Part shown: positions 1 to 64,000 of the stretch, in pieces
How positions within the stretch are numbered: position 1 is the first letter of the stretch
Layout: every line of letters begins with the position of its first letter
Origin: Owenia fusiformis
Taxonomy: Eukaryota; Annelida; Polychaeta; Sabellida; Oweniidae
DNA: 64,000 nucleotides
Direction of reading: 5' to 3'
Assembly: GCA_903813345.2 (NCBI GenBank)
Contig: CAIIXF020000002.1
Span: forward strand, 18,426,813-18,490,812
Position numbers and translations under genes: made by a program
The notes under the pieces: generated by a model
Database searches by the model: none
Told to the model about the DNA's origin: nothing
Seen by the model: the letters and a program-made list of their open reading frames with translations, nothing else

Positions 1-919
1 GTCATCCTTTATTGATGAGCATTAATGGGCTAAGTATTTGTCATCCTTTATGGATGAACATAAATGAACTAAGTATTTTTCATCCTTTATGGATGAGCAT
101 TAATGGACTAAGTATTTGTCATCCTTTATGGATGAGCATTAATGGACTAAGTATTTGCCATCCTTTATGGATGAACATAAATGGACTAAGTATTTGTCAT
201 CCTTTATGGATGAGCATTAATGGGCTAAGTATTTGTCATCCTTTATGGATGAACATAAATGAACTAAGTATTTGTCATACTTTGTGGATGAGCATAAATG
301 GACTAAGTATTTGTCATCCTTCATGGATGAGCATTAATGGACTAAGTATTTGTCATCCTTTATGGATGAGCATTAATGTACTAAGTATTTGTCATCCTTT
401 ATGGATGAACATAAATGGACTAAGTATTTGTCATCCTTTATGGTTGAGCATAAATGGACAATGAATTTGTCATCCTTTATGGATGAGCATGAATTGACTA
501 AGTATTTATCATCCCTAATGGATTAGCATAGATGGACTAAGTATTTGTCACCCTTTATGGATGAGCATGAATTGACTAAGTATTTATCATCCCTAATGGA
601 TTAGCATAGATGGACTAAGTATTTGTCGCCATTTATGGATGAGCATGAATGGACTAAGTATTTATCATCCCTAATGGATGAACATAAATGGATTTAGTAT
701 TTATCATCCCTAATGGATGAGCATGAATGGACTAAGTATTTATCATCCCTAATGAATGAGCATAAATGGACTAAGTATTTGTCACCCTTTATGGATGAGC
801 ATGAATGGACTAAGTATTTATCATCCCTAATGGATGAGCATAAATGGACTAAGTATTTGTCATCCCTAATGGATGAGCATACGTGAACTAAGTATTTGTC
901 ATCCTTAATGGACTAAGTA
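1..919. repeat. 39-bp tandem repeat (satellite), cut by the window edge
   Basis: About 23-24 head-to-tail copies of a 39-bp unit built around ATGGATGAGCATAAATGG and CTAAGTATTTGTCATCC. The first dozen copies stay open in one frame because 39 is divisible by three, giving a 13-residue peptide repeat. Later copies carry stops and a CCCTAATGGATTAGC variant, so the frame looks incidental. The array runs off the left edge, so its true length is unknown. Confidence 0.95.
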
Positions 920-1007
920 AAATAAGCAGTTACATCAGAGTTTTCTAAAAGTATGAAGTTTTCTCAATAGGTGGCCAACAAAATGGTGGAGTAATTTACT
1001 CAATAGA

Positions 1008-1312
1008 CAAGGAGGATTGGCTCCCAGAGTGCACCACCGATATTCTGTCCCATATATGGGTATGTCGTAATACAAAATTCGAATTCAAACAGCCGCCATT
1101 TTGTTCACTTCAACATTTAAATCGTGAATTTTGGTCTTATTTCCAAACGAAAAATTCCAAAACTCACAAGAAACGATCGAGATATTGGTTCGAATCTTTT
1201 GAACTGTTTATTTTGAATTTATAGTCGGTTTTAATTTCAGAAAATAACGACATTTCGACGTTTTCATTGTTGGAAAATATCGAGTTTCGATCCTGGGAGC
1301 CAATCCTCCTTG
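1008..1312. mobile_element. MITE with 20-bp perfect terminal inverted repeats (family A)
   Basis: The ends CAAGGAGGATTGGCTCCCAG and CTGGGAGCCAATCCTCCTTG are exact inverse complements, enclosing 305 bp with no coding capacity. Flanks CTCAATAGA and CTCAATGAT may be a decayed target-site duplication. A second, more diverged copy in the same orientation lies at 44106-44415. The superfamily is not assigned. Confidence 0.85.
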
Positions 1313-2270
1313 CTCAATGATGGCTAATCAAAATGGCGGAAATAGAAATTTTACCAAAAAAATATAAAATCCCTTTTCTTGAGTAACCTTAAAACCTAGT
1401 TTGTGAAAAGAATTTATACATCCTGTGGAGTATGACAAAATATTGCCCCTAATTGTTCAATAACGAGTACACATAATGAATGAAGGTTTTCTTTCAAGAA
1501 AATATGAGCAATTTGACTATCCAAAACTGAGTGAATTCCATTTCCAATATAATATGTATAAGTATGAATTGTATAGAAAGTTGAAGTGAAATGACCTCCT
1601 ATTTATGAGAAAGAATTGTAAATAGAAGGGGAAGTATTCCTACAACGTGGCATTCCAAAGTTAAAGAAATGTAAGTAAAATATTGGCTTCTAAAAATGAA
1701 TGTAAATTGAAAAGGTAAACTCAAAATACTTGAAATTCCAATGCAAGTTGATCAATGAGTTCCAATTAAAATATATGACCATAAATCCGGTTGGCAATGT
1801 ATGAAGCCAAATAAAGTAAGCTAGTGTGCAAGTATTTACCCAAGTTTCAGCTGTAGATGTTGAAGAAGCCATGAGAACACGTCCTTCCCTTGCCACGTCG
1901 CAAAAACTATATTGGCGCGCTAATGATCACGTGATTTGGAATCTCGAACCTCGCGTGATCCAAACGTGACCGGAAGAAGAGCCAAAAATTTGTAATCCTA
2001 TAGTCTATATTGTTTTCAAAAGGTCGAGTGGCTTTAAGACCCTATATTAGCCCCCAAGATATATAGAAAAAATTGTACAGGATATCAAAGAAGAGACTTT
2101 GTTTGATAACCAGATCCAAAAATAAAATATAGGTCATTCTATTAACGTGTATAAAATGACCTTTTCAAGGAAAAATCACTTTTTCACATCATTATTGTCA
2201 ATGTTTCTATTTATTATCAAAGTAATCATTATTTTCAGTCTTGATCCTGTTGCCATTATCTTACATAATA
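1313..2270. other. Intergenic, no gene seen
   Basis: AT-rich sequence with only short chance reading frames, including a 68-codon one on the minus strand with no recognisable content. No repeat structure was noticed. Confidence 0.6.
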
Positions 2271-2650
2271 GGGACAAAGTATATTGGGCAACATTCGAAA
2301 ACATATAAAATATAACAAGTCAAAAATACAAAACAAAATATTGAATAGTGATCTTCTATATACTTCATTTAGAATATTGTCTACAAAAAAAATTTGCGAA
2401 ACTATGTCAGAAAAGAATATTGAGTTTTTTTTAATTTACATCACAATGAGAAAGAACAAGGGGCAACATTTAAAACACATGAAGTAATTAACAAGTCAAA
2501 AATGCATATCAATCAATTATATATTGATCTGCTTCCTTGAGATCATTTGCACATATGCATTTTGTGGCAGTAAAATACTGAATTTATTATTTCACATCAC
2601 AGTGAGGAAGCACAAAGAGCAACATTTGAAAACACATGGGCTTTACATAA
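2271..2650. repeat. Decayed tandem repeat, three units of about 160-180 bp
   Basis: A segment containing ACAAAG(T/G)..GGGCAACATT followed by GAAAACACATG recurs near 2285, 2460 and 2617, with similar material between. The copies are diverged and unevenly spaced, so this is an old tandem duplication. Some of it may belong to the transposase relic just downstream. Confidence 0.45.
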
Positions 2651-2689
2651 CTGTTGATGAGCACATTCATGTGTTTGTTCATTATAATA

Positions 2690-3240
2690 AGAGATTCTCT
2701 GAGCTATCATCATCTTCTTCAGATGACGACATTTCATACATATCTTTTGATTTTAAAATGTCAAACTTCGTGCTTTTCTTTTGGCTTTTATACTCCTTGT
2801 GCCTACAACCCTACTCCCAACAAGGCATGTACAACACCATCCAGTGATTGCATCAATACTATTACATACATCTGGATCTGGGTTATACTCCACCCATGTA
2901 TAATGAGATTTAGAGGACACAAACCGATTACTGGACTTTTACACAAATTAGGCCATATGTATCTTTTTTAACAATGATGGTATATTTCCCATCTACTTGA
3001 AGATGGTCATCTTTGCATCGTTTAAATTGATTGGTTTGATCTCAAGAGAGTCTACTATGATTTAGATGTAACCCTCTTGTCTCCATACAGGGGGTACTGG
3101 GAGATTGCAGTTCACTCATACAGTTCCCTTTGCTTTGGGCATTTTATTAGCAAATGTCGTTTTCCGCCTACTGATTGTGACTAACAGTATATTTCTTCTG
3201 TACAATAAAGTTGAGCTGGATTTCTAAATACGAACATTGG
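2690..3240 (-). pseudogene. Decayed DNA-transposon transposase with CxC zinc-knuckle-like motif
   Basis: Reading the minus strand, pieces in different frames resemble an invertebrate transposase family whose C-terminal half carries the pattern GWxCxCxxGxRxVGxC(S/A)H. Visible here are FRNP, then TWVEYNPDPDVCNSIDA, then TGWCCTCLVGSRVVGT, followed by a basic stretch and an acidic Ser-rich tail. The frame changes several times and the CSH half of the motif is lost, so the copy is dead. It is assigned as a plain DNA transposon from memory of this motif in other invertebrate genomes. The exact superfamily is uncertain. Confidence 0.55.
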
Positions 3241-4164
3241 TCTGATCAGCCAGTGAACTGTGATAATATAAAAAAAATCATACACATAACATCAAGATAA
3301 AATGATTGTACAACAATCATCTCATATGAATGTATTGAAAGGAATTGCTTAGAGCCATGGTAAAGATATATGCTTCTCAAGAGGTCATGCTCCAGTGCAA
3401 GCTTACATATTAGTTCATGGAAAGATCATATGAATAAAGAAAAAATACTCAAATATATAAAACACAACTGTCACAATCATTCTAAGGATTTTCAAAATGG
3501 CTGACACCATTTTACTTCATGCTGAAAATTGCAGAAAAGTTCTAGTTTTGCACAACGCTTGGTCCTTACCTAGATTTTTACACATCTCAAGAAGTACCTT
3601 AGAAGTACACTATTCCCTCAATACATATAACTTTCTAGGTATGAACCAAGCGTTATATGAACAAAGCAAGAGTTTATCATGACCTTCCTCTATCTAAAAA
3701 GAAGTAGGTCAACACAATTGCAAACATAACTAATCCCTACTCAATGACTATTGAAATATGACTATTTATATGCACAAGATATTAATCCAATGAGTGTATA
3801 GAGTGCCACAATCGAACAATGGGACATCTGCCAAGTTGGGTTTATATATTCTGGAGACATTTTCTGAGCCTGATAAAAAATTCACATTTTCGCAGGAAGT
3901 TATACATACCTCCCAAATCAACCAAAATATACTTATTCAGGAATCTTGATTGCTTTTTATTGCTATTTCTTGAAAATATACATATTTATCTACAATTTTA
4001 TCCTACATACCAAGGATATTAACGACATTGCATTTTTCAAAAAATGTTAAGTGACCCCAGGGGTGTCTATAGCCATTCGTTCTTTGGAATAAGCATGAGA
4101 CCTATTCAAAAATTGATAATTTTGTGCAAAAAAATCTCTGCGATTCCCAAAGGACAGAAGATAA
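3241..4164. other. Intergenic, no gene seen
   Basis: AT-rich DNA with short unsupported reading frames (61-67 codons) that match no family I recognise and lack splice or signal context. Confidence 0.55.
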
Positions 4165-4818
4165 GGTTAACAGACCGACTTCTACAGTCTGTTACACTGC
4201 TTCAAAGGCAAGCAGTTAAACCTGAAATATAAGAAATCTAAATAATATTGTGCAATAATTTATAGAAAAATATGTTCATATTGCACACGAATGACATTTG
4301 TATATGAGCCTGGCCATAGGAAAACCGGTCTTATCACAAAAATTAAAATTGTGCTACAGAGCCAAAAATGTGCCCAAGATTAAGAGGAAATGTGGTAAAT
4401 TCAAATCCGACTTTTTGGTCTATATATACAAGGAAAAATTGTTAAGACATAAGACCTGGGTTATTTGAAAGGTCTTCTCTGTGCTTTCTGAGATAAACAA
4501 AAAAATCAGATTATTGAAAAGACCCCTTTTCCTGTGGCCTGGCTCATATGTTGGATTGCTTGTAAATTGGCTCATAAAGTCTGTAACCTTATATTTTGAT
4601 GCTTCTCTACCATGTTAATTCTCCAAAAAATAACATTGTGGACTGACCTCAAATTACAAGAGGACACAGGCTTATTGCACTAAACACCAGGCCTAAATAA
4701 TCTGAAATATACTAATGTCATTCGTGTGCAATATGAATATATTTTTCTATGGCCTATAGATTTCTTATTTTTCAGGTTAATTGCTTGCCGTTGAAGCAGT
4801 GTAACAGACTGTAGGCAG
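4165..4818. mobile_element. Fold-back element with about 115-140-bp arms
   Basis: Arms at about 4165-4305 and 4704-4818 are inverted copies, sharing CAGTCTGTTACACTGCTTC and CATTCGTGTGCAATATGAA in opposite orientation. A second, inner inverted pair lies at 4303-4320 and 4531-4550 (ATATGAGCCTGGCCATAGG-like). The enclosed 400 bp has no gene. This is a non-autonomous inverted-repeat element, with arms of roughly 80-85 percent identity by eye. Confidence 0.7.
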
Positions 4819-5472
4819 TATGTTGGATACAGACGGCTTGCATCATGTAAATCCACACCTCGCATACGATGAATATAGAAACAGACTATTTGAATATTGT
4901 CGGGATTTTTCATGAAAATCTGAGTCCAAGACACATGAACTTCGGAATAATTTGATAACAAATCGAGGGTTTTTATCAAAAAATGGATGGATTTAGTTAA
5001 ATATCAGAATGACCACTAAATCGGTATTTGACAGGAAATATGAAAACGTCAAAAATATAGTTCATGAGGACTAATGAGTAATACTCCACTCATTACTTTT
5101 GGAAGGTGGCCATCTTGAAAAATTTTCCTTCTGTAAAACTATTTGCAAACATACTTCTTTCCGTCAAATATTAAGAAAACTCATCAAATAGTGGTTGAGT
5201 TTTTCCCGGAAGGACAGACTAATAGAATGGTTCACTATATCTCTATTCCTATAGTAAAGTAGTAATAGTAAAATTCATAATTCTGTTAACAAGTTGGAAT
5301 CTAAAAATTGAACAATCAAAGGACCATATTGCAACAGTACTATATGAAAATATAAGAACAAATGCCAAAAGGGAAGGGTAACTAAAAAGTTTAAGGAAAC
5401 CCAACAAGAAAAGCAAACTATAAGTGTAAATCTGTCATAAGAAAAGCTTAAAGTAGACCCTATACACACGCA
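4819..5472. other. Intergenic, no gene seen
   Basis: No supported coding or repeat content. Two unsupported minus-strand frames (99 and 64 codons) fall partly in the neighbouring repeat. Confidence 0.55.
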
Positions 5473-5785
5473 GTCCTAACTTCGACCGTTAATTTGAATT
5501 TTTTACCTACCAGGTGCTTGAAAATCAAGGATTGCGAGTCTCATACTGCACCGTTTTCCTTCAAACTTATACCATTAAAAGAAGAACAAAATTGCCTTTC
5601 TGTCAGTGCATTACTTTTTATTGTAAAGAATCCCTCGTTCCAGCAGCGTTTGTAAGAAGGCCTTCTAACAGCTGGGGACCAAAATGCCGCTGGAAGTAGG
5701 GACTCTGTTTAAGAGAATAATGTACCATCAGAAAGGGATTTTTGTTGTGCTTTGAATGGAACAAATTAACGGTCAAAGTTAGGAT
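5473..5785. mobile_element. MITE, 313 bp, 24-bp terminal inverted repeats
   Basis: The left end GTCCTAACTTCGACCGTTAA is matched in inverse orientation by TTAACGGTCAAAGTTAGGAT on the right, with two mismatches over 24 bp. The interior is non-coding. It abuts the mariner relic that follows. Confidence 0.75.
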
Positions 5786-5794
5786 CGCGTGATT

Positions 5795-6611
5795 CAATGC
5801 GTAATAAAAAAAACGCAACAGATTGGTATCTCGGAAAAGCACAGAACCAGTGATAACAACATTGATTTTATTCAATGCACCAAAAAAGCCATGTGTCTCC
5901 TCTTTACAATGATATATCATTCATTGATATTTTATCATGGTTGGGTGAGTAAGCATTCCATTTGCAAAGTGGGCCAAAATTAGCTTGGGACCAAGTTATA
6001 AACATCGCAAAAGTCAGTGTACGGAGCCCGATGCAATATTGGAAGAAAACATGAAACCAATGCTGACTGCATCATTTTCATTCAATTTACCAAAAAGCTA
6101 AATTACTCCTCTTTGCAATGGAATATCATTCAACCACAGGGAGTCATCTCTGGCCGAATAATCATTACTTTTGCAAAATGGGCAAAATTCAGCCAGACCC
6201 AACTCAGCCCTGAGTCATCTGTGGGTTAAAGCAGAGAAAAGCAGAGAAAAGCAGCCCATAGGCAATTCTTTCTCGAGGTTTCGTAATATCTGGTGGAGGA
6301 ATTGTGGGCACAGATGCTCCTGAGATAGCTCCATAAGAAAAAGTCACAACAATTCAAGTCAGGGGAACTTCCATTTGCACTTAGCCCTTGCATTGATTTT
6401 TCAAAATCTAAAACTTTGTGCAGAGCCGATTTTGACCCACTGTGCAAATGGAAGGATTTCTCACCCAACCATTACCACATGTGAATGAATGACATATCAT
6501 TGCAAAGAGGAGAGACATGGCTTTATGGTACATTTAATAAAATTGATGTAGTCATCACTAGTTTTGTGATTTTACGAGATTACTACTTGTTGCGTTTTTT
6601 GATGCGCCTTG
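5795..6611 (-). mobile_element. Mariner-family element relic with enlarged inverted arms
   Basis: The termini read AATGCG..AAAACGCAACA and, inverted, AAGGCGCATCAAAAAACGCAACA. Roughly 145-bp arms (5806-5953 and 6465-6605) are inverted copies, and a third, direct copy of arm sequence sits near 6040-6140. On the minus strand at 6226-6468 the frame carries SSPDLNCCDFFLWSYLRSI, matching the mariner transposase block around the last catalytic Asp (SPDLxPxDFFLWGYLK), with the usual downstream helix region. The part before this block is shortened and the N-terminal half is absent. It is a dead deletion derivative, rearranged by arm duplication. Confidence 0.7.
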
Positions 6612-7118
6612 TATATCCCAAAACCATGATCTAAAGTGAAAAGTAACAATGTCTAACATCCCCCTCCAATCGAGAACCAATATCACAATCCAGGACCAGA
6701 ATACCAAGGGACATTTCATTCAATAATAGAATCATATATGCAAGACCTAACCTTTGTATATTTCAGACAGTTATTTATAATGTGAAGCAAAGCTGTGGTC
6801 TTTTATATAGGGATTTTCAGCCATGCCAATCTTTTCGAAAATAGCATGGCAGGGAAGCAAGAAAATTTAGAGGCCACACATATGATAGCCAAACTACAAA
6901 ACAAACCAACTATACAAAAGTTAGGCCAGTTGTACATAATACATATGTTCTTCTTTTTCATATAACATGATTGCAATGTGGTCCAATTATTGCTTTTTTA
7001 ATTTCAAAGTTTTTTACAGAATTATGAATCTGACTACAGTAAAATTTTAAATGTTTAGAACCTAAAGTCCATGTCAATGCATTAGGAATGAGTATTTTTG
7101 CTATAATTTATTCACAAA
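6612..7118. other. Intergenic, no gene seen
   Basis: No coding or repeat structure noticed, except that 7067-7110 resembles (inverted) the stretch at 14530-14565, suggesting shared transposon-derived sequence. Confidence 0.5.
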
Positions 7119-7185
7119 CATGGCGTAGAATAATGGAAATAGCGTCATGAATCCCGGGACAATGAATCTCGGATCCTGTACGTCA

Positions 7186-7600
7186 TTAAGGCCAGGGTGC
7201 ATGTTGGGAAATTTTCTGCATTCCTCAGTTGAGTCACATGTTATTTTTTAAACAAGAATCAATCATTCCCCACATTATCTACATCTTCCATTTTTTCACA
7301 AAGAGTATGTACAGTATGTACCTAGAAAAGACTTGTGGGAAGATTTGTTAGGTAAATTGTATAAAATACGAAAAAATTCAGTGGAAAATAATTCTGAATT
7401 TTCTGAATTTTTTCACTGAAGTTTCTTGTTTTTTATACACTTTATCAAAACATTGTTGTCACAATTCTTTTCTAGGCATATTAGTGCACTCTTTGAGGAA
7501 GATGTAGGCCATGTGGGGAAGGAGTGATTCTTGTTTGAAAAATAACATGTGACTCAATTGAGGAATGCAGAAAATTTCCCATCATGCACCCTGATCTTAA
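7186..7600. mobile_element. TTAA-flanked hairpin element 1
   Basis: TTAA at 7186-7189 and 7597-7600 bounds two arms of about 100 bp. The left arm carries GTGCATGTTGGGAAATTTTC and ATTCCTCAGTTGAGTCACAT, and the right arm is its inverse. A TTAA target is typical of the piggyBac superfamily, but no transposase is present. A diverged relative lies at 11112-11360. Confidence 0.75.
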
Positions 7601-8314
7601 GGTGCCATGGAAGTTAAATGACAAAACCATGCTGGATTTTGAAAAAAAATTTGAACCAAGATATCAGAGTTCTGTTTGGACCTCCAGTCAGTTTAACTAG
7701 TTCCACATATCATTTACATGACCAGGAACACAATGGAAATGGTCAGAATGACCATAAACATGATGAAATAACCTTTTCAGCCCTCTGAAAATGTGACTGG
7801 AAAATAGCTAAGAGTACTGTAGGTGCTCAGGAAAGGCTTATCAACAGAATATTTTGATTTTTTCGGAAAATGTGCCTAATATATTGCTCTAAATGATACA
7901 ATTTAAAAAAAATTGATATCATTCTTAGAAAAAAAGAAAAATACTGAATTGAAAATCTATCTATTTTCCTTTTTACTACAGCCATTATTGTTTCAGAAAA
8001 TTTTTTGAAATTTCAAGATTGTATCACTTAGAGCAATATATTGGACACATTTTCTGAAAAAATAAAAGATTCTGTTAATTGACCTTTCCTGAGTACCTAC
8101 TCTTAGCTATTTTCAGTCACATTTTCAGAGGGCTGAAAAGGTTATTTCATCATGTTTATGGTCATTCTGACCATTTCAATTGTGTTCCCAGTCATGTAAA
8201 TGATATGTGGAACTAGTTGAATTGACAGGAGGTCCAAACAAAACTCTGTAATCTTGGTTCAAAATATTTTTTCAAAATCCAACATGTTTTTTTTGTTTTG
8301 TCATTTCCTGTTAA
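7597..8314. mobile_element. TTAA-flanked fold-back element 2
   Basis: Arms of about 340 bp (7600-7960 and 7975-8312) form a near-complete hairpin, sharing for example GGTTATTTCATCATGTTTAT and its inverse. TTAA lies at both ends. The right end lacks the CCATGGCACC cap seen on the left. It is the same family as 8311-8958 and 47238-47970. Confidence 0.8.
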
Positions 8315-8958
8315 GGTGCTATGGACGTTAACAGGAAATGACAAAACAGGAAGTGACAATTTTTTTGCATTTTTAGACATTTTTTGAACAAAGATAACAG
8401 AGTTCTGTTTTGACCTCCAGTCAATTCAACTAGTTCCAAATGCCATTTACAGGTCAAGGATCACACTGTTCATGAACAGAATGACCCTAAACATGATGAA
8501 ATAACCTTTTCACAGCCCTATGAAAATTTGATATCATTCATAGAAAAAGAAAAAGATGAAAAAACTGATTTGAAAAGGGATCTATTTTCCTTTTTATGAC
8601 CGCCATTTTTGCTTAAGACAATTTTCTAAAATTTCAAAGATTGTATCAGTTAGAGCATCATATTGGGCACATTTTCTGAAAATTCAAAAGATTCTGTTCA
8701 GTGACCTTCCCTAGCTCCTACTTTTAGCTTTTTTTCAGTCACACTTTCAAAGGGCTAAAAAGGTTATTTCATCATGTTAAGGGTCATTCTTACCATGCAC
8801 ATTGTGATCCTGGTCATGTAAATGATATGTGGAAATAGTTAAATTGACTGGAGGTCAAACCAGAACTCTGTTATCTTTGTTCAAAAAATGTCTAAAAATG
8901 CAAAAAAAATTGTCACTTCCTGTTTCGTCATTTCCTGTTAACTTCCATGGCACCTTAA
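8311..8958. mobile_element. TTAA-flanked fold-back element 3
   Basis: Starts TTAAGGTGCTATGGACGTTA and ends TTCCATGGCACCTTAA. The arms are inverted copies of about 230-340 bp and diverge from element 2, so the two are separate insertions rather than a fresh duplication. A CACCTTAA motif recurs just past the right end at 8968-8975. Confidence 0.8.
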
Positions 8959-9280
8959 CTTCCATGTCACCTTAATGGTTGAAAATCAAAATATTGACAA
9001 ATTTATGACCTAAAAAGCTGGAAGAGCAAATATTAAAATAAGGGTTGTCAACATATTGTATTAGCTTTGATCTCTTAGAATCCGTTGAATCCTAAGCGAT
9101 TGCAGTTGTTTAGATCACTATACGAATGATGTGAAATGATTCAGGATTTGAAAAGGCCAAAGATCTCTGGATGGATTTGCTGTTTTATATACTTACGCAC
9201 ATGCGCTGTGGCGTTATTTCCATTATTCTAGGCCATGACAGCATAAGTTGCAAATGAAATGTCTCTGTCCCAAATGATCT

Positions 9281-10109
9281 TACTACTTTTTGCAAGGCCT
9301 GACTTCGTCGCTAACATGCTAAATATAAGAGTTAGCTGACGTTTGGGAGTCTGACTTACCTTCTAAAGGTTAGAACCCAAATCTTAATGAAACCATATCA
9401 CCTTTGTTGCGTCGATGATGATGCATAAACATAGCATTTGATAGAAATTAGTGTAAATGCTTTTCCGACTTTTTCATTTTTCATCAATGTTGACTTTCGG
9501 GAAGGCGTTGTAGTTATCACGAAATAACGCATTGACCCTTGAACTTTACTTTGTTGACGTGTCAACCAAGCATGTCTGGTGTGAAAATTAAAAGAATATT
9601 AAGCAATGTTCTACATCCGCCAAGCTAAGTGAAGTAGCCAATATAAAATTACCAATTTCGAGTGAAGTACGCAACGAACGAAACTGCGTGATCTACAGTC
9701 CCACTATTTGTCTGAACGAAATGCTACGTAGAAATATGAGCCGTCTGCTGTATTAGTCGATTAATAGAGTAAGACCTGTTGGTGATGCTTTATAATTTAG
9801 ACCAAAACATTGAAGAACATACGAACCTGTAAATCGTGAAAACAACAAACAAATATTCGGTTTTCATATATGTTCGGTAATTTTTCGTATTGAAACTTCC
9901 GGAACTTACAAGGAAATCATTCATTTTCTCGGTCCATGATTTACCTCTTGGATGTTGTGGCAAATGCTCCATGGTTGACGGAACAAAGGTGATATGGTTT
10001 CATTAAGATTCGGGTTCTAACCTTTAGAAGGTAAGTCAGACTCCCAAACGTCAGCTAACTCTTATATTTAGCATGTTAGCGACGAAGTCAGGCCTTGCAA
10101 AAAGTAGTA
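9281..10109. mobile_element. 829-bp fold-back element with nearly identical 128-bp arms
   Basis: Arms 9281-9409 and 9982-10109 match over about 128 bp with only one or two differences. The ends read TACTACTTTTTGCAAGGCCT and its inverse. The interior (about 570 bp) is non-coding apart from a 60-codon unsupported minus-strand frame. Near-perfect arms imply a recent insertion or ongoing arm homogenisation. Confidence 0.85.
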
Positions 10110-11111
10110 CTTCAAAAAATTCTGAAATCAACATGTTGTTTTTTTAATTACCTGTTTGGTGTAAATTTCTGATAACTACCCCAAGAAATGGTTTTCCTTT
10201 TTATAGTAAACCTGGTAATAGGTCAATGGTAACTAATGTAAATGGCGATATTTCATGGGGAAAAAAATGGCTGCCTTTTCAGTTTCCCCATTTTTTCTCA
10301 ATTTTCTCAACAAAACTGAATTGCCTACAATGGTTTGATTTAGTAACTTAACACAAGATGCAACGAGAACACACTGTAGAAAAAATAAGAAAGTACACAC
10401 AAAATTTAGATGATGTTCACAAATATGACGTTTGTAAAATGCAACTTCAACTTGATACTTCTATAGAAATATCTAGTAACTTATACGTACATAAAGCTTA
10501 TACTGTCTACTTTATAAACATGAAGGTAATTAATTGTTATGGCTATTATATCAATGAGAATTATTACCAACTTTTGGATAAATTCTTACTTACGTCTTTG
10601 TCCGCCATTGTATCCTTCAATTCTACTTCAATCAAGAATCTGATTGGTTGAAAAAGAAATGGCGGAAAGTTAAAGGGAGCATACATTTTTGCATATTTAA
10701 TGAGAGCAAGTGATCACGGTGGATAATGTTGACGCACCAATTATTTGTCCATAATTTGTCTGACGCTACTACGTAGTGCGTGAGATGTCAAAAGTAACGC
10801 ACCTCCCTAACACATCTAGCATTGCAGTGCATTGCGATGGCCAATTTCAGTCAAAATAATCCTTTCCTAGCAAAATAATTTTGGTTGTAAGACATACGTT
10901 TTTGCTTTTCAAATTAAAATATGACTGAAAGTCTGGATACGATGCTTTGGAGCAAAATTGCACATTGGTAATTTATTAAATCTGAAAATTAAGCAAAAAC
11001 TCACCTCTAGGAGATCATCATGGAGCCACCCCGTTTCAGACCCATCGAGTAATCTTATTTATTTATTTATTCCGTTTTTGTTATAAAGCCATGTATATCT
11101 TAATGCACTAA
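10110..11111. other. Intergenic with a solo end of the TTAA fold-back family
   Basis: At about 10150-10193 the stretch CCTGTTTGGTGTAAATTTCT followed by GATAACTACCCC matches the terminal sequence of the 47238-47970 element, so it is a solitary end. The 97-codon frame at 10358-10651 is AT-driven, rich in Tyr and Asn, with no family match, and is not called a gene. Confidence 0.5.
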
Positions 11112-11360
11112 AGGTAAGTCTGCATGTTCGGAAATTTGCTGCATTCCTAAATGGAGTCACATGTTATTTTTCAAAAAGGAATTACTCCTTCTCCACATTA
11201 TTATCTACATCTTTCATGTTTGCAGAAATAGTGCACCAATGAACCTAGAAAAGATTGTTGAGAAGATTTGCTTTGTAAAACGAATAATAAACGAGAAAAT
11301 TTTCTCTTTTCTTATGCATTTTACAAAACAAATCTTCTAAGCCTTACAGGCTTTTCTAGG
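11112..11360. mobile_element. Diverged copy of hairpin element 1
   Basis: Sequence from CTGCATGTTCGGAAATTTGC through TGGAGTCACATGTTATTTTT and the CCACATTATNNTCTACATCT stretch follows the left arm and loop of 7186-7600. It then has its own small hairpin at 11260-11345 (GAAGATTTGNTTTGTAAAAC and inverse). The right arm is mostly lost. Confidence 0.65.
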
Positions 11361-11470
11361 CTGCTTGTCAAAATCGACATTTTCCACCTTCTATGATATA
11401 CAGCCGGCTTCTTTAAAGATGTTGGGAACTTGTATGTCGAGTTTGTGCTTTCTTCCGCGCTTTATCGTGT

Positions 11471-11557
11471 CTCGGTTGTACTCAGTTTTGAACAGAATAC
11501 TCAATCCTCAATCGGCCGGGCGCCGGCCGATGAATCGGAGCAAATGTGACCCAGGCA
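11471..11557. mobile_element. Truncated MITE B (GTGACCCAGGCA end)
   Basis: Right half of the small MITE found whole at 11881-12014 and 16867-16992: TTTTGAACAGAATACTCAAT, CGGCCGGGCGCCGGCCGATG and the terminus CAAATGTGACCCAGGCA. The left half is missing. Confidence 0.75.
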
Positions 11558-11880
11558 CTACACAGCTGCATCCACTTATGAATAACCTCTGTTCCATTTA
11601 CACGACGCCTGAAGCTTATATGCTTACGCTCACACATCAAAAGCACATAAGCTTAACTGTAAATTATGTGAAGTGAACTGAACATGAACATGAACGCATG
11701 AACACATATTATCCACAAACAACAATATGTTGAAAATGGAATGCCTCTGTCCCAAATGGATTTGTGATTCAATGGTTTGTTCTTCAATTGATTTAGTTTT
11801 TAAAGCTAGAAAACAAAATTCCAATGAGTATTTACCATGGTGTAAACAAAAATCAAAAATATGCAAATCAGGGAGTAATG

Positions 11881-12014
11881 CCTGGGTCACATTTGCTATG
11901 ATCCATCGGCCGGCGCCCGGCCGATTGAGCGTTTTGTTCAATATTGTATTCGATTTTGAACAAAATACTCAATCGGCCGGGCGCAATAGTGAAAATCGGA
12001 GCAAATGTGACCTA
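11881..12014. mobile_element. MITE B, full copy (about 134 bp)
   Basis: It begins CCTGGGTCACATTTGCTATG and ends GGAGCAAATGTGACCTAAG, an inverted pair, with an inner GGCCGGCGCCCGGCCGATTG versus CAATCGGCCGGGCGC pair, so most of it folds back. It lies inside the larger 11709-14504 element. Confidence 0.85.
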
Positions 12015-13149
12015 AGTATGTTTATTGCAGTTGTACTTCATATGCATAAATGTATTGACCATGAGGGGTATGTACTGCAAGGGACCATTTCAAAGGTACA
12101 ACTAAAGCTTTTTATAAGTATTCAAATAGAAAGTCTAAATCACTATCATTACTTGAATCTGTTTCGAGTTTAATGATTACAGGGTCCACGATTGTCTACT
12201 TATACAAAGCTCTATAATATAAATGGAAAAAGGGTTATCACTTTATGAGTTATTCAAACAACACTTCTTTACCATTGCCTTTGTTTATAATTATCAAGAC
12301 ACATTTAGGACGCTGCAGTTCTTTACGCAGTCCACTCCACTGCTATCCTTCTTTACGCACATGAACATTCATCAACAAAGAATTTATGGGCATTGAAAAT
12401 GTCAGATTTTCTATAGTTGGATAGATCTTTTCTCTTACCCCTCTTTAACTTTGTATTCGCGAATACAACTAACACCTGTCGGCTGCCGGATTAACCCAGT
12501 ATTTTATGACCAACACATTGAAATATGAATGGAATAGTGGCAGGTACATGTACTATTCATATTTAAATGGGTTTCCAATAAATGCATTTGCCAATACAAG
12601 CAAAGTAAATTGAATACAATTGGATTTGAAATTATCCCTGAGTAATACAATTAAATTACTGGGAAGATCGAGGATTACATAAATGCAAATGCTTATGAAA
12701 ACCACAGTGGTCACTCCATACATGAAGATGATTTTCATTGGTTTATGATTAGACATTGGATGTTCGATGAATAGGTTTCTTATCATTCCCCGCACTTGCT
12801 CTTACAAACTGAACAAAATAATCATTTATTTAGCAATGGCTGCGTATGCCGAGAGTAACGTTTATTAATGTCTATGTGGGTACACTGAAATTTTGATTAT
12901 ATCGTGGTTAGCTATGTGGTCCCAGAGACCGTGTTAACGTCTGAAATGCCTCTGACTCAACTTCGGCCTACCAACCTGAAAAAACCCTTTATAGGGAAAC
13001 ATGCAGGTGGTTCACCCGCCTGAATGAAGCAGAGTCACTCTGTAAAACAGAGCGTGGGATTTAGAACTTGGCAGAAAGACGTGTTAACCCGGGGTGTCAA
13101 CTTTCACTCCCGTTAAACTATTTATAAAACCTGAATAATGTTCATTGGT
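12015..13149. other. No gene seen (interior of large inverted-repeat element)
   Basis: No supported frame. At 13120-13130 there is a TATTTATAAAACC TATA-like stretch ahead of the 25-bp repeat, with an AATAAA near 13380. These could belong to some retroelement end, but no terminal repeat pair was found. Confidence 0.45.
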
Positions 13150-13310
13150 GCAGCCCCAGAAGGCTTCGTATGATACAGCCCCAGAAGGCTTCATCTGATA
13201 CAGCCCCAGAAGGCTTTATAATACAGTCCAAGAAGGCTCGGCCCCAGAAGGCTTCATCTGAGACAGCCCCAGAAGGCTTCATCTGAGACAGCCCGAGAAG
13301 GCTTCGTCTA
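13150..13310. repeat. 25-bp tandem repeat, about 6 copies
   Basis: The unit is CAGCCCCAGAAGGCTTCATC followed by TGAGA. Variants differ at a few bases, and one copy is shortened (AAGAAGGCTCGGCCCCAGAAGG). Confidence 0.85.
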
Positions 13311-13390
13311 TAACCCATAAGGCATTACTGTCCAGAATGGTTTGTTCTTTGTGCTGCCCCTGAAGGCCATGTTCTCTGAAAATAAACTAT

Positions 13391-14040
13391 AAACGTTGTT
13401 ACGCGGTATATGGCATACATTCATGGTTGCGCGGTATTTGTGATACGGGTGAATATGCCATACTTACCTGCGGTATATGTCATATTCCGCAGGTGAGTAT
13501 GCGATATTCCGCAGTGAATATGCGATACATTAATTTCAGTGAATACCCGATACTCACCTGCGGAATATGTCATACTCACTTGCGGAATATGCCATATACC
13601 GCAGGTGAATATGACATATACCTCAGGTGAAAACTTGATGCAGAAAGCCTTGATTTGATTGGTTGCGAGAATCGATTCTAAATGTAAAACTACGCTGGAT
13701 TACCAATATAGTTAGTGCGTCGGGTACTAATATATGAATCCTGGATTGATTGAGTAAGTATCATTACGCGAGATTGGTGACTGATACTTCTGCAGAGTTA
13801 ATATATTCCATACACAGTACTGTTGATGCAGTAATCATTATAATAATTTATAACGTTTTACTTGTTCAATCGATGCAACTGACATTTGCGTACTTCCGTA
13901 TCACGTTCTCATTGGTTAGTGTGTATGCCATATACCGCAGGTGAATCTGGCATACACCGCAAGTGAATATGCCATATTCGTTGCGGAATATGACATATTT
14001 TTGTATCGTGTTTACCGCGTAACAAACGTGTTATTTTATG
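13391..14040. mobile_element. 650-bp inverted-repeat element with palindromic subterminal motif arrays
   Basis: The ends AAACGTTGTTACGCGGTA and TACCGCGTAACAAACGT are inverse complements. Both flanks carry clustered short motifs of the form GCGGTATATGCCATA and TATGNCATATTCCGCAGGTGA in both orientations: about a dozen at 13400-13640 and four or five at 13915-14010. The centre (13640-13915) is unique and non-coding. Subterminal motif clusters of this kind usually bind the transposase of non-autonomous DNA transposons. The superfamily is unknown. Confidence 0.75.
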
Positions 14041-14504
14041 ATATAAGAGCCATTTCGTATATTCTATTTTAAAATGTATAACATCTTTATTAATTTTAAC
14101 TATTGTACAATTTTTGTGGCTGAAATTTAGGTGTTACTCGTGTAGGCAAAAAGCCGAGAATGACTACCTTAGTTTCATACTACCCTTTGTTCAAAATACT
14201 ACTTTTCTATTGGCTACTACTTTACACTCAGAATCTAACCTCGTTCTATTTCAGCAACTGCTAACAAAATGATCAGAAAATTATTTTCAATCTCATTCAT
14301 ACTTCAAAACGATAGAAAATATAATAATCACCCACTGAAATATTTTTAGATGGAAAATTGAATAGATTGTGCCATGTTAAATTCTCATTGGAATTTTGTT
14401 TCTAACTTAAAAAATTAAATCAACTGAAGAAAAATTATTGAATCACAAAATCATTTGGGACAGAGGCATTCCGTTTGAAACTAATATAGCTGTTTTGTGG
14501 ATAC

Positions 14505-15600
14505 AGTTTTTTTATTGCAAATAATAGAAAAAATGCTCATTCCCAATGCATTGACATAGACTTCAGTTCCAAATATCATTTACATAGCCAGGATCACAGA
14601 ATGTAAAAAAGTGAAGCCAAATACTTTAAAAATACTCCAATATCGCGGTTGTTTGAGCATTTTTTGTTATTTACCATCGTTACCATCATGAATCTGAATT
14701 TGAAATAATTTAAAAAGACAGTGGCATATATGGTGCCGTTGTCCCGTATCTCATTTTGTTTCGCTGGTAGAATATTATTAACTGTACAATGAGTATAAAT
14801 ACATTTTGATTGATTGTTGTTCCAGAGGAATTTAAGTCTAGGTGCTTTATCAAACATACAGTTCATGAAAATCTAATTGAAGCGGCGTATGTCCGCCATT
14901 CGTGACAACAGAATCTGACTTTACCGTTGTCAGGCTATTCCTGCGTGACATGGATATTTAAATAGCATTTTCATATCTTATTCAAAAGCATTGATTATTA
15001 ATGATTCCCAGTCCTCTGAAGTTTGAAAAATACCTGGGCTAATCCATGGATAATCCTTGAAATTGAGAAATAATTTATTGGATTATATGGTGTAATCGTA
15101 TAGTCCATAAAACGTTTTAAAGTGTATTCCTGTTTTGAAATTGAAAAACATAAGCGAAATGCAAGAAAAACTCCACCTCTTCTTTCTACAAACAACTCAC
15201 GTTCCTTTGGAAAAGTGTTCACCAAATTCGCGAAAATTTTCGGACCTCCTCCTGTCAAATACGCCAATGAGGTAGGCGGTTATGTATCATCAGAATCAGT
15301 ATTCCACTGTATCATCAACTACGTACGGCAAGCAATGATAGGAAGGCTAAGCCACACGTTTTAAGGGAGCTCGTACCCGAACGGTCAAAATTACTGTCCT
15401 CGCGGGGTAAGTGCTACCCTTCAAAATATTTACTTTAGTACAAGATCCGCGTTACAAAAAAGTATCATTTTGTTCATTGATCTGCGGAAATCGTGAATCT
15501 TTGTATGATGAAACAACATTATATTGCAATAAATTTTAACTGCCCGAGCAATTTGAAGCGTGGATATTACAAGAGCTAATGAGGGTAGGCCCCCTCCCCC
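14505..15600. other. Intergenic with transposon-derived fragments
   Basis: 14530-14600 repeats (inverted) pieces seen at 7067-7110 and in the TTAA fold-back family (ATATCATTTACATAGCCAGGATC). The rest, including two overlapping opposite-strand frames of 80-90 codons at 14998-15364, has no recognisable product. Confidence 0.5.
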
Positions 15601-15764
15601 AAATTATTTGGGGGGCCAAAAAGAAATATTTGTGGGCACTCTTTATGTCCAAATTACTCATAACTATGCCCAAGATGGTCAATTAATATAAGGACACCAT
15701 TTAATAGGCATTTTGCAGGATATTTTGAATTAATTTGTGATTTTAAGCATTTTACTACCCTCAA

Positions 15765-15799
15765 TGGGGGCGGGGTGGGGTGGGGTGGTGGGGGGTGTT
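15765..15799 (+). other. G-run cluster, possible G-quadruplex
   Basis: Consecutive runs GGGGG, GGGG, GGGG, GGGG and GGGGGG separated by 1-3 bases satisfy the usual four-run rule on the + strand. It is isolated in AT-rich DNA with no gene beside it. Confidence 0.7.
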
Positions 15800-16011
15800 G
15801 TATAGGGAATCTTGGAAATCCATATACAATATTTTTCAGCTCTACAATATTTTTTTATCCCTTTTATACCATAAACAATATTTTTCACAGCTCTTATACC
15901 GTATACGATATTTCACAATAGTCCAGGTGAAATACAATATACAATACTTTTGAAACTGCTGTTGATTAAAGTTTGGATATTTATAAGGACATAAAATTAG
16001 GAGAGAATCCA

Positions 16012-16741
16012 TGCAGGCCCGTAGCCAGGGGAGGCTGGGGGGGGGGGGGGCGAGCGTGCCCCCCCCCCAGATATCTCCTAAAACAATGTGGACCTACCTT
16101 TTTACTTTCTTGAAGAATTTTCTTATATTTCGAGGAAGAAGGTAACATTTGGTGACATATGTACGGTGTATTTTGATGTGATTGCCAAATTATTTTTATA
16201 AAATTCTAAAAGTTTATATATTTTGATCCTTTAATCGCTCAGAAGGTGCCAAATAAGCCTAAATATTCAATTTTTTAAATACATTAATCATATATTTTTA
16301 TCCTCGAATTGCCAAGAACACACTAAATCAGCCCAAAAATCTTAACTTTTTTCGAGGGAGCATGCCTCTGATTTTTTAATAAATTATATATTTTGATCCT
16401 TGAATCGCTCAGAACGTGTCAAATAAGCCTAAAAATTCGATTTTTTAAAATACGTAAATCATATAATATTATGTTGATCCCTAGAACGATCAGAACGCAT
16501 CAGAATCGGCCAGAATGTGCTAAAAAGCCTAAATATTAAGTTTTTTTAAATACGTAAATCATTTATTTAGATCCTAGAATTGCTCAGAATGCACCAGAAT
16601 TGCCCAGAATGCGCCAAATAACCCTAAAAATTCAATTTTTAGAAATATGTGAATCATATACTTTGATCCTAGAATCGATCAGAACGCACTAAATCAGCCC
16701 AAAACTCCTAAATTTTCCGGGGGAGCATGCCCTCTGGCTAC
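16012..16741. mobile_element. Element bounded by GCCCGTAGCCAGGGG ends, with internal about 100-bp repeats
   Basis: The left end AGGCCCGTAGCCAGGGGAGG and the right end GGGGGAGCATGCCCTCTGGC followed by TACA are inverted. Inside, about five degenerate units of 95-120 bp repeat TTGATCCTNGAATCGCTCAG, GCCAAATAAGCCTAAAAATT and AAATACGTAAATCATATA. No coding frame. Fragments with the same terminus lie at 19668-19826 and 33943-34110. Confidence 0.7.
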
Positions 16742-16866
16742 ATCACCCACAAGGTATTATTATCCCATCGAACAAAGTTCAGAGGGGTATATTATAAAGA
16801 AAGTCGATCTGTGGAATGTCGTATACATAATTATGTAGTGTATGTAGCCGTAAAAGTCACGGTAAT

Positions 16867-16992
16867 GGCTTGGGCACATTTGCTCCGATTCATGGGCCGA
16901 TTGAGTATTTTGGCAAAATTGTATACAGTTTTGACCAGAATACTCAATCGGCCGGGTGCCAGCCGATGAATCAGTGCAAATGTGACCCAGGC
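16867..16992. mobile_element. MITE B, second full copy
   Basis: It begins GGCTTGGGCACATTTGCTCC and ends GTGCAAATGTGACCCAGGC with the same GGCCGATTGAGTATTTT core as the 11881 copy. It is followed at 17011-17085 by another half copy (TGCCTGGGTCATATTTGCCC, CGATTCATCGGCC). Confidence 0.85.
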
Positions 16993-17010
16993 ATAAAGAG
17001 ACTAGCTCTT

Positions 17011-17085
17011 ATGCCTGGGTCATATTTGCCCCGATTCATCGGCCATGATACGGCCGATTGATGAAAATACTCAACAACAAAAACT
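17011..17085. mobile_element. MITE B, half copy
   Basis: Left half only: ATGCCTGGGTCATATTTGCC through CGGCCGATTGATGAAAATAC. It sits 18 bp from the preceding full copy. Confidence 0.75.
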
Positions 17086-17124
17086 TGAAAATCGATAATC
17101 CGGGCCGAAATTCCTTAGGTCTTG

Positions 17125-17245
17125 AACTTCATATATCATGGTTTCAATAATGATTTTCGGTACAATGCGCGTCGGCGTAATGCTTTTCGGTACAAATGTT
17201 TTTGGTACAACTGGTTTCGGTATAATGGTTTTCGGTACAGATATC
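17125..17245. repeat. Degenerate short tandem repeat (about 15 bp, TTTTCGGTACAATGG)
   Basis: About seven to eight imperfect copies of TTTTCGGTACAATGG. They create a spurious minus-strand frame of Tyr-Arg-Lys/Leu repeats. Confidence 0.75.
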
Positions 17246-18290
17246 TTGCACGATGTTTTGAAAGGATCCTGGTCTTAGAAGTCTCTCTGGATGTAATCTT
17301 GTATAGATGGTCTAGGTATAGATGATAAAACGGACGTAATAAATTGTCTTTCATATATTTCAGTTATTCTACCTGGAAGGTAAAGTTAATTCCATTAATA
17401 TTGAGGAATTATTATTATTTCAATATTGAGCGGATTTGTGTTTTCGGGTCACCTTGAAAATGACAATCAAATTATTTTTGAAATATAGATGTCTCATAAA
17501 TAGTTTGTTTCCAAAAGTCCAACTTTTCTGAAATCACCCAATTCAATGCCCTGATTGATTTGTTTGAGTGACGGTTATAACCAGCAAGCCAACATCGCTA
17601 AATGCCCATTTTATACCTGTATTCATCCCGGTAAAGATAAGACTTCCCTGGTATACTAGTATATATATATGGTGGAGCAGAGGGGCGGGGGTATAATGCT
17701 AAGTGGAAATTAACTAGTTGTAATTATTGTTATCGAGAAAAAGAGAAATAATTGCAAAGAGAAAATACCAATTGCTTCTTTCTTTAAGACATCATATTCT
17801 GTCTGAAAGGCAGTATGTTTTATCTATTATATAGGATACGTTTACCCCGACTTTTACATGACACGGGTGATGCTGGGCTAGTAATAATTCTAGTTCGGCG
17901 AAGCTTAATGATCTCAAGGGCGATGTTCATACTTACGTATTACATCGTAGTTAGAATACATACAAACACAGACGTACAAAAAGAAGAACATGTATATTTT
18001 CATCATAATATAATACAAATCTTCAAACATAGTAAGTGAAAGGGTTGAGATTCTGTATGTTCATTTCATAATCATATTACATTAACATTGATTCCTAAGA
18101 TTGTCTTTAACTTGGCATTCCGACATCTAGTATTATATAGAGGGCATTCGTGTATCTAAATAATAGTAAATGCTTCCAAATAATACATACTGTTTTATAT
18201 GGTACCTTACGTCGAAAAGTGTAATATCCATGCAAAATGGTGATTAATTATTTCATCCCATGATACTGGTAATAAATTATATCAAGACAT
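17246..18290. other. Intergenic, no gene seen
   Basis: AT-rich sequence with a short TA microsatellite near 17660. No supported coding or repeat unit. Confidence 0.55.
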
Positions 18291-18573
18291 AAGGCCCCTT
18301 CACATATGGACGAATCCACTAAACGCAGTCTTGCGAGTTGGATGAATTGTAAATTAAGGCGATTGGGAACGTTAAACATGCGAACCAAAGCGCATCTTTA
18401 CGCATGTTTCCGAAGCCGTCCGAAGCTTTCCAAAATGATACTTCAATTCATACGAGCACCCAAACGATGTACAACGTACATATACTAATGGGAACGAATT
18501 TTACTCAAGCTCCTATAGTACCTGCACGCAAGTTGACATCGGGGGTTTTTCTTTCATATATGAAGGGACCTTT
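18291..18573. mobile_element. Probable MITE with AAGGCCCCTTCACATATG ends
   Basis: AAGGCCCCTTCACATATGGA at the left is mirrored by TTCATATATGAAGGGACCTTT at the right, an imperfect 18-20 bp inverted pair around 283 bp of non-coding DNA. The terminal style resembles hAT-type MITEs, but no 8-bp duplication was confirmed. Confidence 0.55.
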
Positions 18574-19483
18574 AGTCAGCAGAACATTCTTTCAGTATTG
18601 TAGCTTAATGCTCACGTAATGGTATTATCGGCACACGAGTGCATACATATTGGATATCCACCAATGTTTCATCATGGGCTCTTCTTGGAAGTAACTTTTC
18701 ATGTGGAAAAAATAAACCTCTCTAAAAGGTTGACAACACCAATACCCATTGGATAATGTTCGCATATTGTTCATAGTATCCATATTGGGATTCGATTTTT
18801 TTAATTTCATGAATACGGTCTTAACTAACATAGCATTATGTTCCAATTGGGGAGGGCGTTTGTGACGTTTTGAGGAGAGTGATTAATTACCACAAAAACG
18901 GCGAGTATCGCAAAATTGATATTTCAAACTATAATGTGCCACGTGGATCTTTAAGGTGGAGCAGCTAAGCTGTAAGTGTGTAAGTTGAAATTCCGAGTCA
19001 TAATACAAATTTCTTAGAAGTTGATAAAATATAGATGTTACGATTCCAAATTTTTCGACCAATTGAAATATATGTGCAGATCCTCAAAATTTTCCAAACA
19101 ATCCTTTCCCCTCTGGTGACGTATTTGAATCATTCAATCATTGTTTAAGAGAACACGATGACATCTGAAAATAATCGTCTCTATACACTAAATTATCTGC
19201 CGAAATCACCTGCCATCTTCCATCATTTTCCCTCTGAGGTAATGTTCCATCCCTTGCGCTGGCCAATCAATTGTTTCTTTTTATTCACTTCTTATCACAT
19301 ATGTATAATATGTACATTGTTTGTAAGTGGTCGTTCGTTCGGTCTGATCACTTGATTGTCTATCGCCACGTGTGGATAACGTGTAGATTACGTGTTAATC
19401 ACATCATAGCTTTTGCTGACTTAGAAAAATAAATATTTGGCACCATCTAGAATGCAACTGTTTCAGCATTGTACGGTACAATA
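18574..19483. other. Region beyond the 3' end of the TSP1 gene
   Basis: The minus strand carries an AATAAA hexamer at about 19281-19286, 200 bp past the TSP1 gene's stop codon, so the transcript end is probably near 19260. The rest holds only unsupported short frames. Confidence 0.45.
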
Positions 19484-22400
19484 TCATCCGTTGCCATTAC
19501 GCTGTCTTTGCCGATGGTCGTGACGGTGGCGGTGATGTGTAGTACGTTCTCCCTGTCTCTTAATATTCAGTTCCAGAAAGGCTTCAAGGGACTGTTCCTT
19601 TTCTGAAAATAATCAGAAGAAAATATCATGATTTGAATGTTATTTGGAACGATAATAACTGCATTGCTTCAATACAGCTTTTGCCAAGGTGGTCCCTTTT
19701 GAAAATTCCAGGGGGTTAAGATTTGACCATTCTGGCCCTAAATCACTTTTTTGTGCTCAGAATGATGAAAATCTGCATGATTTTAGCTTGCTCCACTGAC
19801 CCCCCCCCCCTGGCTACGCCCCTGCATATACTAATAATATGTTTAACTTAAAAAAGGGTTTAATGAAGCGTGACGAATATGTTGGTGAAGCTGTTTTGTT
19901 TGAACAAGAATGAAGGGTGAGAGAACAAGGATACTTAAATCTCAAGTGGAAATAAAAAATGTTAACATAATCAGGAAAAGGAATATCATAACGCCCAGCC
20001 AGCTGTATGAACATATACCCCAGCAACCCAATCAATGACTTACAATCAAACAAATACAAACATCAAACAAACAGATACAAACAACAAACAAATAAATACA
20101 AACAACAAGCAAACAGTATCGAATGACCCCATTCACATCCGCTAGATAACGGCATTGGTAGAACATCTCAAAACATTTGAAATTCAGGACGATTACACAA
20201 AAAGTACCCTGTTAGTACATACCTATTTCACAACAGGCTCCTTCAAAGCCATTTCTACATCCACAGTTTTTATCTACTCCCAGATAACTACCACCGTTAT
20301 AACATCTTGTGTTGCACTCCTGGCTCTCCCAATGGGATATAGGTTCAAATTTACATTGTTTGAATCTATTGCATTTACTGTCTTTTTTATTGTGCTCTTG
20401 GCAGCATTTCTTTTGACAATGTCTGTAGCACCCATTAACTGTTTCATTTTTGGGGCAGCAGAGATAGCGACGTCGCCATTGGTTACCGCCCCCACACGTA
20501 GCTGTACAATTAGTCCATTCACTCCATTCCTTGAAGTCACAAATGTTCAAACATACTTCGTTTCTTTCACTGAAATGTAAAAATTAAATTTAATACCTTT
20601 GGTGTTCTCTATCATATCATCGAATTTTCCAATTAACGGTAATTTGTCAGTAGAGTAAAATTGTAATTTTTTGAGATTGTTATGCGAGTTAGTGGATGTG
20701 AAATGTATCCAGTGGCAAATTGCTATTTTTCCAATTGTGATATACAATGAAATGATATGTTGCTATCATCAAAATTTCGAAAACACGATGCTTTTGAAGA
20801 TTTAATTTCGCTCTTTTTCTGTTATTACATCTTGAATATGCGCCCTTTGTGAACATTCTCTGCTATTTTGTTGATGTAAGTGGAAGAGGAGTCTAGTATG
20901 ACTAGACAAAACTCGTACATCTTTTCTCTTACGAGAGACTGAGACAAACTTTACGAACGGCATCGTAATAAGAATCACATTTCATTCAGTTTTGCCATAC
21001 GAGAATTTGAGGAAATGTTAACAAAACTTGTCTACATCAATAAAATTGAAATGAATTAGGGATGTTCAAGTTTATTTAAGAAAAGACTGCAGTTGAAATT
21101 GTATATTGATAATTGGTAGTTTACTATATACTCGTTTATTGGAAATTTTTTTATGATACTAATGACGCCACTATTGCGATTGATGTCGTAAAAGTGCGGT
21201 GATTTATGAATTGGTTTATGTTTCAATCACGCGATAACAGAGATTTTTCACCCGAGTCCATTTTTTCAATCGTAAGAATTTTGCATGTCTGAATAGATAA
21301 CAAAGATTAAGGTCTATGATTTATACAGTACATTTAACAAAGAACGGTCAGATTGAGAAATGTAATATTACGTCAATATGGCGTAGTGAATACGTAACAT
21401 TTACACTCCCCTCCATAAATTTGAAAACCGGAATTTGTTTTCGGATCACTTATCAACGCCTGTACATGATTTGTGATTCAATAAATGACCATTTTCTGAA
21501 CTGGTCATTATGGTACAAAATTAAGGTCCAAACCTTGATAGGCTTATTCAATATGTGGTATCAGATGACACTTTTGGTTGCAAAATTTCAGAGGGGAGTG
21601 TTCATATACATACTTCATAAACCATTTCTGGAGCAGTATTTATATGTATAAAACTTATGATAGAGAAATATCTTACTGTGGTGATTTGAGGACTTTCTTA
21701 AAGTCGATATCTTTCAAGTCGAGACCAGAAAGTGGACCACCTGTAAAAATAATGCAAAATGCCAGGTAAATACAGGTGATATACAATTCTATATAAAGTG
21801 ATAACAACATGTAAACATTGATCTTATATTGTAATAATGCAAAATGTCAGGTAAATACAGGTGATATACAGGTATATATTTCTATATAAAGTGACAACAA
21901 CATGTAAACATTGATCTTATATTGTAATAATCCAGGTGTGGCAGATATTCAACATCATTGTCAACATAGTTATATACCCTGCCCATTTTATGAGATTTCA
22001 TGACACTCTTTTATGGATGTGTTTATTTTGCTTTTGCTGAAGATGTCACAGTGGTTGTTAATTTTAAAGTTCTGTATACATTTCAAGATACCTTAGTTAA
22101 ATGACTGAAAGGACAAACACTGTTACAGAGTTATCACAATATTTATCTGGTTCAATATTTTATTGAAACTAACTTCTCAATGAATGAGTGGCAATAGTGT
22201 GACATCAATACACACAGACGCCGGTCGCATTCAATGGGGGATTCTCCATAACTAAAATGACACCACATTTCTATTAGGTATCTATTCTGTGTAATACACG
22301 TTCCCATGATTCATGCTATAATATACCATTTATAAGTATCATTGATGTGTAAAAATTATCTTATATATTAATGATATTTCCTGTATTGAAATGAAGTAGG

Positions 22401-25400
22401 AACATCATTCCAGTTCCAGATCAATTGCTGCAAACCATCAAACCCAGGTTTGACATTATTGTGTTTAGCAAAGTGACATGGAACTGAAATACACCTTTCA
22501 AGGTATATCCAATAATGATTTGAAAGAGTAATCATGCTTGTTACAAATGCTTACGTTTTGCACGCAGGATAGCAGGGTTATTACGTCATGCGTAAACACC
22601 TTCAAAAAACGTCCAATGAGCGCACTTACAATGTAGACCCTGACTGATCACTAAAAAACTCAAGAGGTTGTAAATCATGTTTATCTGGTAATAATTTTAC
22701 TAATTAAAGGACTTTTGTCAAATATGCGATATAATATATATTTCTGAAGGTTTCTCGTGATTGCTCTCTCGAGTCAAGTAGCTATGTAGTTGGATGTGGT
22801 AAACACAACGTCAATAGTTTGTACCAAGCCTTTAGCTGTCATCCACCAAACGTATATCAAGCCCCCGGGAACCAGTCATTTAACAATATGTTCTTTATAT
22901 TCAAATAAAGTGTAAGTAAACTTTGACTTCCTGTGGTGATGGTATTGAAATCCTTATAAAACTATTAAAACAAATAAAATCGTTTGCTTGCACTTAGACA
23001 AGACAACAAAGCAGTCTCCCATTGTGCGATAACAAGCTGGTGGTTAAAGTAACACAACCTTTAACAATCTAAAGAACATTTAAAAAACGATTTGTACTTT
23101 TAAAAATCGTTATAACTTATTTTCACCTTACATAACTTTCCATGAATTTTGTTGAATGTGATCCTCTTTGAAAATGTTAAATGTTGGGGCACCTATAGAA
23201 GTAGCGATTCTATGAGGAGATGCGTCTTTTCGAAAGAGATAAGTTTACTTTTCAGGCAATCGATAATTTCTATAGCCCTGATATTTACAGCAAAGGTTTG
23301 TATCAAAGTATGTTTGCTAACATATTGTTTTTGGTGTTTTAATGGGATATTTTACAATCAACGTTAGAGGTTGTGCCACTTTAAGATTCGACCTCAAATC
23401 ATAGGCTAGGTCTCCACATTCCAAAATTATATATATTGAAGAAATTACCCAATTCACGAATAATTTCAAATTCATTATTTTTAACTATGTTCACTGGTGT
23501 ATTATGTACATACACAAAGCTGAAGGAGCTACGAATATAGTTCACATCAAGCATTACCCTATTAAAGCGTAATGAACTCGAGTCTACAAGATGATAATCT
23601 ATTAAACTTTGAAAGGAAGCATATTGATTTTTTCAAGATTTTCATTAAAAACGTGTATTTGTCAAATAAATAATGAATTAGAGTGAAGATTTCTTTCATG
23701 TGCCTACAAAGTGCATCTCAGTTTATCATCGTGTACGTCCGTTTGTTGGGGATTCTTAACACAACGCTGAAAGAGTCTGTCAAAAAGTATGCCAAAATTT
23801 AACAAATCATTTCAATGGCCATTTCTCTTCTAGCAAAAGTTAAAATATACTTTATTATTTGATTCGACACATCGTTTTTGTTTTTATTAACATGAGAGGT
23901 AATGATTACACGATGCAAACAAGCGTTTTGACATCAATACAATAGAGTTTAAAGCATTCAAAGGACATTTGCCATTTTGGGCTATTGTAAGGCGTATACA
24001 AAAAGTGTGAAACTTTTATGAGGAGAAAAATGAATACAATGGCACCATTGTGATTTTTTATTCTAGTTTTCGTCGAGTTTGTTTGATTTGGAAGCTTAAG
24101 TAAAGGCGCCGCTATGGGGGCTTTCTGGTATCTTGTCTCCCTGTGTATATTGTGCCTTTATTTAGTAGAATCGAAAGTCTATAACCTAAACTAACTTTTA
24201 CGTACACACGTTAACAATGGTCACAAAACAAGAGACTTTTGCCTGTATGTTCACCTAGACAGGAACACTTCGAAAAGGAAGTGTCGACAAAGGTAGAAAG
24301 TCAAATACAGTTGTAGACCAAGTTGTTTTTCCTGCTGTAATGCTAAACTGCATAGAAAGCTGGCAAAGTGCTAAATAAACCCAAATCAATTATACCTTTC
24401 TTTGATACGGGTTTTATGAATAGGGCTGCTCTTGAAAGTAAGAAAGCTAAATAAATAATATAATTGTTAAGCTCGTTTAGGTTTTTTGTCCCGAACTTCT
24501 TTAGACACACACAGGGAAAAGAAAATTTTCAACCATGTTTCGGGGATTTCACAATGGACTCCAAATACTATTTGACCCATAACCCAATATCAAAACAAAC
24601 ACTTTATGTATCAATATACGTTTCAGAGTTCACTTTTAAGAGTTCACTCGCAGAAAAAACGAACGTATATAGACATTCGGTATGCTGGCGATGTAAAGTG
24701 GCCTGGTAAGAGTCTCAGAGTTCGTGATAGCCGCCTGGTGGGCCTTTTAAAGTACCCATGAGGGTCCATTCACCTTCGACAGTATGAACAACGTCCACAT
24801 TGACTACAGTTTTATTTATTTTTATTGCATTTTAATACTTTTGATGTAAATACTTTTCTTTATGACAGTTTTATTTCATAAAATCTTATTTTGAGTTGAT
24901 CGAAACTTTATCGAGGGTGCTACTTACTTGACATTGCCAAATTCGGGTACAACTTTCAACAATAAAAGAATATAATATTGTTGATGTTGAAATAAACTGC
25001 TACGAAAGAATATAAAGGGTGTCAAATAATCCCCCCTCCCTCTATAGCCAAAAACCAAAATGTATAGTACCAAGTGTATCCTTGGAAAGATCTTCTAAAG
25101 TTATGTCGATTATCTTGTAGAGTAATACATATAATATTACATATATTTATATAATACTAGTACACGTACTAGTTGTACTTTACTAGTGCAACGTCCAATA
25201 TCGACAGATAATTAATATAAATGAAATAAGCAGTATTAAGCAGTATTGGTCCATAAAAATATGACGCTCAAGATTCTAATGGGAAATGTCCAATCTTAGT
25301 AGATAAAATAATCTATTGAAATAAACTTTATTTATACACACAAACATGACCTCCACTTTTCAACGTAATTTAAAACATCATGATAATTTTTGTTTGTTTT

Positions 25401-28400
25401 CTGTTTTCTATGTACTTCCTGAATCTAGTATGAATTGGTAAATGGCATACAGTACTGTACATGATTATGTGTTGATATTAAATTATCTGTTCCTTTTTAC
25501 ATTAAATCATCGTCTCATCGAAACTTTCTGTAATTTATATTTTGTTGATATTTGTCATCAAATAAAATCAGGTAAGATGCTGCAAGTCACAAACCCCCAA
25601 CAATTTAGACACATAAGTATGGTAACAACATAATATTTGAAGCAAGGGATCCTCGATAGAGGATAGTAACTTTGAGGTCGCCTTAAATAGTCACTTTTAA
25701 GATTAAAAAATTGCCACTTGTCACATTTAAATGTTTCTTTTTGTCAAGTGTATTGTATTATAGACTATTATATAAAATTATATTATATTATATTATATTA
25801 CATTATATCATATCTGTCATGTGTAACATCATCAGCTGGTTAGAATGACTCATCTTAGGTTAAATCAATGTACGAGTTCGAATACGAGTGTACGAGTGTA
25901 TTGTCTCATTTGCTTTTTTTTGTCACAATCAGAATAATGCTAGAAATGACCACTTCGTGAACAACTTTTGTTCGTTTTAGGACCCCATAGATACACTTTT
26001 ATAGAAGCCAGGTCACCTTGTCAAATACCCCGTGGGGAGCCCCAATATTTGTATACTTCAACGTGGATATATTAGATATTGGATATATACTATATTTAGT
26101 TCATTTCATCAACAAAGATGCACCTTTAAAACTAATAGAAATACCATGAAGCTGGCTCACAGGTGAAAATAATCTTAAAGTACGCACAATGTCTCAATTA
26201 GTAACCAAATACAATCTAAACAACATTCTATCTGAACATCTCAGTGGGAATGCATCCTTTACCATTTGCTATGCAGACAGCTCCGTTTATAATCTCACAG
26301 TTATTGAATGAAAAATAACTATTTAGATTTCATACTTATAAGTTTTGTCTATTTAAGTTTTTCGAATGTTGCACAGTGTTGATTTTAATGTAATTAATGA
26401 TTTTTTTTTCTATTTAGAAATTTATTGCATGATTTAAAAAATTGCAATTTGATGATTCCATTTTAGGAATCTGCGCCGCAAGATACACCAGGTTGTATCT
26501 TCCGAGATTTATCCAGCCATAACATGACATAGGTCACGATGGTCATATATCACTATGAAAACATATATCACTATGGAAACAGAAAGTTGCCTCAATGTTT
26601 GGCATACATCAGAGGAAGCGTTCATTATGATTCAGCCTTGCAGCACTATAGACCGTGACAGGTAGCGGAGAATGTAAATCAACATAAAACATGACTCCGC
26701 CTAAATCTAGGTAAGATATCATTACTCCACACGTCAGCGAAAGGGACCAAATCATAACGTTTCCATGGTGATTTTAATGTTAGGGTTTATGTAATTTATT
26801 GCCCCAGCGCCCAAGGGCTAAAAGTAATTGCTAAATTACCAAATGTCGATAAAGCTCTCTTTCAAAAGCGAAATCAACCGTTGGAAAGAAAGTTATTTAT
26901 TGATATTTTAGTGGTTGTTATTTGAATGTCGCCAGATGTGCTTTTAATTGGTTATCTTAATCTTTTTTCTGGTACCAATCAACGTAATGAATGCATTTCA
27001 CATTTTGAATTTGATGTAAGACCCGAATTGGGGGGAACAGGTTGAGGATGTGCCTCAGACTAAACACTCGCTTGCCAGCTTTGGGTTTCAATCAAAATAT
27101 TAAAACTTCATACCTTAGAAATCCAAGATGGTACTAAAAGCAACTACCAATTACAAGCTCATAAACGGGTGTATATCTGTATATCATCTGCTTATATACA
27201 ATTATGCCTTAATCAGAAGAAAAATGAGCGACAAAAAAAACGCCATAGGATCACAAACTATTTTAAAGTCAACAAACATTAGGATATTATATCTAAAAAT
27301 AAGCATAATGTGATCAAATGCGTCATGTATGCTTGTTCCTTTTTATAGACAGCAGCTATGTACGTTTTGATAGTAATCACAGTGGTAATGCAATTCAGAA
27401 CGTATATCATTCAAAGAACGTGTGCAATTGTAGACCTCCGATACCGTGTATTGTTCAGTTGTTGGCTTGTTCGAACAGTTGTTTCGCGTTGCATGTTGTA
27501 CCACACACAAAAACACACACACATGCTCTACTTGAAATAAAGGACAGGACAATCCACAACATCTTTAACAAATCTAATTAGAAGACTGAAAGTGGATCCC
27601 TAATTAAGCACTGGGTAAATTCATAGTTAGGGGCAAATGTATAATTATATGTTTCCAAGGCAAATTGTTGACATTTTTACAAGATAAGCGCTGGCAATTT
27701 GTCATTGGGTTCTACCCCATAGCTACGAACTAAGTTCGAATTTCACAGTTTTCAATTGGAATGATGGTAATATGATACATAATGCATACAGCGCCATGAA
27801 AAATCCCCTTTCTTCCATTTGGCGCTATATCATTTTCCAAATTGAGCTGTTTTGAGTATTGTGAATTCCAACCTGCCTAATTGCCACTGGGATAATAGCA
27901 AAAACATTATCTGAACTAAAATAAAGATCGTGAGAAATTTCAGCAATGATGATGGTAATGGTACTTAGCTAGGCAGGTGAACGAACGATATCCTGTGAAT
28001 CAAATAAACTCATAATCCAGAGATCTGCATCAATAGGCAGCAGTTCAAAAGATCTTAAAAAGAGCATAAACTCTTCACTGGAAAAAATATATTATGATTC
28101 TGTCATCTGGGATTTGGGTAGGGTTCACAATTAGGGTTAAAAATATCACCGCCACAATTTCACACCATACCATCATTCAGTGCCCAACTCAATAGACAAC
28201 CAGTTTTTTTCTAAATCCATTGTCAATAGCGAAGTTGATCCATTAGAATATCAATCAGGTAGCTGCAAGTTTAGAACTCTGGTTTCTAGCTACCTGTTCA
28301 CGTAAAAAGATGACACGGTGCGGCTGAAACCTGACCTCTCCCAGAGATAATGATGCATCCCTCATGTACACCCATCCTACACTCGGATGTGACAAAAACA

Positions 28401-31400
28401 TGACAAACATATGACAGTCGACTTTTGACACCTTATCTGAGACCCATTGACGTGAATCACTATTTGTATATCTATTACGAGCACCTCTTTGTGCTATTGA
28501 TTCCACTTCATACTTTATGTTTTATCCTGATAAGCGAAAAGATTAATGATGTTTACCATGGTTAGATCAAACGAAACACAAACAAACTAAAAGAGTTTTA
28601 ATGCATTTTCGTTTTTATAACACTTCATACATTAAGTGTCTCACTCACGCTGAATCAATACTATCAAAAACAACATTTCGAAACGTCATTTTTTAAATTG
28701 TATGTTTGACTAGTCCATCATGTTAAAGTGGAGATAAAGCGATGGCAAATGCCCCAGATATACTGTACACCTCTCAAATAACAGGGTCAAACTAATGAAC
28801 TACTATTTGAAACAATACTGAACGTCATTCTCATTGTTCATTTGTAACATTATGTAACATTATGTACAGCTGGTTTTTGCATATGTTTCTCTTTTTGTTT
28901 TCACTTTTTCAATGGTTCTCTAGTGTTTCTCATTTTGTTTGTATGTAATGCAAATATAGCATTTCTACAAGTGAACAATTTCGTAATGTTGTACTTACTT
29001 ACTATTATATCTTTATATGGAATGCAAACATCACATTACTACAAGTGGACTGCAATATAATGTTGTACTTACTTACTATTATTTCTTTGTATGTTATCCA
29101 ATCATCAATCACATTACTACAAGTGAACCGCAATATAATGTTGTACTTACTTTTATATCTTTATATGTAATGCAAACATCGATCACATTACTACAAGTGA
29201 ACCACAAAGTCATGTTGTACTTACTTACTTTTGTTTCTTTTTTTTGTAATGAAAAAACATCACATTACTATACGTGAGCCACAGTGTAATGTTGTACTTA
29301 CCTACTTTTATCTCTTTGTATGCAATGCAAACATCACAATACTACAAATGAACCACAATGTCATGTTGTACTTACTTACTATTGTTTCTTTGTATGTAAT
29401 GCAAACATCACATTACTACAAGTGAACCACAATGTAATGTTGTACTTACTTACTATTATTTCTTTATATGTAATGCAAACATCACATTACTATACGTGAG
29501 TCACAATGTAATGTTGTACTTATTTACTTTTATCTCTTTGTATGTTATGCAAACATCACATTACTACAAGTGTACCACAATGTAATGCTGTACTAACTAC
29601 ACTATTATTTCTTTTAATTTGTATGTGGTACAAACATCACCTTACTCAGCATTACAACATATAGAAATGCGCGGCTTGATTCAGGACTCGTACAAACCGA
29701 TATCCTTTTTTTATAAAATGACACAAACTATTACAAATTATCTTGTGTCATAAATGACGAAAACTATTTCTAAAAATAGAAGCCTTAATATCTTATCTGA
29801 CATGAATTAATACATTTTACTTATTCAGATCAAATCAAAGTGATGACACGTATTTGAAGTACATGTATGAGACATAAATATAATTCGAGGAACTTTAATG
29901 AGATTTCGAAAAAGGCCTCCTGCGAATAATAATGACATCCATAGACGTGAGTTATTCTGATATACTTAAAGAGGCCACTCAACTTCTACAACTCTATTAA
30001 CGAATCATCCACTACAAAATAGGTTTAACAAGTAATATATACATTTGTATACATATACTTGTATTTATGTATAAACCTGAAAACGCCAGACAAATTTCTG
30101 TGCGACACGATATTAGTATTCATCGCTTTTAATAACCTATACAAGGGATTTTTTACTATAAAAGAAATCTGAAGACTAAGAAAACATCTGATTAACATGT
30201 CAAGGACTATCACTTATTATAGCGAGGGGCTCAATTGATCGCCTGGTTGTTGTCTGCAGGGGAGATCTTGACTTATAGATCTCTGCTACTCGACCCTGTA
30301 GATCTTACCCCATGCTGGGCTACTTCCTAGCCAGTATTTAAGTTTGTTCTCCTAATGCCCGTGTCATTCTTTTTCTCACTAATTTAAACGAAAATCTCTT
30401 GTTGGTTTTCAATTTATGTATTCGCTACATGATTCTGTACCCAAACTCAACTCTTCATTGATACACGTTTTTCATTCCTAAATATATTTATCCCCATGGT
30501 ATTATCTGAATGACAGTTTGTACTGTGAGATCATTCATGTCATACTACATACATACATATGTCATACTATACATTCTTACAAGCATATCATATATTTTGA
30601 ATAAGTCATATAATTGACATCGTGTAATACATACCATGGACCTTTTCGAGAGCTCTAGGGAGCCCGTGTGCACAAGTATACATTAGTATTTTCTAGGATG
30701 AAGAAAGGAAGAAATTATATATATTCAATATTCAATTTCGGATACTGTGTATTCTTTATAGATTAGTGCATCCGTCAACTGATATAAGAACGATGAACTC
30801 CTCAAACAAAAGGATTGTGCTCTGATATGCTTTGATATGAATCTTATATTTACGTACTTGATAATGTCACTTTGGGGCATTTCAATTAACCAATAGTCAT
30901 GACCAATGTGAAGACAATCAGGTGATAGTAGGTCATGGGTCAAAGCTCATCTGAAGGGAATAGAGTCATCGTATGATATATTGGCTGGGAAACGTTTGAA
31001 AAAACGTCTAATTTCCAACAAAGGCAAAAAAGTAACAAGAACTAGTATCTCAAACAGGGAGCAGCTGGAGAGGCTGATGACTGAAAATAACGTTTGATGT
31101 ATGTCAAGCAATCGTCTGAAAATAACATCTATAAATGTTAGCATCTCAAGGGGCAAGCCATTGGCTGAAAACGATCTTCAATAAAAGGGTAGTATCCAAA
31201 GAAATGTGTTATGTAACTTTTGAAAAATGTTAGTATTGGACATCCACTGGGATATGGCAGAGACTGAAATCACTTTTTATGAAAGTTAACGTCTCAGGGA
31301 AGAAAAGCACAATCCTGAAACGACTGGCTTTTCTCAAAGATGACAAAATGCCTTGATTTTCATGAAATTTCCCCAATGTGTGGTGTAATTGGTGAGATAA

Positions 31401-34400
31401 AGGAAAATAAGTTACCAAGATTCACACAACTAGCTAGATTGAATCCGTTTACATATAGTGAACTATATTCAAATGATTACTAGATTCCACGATTTCAACA
31501 TCCCATAATTATGAATCAATAAAATATAAAAAGCTGTTCAAAATGTAGAAACAAATTATTTACTTTCAATTTTAACCTGTTAATAAAGCGAAGCAATAAA
31601 CATACAGAAATGACAGCATCTTTGGACATAAACCACCGAAGAAGTAACCGCCTCTGAATCCGCCTTATCCTAGAGGCGATTTCTATTGAAAATCGTTGAT
31701 ATTATGTTACCTCATAAAGCAAACGGAACTAAGGTTGTAAAGACTGGACTCGTATGTGTATCTCCTCTCTCCATCTTGCACCATTTATCATACAAATCAT
31801 GATAATTTGTACCAGGGACATGACTCCTAATTACACATGACGATTTCGTGTCATAAAAAACCACTAAGATGAATAGGTACGCTTTTTTTACTTTTTAGGT
31901 ACCTTCTTTGAAAATTTACAGGTAATGATGGACCTTTGGTTATATGGTTCAGGAATCAATGAACTAAAACCCAGGGACTGCAATTTGGCCTATGGACCTC
32001 CTGGAAAATCACAAAAAATCATATCCCACAAAAAGGTTTATCGAAATGCAGCACGTAAGAATCAACAACCATCATATGGTACAACTTTGAAAAGACCAAC
32101 TGTTTCAACAAAAAATACTAAATCTTTTATTCAAAACAAATTAAAAGTGGTACTCAAAATTCCTTAGATTTTCAAATACAATAGATTCATTAGCGTTATC
32201 AGAGTCAATCAAGTCCTTAAAAACATTGATTTTATGAATCCATACACAGTGCACACCAGGCATGGAGGGTGGGGTAAGAAAAGCCCAATTCATGAGCTAA
32301 GTAAAGTGGGATACACAGTGGGTAGATTTGACAGCCATACATAAGACATAGTACTATATTTCTTTCAGCAAAACACTTCAAAAATGTTAAAAGGTTAATG
32401 GACATCCTGCATGATTAAAATGCACAACCGGCAACATACAAAACCATAATAAGCATACTATTTGCAATAAATTTATGAACACCCTTTAAAAACCCCATAC
32501 GCATTATAAACCAAAAATACCTCCAAGAGAAAATGCCTTTCCGTTGAATTTTTGAAAAACTGAATAAAATATCTTTTATTGAATCTTTGATGTCATCAAA
32601 ATGACATACTAGTCGAAATGTACAAATCCCAAATCCCAATTAGAAGAAACATTTCGTTAACACCATATACAAAACGTCATAATCTATGAATACTGACGAA
32701 AAGGCATATTCCTGTTCATATTCTGCAACATTCTGGTGTCCATAGCACCTCTCTCAGTGCAAAGCGCAGATCTGGACAGAGATGGAGAAAGCGTGGCCTA
32801 TCACGATGATTCACAAGAACACTCTGTACAAATTCTACAAAAGCTAAGGAATACCAACGACAAGGACATTGTAAAATCAAATAAAATCAACAAGAATGGC
32901 ATAGCAAAAAGGTGTCATTGTACCAACACCTAGTACAACCGTGTACCACATGTAGAACATAGCAACGTCGTTGGGACAGTACCGTGTACGACATAACTCT
33001 ATAAATATATATTACATTGATAGATACATTAAAATGTTGAGTTACATTTTTATTCTTGAAAATGATACTTAGTACATGACGTGGAGTATATATGGTTGTG
33101 ACTGAAGAGCCCTTAATAGATACAAGAACCATACCATAATCTACTTGCAATTTACAGCCATGCACTTTACAGTCCCCGAGCAACATACACCCTCTCCAAA
33201 ACCTTCCTCCCCATTTGGTAGCATGCTAAGGCCTGGTTATCCTTGAATCTGAATTGCTTCCCCCAGTTGCATTCGGTCGGTAATTTATGACAAATTGGAT
33301 GGCTTTTTCAAATCACCGGGCACAAACAGGCATTAGCAGAACGTGTTAAAGCCAGGTTTTCTAAGCTTTTGGAGGGGAGTGTAATACGACACTAAATCAG
33401 ACTAAATTACAAAATTTCAGTTTTGATATACGTAAAAAGGGATTTTTGTCATGATTTTGTTCTTTTTAAACGTCAAAGATAAATGAACTCATTGAGCCAC
33501 TAATTATAAACTTCATCGTGATTCAATTGATATTTAATAAAATATCAACGATGAATTAATAGTATCCTTGGGGTTAGACATAATGATAGGGTGCTCGATC
33601 TTTTTTTATTTGTAAACTTGTACTTTACTAGTAATATTGATTTTAAATAGAGTACAGATCGGATATTAAAGATAGTATCAGATCTAGAGAGCAACTTTCC
33701 GAAAACCTATCTTATTTCATTCTGATACTCATCACATCCTTCTGTCTTCAACTAGAAATATCATACTAGAGTGAATCTAATAGAAATTAAAAGGCCATGG
33801 TTTCTCATGATAGTCTTATTTCATCATGAGAAACCACGGCCTAAATATATTTCCAGTTGAAAGAGCAGAAAGATGAGATCAGCATCACTCTTGTAGTCTT
33901 CGCACTATTCGATCTTTTGTGATATCATTCATTGACATATATTCAGGCCCGTAGCCAGGGGGAGCTGAAGCCAGAAACCCAGAAGTTCTTCCAATATCAT
34001 GCAGTTTTTGACATTCTGACTGAGCACTTTTCGCATGGGTTTTTAGAAGCCAAAAGTGTTAAAAAGCTCCACCCTTGGCAAAAGCACCCCTTGGTAAAAC
34101 CTGGCTACTGACAAGATACTATCTAGTACCTTTTAAAATGAATACGTAATATTGTAGGTTAATCGTCATTATGACCTGTTGGATGCCTCTTTCTGTTTAT
34201 GCACTCTTTGGTTTCTCCTTTTCAGGGCATGTATTTGTTAATCATTCTATGACGACATCGTTTTACAGATTCTGGACAACTAAGAATTCACATTTCTATT
34301 CATATTATCCATACTGCATCATAATGTTTTGAAACTAAGCCCTGTCCTCAGTTGGCCATGCAATGTAAAGATTTGTGGACACCTATATTAGTTTACCCAA

Positions 34401-36705
34401 GATATGTTTCTGGTTACTTAGCATGATAACCTTTGATATTGTCCTGGTGCGATTACGAACTACATATATACATATTGAGATATATAAACACTTCTTTAAC
34501 TAATAACACCATAATGGAAAAATATCAAGTTCATAATCGATCACATTCAGGCCAATATACAGTACTACTATTACTTTAAATATGTAAGCACAGCTGCCAT
34601 GTGAGAGGATATAAAACTCCAAGAACAGAAATTAACATAATAAGTCATAAGGAAAACAATATTAATGATGTAAAGCACAAAGGGACAATGTCAAATCCCT
34701 CCCCCAAACATTTATAAACTAGTGACAAATCATTCATAATTTTATAGATTTATCCTATGGTTTTGAAATAGTATCATCTAGATCCTATGAGAGGATATTG
34801 CTATCTTCACGAGTGAACGCAGCCATCGAATATCACTTTTAAAAACATCAAATATCACTTTTGAAACCATCGAATATCACTTTTTAGGAAGTGATATCAC
34901 TTTTTAAGAAGTGATATTCGATGGTTAGGGACTTTTTGCTAAAATATTATATCTTGATCCACATATCAAATATATTTTCACGTGATATACGATACCCTTG
35001 CAACCATAGGATAAATATAATATATCTACCTACGGCCCTCGGGCAGATATATTATATTGGCCTCGGGATAATCCCAATATCCTGAACCTCATATAGGATA
35101 ATCTCTATATATCACACCCTCTATCATGTAATAATGCTATAATGTATGTACTGCCATTGAAGAATGATATGAACATATTTGAAAATTTTAACATACTATG
35201 TAATATATTCATTTATGTTTATGAATATTAATTAGAAATAAATAGGATATTAATAGGAATTTAATAGGAACATTATCTAAAGTGCATTGGCCATCAGTTT
35301 ATACGCTTAATAAATATTGAATTTTAGTATTGATGATAATTAATGTCCAATGTAGCTAAAAATAATTTATTACTTTAAACTTTGTATTAATGCACGTCAT
35401 ATGTTAAGTATCTACGTAAGCCTCATATGTGTAAATTAAATTGTGTTGAATTGTGTTTTATATTTAACTAAGCCCTCTAGCAATTTTGGAAATACCAGTG
35501 ACAAGATGTATGTACGTAATAGGTCTACAGCACTTCCTCATTCTAATGGTATTAACATGATAGAGATATTCATTGTATACTGGATTAGTAACTTATACAG
35601 CCATGTATTTTACTAACAGTTTAGTGGATTATGTATACTATTTAGTAGTGTTTTCCTCTTTAATCAGATTAACAAAGCCAAACTTTACTAAGTCCCAGGT
35701 ACTTCAAACAAGTATATGCCGTTGTATGTACAAATGTACAATAGGAAGTATGCTGAGTGTTCCAATCGAGTATTTAGCACTGTTTAAGTTAAACTTAGGA
35801 GTATATTTAATTGTTGAAATATTTAGTATTACCGGCTCGTTAATATGAGAAATATTTGATTTAATACAAAAGCTTATGGTAGCAACAAGTGCAATTTTGG
35901 CATTCGATGAAATTGAATTGCATGGCGCGTGATATAGAGGATCTCAATACTTTACTCAATTGCGTTCTATTGGCCTTTTAATAGTGAAAGGACGTGTTTT
36001 TTTACTTAATAGAATCTGCTAATATAGTGTAGGTATTTCAGAGGGGTTTCCGATATTCAAATGTATGGTTTATACTGTATGAAACTCAAAACCTCTTATA
36101 AATATAAGTGCAGTCTGACTAAAAAATCACAGGCACTTGATTTCTCGAGAAAATGAAAACTAAATGAACAAATGTTTATACCTTTGAATGTATTGTTGAT
36201 GACTACTGACTACTCTAAAAAATTGAAATCGACCATTAATAATATATGTATTATACGTATTTAAGTGTTTGTTTTAGCATATTTATTTTGAAATATGTAT
36301 GATAATGTCATATTGAGAGCATGGTGCCTGGTTCACAAAGAACAAACGAGCGAACAATGGATAGATCCCCTTGCAGAAGGCATTAATTTTTGGGTATTTG
36401 AAATAATCGTGGAATTCAATTACAGGGAGATGATGACGTAAGTGATAATTACATCACAATTACGAACGCCAAAACGACGGTATACACAAGAATAAATGAC
36501 CCTATATACTGCCATCCTTCCAAAATTATTGATCATCGTTGTGTTTATGTTTGTGTGTTTTTATAGAATCCCGGATCAATGAGACCCAATAAAATTTCAA
36601 TAAAATCTAAAGTTATTCAATTAATTTCTAAACAAGTCATACAAACTTACATTCCACGATTGAGAAAAGCGTCACTAGGATGATTCCCAAAACGTCGACG
36701 TCCAT
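19484..36705 (-). CDS. Secreted TSP1/EGF-like protein (4-exon model)
   Basis: Model with coding exons on the minus strand at 36651-36705, 21677-21740, 20223-20569 and 19484-19602 (585 nt, 194 residues). Every junction is GT-AG and the phases (1, 2, 1) join into one open frame. Exon 1 gives a signal peptide MDVDVLGIILVTLFSIVE. Exon 2 gives GPLSGLDLKDIDFKKVLKSP. Exon 3 holds a thrombospondin type-1 repeat (residues about 46-105: WSEWTNCTATCGGG, then RRRYLCC), then an EGF-like Cys cluster (CNTRCYNGGSYLG, NCGCRNGFEGACCE). Exon 4 ends in a His/Arg-rich tail, HHRHRHDHRQRQR. It is probably extracellular, binding matrix or glycans as TSP1 proteins do. The 15-kb first intron is the weak point, and extra exons may exist there. 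Exons 2-4 are firmer. The orthologue is unknown. Confidence 0.62.
19668..19826. mobile_element. Fragment of the GTAGCCAGGGG-ended element
   Basis: Inverted relative of 33943-34110: it ends CCCCCCTGGCTACGCCCCTG and includes GCTTTTGCCAAGGTGGTCCC. It lies in the last intron of the TSP1 gene model. Confidence 0.6.
20223..20569 (-). other. Exon encoding the TSP1 repeat and EGF-like segment
   Basis: The acceptor is TTTTTACATTTCAG and the donor GTATGTAC, 347 nt in all. It starts with the last base of a codon and ends with the first base of one. The TSP1 signature WxxWxxC..TCGGG is intact, with a three-Arg layer (RRRY). The Cys-rich segment between TSP1 and EGF (YRHCQKKCCQEHNKKDSKC) is longer than in a canonical TSP1. 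The plus-strand 141-codon frame over the same bases is only its antisense shadow. Confidence 0.8.
21403..21601. mobile_element. MITE C (ACACTCCCCTCCATAAATTTG ends)
   Basis: Begins ACACTCCCCTCCATAAATTT and ends AAATTTCAGAGGGGAGTGTT, about 199 bp. It lies in intron 2 of the TSP1 gene model. Other copies: 59630-59820, 61267-61443 and a very short one at 61729-61787, with a solo end near 33370-33384. TIRs of this type are common among Tc1/mariner-related MITEs, but no TA duplication is clear. Confidence 0.75.
21753..21932. repeat. Direct tandem duplication, about 85-95 bp x 2
   Basis: ATAATGCAAAATGCCAGGTA through AACATTGATCTTATATTGTA occurs twice in a row with few differences. It begins 13 bp upstream (in transcript terms) of exon 2 of the TSP1 model. 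Confidence 0.9.
21933..28940. other. Long non-coding stretch (within intron 1 of the TSP1 model)
   Basis: About 7 kb of AT-rich DNA with no frame I can support on either strand. Small features: an ATATT-type microsatellite at about 25765-25805 and a CA-rich microsatellite at 27497-27522. The 83-codon minus-strand frame at 28255-28506 (RQWVSDKVSKVDCHMFVMF) looks somewhat coding-like, but it has no clear splice sites and no recognised family. Confidence 0.5.
28945..29640. repeat. About 74-bp tandem repeat, 9-10 copies
   Basis: The unit is built from TGTAATGCAAACATCACATT, ACTACAAGTGAACCACAATG and TAATGTTGTACTTACTTACT plus a T-rich tail. Copies vary by small indels. The frames through it are chance. 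Confidence 0.9.
29641..33734. other. Non-coding stretch with a few coding-like fragments
   Basis: Mostly featureless AT-rich DNA. 30960-31340 may be a badly decayed tandem repeat (recurring GCTGAAAATAAC and ATCTCAAGGG pieces). Coding-like pieces: + strand 31925-32167, basic Lys/Asn-rich, preceded by an acceptor-like TTTACAG; - strand 32150-32240, ending DLIDSDNANESIVFENLRNF. Neither is recognised. One further fragment, 32697-32935, is listed separately. A solo MITE C end lies near 33370. Confidence 0.45.
32697..32935 (+). CDS. Possible small secreted prepropeptide, incomplete 5' end
   Basis: Not a recognised family. The frame opens just after a stop at 32694-32696 and reads a hydrophobic stretch (GIFLFIFCNILVSIAPLSVQ) followed by an apparent signal-cleavage region (VQSA then DLDRDGES). 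An acidic/polar middle, QEHSVQILQKLRNTNDKD, comes next. It ends in a Lys/Asn-rich part with a dibasic site, GIAKRCHCTNT, and a TAG stop. The order (leader, acidic pro-region, KR, short Cys peptide) resembles peptide precursors. There is no in-frame ATG before the hydrophobic part: the nearby ATG at 32686 is in another frame, so an upstream exon would be needed. CCTCTCTCAG at about 32747-32756 could instead be a splice acceptor. It lies inside the long intron of the minus-strand TSP1 model, on the opposite strand. Confidence 0.3.
33735..33875. mobile_element. Small fold-back MITE, 141 bp
   Basis: Outer arms CATCCTTCTGTCTTCAACTA and the inverse of CAGTTGAAAGAGCAGAAAGATG pair imperfectly. An inner hairpin, GGCCATGGTTTCTCATGATA with TCATGAGAAACCACGGCC, is nearly perfect. 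Confidence 0.75.
33943..34110. mobile_element. Fragment of the GTAGCCAGGGG-ended element
   Basis: Begins CAGGCCCGTAGCCAGGGGGA and ends in the inverse type of terminus (CCTTGGTAAAACCTGGCTAC). The middle matches 19668-19826 in inverse orientation. Confidence 0.6.
34825..34925. repeat. Short palindromic repeat cluster
   Basis: ATCGAATATCACTTTT occurs three times directly and then inverted as AAGTGATATTCGAT. The right part can form a stable hairpin (CACTTTTTAGGAAGTGATAT...). Confidence 0.75.
34985..35110. mobile_element. Hairpin MITE-like palindrome
   Basis: AATATAATATATCTACCTAC faces CAGATATATTATATT around a CGGCCCTCGG loop. GGCCCTCGGGCAGATATATT is in the style of the fold-back sequence at 62155-62325, but a common origin is not shown. 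Confidence 0.55.
35111..36650. other. Non-coding stretch upstream in intron 1 of the TSP1 model
   Basis: No supported feature. The 91-codon + strand frame at 35573-35848 is hydrophobic and AT-biased, with no recognised family. Confidence 0.5.
36651..36705 (-). other. Signal-peptide exon, assigned to the TSP1 gene
   Basis: ATG at 36705 opens 18 codons encoding MDVDVLGIILVTLFSIVE, a good signal-peptide core, then a phase-1 donor (T|GTAAGTTT). The phase fits exon 2 at 21740, completing a Cys codon before GPLSG. No other downstream minus-strand exon in the window was seen that would accept it. It could instead belong to an unseen gene. Confidence 0.6.
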
Positions 36706-36854
36706 GGCCTTTGATAAATAAATCCTATCCTTTAGAAGAACTGTTCTAGACGCAATGCCGTTCCTTACACAGCAGAATCTACTTCTTAAAGCTCCGTGTC
36801 TCTTAAAACACCATAGATGTGATGTTAATTATCCAAAACATGGCTAATAATTGA

Positions 36855-37570
36855 GATAGCAGTGGGTTTGTGACAAGGCTACATCCTAAGTCCTTTATTC
36901 TTTGCCGTGTAAATGAATTAGAGATGTTTACTGTGTAGAGTCGAACTAGTCAGCAGAGCTATCGTGCTTGGTATACCCCTTTTATTGGTACTCCAGTGAC
37001 AGCGTATTGACATTATCAGTAGTATTTTTTATGAAAGGGGTTCACTCGTTGTAGTGGAGAGAACTGTGATATTGCCTGAGGCAATTGAAAAAACTAAATT
37101 CTCAGGCTAGTTATGCACTAATTATGTATTGTAATTTTTGGTCATATTAGAGCATGAGATTTCCGCAATCAGCGTTGATACACTGCAGGACAGAAAAGTC
37201 GCAATAAACCTGGCAAAAACACAACTATTCCTTTGTGTTAATTGTGAAATTAATAACTAAAAGCTCTCTGATATAACAAAAGAGCCCAAGGGAGGGAAAT
37301 CCAATACTCATTCACCAGTTTGGTTTTCCAAAAATACATACCTTGGAAAGCATGCACGTTGGGGGAAACGTTGATCTAAAGCACAAAACCCCAATAAACC
37401 ATATAAACCATGAAACAATACTCACAACCAATTCTATGCTTCAGATTGCGTTGATGAGATACTTTTAGTTAATTGCTACTGATGTAATGATAATATGTGA
37501 ATGGGGTCCTAATTTCTAAAAGGGTTCACTGGATGTATCACGCAAAAGTACTCCGTTGTCTCATATTGCC
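36855..37570 (+). mobile_element. LINE (non-LTR retrotransposon) reverse-transcriptase remnant
   Basis: Pieces in shifting frames match the RT order of LINEs. GL-QGYILSPLFFAV-MNELEMF at about 36860-36935 resembles the RQGCxLSPLLFxxYINDL block. RKVAINLAKTQLFLC near 37190-37245 resembles the LxVNxxKTKxMVF block. A YLGK-like piece is near 37330. ICEWGPNF followed by KGSLDVSRKS near 37495-37550 resembles the C-terminal YGxExWG...IEKVHxKFCK block. The catalytic FADD box and the endonuclease are not seen. The copy is old and internally deleted. It could be RTE-, CR1- or L2-like; the clade is unclear. Confidence 0.6.
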
Positions 37571-38660
37571 CTACTGTCAAACTTTCATTAAAATATGATT
37601 GAAAATACCGTGTTTACACATCGCCCATCGATCACATATGGTTAACATATGTTAGACTCCTTTTTTGTCGAAAGTATGAGAAGCAACATGTACTCTCAAT
37701 TAGCACTGTTCATATCTTTGTCAGTTTTCTAGTGATCAAGTACATTCGATTTTATTATAGCCTCATATCTATAAATGAGATCAAACTAAAGGTTGCTAAA
37801 TATAAAGGAATTCCAAGTGTCGAGCTGAAATAGTGAATATCAGTGAAAAGAATTTTAGACTATTCTTGATGTTTGCGGTCACTCGGAACTTGATTGACAT
37901 ATGACGGTCTTTACAATCTCGAAGCACTTGTTTTTGAAGAGGCCCCCTTGGCTATATATCCCGGGGTGGTGGTATGTCGAAACTTTTAAAGTGGTTTATC
38001 AAGAGAAATGAAAAACAATCTCGTTAAGTCGAAAGTAAACAAAACTAAAAAGGAAAGTAAAAAGGCAAAATCCCATACAAATATCGGGATTTGATATGAT
38101 ACACAATTTAATCGCCAGTTGATTCAGCATTTTGTTCTGATAGTTTGTCTACCGGGGACCACGATACGGGTGGCATGCAGGCTAGTAGACTAGTAAGACT
38201 AGCACACGATTTCCAGGTTTATCGTGTATAAAGTAAAAAGTTTCACCGACGGTACCATAACATAATCAAAATTAACTTACGAATGGATGTATAATGAAAT
38301 AGCCTAGAATAACAGTGCCTTCTTTTTTGTCGCATCCACAAAACGCAAACGTATGGCTTCGTAACGCAACGTAAATATTTGTATTCGGATTCTGAAGATG
38401 CGACTGGGAGATAGAAGCTATTTACTCACGCGCGGTTATCGTATATATTCTGCAATTTCCGCACGATGATATATGGCCTATAGGGCCTTCGAAGACATGT
38501 ATCTCCAGTTCTTCTAGCTACAATTAGAATGTTGATCAAAATAATTAGTTTTCTTTCGCAATTTCCTCTATCAGAATTAGTACATTGTGTACGTCATTTG
38601 CATTAGTTTGACTTCATTTACGTACATTTATTTCCGTACGACCCGAACTGAAAAAATTTG
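37571..38660. other. Intergenic, no gene seen
   Basis: AT-rich with no supported frame or repeat. Confidence 0.55.
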
Positions 38661-40350
38661 GAGTCCAAGTCGTCGCAAAGAAGGCTAATAGTTATAGGTA
38701 CATGCATGTAGATTATGAGTACGACCCCTTCAACTTATCTGACAAAGGTTTGAAGAAATTCAAGCCACGAAGCAGCCGAATGTATGCACATGTATGTACA
38801 TTTAGAGGAGTCCAAATCCATGTGCGACCCTTTCAACTTATCTGACAAAGGTTTGATGAGATTCAAGCCACGAAGAAGCCCAATATATATGCGTATGCAA
38901 GAACATGAAGAGCATCGCGACCCCTTTAACTTATCTGACAAAGGTTTGAAGGAATTCAAACCATCACGAAGAAGTCGCATGAACATCAAGAGTAGTTTCA
39001 AACGCACGTACGATCCCTTCAACTTATCCGACAAAGGTTTGAAGAAATTCAAGCCACGAAGAAGCCCAATGCATATGCAAGAACATAAAGAGCAGTCCAA
39101 ACCCCATTTGCAACCCCTTCAACTTATCTGACAAAGGTTTGAAGGAATTCAAACCATCACAAAGAAGTCGCATGAACATCAAGAGTAGTTTCAAACGCAC
39201 GTACTATCCCTTCAACTTATCCGACAAAGGTTTGAAGAAATTCAAGCCATCACGAAAGAGCCCAATGTATGCATATGCATGTATATTCAGAGGAGTCCAA
39301 ACCGATGAGCGACCCCTTCAACTTATCTGACAAAAGTGTGAAGGAATTCAAGCCATCATGAAGAAGTCGCATGAACATCAAAAGTAGTTCCAAACCCATG
39401 TGCGATCCCTTCAACTTATCTGACAAAGGTTTGAGGGAATTCAAGCCATCACGAAAAAGCAAAATGTATACACATGTATGAATATTAAGAGGAGTCCAAA
39501 CCAATGAGCGACCCCTTCGATCAACTTATCTGACAAAAGTGTGAAGGAATTCAAGCCATCACGAAGAAGTTGCATGCACATCAAAAGTAGTTCCAAACCC
39601 ATGTGCGATCCCTTCAACTTATCTGACAAAGGTTTGAGGGAATTCAAGCCATCACGAAAAAGCAAAATGTATACACATGCATGAACATGAAGAGCAGTCC
39701 AAATCCGTGTGCGACCCCTTTAACTTATCTGACAAAGGTTTGAGGGAATTCAAGCCACGAAGAAGCCCAATATACTGTATAAGTGGTAATTTTGCCTAAT
39801 CATTTAATTTGCCTATTTCCTAATTTTTGCCAGGTTCGGAAAATTAAATGTCGGAATATTGTCTTTATAATGTTATCCAATGGGAGGTTTCTTATCATTA
39901 GGAAAGTTAAAATTAGGAAAATGATGAAATTTGACCATTCGGAAAATTAACTACTCGGATTAAATACCACTTATACAGTATATGCATATGCAAGAATATG
40001 AAGCGCAGTCCAAAACCCGTTTGCGACCCCTTTAACTTATCTGACAAAGGTTTGAAGGAATTCAAATTACCACCACGAAGAAGTCGCATGAACATCAAGA
40101 GTAGTTTCAAACCCATGTACGGTCCCTTCAACTTATCTGACAAAGGTTTGAGGGAATTCAAGCCATCACGAAAAAGCAAAATGTATACACATGTATGAAT
40201 ATTAAGAGGAGTCCAAATCCATGTGCAACCCTTTCAACTTATCTGACAACGGTTTGAAGGAATTCAAGCCATCACGAAGAACCCCATCATGATCATAAAG
40301 AGTAGTTCAAACCCACGTGTCACCCCTTCAACTTAACTGACAACGGGTTG
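38661..40350. repeat. About 98-bp satellite, around 16 copies
   Basis: Each unit carries CCCTTCAACTTATCTGACAA, AGGTTTGAAGGAATTCAAGC and CACGAAGAAG, plus a variable part mentioning ATGAACATCAAGAGTAG or ATGCAAGAACATGAAG. Two unit types (MNIKSSFK-like and MYAYAC-like in the + frame) partly alternate. Unit starts are 90-105 bp apart, and spacings are often not divisible by three, so long frames on both strands (such as DPFNLSDKGLKEFKP) are by-products, not a repetitive protein. It is interrupted by a MITE at 39775-39978. Confidence 0.92.
39775..39978. mobile_element. 204-bp MITE inserted in the satellite, TA or TATA target duplication
   Basis: The ends CTGTATAAGTGGTAATTTT and AAATACCACTTATACAG are inverse complements over about 17 bp. 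It splits a satellite unit: sister units read CCCAATATATATGCGTATGC uninterrupted (38880-38900), here CCCAATATA|element|TATATGCATATGC. This gives the empty site and a TA (or TATA) duplication, as in Tc1/mariner-type MITEs. Confidence 0.9.
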
Positions 40351-41319
40351 CAGTTTGAGATATAAGTGGATTCAAAAGGACAGTAGGCAAGTTAAAGGTC
40401 CTTGGTATTTTTACTTGGTGATCGAGACACTTTCATACGATAGGATAAAGAAGATATTCACCAATTGTTAAATATCGTTTCTTTCTGTGTTAGTTCAAAA
40501 TATTAATAGTTTGCTTTCCTGATAACTATTTGTGCTCTTGGTGTGTTTATGGTACTCGATGGTCTTTCTCTTCGGCATGCCATTCCCTGAAGTTATTGGA
40601 AGTTGTAAGAATTTGTTCAAAACGTCGGATGCCGAACGCCGACTGACGAACATCGTCCACAAAGAAGCAAGAGACTATTATAATCATATGTCACCACTTC
40701 TGATGGTGACATAAAAATGATAAAAAGAGTATTACTGATCATGAAAATGGCTTGTAAATATTTATTTATTGCGTCGAGCAATTGTAAATATCAACCTTTC
40801 TGTTGGGTTGACTAGGAACTTGCGAACTTTGATGATGGATCCATAACCCTCTCAAATACACAAATTGCAATTTTGAGCCTGGAATTAAACGTGAATGACA
40901 TTTGCAGTTTCGTTGCCAAACAATAACCTGTTGAAATCTCATCAATCCCATCTGTTAAGCGCGATATCCCTATGTGTTCATTGGGCTTAAAACGGCAAGG
41001 ACGTGATGTCCCAATAAATATCAAATAGCAAGAAGTACACAGAACAAAGTGCTTGACAAATTTTTATAGGAAATACTGATTTTGTTCAAACGTTATGATT
41101 AGAATATAACAAACGTTAGTAATTGTGTAAACTTCAAATTGGGAAAAATCGCATGAAGTGTGGATTAAGGACTATAGAATAAGACAGCGAAAGCCTTTCA
41201 GTCAACAGATACATTGGAACGACTAATTATTTCATGCGAAGTATTAGTTTATAATATATATGTATATTTGTATCAATTTGCTTTGATCTACCACTCCATC
41301 CGGAATCTATTTCCTTGCA
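40351..41319. other. Spacer with one small coding-like frame
   Basis: Apart from the small frame at 40526-40714 (separate entry), nothing is supported. The overlapping minus-strand frames at 40766-41024 match no family. Confidence 0.5.
40526..40714 (+). CDS. Small hypothetical ORF with hydrophobic N-terminus
   Basis: Not recognised. The frame is open from 40526. The first ATG is 40559, giving 51 residues: MVFLFGMPFPEVIGSCKNLF, then KTSDAERRLTNIVHKEARDY and YNHMSPLLMVT. The stretch before the ATG (VLLVCLWYS) extends the hydrophobic segment, so a longer product would need an upstream exon. The middle has a natural-looking mix of charged residues and little of the Lys/Asn/Ile bias of chance frames here. 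There is no splice or promoter evidence, so it may be chance. Confidence 0.22.
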   Translation, partial: LFVLLVCLWYSMVFLFGMPFPEVIGSCKNLFKTSDAERRLTNIVHKEARDYYNHMSPLLMVT

Positions 41320-42700
41320 GGTTATATTATGACTGGTTTCCACAAGGTATTCTCCCGTCTCCTCACAAACATATCATGATTAATATGTTTGTCCGTCCTT
41401 TCTAGAGCAGAGTTATTACTAATTTCGCTCTTTTCTTTATGGCTTTCTCTAGTCTCTTAACAAAATCTGTTTGTTCATGCTATTCAGAGCATAGTTTTTA
41501 CTCGTTTCGCGCTTTTCCCCTCTGGGTATTCTCGAGTCTCCCCACAAATACCCGATTGATATGTTTGCCCGTCCCATTCAGAGCAGAGCTCTTTTCCATA
41601 GGGTATTCTCCAGTCTCCTCACAAATACCCGATTGATATGTTTGCCCGTCCCATTCAGAGCAGAGCTCTTTTCTATAGGGTATTCTCGAGTCTCCCCACA
41701 AATACCCGATTGATATGTTTGCCCGTCCCATTCAGAGCAGAGCTCTTTTCCATAGGGTATTCTCCAGTCTCCTCACAAATACCCGATTGATATGTTTGCC
41801 CGTCCCATTCAGAGCAGAGCTCTTTTCTATAGGGTATTCTCGAGTCTCCCCACAAATACCCGATTGATATGTTTGCCCGTCCCATTCAGAGCAGAGCTCT
41901 TTTCTATAAGTTATTCTCCAGTCTCCTTACAAACACCTGATTGATCTGTTTGTCCGTCTGATTAAGAGCATGGTTGTTACTCATTTCGCTCTTTTCCTCT
42001 GGGAATTTTCCAGATTCCTCACAAACACCTAATTGATCTGTTTGTATGTCCTATTTAGAGCAAAGTTATTACTCGTTTCGTTCTTTTCCTCATGGTATTC
42101 TCCAGTCTCCTCACAAACACCTAATTGAACTGTTTGTCCGTCACATTTAGAGTTTAGTTATTACTCGTTTCGCTATTTTCCTCGGGGTATTCTCCAATCT
42201 CCTCACAAACACCTGATTGATCTGTTTGTCCGTCTTATTTAGAGCAGAGCTCTTTTCAATAGGGTATTCTCCAATCTCCTCACAAACACCTGATTGATCT
42301 GTTTGTCCGTCTTATTTAGAGCATGTTTGTTACTCATTTCGCTCTTTTCCTCTGGGCATTTTCCAGATTCCTCACAAACACCTGATTGATCTGTTTGTAT
42401 GTCCTATTTAGAGCAAAGTTATTACTCGTTTCGTTTTTTTCCTCAGGGTATTCTCCAGTCTCCTCACAAACACCTGATTGATCCGTTTGTCTTTCACATT
42501 CAGAGCATGATTATTAATCTGATTGATCTGTTTATCCCTTAATTTAGAGCATAGTAATTACTTGTTTCGCTTTTTCCTTAGAGTATTCTCAAGTCTCAAA
42601 CATCTTAATTTATTGAACTGTTTGTCCGTCACATTCAGAGTTTTGTTATTATGCGTTTCGCTGTTTAACTTAGGGTATTTTCCAGTCTTCTCACCTGAAT
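41320..42700. repeat. 77-93-bp satellite array with an alternating homogenised core
   Basis: About 16-17 units containing GGTATTCTCCAGTCTCCTCA, CAAACACCTGATTGATCTGT and TTGTCCGTC. In the core (41524-41905) units are exactly 77 bp and alternate CTCGAGTCTCCCC with CTCCAGTCTCCTC, a 154-bp higher-order repeat with almost no divergence. Outside the core, units are about 93 bp (extra TTATTACTCGTTTCGC segment) and diverged. Confidence 0.92.
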
Positions 42701-43287
42701 GATCATGAATGGGATGTGGTTATATGTAATTGAATAAATGCATTATATTTAGGTGTAGAAAAGTATACATTCGGATTTTTGGAACAATGGGGAACTATCC
42801 ACCGTTTACAACCATGATCATCACGTTCAAAACCGCAAGACTAACAGACATTTGAGTCATACTATAGTCATAACAATATACATGGAAAATAGAATTTATT
42901 TAAAAGAAATATCCTACCAAAAAGCTGCGGATACAAATATGTACACCGTTGCTCATTATTATGGAATATCAGTTAATTTAACATTGATTCGAAAAAAAGT
43001 TGAATTTTACATATTACATTTCATAGATTTACAAATACTCTAAGCAATAAAACATATTTGTTTAGATGTTCAAAGTGCATAACATAACCGAAATACTTTT
43101 ATACCGAGCGGAGAATTACACAGCAAGTGATACGCGGGCATATTCGGTCTCCATGGAATATTATATATTTTTCTGTTATTTAAGACCTAAAAATTGTAAT
43201 ACAATCTATCTCTTTATTTTAGAGATATCGATCTTTTAAAAGACTCAGTTTTATTAAATGTAATTTGATGAGCAACTCTAGAAATAA
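42701..43287. other. Intergenic, no gene seen
   Basis: No supported feature. A 63-codon + strand frame here is AT-driven. Confidence 0.55.
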
Positions 43288-43755
43288 ATCATCATCCAAA
43301 TGAGATATGACACGCCATGTACATTCAGGAGTTTTTGATGTAGAGGGGGTGCCGTTGTTTTTGACACCCTGTATAACTACTGTAAATCATGTTTCAAATG
43401 AGATATGGCACGCCATGCACATTCAGGAGTTTTTGGTGTAGAGGGGGTGCCGTTGTTTTTGACACCCTGTATAACTACTGTACATCATCTTTCAATTGAG
43501 ATATGGCTCACCATGTACATTCAGGAGTTTTGATATAGAGGGGGTGCCGTTGTTTTTGACACCCTGTATAACTACTGTAAATCATCTTTCAAATGAGACA
43601 TGGCACGCCATGTACATTCAGGAGTTTTTGATGTAGAGGGGGTGCCGTTGTTTTTGACACCCTGTATAACTACTGTAAATCATCATTCAAATGAAATATG
43701 ACACGCCATGTACATTCAGGAGTTTTGATGTAGAGGGGGTACCGTTGTTTCAACC
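43288..43755. repeat. About 103-bp tandem repeat, 4.5 copies
   Basis: The unit includes GAGATATGACACGCCATGTA, CATTCAGGAGTTTTTGATGT, AGAGGGGGTGCCGTTGTTTT and TGACACCCTGTATAACTACTG. The copies are about 95 percent identical by eye, so the array is young. The motif ACACCCTGTA also occurs at 55618 and, inverted, near 63966. Confidence 0.93.
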
Positions 43756-44105
43756 ATTCGTAAGATAGTCAACCTACACAGTACCTGTAAAAACTTGCGT
43801 TCACGAAAAATAGTTTTTGATTGCAGAACTGTCAAACATCGATATTTATTATTATCTCATCTGAAGTAGATTAAGTTAAAGATTTATGATTTTCATGATG
43901 AAAATGTCAGCTCTTGACAAGTTGGCAATAAAGAAATAAAACACAGCTTGTCAAAGACACTATCTTAAAATGAATTAGTATTTTATTACATCTACTTAAC
44001 CTTGTAATACTTTCTTTATCCCCCAGATAAAAACTCTTTTTATATTGATAGGACTCGACCGCACTTTATAAGGTCATACTTGCGTAATATTCTTAGATTA
44101 AACAC

Positions 44106-44415
44106 CGGGGACGATTGGCTCCCAGGGTTTCAACACGATTTTCTGCCAATTTATGGAAATGTCGTGATTACAGAATTCGAATTCAAACAGTAGCCGCAAT
44201 TTTGTTCACGATAAAATTTGAATCGCGAATTTTGGTTTTATTTCCAAACGAAAAAATTCCACTTGAAAACACACAAGATTTGGTCGAGATATTGGTTCGA
44301 AATATTCGGACTGTTGATAATGAATTTATAGTCAGTTATTATGTCAGAAAAACGACATTCTGGCACTTTCATTGTTGGAAAATATCGAGTTGCGTCCCTG
44401 GGAGTCAATCCCCTG
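44106..44415. mobile_element. MITE family A, second copy
   Basis: Same orientation as 1008-1312 and alignable throughout: ACGATTGGCTCCCAG, GAATTCGAATTCAAACAG, TTTATTTCCAAACGAAAAA, CATTGTTGGAAAATATCGAG, CTGGGAGTCAATCCCCTG. The TIRs have several mismatches, so it is older than the first copy. The 118-codon + frame across it is not a gene. Confidence 0.85.
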
Positions 44416-47237
44416 ACACTATGTACCTAAATAACGTACTGGTTTCGATAATTATGAAGCAAGCCAAATGAAGTTACAACTGTAACATATCTGTAAAAAG
44501 TATACGGTATTCGCTTAACTTAAATTCACCCATAGTTTCAGTATCAATTTAAATAGAATATTTAGTAACACGAAGTAGCATATCACAACTAACATCGTGC
44601 TTGCTTGAATGATTTGATCCAAATCTCGATTCAAATGGAAATCATGGTATTCATGGGCCTGGCCCGTATATGACCCTGGAAGGTCGGGCCGAAAATTGTG
44701 ATATGGATCCACATTTTCTTTTCGTAATGGTGTTTTAAAATGTTATCTTGGTTTGAATACATTATGTGTTTAATATAGTAATGTATTTATCAACGAAATA
44801 TTTTTTTAAAAATACGAAATTATTACTAGATTCAGGTTGGCCTAGTTTGTGAATTTCTAACCCGTTTTCGGAAGTCAAGGAGCACCAAGCCAATAAAATG
44901 CATGTAGTGACCTTGACTGTCTCCCGGGAAGTGTTAACAATGTTTGGAACCTCGTGGGAACTGACTGAGAACGATGGATGAATGGTGGGTATAGCACTTA
45001 TAGTTATTCTAATATTTTATTTTCCGTGTCTCAGCTCTGTAGGTTGAGGGAGACAGTGCAATAGATCGAGAAACATTGCATGATTCATTGTACCACGTCG
45101 ACATCTTTCAAAAGACGTGATTCGGTATTTATGACGTTATAAATATAGATGGCATTTTCTCATATGACTAACCAAGATAATCTGAACCAAGATACAGCCA
45201 TCTTTACCCCATGCAAGATATTGCCATCTTTCATCCTAAAAAGTCACACGTGTAAGATGAGATTTACTTGTGACATCACTGGTCTATAAACATGTTTTTA
45301 GGTGGGATACATAAATTCTAAGCGTTAGAATTAGTTGTTACGAAAATGTATAGCTTAAGATTGGGGCTATAGTGGTACGACATGAAAGCTCCAGTCCAAC
45401 ATTTTTAAAAAGCTCAACGATCCTTCATTTACTTTTCAAACAAGTTCAAAAAATGTGAACAAACTTGACATTTATTAGGAAGTTGTAATAAAGCATGACT
45501 ATTTAAAATCGCCGACATCTTTCTAGACTTGTTTCAGCAAATTTAATTTCCGGTTTCCCGATCTTTTCAGCCTTCATTTAAATCAGTTTGAATTATAGTA
45601 TCTGTAGATTCAAGAAGATAATTACGACCTATTTCCTTCTTCAATCAAAGTGGACAACTCATTTAACACAGATTTGTACTCAAAGCAAACCAAAACATCT
45701 TAATCTAAATAACTACGGTGAATATGAATCATGTTCACAAACAGTTTTGCATGAAGTTGGATTGAGTCGCACATTAATGTTTCGTAATGTCGGGTAGACT
45801 CAAAAACGCTAAATCCTTCGGAGTATTAAATTCAATCAAATATGATTTGCACCAGCACTTTAATCATCTAACATCCACATTTAACCAGCACATGTGAAGT
45901 TGGCAGAATAAGTTGTATAAAGTCGAAATAAGAAGAAAACACCGGTGCTAGGCGATCGTCCAGAATGTTTAATTGTATTTGCTTGCGTACAGAAACGTCA
46001 TGGTGATGGTATCGCAAGTCATTTCAATATTGCTGTTCATGTTGTTCGTGCCAACTACAGTTACACCCAACGTTGCTGTGTGAGGCAGCCGCAGATATAA
46101 CTCACGTTAACGTATTGTCAAAATGGCGAAGATTCAAACAGCTGAATTGTGTGCTTCAAGTAAACGTAAGAAAAATTAGATGAAATCTAAGCTCATATGA
46201 AAGCTACCAAAGTAACTAAGCTTGTATTCGAGAATGCTACCGGATTAACCTATTGATTTGCATACATTTATCCGTCAGTTTGACCTCGATAGTCGGTGTA
46301 AGTTGCTGCTTTAATAACCAGATTAAATCGTGATTTAGCCCAGCTACTTGGTTTGGGGCGAAAGCTGGCAACTAACGGGACGCACGGGAGGTATTTAAAT
46401 GAGTTTGCCATCAAATTGCAAATCAAATTTTGTTAATTATACTGACTCAACAACCACACAGTAGCTTACAATATGAAAATGTTGAAAAGGAATTATAGCT
46501 CCTCCATTTTCGATCGAATCTTCTGTGTAACGGTAAACCCATTCATGGCGTTCCAATTCACTTCATCTTTCGTCTCGGACTGTCGCTCAGGAGATTACTG
46601 TACAAATGTACCGAACACGGCCCTTTCTTTTAGCAAGTTAAATTTTTATCCAACACACAACAAATAGCCTTTGAATCAATTTGATCACCTCATTTACAAT
46701 GTATATTGTTAGTGCTCAATTGAGGTCGATTTAAAAATGAAAAAGAGATGAATCCGGTTTCAAAAATAGAGAAATCATGTTTTTCTTTGGCAGGGATGTA
46801 CATGATTCAGAAAACAACTGTGTTTCAATTTTTATTTTTAGTGTCCACTGCACATGGCCGTTATATGAACGAAGCAAAGACCGTGACTATTTTTAATTCA
46901 AGCCCATTTTGTGCGTGATTCACTGAACAGTTTAAAGTGAATTTAATAGCCTCGTTTATTTAGAGGGAATATGACTTAGCAATAATTTGGATTACGGCTA
47001 ATTAATATAATTTCGGATAACTTTTAAGAGGATAATTTCGGATATAACTTTTCTTGTTGAATCTCGATTAGATAAAAAGGTAAGTAAAACTTTTCAAGAT
47101 ATGACCTCGTATTAAAATGGCGACCAATAATTTAGTTTATTAGATAACTGCGACAAAATGGCGACCAACCAAATGTGTATGCCGCAGTTTTCTTTTCTTA
47201 ATAATTCAAATGCCATTTAGAATCCGAGGCGAGTCAG
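44416..47237. other. Intergenic, no gene seen
   Basis: About 2.8 kb without a supported frame on either strand or a clear repeat. Short frames at 44515-44712, 45588-45797 and 46473-46667 match nothing and lack splice context. Confidence 0.5.
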
Positions 47238-47970
47238 TTAAGGTCTCGGGGTAGTTATCAGAAATTTACACCAAACAGGAAATGAAAAAACCACGTGGAT
47301 TTTAGAATTTTTTGAAGTAAGATAACAGAGTTCTGCTTTGATCTTCAGTCAGTTGTACTACTCCCAAATATCATTTACATAGCCATGATCATAATGGTCA
47401 TGGTCAAAATGACCCTTTCATGCTGAAATAGCTTTTACAGCCCTCTAGAAATTGTGACTGAAAAGGGTTATAAAAGTTAGCGTTTCGGAAAGGTCACTGA
47501 ACAGAATATGTTGAACTTTTCAGAAAATGTACCCAACATATTGCTTTAAATGATAGGAACTTTGAAAAATTGAATTCATTTCTAGAAATAGAGAAAAAAT
47601 GAAAAAATGATTTTAAATGACCACAATTTTTGTTTCAAAGATTTTTTTCATTTTCAAAGCTCCTATCACGTAAAACGAGATATTGGGCACATTTTCTGAA
47701 AAATTCAAAATATTCTGTTCAGTGACCTTTCCGAAACGCTAACTTTGAAATTTTTTCAGTCACAATTTCAGAGGGTTAAAAAAGCTATTTCAGCAAGATA
47801 AGGGTCATTTGGACCATGGCAATTGTGATCCTGGTCATGTAATATAAATAATATATGGGAGTAGTAAAATATCAAAGCAGAACTCTGTTATCTAAGTTCC
47901 AAAAATTTAAAATCCACATGTTTTTTCATTTCCTGTTTGGTGTAAACTGATAACTACCCTGACACCTTAA
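47238..47970. mobile_element. TTAA-flanked fold-back element, 733 bp
   Basis: TTAAGGTCTCGGGGTAGTTA at the left and TAACTACCCTGACACCTTAA at the right. The TTAA flanks and inverted arms of about 340 bp match elements at 7597-8314 and 8311-8958 (for example CATTTTCTGAAAAATTCAAAA, AACAGAGTTCTG). The outermost GTAGTTATCAG segment is also found as a solo end near 10170-10190. No coding capacity. Confidence 0.85.
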
Positions 47971-49542
47971 AACGAGTACACTGAAAGAAATTTTACAAAA
48001 CTTACGATGAAAGTTTATCCAGCTAAAATTGAATACACTGTTATGGGCAATCCGCAAAATATTTGGTTCGGCTCTTCAGGCGGGACAAGAGGGCTAAAAA
48101 TTCATAATAAGATAGAAATTAATTGAGGAAATATGTTTATTCAAGATTAAAATTTTAAGTTCATAATCATGTTTCATAATCAAACTAAAAGGTAGCTGTC
48201 GACGCTATCAATTTTTTATTTCAAAGCTAGAAACATTTTGATTCACCATGTTAGGGTGTACACGTGAAGGTATATGATTCTAGCGACTCCTTTTCAGTCT
48301 TGGTCGCTTTCGGCCCACTACGCCCTAAAGTACATTCACTAAACGCATGCGCGTGAATTGATCGAGGGCCAAACCAAAACGATTCGCAGATTGCCCTTAT
48401 AGCCAAAATATGCGTTTACATGATTTTTGGGATTCTTAAAGAGGAAAGCAATCAAGCACAAATGTATTGTTGAATGATAATAGAAAAAGGAATTAGTAAT
48501 ATATAATTAGTTGTTTTATTGATGTGTTTAGCACATACTCAATGTTCAACAGAGTGTGCCCATTTCATGCAAGCGCAAAGGATGGTGGAAATCTGCCAGT
48601 AATATAAGGAAGTTATAGCTGGTCCTACTATGTAAAGAGAATGCATGTTTGTATACCAAGGAGACCCTTTCCTGAGCATAACATGATTTGGGCAAAAAGG
48701 ATGTCGAACCGCACTTTCCTTCTTTCCCATTTTTCTTTTTTCATCCTTTCTTCATCAGTACATATATCTAATTATAAGTTATTCAATGATTCGAGTGAAA
48801 TACAGAAAATATTCTTCCCGAGAAGGTTGTATTTCACGATGCGCTAGCAGAGTCCCTTGGCTTGGGGCCGGAGAAACAGATCAACCTTCTCACCCCAGAG
48901 ATATTTTACATCGATATTCCTTCAAAATCTTTATGGCCTTGTTTGCTTTTTATTGTATTATACGAGACGTTTATTTTCTTTCTTTTTTCTTCAATTTCGT
49001 CAGCTGGAAGTGCAGTGTAGCGAAACGTTTTTTCGACTTTCGTCTGCCATATTGGATTTTAAAATTTTTTACTAGTTCATGAAAACAATATGCATGCTTC
49101 ATATTGATCTTTTTATATTCACAGATGTGTGTTTTTTATCCTAAAATTATAAATTGTGATGATCACCGTATCATTTCCTGATATTCAAATCAGATATTTC
49201 TAGCGAAAATGCAAATATTAGCATGCGTTGGTGTAAACTGATTACCATTGATTTTTTTCAGTAATAGTCATATCCTGGATGGAAATCTGGGGCGTTGGGA
49301 TACTAGACCGTATCCCAACGCTGACGTCTTTTTCACTCTGTATCCAACGCTTAGTGGAATGTGCGTGTAAATACAGGATATATTTAAGTCATGTGCACCA
49401 ATCAGATTGCAGGGAATTTCACCATCATGGAATAATATCCTTTGGTCAACTACCCTTTTTATCCACCAATACCCTTCTTGCTCCGCTGTTATGTTCCCTA
49501 AATCAGTGTTATGTTTTATTTTCAGAAAAGCTGTTGTTTGAG
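47971..49542. other. 5' flank of the fusion gene
   Basis: No gene seen. A short palindrome GTTGGGATACTAGACCGTAT followed by CCCAAC lies at 49294-49319. No convincing TATA box or initiator is visible near 49543. TTTTATTTTCAG at 49513-49524 could be an acceptor if a non-coding 5' exon exists. Confidence 0.45.
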
Positions 49543-49597
49543 ATGGATTATCGGTTCGTTCTAGTTTTCGCCCTGATGGTTCTACCACCAGCCTATG
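49543..49597 (+). other. Exon 1: signal peptide
   Basis: ATGGATTATCGG opens MDYRFVLVFALMVLPPAYG, a short basic start plus hydrophobic core, with likely cleavage near the Ala-Tyr-Gly end. The donor is G|GTAAAT, phase 1, matching the acceptor at 51797. Confidence 0.85.
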
Positions 49598-52500
49598 GTA
49601 AATCTTATTTCATTTTTCTTTGGCTGTTCACTCTTTAAATTAGAGGTCGATCTTGTGTACGGGTATATCCAATCAGAATACGGTATTGTATGCCTATTCT
49701 AGTGATATTGTATGACGCAAGAGTGGGAAATACCACAGAATTGTGATATTATATGACGCAAGAGGGGGAAATACCAAAGAATTGTGATATTGTATGACGC
49801 AAGAGGGGGAAATACCACAGAATTGTGATATTATATGACGCAAGAGGGGGAAATACCAAAGAATTGTGATATTGTATGACGCAAGAGGGGGAAATACCAC
49901 AGAATTGTGATATTATATGACGCAAGAGGGGGAAATACCAAAGAATTGTGATATTGTATGACGCAAGAGGGGGAAATACCACAGAATTGTGATATTATAT
50001 GACGCAAGAGGGGGAAATACCAAAGAATTGTGATATTATATGACGCAAGAGGGGGAAATACCACAGAATTGTGATATTGTATGACGCAAGAGGGGGGAAT
50101 ACCACAGAATTCATAGATGAACTTGTATCCATGTAAGAGTTATATTTTGATTTTCACAAGGAGATATGTTCATCTATGAATACTGGGTAATTTCTCCTCT
50201 TGTATGCCAACAAATTATATCTTAAGTTGATCAAATTTGCGAAATAAGGCAAGTCTATCTAATTTGTGTATATATGACTTGTTTCACGAGTTAAATAATA
50301 TATTAAAGACAGAGTGTCGGGGCAAATCGCCTATTGGCACTCTTTCCCATTGTAAAAGTAATGAACGATAACATGCCCTAGCGGCAATAGGTTTAATGCC
50401 CGGGGTTTAATGTTATCAGTTCCGACAATCACAAATAATCCCATACAAAGTGAGGCTCGTGAATCCACCAATAAAATAAGGAAAAAATTTCTCATAGACA
50501 TATGGGTGTAGCCTACATGAATAGACGCAATTTTACTTCCTGATTATTTCAAAATTGGCGTCCTACTCAAAATGTTCGGCGACCGGCAGTCCCCTTCTGG
50601 ATCGCGTAATAGAGCCAGTATATGTTTGGCGATTTAGAAAATCATGATACTACAAAGATAAAAAGGCTCAAGCATGCTATTCAAAACTTTCGGTAGCCGA
50701 ACTTACGTATTGCATATTTAGAAACTTTTTTATTTCGAATTCCTTGAAATCTTGAGCCATTTTCACACAAACAAGAAAAAATACATTATCTACTTTTCAA
50801 GGAGATAATCTAAATTGCACCAGGAGAGATTCTATTACCGCTTTATCCAGAGCTAATCTCAACGCATCTAAGTAATCCCCCTATCACACCAAACTAGTTC
50901 TTACCCGTTCTTGCCAGTCCTACGAAAACGTCGTAAAACGGGCTCAATCTGGCTGTGGTCGGGAAATATGTCTGAAATAATTAGCACTTCGTTCTTAAAC
51001 AGTCTTCAATACGTCCATCTCGTTCGCAGTTCGTTCAGGTCGCACCACGTCGCTGTGCAACGTAGTAGAACGCGTCCCTTAGTCTAGAAGGCCAACATGA
51101 CCTGATTACAGAACGGTATGGTCGCCATCGAATTTTGAATCGATTCAAAATTCTAAAATCACATTCCCGTCTGAGAACGTTCATAAAGTTCGTAAATAGA
51201 CCTTAGAAAGTTGCAGCTACGTTCATTCCGTTCGCACATTACGTTCATTCCGTTCGCACACAGTTTAAAACCAGTTTTGAAGAACGCAGTGGCAACTTGT
51301 TTGGTGTGATAGCTATATTTTTGCTAACTCGTTCATAAGCAGTGTTAAATACGTTCTTAATCAGTTTAAACCCGTTTGCAATTAGTTCTACCTCGTTCTC
51401 AACACGTCCTCAGACAGTTCAACTCGTTGTTAAAACGTCCCTAGTAGGATTGAAGTACGACGGTTCCGTTCGTAGTACGTCCAGCTCGTCGTTAGTACGT
51501 TGTCACTCGTTCTAATTGTAGAACGTGACGACCACGAGAACATTTTGAGCATTGTCTAAGTTCTAGAGGACCTACCCGTTCGAGTACGTTCGATGAAGTT
51601 TGTAAATAGATCCCAAACGGTTCTTAGTAGGTCCAGTCCGTTCGTACACAGTTGAAGCCCGTTTTCGAGAACGTAGTGAGAACTAGTTTGGTGTGATAGT
51701 AGGGTTATAACGACAAATTCCGAAATTTCAGAAAATTAAAAAGAAATTTCTAATATCTATCGAACGATAATGAATGCTTTAACCGCTTACATTTAAGGTG
51801 GGGTGGACAACTCGGGGACTGAGTTCATACTAATGTTTTTGGAAAACAGTCTGAGAGCGACTGATCCGACAGGAGCTGATGGCAGAATTCGCTTATTTGT
51901 TACCTCTAGAAAGTCTACACCGGTGAACGTATCAATTTCTTGCGAAGCCATCGGATTTAGCGGATCATATACAGTAATGGATGAGCAGTTTCAAACGGTA
52001 AGTAATGAAACTATCATGGTACCAAGATTAAATCAATGTGCGCAAGTATTCCTGACACGGAGGATAAATAAATATTGATTGATAATTCATTTGTAATGGA
52101 GTTCCCATAAATATCGCCAAGCGATTTTATTGTTATATTTGTGAAATTATTTTTTCTAGTCTTGGCCAAGCCCATGAGACACAAGTTGTTAGAGTAAGCC
52201 CAGATAGCCCAGGGTCTTGAAGCAAGACAACAATTTTTCTTATGATTTGTAGTCATTTTTGCAGTTTTCTAAACACAAACCCATATGTTTTCAAAATCCA
52301 CCAATTTCTTCGTATATTCAAGAGTTACTTCACATTCAAAAATCAAATGTATGCATCAACATTTTTTTATTTTGTATAATCCCATTTCGACGATTTTTGC
52401 TCATAAGATTCACACTAAACCAACATCGGTTTATCAGACTTGCTTTTGGCAAATGACGCTTTAAAATCATCAAGTTAAAAATACAGAAAAATCGATCGTG

Positions 52501-55500
52501 GGACTCTTTTTGTGACAAAAATTGTTATGCGATTTTTTCCTTTGTTTTTAGGTCGAGGTTGATACAAGTATACGCCTTACTGAAACAGAGAAAGTTGCTG
52601 ACAAAGGGCTACTCATCACCGCCGATGATGAAATAAGTGTATACATTGTCAACATGGAAGGCCTAAGTGTCGATGGGTCGTTGATCATACCAACTGAAGC
52701 ACTTGGCACTGAGTACATCACGACTACGTGGACACCCGAGAGAAGGACCAGTTTGTTTGGAATAGCAGGGACGCTTGACTCAACCAATGTTGTTATTAAA
52801 TCTACCCAAGAAATCACCTTTGATGGTACAACTCACGCTGCCGGGACAAACATCTCTTTAACGCTAGATCGCCTGGAGGCGTTCCAAGCCTCAAGTGAAT
52901 CCGATTTTTCGGGAACTGAAATATATTCCGATCAACCCATCGCTGTTTTCTCTGGAAATAAGAAGACCAGGGTTACAGACGGAGCATCGAGCAATACTGC
53001 TGACCATCTGGAGGAGATGTTGGTTCCAATTACGCAATGGGGAAAAGAATTTTACACAACCCCCACACCGGGTACCACCACGAGAGGACATTATATAAGG
53101 GTAAGAAACCTCTGGTCCAGTAATACCATTTTTGTGGTCCAGGAATTGGATAAAATGATAGACTATACAAAGGTAACAAAATAACACGAATCGATAATGA
53201 TGACCAATGCTCTCGTCTTCTTTTATTTCTGTTGGTAGCTGAGTCTGAGCTATTAACATTTACAAATTATTCCATCACCACCATAGTATCCAAAAGATAA
53301 TTGGCCTTTTCAAAGTGTAGAAAAGAATGGGGGTTCTTCAAGTCGGCGACACTGTTTGATAGTTTTATTATTCCAGGAACTCTACTTGGAGGAAAACGTA
53401 TTATTTGAACAGGGAACATTGTCAAATCATAGTAAGGCGAGAGAATACTAATGATCAAAGATATGACTGTCTAAAGTCACTTGCCAAATTATACCTAGTC
53501 AATCATTTTAAATTCCCTGTCCTATTCCCAGTTTACCTGCCCTATTTCCAGATGACAATGCCACTGGTTCATATACCTGGTCGTTTTGAGTTCCCTGTCT
53601 TATTCCCAGAATGCTATACCACATCTTGTTCATTAAATATCCCTTGCCCTAATCTTAGATTGCCATACCAGACCTGGTCCTTTAGGTTCCCTGCCCAATT
53701 CCCAGATTCCCTTACCGCATCTGGACCTTTAATCAGGTCTCATGCCCTATTCCCAGATTGCTATACCACATCTAGTTCGTTTAGGTCTCCTGCCCTATTC
53801 CCAGATTACCATACCAGGCCCTGTCGTTTTAAGTTCCTTGTCCTATTCCCAAATTGCCAGACCATACACCTGGACATTTTAGATTCCCTGCCCTATTCCA
53901 TGATTGCCATAAAAGCCCTGTCATTTTTAAGTTCCCTGCCCTATTCCCAGATTGCCATACCAGACCCTGTCGTTTTAAGTTCCCTGCCCTATTCCCAAAT
54001 TGCCATACCATACACCTGGACATTTTAGGTTCCACGCCCTATTCCCAGATCGCCATACATGTAACATACACCTTGACATTTTAGATTCCTCGCCCTATTC
54101 CCAGATTGCCATACATGTACCATACACCTTGACATTTTAAGTTCCCTGCCCTATTCCCAAATTGCCATACCATACACCTGGACTTTTTAGGTTCCCCGCC
54201 CTATTCCCAGATCGCCATACATGTAACATACACCTTGACATTTTAGATTCCTCGCCCTATTCCCAAATTGCCATACATGTACCATACACCTTGACATTTT
54301 AGATTCCTCGCCCTATTCCCAGATTGCCATACCAGACCCTGTCGTTTTAAGTTCCCTACCCTATTCCCAGATCGCCATACCAGACCTTGTCGTTTTAAGT
54401 TCCCTGCCCTATTCCCAGATTGCCATACATGTACCATACACCATGACATTTTAGGTTCCCTGCCCTATTCCCAGATTGCCATACCAGACCCTGTCGTTTT
54501 AACATCCCTGCTCTATTCCCAAATTGCCATGCATGTACCATACACCTTGACATTTTAGGTTCCCTGCCCTATTCCCAGATTGCCATACCAGACCCTGTCC
54601 TTTTAAGTTTCCTGCCTTATTCCCAGATTGCCATACCATACATCTGGACATTTTAGGTTCCCTGCCCTATTCCCAGATTGCCATATCAGACCCTGTCGTT
54701 TTAAGTTCCCTGCCCTATTCCCAAATTGCCATACCATACATCTGGACATTTTAGGTTCCCTGCCCTATTCTCAGATTGCCGCACCATACCATGTCCTTTT
54801 GAATTCCCTGGTCCATTTCCAGACTCAATAACATTTTAACGTTTTAGCTTACAGCAGGAGAAGATGCAGTGAACTATTGGGTGACGGGGACGAGTGACTT
54901 CTCAAGTAATGGAACACTAACCAATAAGGCAGATTTTGCAGATGTAAGATGTTATCATTATCAAAACAAATTAATATCTTATTTAATTCAATCGCTAAAC
55001 CACGATATCAGGCTACAATAAACACCAAAGTAATTTCATCTTGATATAACATGATTGTTAGAAAATGTCTATTTTATTCATGGCTAGTTTTGTAAGTACA
55101 AACCTTTTTTTTAGATAACGGTACCAGCGGCGACCTACGTAAGCATAATATCGGACAAACCCATCAGTGCTTTCAAGTTCATACTCAGTCAGGTAAATAC
55201 ACTCAGCCAGGGATATACTCACTGGAACATTACTAGATAATGCGCAACAGCAAATAGCGTATTATTATTACCACCTTGCCGGGCCAGTTCTAGGGGTTTT
55301 AGTGCTAGTTTAGAAGGTTCGGCCCTCGGCCCAATATTTCACTATATTGCCCTTAGAAATGACGTTATTGTACTATTATGGTCTCCTCACCTCCATTACG
55401 TCAACTTCAGGTAGCGTTTCACGATGGATTCAATCGGAGTATTGAACATTTGTTAGTCAGTGTTTGTATCACGGTAATTGTAGTTATCAATTTAATTTGC

Positions 55501-58500
55501 GTTACAATTTTACTATTAGTCTGTAAGTATAAATGTCTCAATGTATATTCTGTATTGGAACAAACATTTTAGGCATAAAGTGCTTTTGAAATAAATAGGG
55601 GAGGACATATTTATTTGACACCCTGTACACGTATACTCATCCGAACAATTTTAGCTAGATGGTTCCAATGGCGTTCGGATTAGACAGGTTTTACTGCACT
55701 AGAATATACTGTGTTATTTTGTTGCCCTTTAGACAACAGGAACGACCGAAGCGGCTGATCCAGCTATGATAATGCTTGTCCCAACAGTCCAATGGAAAAC
55801 TGCCTACACCGTTATCAGCCCACCAGCGGCTTCCGGAACCTACGAACACTATTTGGCAATCGGTAAGACACACAAGATAACTGCAGTACATGTTGACTAT
55901 ACATGTTTGATTTTCAATTTCAAGCTGTTTTGAATTATCATGGATCATTTTAATTAAGATCCTACGACCCAAGTTAACTTCATTATTTTGAAAGAAATTC
56001 TACTTTAGTTGGTTTTTATGTTAAAACAAACTGATAAAGGAAAATAAATGGATATTTATATAAATCAAATATTTAGGTAATGTACCCCTGAGTCATGACT
56101 GTATCTGCTATTTCAGTTGTTGAAAGTGGGCGCGAAGATACACTAGTACATGACAACGAGGCGTTTAATGTCACCGATTACCCTTGGAACAGTATACCTG
56201 GAACAAATTATGTTGGGACTTGGATACCTGTAGCGGAAGGTAGTGGTTTTATCAGTTGTAGACGTTTCTGGTAGAATTTCAATTTTGGAATTTATTGTTC
56301 AAATATTTGTTGTGTATTGAAAGAATCCATATGAGCACTTGACTCAATGTGAAGTAGATTACAAGTGGATTGTTCCTTCCTTAAGCGAAGACCGAGTTCT
56401 AGGGAAAGATCAAACAATCCACAAATTATATATTTTACAAGATCTGCTGAATTTTCAAATATCAGGCCTGGCTATGTGAATCACATATCATTGACACCCT
56501 TTCGTCACTTTACATGTATAGTTCACACGTTCTTTTAATTTTCAGGTGCCCATACACTTTCTAACACTGACAGTATTGGCCAATTCTCTGGTTACCTGTA
56601 TGGAAAGCAGTTAGCGGAATCCTATGGCTTTCCCCTAGGAATGAGGAACGAGTTATCTAACGCAGTGAGTACAACTACAGTAACCATACACTTCTCTCTA
56701 TAAGATTATATTTGTATCATTTCAAAACGTCACATTCTTAAACCGTGAAATATGGCTTCTTAAGTTCAACATACACCAATGGGACAATGTTATCTCCATA
56801 CACTTAGCGTGATTGTCGAACCTCGTAGTACGCCACGGGGCTTTGCCTCACGATGCCCCATCGATTTCCAAGGTAGGCTACTTCATGGTCGCGAAGTCCC
56901 ACGGAGTCCGACCAAGCTTCGTCAAGATCTGATGATCCGTTCATTATTTCCATTGCGCATCGTGAGACACCTTTTGCCCATGCGACGTATCGATTGACTT
57001 GTTGGATCAAAATGTCGGTGGTGGCAAAACTTTCTAAACTTTTGAGGGGCCGGACTCGATCTCGATGGGGAACGGTGGGACTCGATGGGACTCCATGCAT
57101 GGGGCAAAGTCAATGAGGTTCCATGGGACCTCGTGGGACTCGAGAAAAAGAAAATACTGGATTATGTTGGTGCTGCCATCTTTATATCGGCCCAGAACCT
57201 ATGGCTGGGATTTTGCCTTATTAGTTGGAAGATTACCGATGTACCGATTGTATATCCGACTAACTTCTGTTTTGTAATCATAATTGTTACACCTCCCCTC
57301 CTTCTCCCCATCGGTGTGCACTGGGCTTTACTTCCGAGTCATGGCCAATCGGAGAATGAGGAACATATGTGATTTAATCATTAGTATTATTTTATTGTTA
57401 GCCCTGCGTGGTGACGGCGAGTGTGATAGGCGATGGCACAGATAATGACTGTGACGGAAGGGTAGACGAGGAAAATTGTGCAGCCGATCCCGCAGGTACG
57501 TCTACCCAATAATACCAGATTAGCTTATCATAATTTTCACAGCATTTGTTCATAAATTGTAGAACTGCAAACACTTTTTCCATTCTAAAATCTTAAATAA
57601 CTTGTTGGTACTATTTATATTATCATTAAATATTCTCAAAGATGACGACGGGGACGGAAACGAAGACGAGGATTGCGCAGCACCCCATTGTGGTACACCA
57701 CCAAGCGACGCGAACGCTAATATTACGGGGACTAACTACAACTATCCTGAATCGATCACGTACACATGCCATGAGAACTGCACTATCCAGGGGACAGAAG
57801 ATACTAGCGAGAGTATTCAGTGTCAATCGGACGGCACATGGACTGCTCACACCCCATGTGATTGCTCTGGCGACGACGGAGGCGGCGGAGACGGTAATGG
57901 AAAACGTTTAATGTTAATGTATGACGTTTTGAAACCTTGAAAAATGTAAAATGTGGACTATACTTCTAAATATTTCTACATGTTCAAAAATCGGAATTCA
58001 TATTTTAAAAACGAATTGAAAAGAATCTTTATGAGCCCACTTAGTTATCCAGTCTACCAGTGATAGGCTAACAATCAAATAATGGACAAATTATACTTAT
58101 TCCTTTTATTAAAACATTATAACCTTTGCTGTTTTCGTCATTGGGCATACAATGATTATCTTGACATGGCAAAACAAATAATTATAATGAGTTAAATGTA
58201 TCTCTTAATCACAAACAAATATCAATCTTAATCAATTTCCAGTGGCTGGAGATCCTCACGTGATGATCAACGTCAAAGGGGTAGATAAACCAGTATGTTT
58301 CGACTTCACGGCCCCCGCTGGAAAGGTCATACAAATCCTCTCTGTGCCCTCAAAAAGTAAGTTTATGTTGGAAAAGAAAGTGGGCAGTAAGATCTGTAAA
58401 TCCTAACAGATACTTTGGGAAGTCAGGAATTTCTAAAGTCCAACTGTTTTAAAATTTGTTACTATGACGCCAGTTGACTAAAAGATTTTTCAACATCAAG

Positions 58501-60288
58501 AAATTTGTGTTGATACGTTGTTGACGTTGGTACTTTTACACAGTGCATCTATTAACATACGAGGGTTTCTCCTTTCAGATGTAAGAACATATTGCTCATG
58601 ATCTTTTAACGGCATTGAAAGAATAAATGTGCAAGTAGGCACAGTTAGTCTAACTGTGTTGTACTTTGAGTCAGTAGAGCGGGAGAAAACACTGGAAATG
58701 TTAACTTCCTATTGTTAATTTGGTCTTATATTTTGAGCTCAGATTCTCTATCGCTCTTTCTGACATGAGTTGATTCACTTCCCTTTAAAAATAAAGATAA
58801 ACACATTAAAAACAACTTATTCAGCACTATTTTATTCCACAGATTTGGTTGTAAATGCCAAAATGGTCTCAGAGGAAATAGAGTCACGACCTGGATCCGG
58901 ACATGCGTATTATCTTGGGGAGGCCGTCATACGTATGGGGAACTTCTGGGTTCACGTAGGGGCAGAAACGCATTACATGAATATTGGGGGGAAAGTGGAA
59001 AGATGGGGACCGGCGTTCCAGAGGAATTACATCGCTAAGGTAATCTTCGAGTGTATTATTTGAGTAACCGTTATTTTACAAAGGTCTGCTTCTTACGAAG
59101 AAGATTAATTAGTGCTTTCATGAACAGGGTGCAATTTTGACAGTCCAAAAATCCCTCAAAATTGAATGGACAAAAGAATTTCTTCATAGAAAATATATAT
59201 GATATTTAATTTTCACCTCCTTGTATTGTGAATCCGAGGCATATTGTATATTGTATTGTATATAATAACCAAGCTGAACAATGATAAAATATTAGGAGAT
59301 AATGACCAAGAGAAACAATTTTGACTTTTCACCTTTACTGCCACGCCTTTTTCACCAAGCATGTTAAGGTAACACTTTTTTTCCTGGCTCACGACTTGCA
59401 TGAAAACATCTTGATTTGGTTGTTATAGTTCGGAAATGAAAAGGTCCCCGTTGCTGTACGCATCTTAAAGCAAGACAGATACAGAATGGCAGTACATATC
59501 AGTCATTTGGCTACGATTGTGATCGCACGCTTCAACAACCATCTAGACGTATTGGTCACCAAACTTGATGAATCTCTCTGGCCTGCTGGTGGCATTGTTG
59601 GTAATGACACGTTAATATCTATTCAGAGTACACTCCCCTCTATAAGTTTGGCAATCGGAATTTTTCATGCCATGGCATATCAAATCCTGAATTTTGTTCC
59701 TTAAATACAATAGTTCGATTCGTTCATGACGTTGGTGATTTTTAAATCGTCAAACTTAAACAAGCTTTGATAAGTGATCCAAAAGGACTAATGGTTGCCA
59801 AACTTATAAAATGGGGTGTAAAGAAATTGGGGGATAATGGTCCATCTTTAAGAGGCCCATACCTTAAATAGAACAATTTAAGAAAACTATTCTTTACACC
59901 ATCTTGATTCACAATGTTCCAGGTGCTCCAACTTCATTTTATTAAAACACCTTGGACGTCAAAGATGTATTTACGTCTTTTGATCTGTAACTGATTTCCA
60001 TGTATTAATAACCACCTCTATCATATTCAAGGTCAAGCAATGACAGTCGAGGCTTCACTGACCATGGATCAGAACGACGAGAAACTGGGACAACTCAAAT
60101 TTGAGGGCTTTAACGAATACCAGACCGTGGAGTTGCAAAATAGATCCAAGATGGGTGCTCTAGAGAAACAAGAAGAATACTTTGGCCACAGAGTTGACTG
60201 CTGGCACAAGGATGGCATACCCATTGGGAAAGTACATGATTTTAAAGTTAAAGACTTGTACTCCAGGAAGACTAAGATTGCCAAATAA
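49543..60288 (+). CDS. Secreted IgGFc-binding / Sushi / ITIH C-terminal domain fusion protein (14 exons)
   Basis: Exons: 49543-49597, 51798-51997, 52552-53100, 54848-54943, 55115-55192, 55733-55862, 56117-56239, 56546-56664, 57402-57495, 57642-57893, 58243-58356, 58843-59039, 59429-59600, 60032-60288. All are GT-AG with matching phases: 2436 nt, 811 residues plus TAA. Residues 1-19: signal peptide. About 20-450: IgGFc-binding-protein N-terminal region (GTEFILMFLEN, LDRLEAFQA, SDQPIAVFSGN, DHLEEMLVPITQWGKEF, ESYGFPLGMR). 451-493: acidic D/N-rich linker (DGTDNDCDGRVDEENC, DDDGDGNEDEDC). About 498-556: Sushi domain. About 569-811: ITIH C-terminal domain, from DPHVMINV to VDCWHKDG and DFKVKDLY, with the Cys pair C584/C783. 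VIT, VWA and VWD domains are absent. It is probably an extracellular matrix, mucus or defence protein. The start is the first ATG before a clean signal peptide. The ITIH call rests on pattern and length. Confidence 0.9.
49700..50115. repeat. 41-bp tandem repeat in intron 1, arranged as an 82-bp dimer
   Basis: The unit is TGATATTGTATGACGCAAGA plus GGGGGAAATACCACAGAATTG. Ten copies alternate GTATGACG...CCACAG with TATATGACG...CCAAAG, so the real period is 82 bp, nearly identical throughout. The minus-strand frames through it are artefacts. Confidence 0.95.
50881..51699. mobile_element. CGTTC-rich inverted-repeat element in intron 1
   Basis: CTATCACACCAAACTAGTTC at the left end is matched by GAACTAGTTTGGTGTGATAG at the right. 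An internal end-like GGTGTGATAG lies at about 51303-51312. The interior holds dozens of GTTC/CGTTC/ACGTCC words in both orientations (for example CGTTCATTCCGTTCGCAC twice near 51220-51260). It is non-coding. It could be a non-autonomous hAT-like element, but no 8-bp duplication was confirmed. Confidence 0.7.
51798..56664 (+). other. Exons 2-8: IgGFc-binding N-terminal region
   Basis: Seven exons encode about 430 residues typical of the IgGFc_binding family: a first strand pair (GTEFILMFLEN, IRLFVTSRKSTPVNVSIS), a second lobe (GLLITADDEISVYIVN, LGTEYITTTW), the LDRLEAFQA and SGTEIYSDQPIAVFSGN blocks, and the closing HTLSNTDSIGQFSGYLYG, ESYGFPLG motif. Exons 3 to 5 are bounded by phase-0 introns. 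In vertebrate FCGBP this region precedes VWD repeats, which are not present here. Confidence 0.9.
53490..54830. repeat. 48-58-bp tandem repeat in intron 3, about 25 copies
   Basis: Units share CCCTGCCCTATTCCCAGATT and GCCATACCA. They differ in a linker, either GACCCTGTCGTTTTAAGTT or TACACCTGGACATTTTAGGTT, often alternating. The 207-codon + strand frame at 53405-54028 crosses this array and is not coding. Confidence 0.93.
56779..57150. other. GC- and CpG-rich patch inside intron 8
   Basis: Base composition shifts sharply to roughly 50 percent G+C, with many CpG dinucleotides and repeated GGGACTCGATGGGACTC-type words. A 98-codon minus-strand frame (56804-57100) and an overlapping + frame (57085-57372) run through it without recognisable homology. 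It is probably an inserted repeat of another family. Confidence 0.5.
57402..57893 (+). other. Exons 9-10: acidic linker and Sushi (CCP) domain
   Basis: Exon 9 encodes DNDCDGRVDEENC, the D/N-rich acidic motif often found directly after IgGFc-binding regions in invertebrate proteins (Ca-binding is plausible). Exon 10 repeats it in shorter form, then gives a CCP domain with four canonical Cys at 498, 524, 542 and 554, the Trp at 548 and two extra Cys (528, 556) that may pair. It ends in a flexible SGDDGGGGD linker. Confidence 0.85.
58243..60288 (+). other. Exons 11-14: ITIH C-terminal domain
   Basis: About 243 residues. The start GDPHVMINVKGVDKPVCFDF parallels the ITIH pattern DPHF(I/V)I..P....LCFNI. 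LVVNAKMV parallels the VNGQ strand, and YYLGEAVIRMG parallels YFGxLGI. RMAVHISHLATIVIARF sits at the V..QV/VVVLH strands, and GGIVGQ at GLLGQF. HRVDCWHKDGIPIGKVHDF parallels the conserved CWF...G..DYIV end. Only two Cys (584, 783) are present, as in that domain. A VWD domain also begins GDPH but would have many more Cys, so it is disfavoured. Confidence 0.72.
59630..59820. mobile_element. MITE C copy in intron 13
   Basis: ACACTCCCCTCTATAAGTTT, then GGCAAT, at the left and ATTGNNNGCCAAACTTATAA style sequence ending ATGGGGTGTA at the right. It starts only 29 bp after the exon 13 donor. Confidence 0.75.
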
Positions 60289-61266
60289 AGTAATAGATGG
60301 CGCGATGGAAGAGACTGCAAATCCTGAATATGAAGTATATAAGAGTTTTTAGTCCGTGCAGTGTAAGACGGACTAGTACTCATAGCGCCCTCTTTATAAT
60401 GAATGACATGGGCACTCTTGACCAAAGATTTAAGTGCTACTCTCCCAGCAATTCGTCCAGTGCAACAATAGCCGACTTTTGACGGAAATACAACTGGGAC
60501 CTTAAGTAGGTCAACATTAAACATCTACTAGAGAGAGGTTAAGGCGACTTAGTTGCACTGAACGAATTACCCGAATTTATAATTATATACGTATATACGT
60601 ATGTTTGTTATATTAAATACATATTTAAAAACTCAATTGTATTTATATATATATGTATATGTAGAAAGCTAATAAGCCGAATATTATAATCATTCTGTAA
60701 TATTTTGTAAAAGGCGCTATAAAATTTCTTCCTAGGAGAACTCTACTTTTGACAGTGCGGGATTTTACAACGTGTTATAGACTATAAATGTACATAGATA
60801 AGGTAGTAATATCTGGAAGAATTATGAAACAAGTTTAAGATATTCTTTATAAGAAAATATATAATATTTTGTTTGATAAGTTTTACAGAGAGGATAATAA
60901 CAATATGAAACATATGCTCATACGATAAATTATTGTTAAAGAAAGGCGGTTGAAATTGACTTCAACCGGTTTGTTGATGGTAACAAAATTAGACCCATGT
61001 CTATCTCCTTGACACATTAATTCGATCATATTCATCTTGTATTTTAATATTATACATTTAAAGACAATTAACATAGAACATAACTTATCACCATCTGTTT
61101 CCATTTTATTTCGTATCATTTCCGTATGATACAATATAGGTTATACAAATCAGATGGCAAATATTATGTGAAAAACTGGATGTAAAATTTGGAATGAAAT
61201 ACATAATTATTACATAAAAATGTCATGAATGATTTAGGGTTTATATTTTTAAATACGTATGAACCT
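60289..61266. other. 3' region of the fusion gene
   Basis: No further coding exon is needed after the TAA at 60288. Poly(A) signal candidates are ATTAAA at about 60611 and an AATAAA overlapping the stop, which is too close to be used for this transcript. A TA microsatellite lies near 60640. Confidence 0.5.
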
Positions 61267-61443
61267 CACACTCCCCTTCATAATTTAGTTTAGCAATTAG
61301 ACGTTTTTAATTGGATAACATATCAGAGTTCGGAAACGTACGAGACTAATTTAATGATTTTTTCTTAAACCACCAACGTTAACATGCATTAATAGATGGT
61401 CCAAACGAAACATCCAGTTGCCAAACTCATGGAGGGGAGTGTA
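61267..61443. mobile_element. MITE C copy
   Basis: CACACTCCCCTTCATAATTT at the left, CCAAACTCATGGAGGGGAGT plus GT at the right, 177 bp, non-coding. Confidence 0.75.
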
Positions 61444-61728
61444 TAATATGTACGAGATGAGTTTAATTGCTACATTGGCACATTGGTACGTACATGTATG
61501 GTGATTGCCAACGACTTCTCGTTTTAAATTCTTTGATATATAATCGAACTCCAACTCTTACCTCCCCATTGGTTTACGTGTTATAGCCTTTTTATGTTTT
61601 TTACAATTTAAAAATTTAATCTAAAATTTAAAAATAGCCAATAAATTAAAAGTAAAAAATCCAATAAATTGACACTCAAATTACGTTAACACCAAGAACT
61701 AAAAGCAATATACACTGTAATACCTATA

Positions 61729-61787
61729 TACACACCTCAAAAAGTTTGACAATCATCATTTTGACAAATTTATTGCGGGGAGTGTAA
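61729..61787. mobile_element. Very short MITE C derivative
   Basis: ACACACCTCAAAAAGTTTGA at the left and TTTATTGCGGGGAGTGT at the right, only about 59 bp apart: an internally deleted copy. Confidence 0.5.
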
Positions 61788-62154
61788 CTCATATTTTCAT
61801 ATTTCATAATATGAGCACGAATAACTGTTTGGCCAATATCGGGTTGTCTGGACAAGTTCGGATCTTCCACCTGTTGTCTTGATAGTACCTATGAACACGA
61901 ATTAACGGTTCGAGTGACATTATTTTAACAAGTACTTTTGTTAATTGTACAATATCCAACATATTAGTCAGATAGAAGTAACGCATTAGCGCATTTAACT
62001 TTAAAAACCTAAACAGTTGCCAGATTAAAGTTTTGGAAGTTTTGCCAAATGCCGAGTCAAAGGTTTGGCCCTGGGGTTTGGCTATAATTGGTAAGAAGGA
62101 AGGAAATATTTTTGCGTTGATAGTACATCGGTATCTTGTCATGTCCAAATAATA

Positions 62155-62325
62155 TACAAATAGTGACTGCCATTGAGGGCAATAGTGTAAATTATTTCCC
62201 CGAGGGAATATCCTCTACAATGTACTATTCCCGAAGCCGCAGGCTGAGGGAATAGTACATTATAGAGGATATTCCCAAGGGGAAATCATTTACACTATTG
62301 CTCGAAATTAGGCAGTCACTATTTG
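62155..62325. mobile_element. Hairpin MITE with about 75-bp arms
   Basis: AGTGACTGCC, GCAATAGTGTAAAT, CCGAGGGAATATCCTCTA and TAGTACATTATAGAGG are arranged as a near-complete palindrome around CCGAAGCCGCAGGCTGAGG. It sits beside a second inverted-repeat element. Confidence 0.8.
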
Positions 62326-62328
62326 TTT

Positions 62329-62852
62329 TATTATATACCCTATACTGACTCTTGTCCCGTTTCCTCTGCGAAGGCTTAGAAAGCCCCCTCCCCGGGTCCA
62401 TTGTTAGCATTATAAGCTGTGACGTCATCAGATGCTCAACAGAAATTTTTGCCTCTGAGACTCTCACTTGACAAATTCAATCGCGTTTAACACGCGGAAT
62501 AGATTATCATAACACTTGAAATTACACAGACGTATTGAGCTTAGGGAACTTTATACACGTTGCTTATATTGTATCGTTCACGCACGTCTGTCATGGTGAA
62601 CGGAGTTGATTTGTGTTTGTGCTCATCCTCCATTTTTCTGTTTTTCGTCTGCGCTGTGATGATGCGCAGACGTTTCTAAAGGTAATAGAACTTGCAATTG
62701 TGACGTCAGCGGGCAATAGTTCAAATGTATATTCCCGCTGACGTCACATTTGAGGGAATACAACTTTCCGAGGGAAATAGTAAATCTATTTCGGAACACG
62801 TGACTAGGTATTGACCAATCAGGATTAGTGTTACATATTGGGTATATAATAA
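62329..62852. mobile_element. 524-bp MITE with TATTATATACCC ends
   Basis: TATTATATACCCTATA at the left and ATATTGGGTATATAATA at the right are inverted. The interior contains GAGGGAATACAACTTTCC and a GTGACGTCAGCGGGCAATAG / CCCGCTGACGTCAC inverted pair at 62700-62750. CGAGGGAA motifs link it to the preceding hairpin. Confidence 0.7.
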
Positions 62853-63629
62853 TACATGTTATTCAATGATTTAAGTATATGTCCAAGTCGATAGTTTCCG
62901 AATCACCGGCATGTGAAACGACCTCAGAGCAAAATGCACATTATGTATCGCACGTTTTGAAGGCATATTTCTAAAAAAAAAAAATTGAATAACTATTCAA
63001 ACAACCGTTATATGTTGCCTTATCTTGACACCCGGATTGTTAAGATCTTAACCTTTTTCGAGAATGGATTGAAATAATTGTTTTGTCGACAGTGTGACTG
63101 ACCTCTAGTTCTTTTATGGTACAGTAGTACAGCAGTACAACGCCCTCTAGAATCGCACAATCAATACCATTGATTTTATTAACATCGTGCTCATCGACAC
63201 GCTTCTATCACGAAATGCCACCCACTGAAAGTTTGGAGTGCTCTTTTTAATCTATATTGCTATAATTAAATGGAAAAATATGCAATAAATAGCTCTTCGA
63301 TCGAAGTATTTGCTATCAAAGTTTATTTGCGATCTTTTCAATATCATAATAAATAACTATTACACCAAGTAATATTCATAACACACAACCAGACAATACT
63401 TGTATTTAAAAATGTATTTTTTGATTCATGTTATGTTGCACTTCAACTTTCGTACACCTGTACACGCTAACAATTGATTGTCTCGAATTTCCAGGGTCGC
63501 TGACATAAACACAAAAAAGTTGACTCGTGTTTCAATCTCTTTTCAGTAAACAATGTGCCAATTTGAGGAAGCTAGAAGTTACATCCCCGCCTTTCAATTA
63601 TTTCAATACAATATTTTCAACCACTCTTC
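62853..63629. other. Intergenic, no gene seen
   Basis: No supported frame or repeat. Confidence 0.55.
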
Positions 63630-63802
63630 CTGTATTTGTTGGCCTTTGTAGCATATATAATAAAAATACATGATAAAATTTAAAAACACGTTTGTGGGGT
63701 AATTTGAGAAAATGACAGTGCTTTCATTGCATTATTTCTGTATTTGTCGGCCTTTGTACAGCATATAATAGAAACACATAATAAAATTTAAAAAACATGT
63801 TG
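63630..63802. repeat. Direct duplication, about 60 bp x 2 at 109-bp spacing
   Basis: CTGTATTTGTTGGCCTTTGT, AGCATATATAATAAAAATAC and ATAATAAAATTTAAAAACA recur at 63739-63802 with few changes. The sequence between copies is partly alignable too. Confidence 0.75.
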
Positions 63803-64000
63803 AGTGGCAACTTGAGCAGATTAGAGTGACAGGCTTCACACATTTCCATAACAAACTTTTCTTAATGAACGGCTACCTTCAATTCAGCGAATGGTGGGTG
63901 TATGTTTTAGATCGAGGACAACCAGCATAAAAGACTCTTTCCTGGAACTCAGTTATTTAACAATACAGGGTGTCCAACTGTTCATAATTAGTTTTTTGCA

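Follow-up and report, generated by a model that had tools for sequence, protein, structure and literature searches.

The window (the whole stretch of DNA analyzed, 64,000 nucleotides, C2:18426813-18490812 of the 498-Mb Owenia fusiformis assembly) carries a 14-exon gene which, as we read it, probably encodes a functional secreted mosaic of an IgGFc-binding head, acidic motifs, a Sushi domain, a linker and a tail of the type found at the C-terminus of inter-alpha-trypsin-inhibitor heavy chains (ITIH), with cleavage as its likeliest mechanism. The modules are known ones set in an unusual order, and among at least 27 IgGFc head loci the exact combination was found, by sequence match, only at this locus and its second copy.

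The gene model runs on the plus strand from an ATG at 49543 to a TAA ending at 60288. All exon borders are AG/GT, and the joined exons stay in phase and encode 835 residues without an internal stop, which bears out an earlier note's account of fourteen exons joined in phase. That note gave a length of 811 residues; the disparity of 24 residues sits N-terminal of Asp593, and the stretch from Asp593 to the end measures 243 residues in both models. The predicted protein opens with a signal-like N-terminus (MDYRFVLVFALMVLPPAYG, judged by eye), in keeping with the secretion claimed earlier, which would itself be a prediction from this start. No transmembrane stretch is apparent by eye in the 835 residues, and a motif listing returns 13 cysteines, 7 N-glycosylation motifs and one DPH. 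The features are as follows:

49543..49597, plus strand: exon 1, ATG and signal-peptide-like sequence, residues 1–18 (by eye); in second copy too
49702..50111, no strand: 41-bp minisatellite inside intron 1
51798..51997, plus strand: exon 2, N-terminal portion of head; in second copy too
52552..53172, plus strand: exon 3, head; its reading frame alone matches PF17517 at 8.3e-37
52672..56604, plus strand: span of the Pfam IgGFc_binding match, residues 126–454, exons 3–8; 1.4e-52
53580..54810, no strand: minisatellite with a unit of about 98 bp, inside intron 3
54848..54943, plus strand: exon 4, head; in second copy too
55115..55192, plus strand: exon 5, head; in second copy too
55733..55862, plus strand: exon 6, head; in second copy too
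56117..56239, plus strand: exon 7, head; in second copy too
56546..56664, plus strand: exon 8, end of head; in second copy too
57402..57495, plus strand: exon 9, bears acidic motif 1 DGTDNDCDGRVDEENC at 57432-57479; similar motif in paralog L039
57642..57893, plus strand: exon 10, acidic motif 2 at 57642-57676, Sushi at 57689-57865, Gly/Asp linker; phase 1 at both ends
58243..58356, plus strand: exon 11, start of the predicted ITI_HC_C-type tail; GDPH at 58248-58259
58843..59039, plus strand: exon 12, tail; in second copy too
59429..59600, plus strand: exon 13, tail; in second copy too
60032..60288, plus strand: exon 14, end of tail and TAA stop; in second copy too

The assignment of the N-terminal region to the IgGFc-binding family holds well: Pfam IgGFc_binding (PF17517) matches residues 126–454 with 179.3 bits against a cut-off of 25.6 (E 1.4e-52), covering model positions 1–297 of 297. 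The Sushi/CCP domain, likewise named in the earlier note, is recovered at residues 522–580 (26.8 bits against a cut-off of 20.7, E 6.8e-6). No further Pfam family matches the 835-residue protein at E ≤ 1; VIT, VWA, VWD, C8 and TIL all lack a match in the whole protein at this threshold, in agreement with the claim that VIT and VWA are missing.

Between head and Sushi domain lie two acidic motifs absent from the earlier note (DGTDNDCDGRVDEENC at residues 485–500 and DDDGDGNEDEDC at residues 506–517), for which Pfam returned 0 matches in the window's protein; at the equivalent place in the paralog L039 (C2:16.69 Mb), a MopE metal-binding motif gives a sub-cut-off match (0.003). The two proteins have an IgGFc head and similar acidic motifs in common (35% identity, 63 of 180 aligned positions, over a portion of the head plus the motifs), but in place of the Sushi domain and tail L039 has a stretch rich in Thr, followed by a hydrophobic segment that carries KRKRKRR (transmembrane by eye). 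A clean insertion of a Sushi exon was rejected, because exon 10 opens with acidic motif 2, whose L039 counterpart continues in-frame into the Thr-rich stretch. Separately, an SG dipeptide with acidic neighbors (CSGDD, residue 581), a bare motif picked out by eye, could bear a glycosaminoglycan.

The Pfam match to ITI_HC_C (PF06668), set beforehand as the check on the tail, is absent, and on that check, taken literally, the claim of an ITIH C-terminal domain falls: there is no match in the whole protein at E ≤ 1 or in the tail alone at E ≤ 10, and the tail alone matches no Pfam family even at E ≤ 10. Among PDB sequences, neither phmmer nor a profile of eight tails gave a useful match. What sustains the claim is profile comparison with tails of the same genome, together with shared intron places and phases. 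We assembled the tails of seven other loci, giving eight aligned tails with that of the window: an ITIH pair (L014/L015), a Cys-rich trio (L016/L017/L020) and a C11 pair (L035/L036, at C11:27.07 Mb). PF06668 matches five of the eight (best 2.7e-31), which we infer to be L014, L015, L016, L017 and L020; the window's tail is not one of them. In hhalign comparisons the window's tail aligns with the seven GDPH tails at a probability of 98.3% (E 1.3e-14) and with the five taken as Pfam-positive at 95.9% (5.4e-9); pooled with the C11 pair it reaches 99.5% against these five (3.1e-23), and the C11 pair reaches 99.4% against them. Controls run against the same seven stayed at or below 0.4%, whether the tail was fully shuffled (12 times) or reversed, or either of two head pieces was used instead. 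The first 20 residues carry much of this profile score, since shuffles that keep them still give 87–94% in 12 of 12 cases against the seven. Stripped of its first 40 residues, the tail retains 94.9% with the C11 pair and 91.6% with the seven taken together, but drops to 4.3% with the five Pfam-positive tails, to 1.5% with the ITIH pair and to 0.6% with the Cys-rich trio; the alignment of the window's tail with the ITIH pair spans columns 2–89. Because the tail without its start scores low against ITIH alone, the direct link to ITIH is, on these profiles, limited to the start of the domain, and the remainder is linked via the C11 tails. In this wider sense of homology, the tail does qualify, on sequence comparison, as ITI_HC_C-type.

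Two of the three internal tail introns match ITIH-type tails of the same genome in place and phase, with sites picked by eye. The GDPH exon ends with a phase-1 donor, and the acceptor that follows is likewise phase 1, in the window's gene as in all seven other tails. The last tail junction (GGIVG/Q in the window's gene versus GLLG/Q in ITIH, the slash marking the junction) has a phase-1 donor in 7/7 and a phase-1 acceptor in 6/7, the acceptor of L017 having not been placed. The middle intron is not shared: L014, L015, L035 and L036 have theirs at another place, and L016, L017 and L020 have none; the middle-intron donor of L014 would be a GC site. The start of the GDPH exon is shared with the C11 pair, being phase 1 and two residues before GDPH in the window's gene and in L035/L036, which are also the closest in tail sequence (27–28% identity, best among the seven compared). 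L035 differs from the window's gene in what lies upstream of the tail, namely a VWA domain (4.9e-19) and a Thr-rich stretch, not an IgGFc head.

A near-identical second copy of the locus is found on contig C124 (588,817 bases) of the same assembly. All 14 exons align ungapped, with every splice dinucleotide kept and no internal stop, and the exons differ at 29 nucleotides, 27 synonymous and 2 amino-acid changing (Y18F and A433V), giving a pS of 0.048, a pN of 0.001 and a pN/pS of 0.022. Synonymous and nonsynonymous differences number 13 and 2 in exons 1–9, 4 and 0 in exon 10, and 10 and 0 in exons 11–14. Indels separate the copies in 9 of the 13 introns, with intron identities from 0.90 to 1.00 and the size of intron 1 (2200 versus 1020 bases) and intron 3 (1675 versus 1087 bases) altered between copies. 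We read the C124 copy as most likely the other haplotype and less likely a recent duplicate, and in either case the exon differences look as if selection keeps head and tail alike. A pseudogene was rejected on the low pN/pS and the lack of internal stops; from its sequence the gene looks real and maintained.

These comparisons bear on whether the locus might instead hold two adjoining genes, an IgGFc–Sushi protein encoded by exons 1–10 and a separate gene made of exons 11–14, which we judge very improbable. Readthrough of exon 10 would meet a stop at 57940, one ATTAAA lies at 58108 inside intron 10, and a 37-residue ATG frame with a hydrophobic start is seen in the window sequence at 58082. 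Intron 10, however, is free of AATAAA and, at 349 bases, falls within the range of the gene's other introns (146–2200); both copies have AG/GT borders and phase 1 where exon 10 ends and where exon 11 starts, and the GDPH exon of the C11 pair starts at the same place and phase, in L035 downstream of a VWA domain. We accept the joining of exons 10 and 11 on the strength of phase and selection, and because there is no convincing rival end or start.

Searching the genome with the L036 tail (E ≤ 0.1) returned at least 71 matches, of which 57 have their start in query residues 1–4 (the GDPH exon); some of the lowest-scoring may be VWD domains and not ITIH-type. The matches include the ITIH loci as well as both copies of the window's gene. 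ITIH-type tails are thus, by sequence match, dispersed in the O. fusiformis genome, which also holds a classical VIT, VWA and ITI_HC_C gene (VIT at C3:5716446-5717125, VWA in L014, ITI_HC_C at C3:5709050). PF17517 gave at least 36 matches across the same genome, merging into at least 27 loci. Only 2 of these 27 head loci have a tail match within 280 kb, the window's gene (5.6 kb) and its second copy (4.6 kb), a count that rests on the L036 query and that more diverged tails would escape. Three of the other 25 head loci were read (L037, L038 and L039): in L037 the sequence bears Thr/Ser-rich repeats, in L038 a Cys-bearing reading frame with no Pfam match, and in L039 the arrangement described above, with no GDPH found in the plus frames of L038 and L039 (6 kb each).

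Set beside known systems, the predicted protein resembles FCGBP in its IgGFc_binding head, its predicted secretion and a GDPH-bearing domain after the head. It differs in having one Sushi domain and one ITIH-type tail; the repeated VWD-C8-TIL assemblies that mark FCGBP proper have no match at E ≤ 1. With ITIH it has in common a C-terminal domain starting at DPH, an invariant cysteine pair and the two internal intron places and phases, but the VIT and VWA that precede this domain in ITIH heavy chains find no match at E ≤ 1, the Pfam ITI_HC_C model is not reached and the head belongs to another family. According to PMC10880436, GDPH is present in 11 of the 13 VWDs of FCGBP, self-cleavage of D10 needs both the Asp and the His of this motif, and a Gln 14 residues after the Asp aids cleavage; section 2.7 of the same paper places GDPH of ITIH3, ITIH5 and ITIH6 in a predicted sandwich that has the topology of a VWD but no VWD annotation. 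An IgGFc head joined to a GDPH sandwich therefore resembles FCGBP, and although the order of head, Sushi and tail in the fusion described earlier stands, its strangeness was overstated, both because of this predicted topology and because such tails are dispersed in the genome. A narrow literature search found no description of IgGFc, Sushi and ITIH tail in one protein, and the excerpt seen of a limpet adhesive paper (PMC7333891) carries no ITIH term; an annotated relative with this architecture may well exist.

The mosaic that we favor would be secreted in the order signal peptide, IgGFc head, two acidic metal-binding-like motifs, Sushi, Gly/Asp linker and GDPH-led ITIH-type domain. The tail would fold as a VWD-like sandwich, in which GDPH (Asp593-Pro594-His595 in the window's protein) would be cut at the Asp593-Pro594 bond while the protein is secreted, as happens in the VWDs of FCGBP; by analogy, we give this cleavage about an even chance or a little better. 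Should the tail instead act as fold or spacer only, with GDPH an uncleaved relic, the absence of the helping Gln (its position is Val607 here, by simple counting) would be in keeping with this. This seems unlikely, given that the Asp, Pro and His are invariant in 8/8 aligned tails and that exons 11–14 differ in no amino acid between the two copies.

The tail has only two cysteines (608 and 807), both C-terminal of the cut site and invariant in the eight aligned tails, which probably pair together, so that the halves would not be disulfide-linked. Ehrencrona in 2021 is said to have found FCGBP fragments held by disulfides, a point of difference from the window's protein, whose tail cysteines do not bridge the cut; this speaks against a use of the tail like that in FCGBP. 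The latter reading, in which the tail is in effect a VWD whose cut stabilizes the protein while the halves stay together without sugar transfer, is nevertheless possible, if somewhat doubtful: ITIH tails are predicted to have VWD topology, GDPH cleavage stabilizes D10 of FCGBP (PMC10880436), and the VIT and VWA that usually form the heavy-chain body find no match here. It overlaps with our favored mosaic on the use of the cut, and the probabilities we attach to the readings therefore do not sum to one.

Under the mosaic reading, the head–Sushi portion would be freed with a C-terminal Asp and the tail lost. ITIH heavy chains lose their C-terminal domain. The “pro-domain” wording in PMC7170535 implies the same loss, and in inter-alpha-inhibitor an ester joins the C-terminal Asp of each heavy chain to N-acetylgalactosamine of chondroitin sulfate, from which TSG-6 can move heavy chains to hyaluronan (PMC4661386). 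By analogy, Asp593 may pass as an ester to a glycosaminoglycan. The full version of this idea, an IgGFc protein with captured ITIH coupling, combining GDPH self-cut and Asp ester to glycosaminoglycan without a VIT or VWA of its own, we regard as a long shot. The likely role of the protein would lie in mucus, a surface coat or a body-fluid defense matrix. As to origin, an IgGFc gene with a Thr-rich stalk and membrane anchor, similar to L039, may have gained Sushi and a phase-1-bordered tail.

Through a predicted fold that bears GDPH, the locus would link proteins of the FCGBP type with those of the ITIH type. Coupling to chondroitin sulfate or hyaluronan by way of a C-terminal Asp is known from the ITIH heavy chains (PMC4661386), and now that an ITIH-type tail is seen as a module behind an unrelated head of mucus type, one can ask by experiment whether Asp-Pro cleavage and coupling need anything more than this tail. 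That the tail's first exon recurs at dozens of sites in this genome adds to this testability, and among these other GDPH-type tail exons at least one lies in a VWA gene with no VIT match nearby. If the coupling reading were true, an adhesive or immune head would be bound covalently to a sugar matrix by a protein with no VIT or VWA of its own, and this would point to a “cut-and-ester” display system that is general among animals and reaches well beyond the ITIH family.

The locus L035 presents, in series, a VWA domain, a Thr-rich stretch, a Cys segment and the ITIH-type C-terminal domain that starts at a GDPH motif (hereafter the GDPH tail):

L035, 2574-5514 and on: VWA, Thr-rich stretch, Cys segment, GDPH tail

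The VWA domain is matched at E 4.9e-19 (Pfam), and no match to VIT was found close to L035 on contig C11. Because the series stands without a nearby VIT match, L035 is perhaps a second ITIH-tail architecture.

GDPH-type tail exons form a large set scattered over C1-C4, C6-C12 and smaller contigs of the assembly. When the assembly was searched with the tail of locus L036 (E<=0.1), 57 of the 71 matches started at the GDPH exon; a GDPH-type tail match at C2:22268592 (E 0.0057) lies inside an open frame of 2264 aa. Several copies of GDPH-tail genes were observed at L016, L017 and L020, and also at L019, L021, L022 and on C476 (L012, L013). The upstream parts were read for the first three, and each carries a Cys-bearing segment immediately before GDPH; for L016, neither this segment nor the reading frame farther upstream gave a Pfam match.

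The window itself holds further features:

20212-20583, minus strand: reading frame with a TSP1_spondin match (Pfam 2.6e-5, under cut-off)
38754-40233: 93-bp tandem repeat, open on both strands
41524-42640 and 43285-43750: tandem arrays, 77/92 and 98 bp

The TSP1_spondin match is followed by a cysteine run, EGF-like by eye, and the plus strand of the 93-bp repeat gives units like DPFNLSDKGLKKFKPRR.

Clusters of IgGFc heads (PF17517) lie at C7:31.91-31.93, C8:21.76-21.78 and C2:16.69 Mb. Matches to this domain in the assembly number at least 36, merged into at least 27 loci; the IgGFc head family is expanded in this genome.
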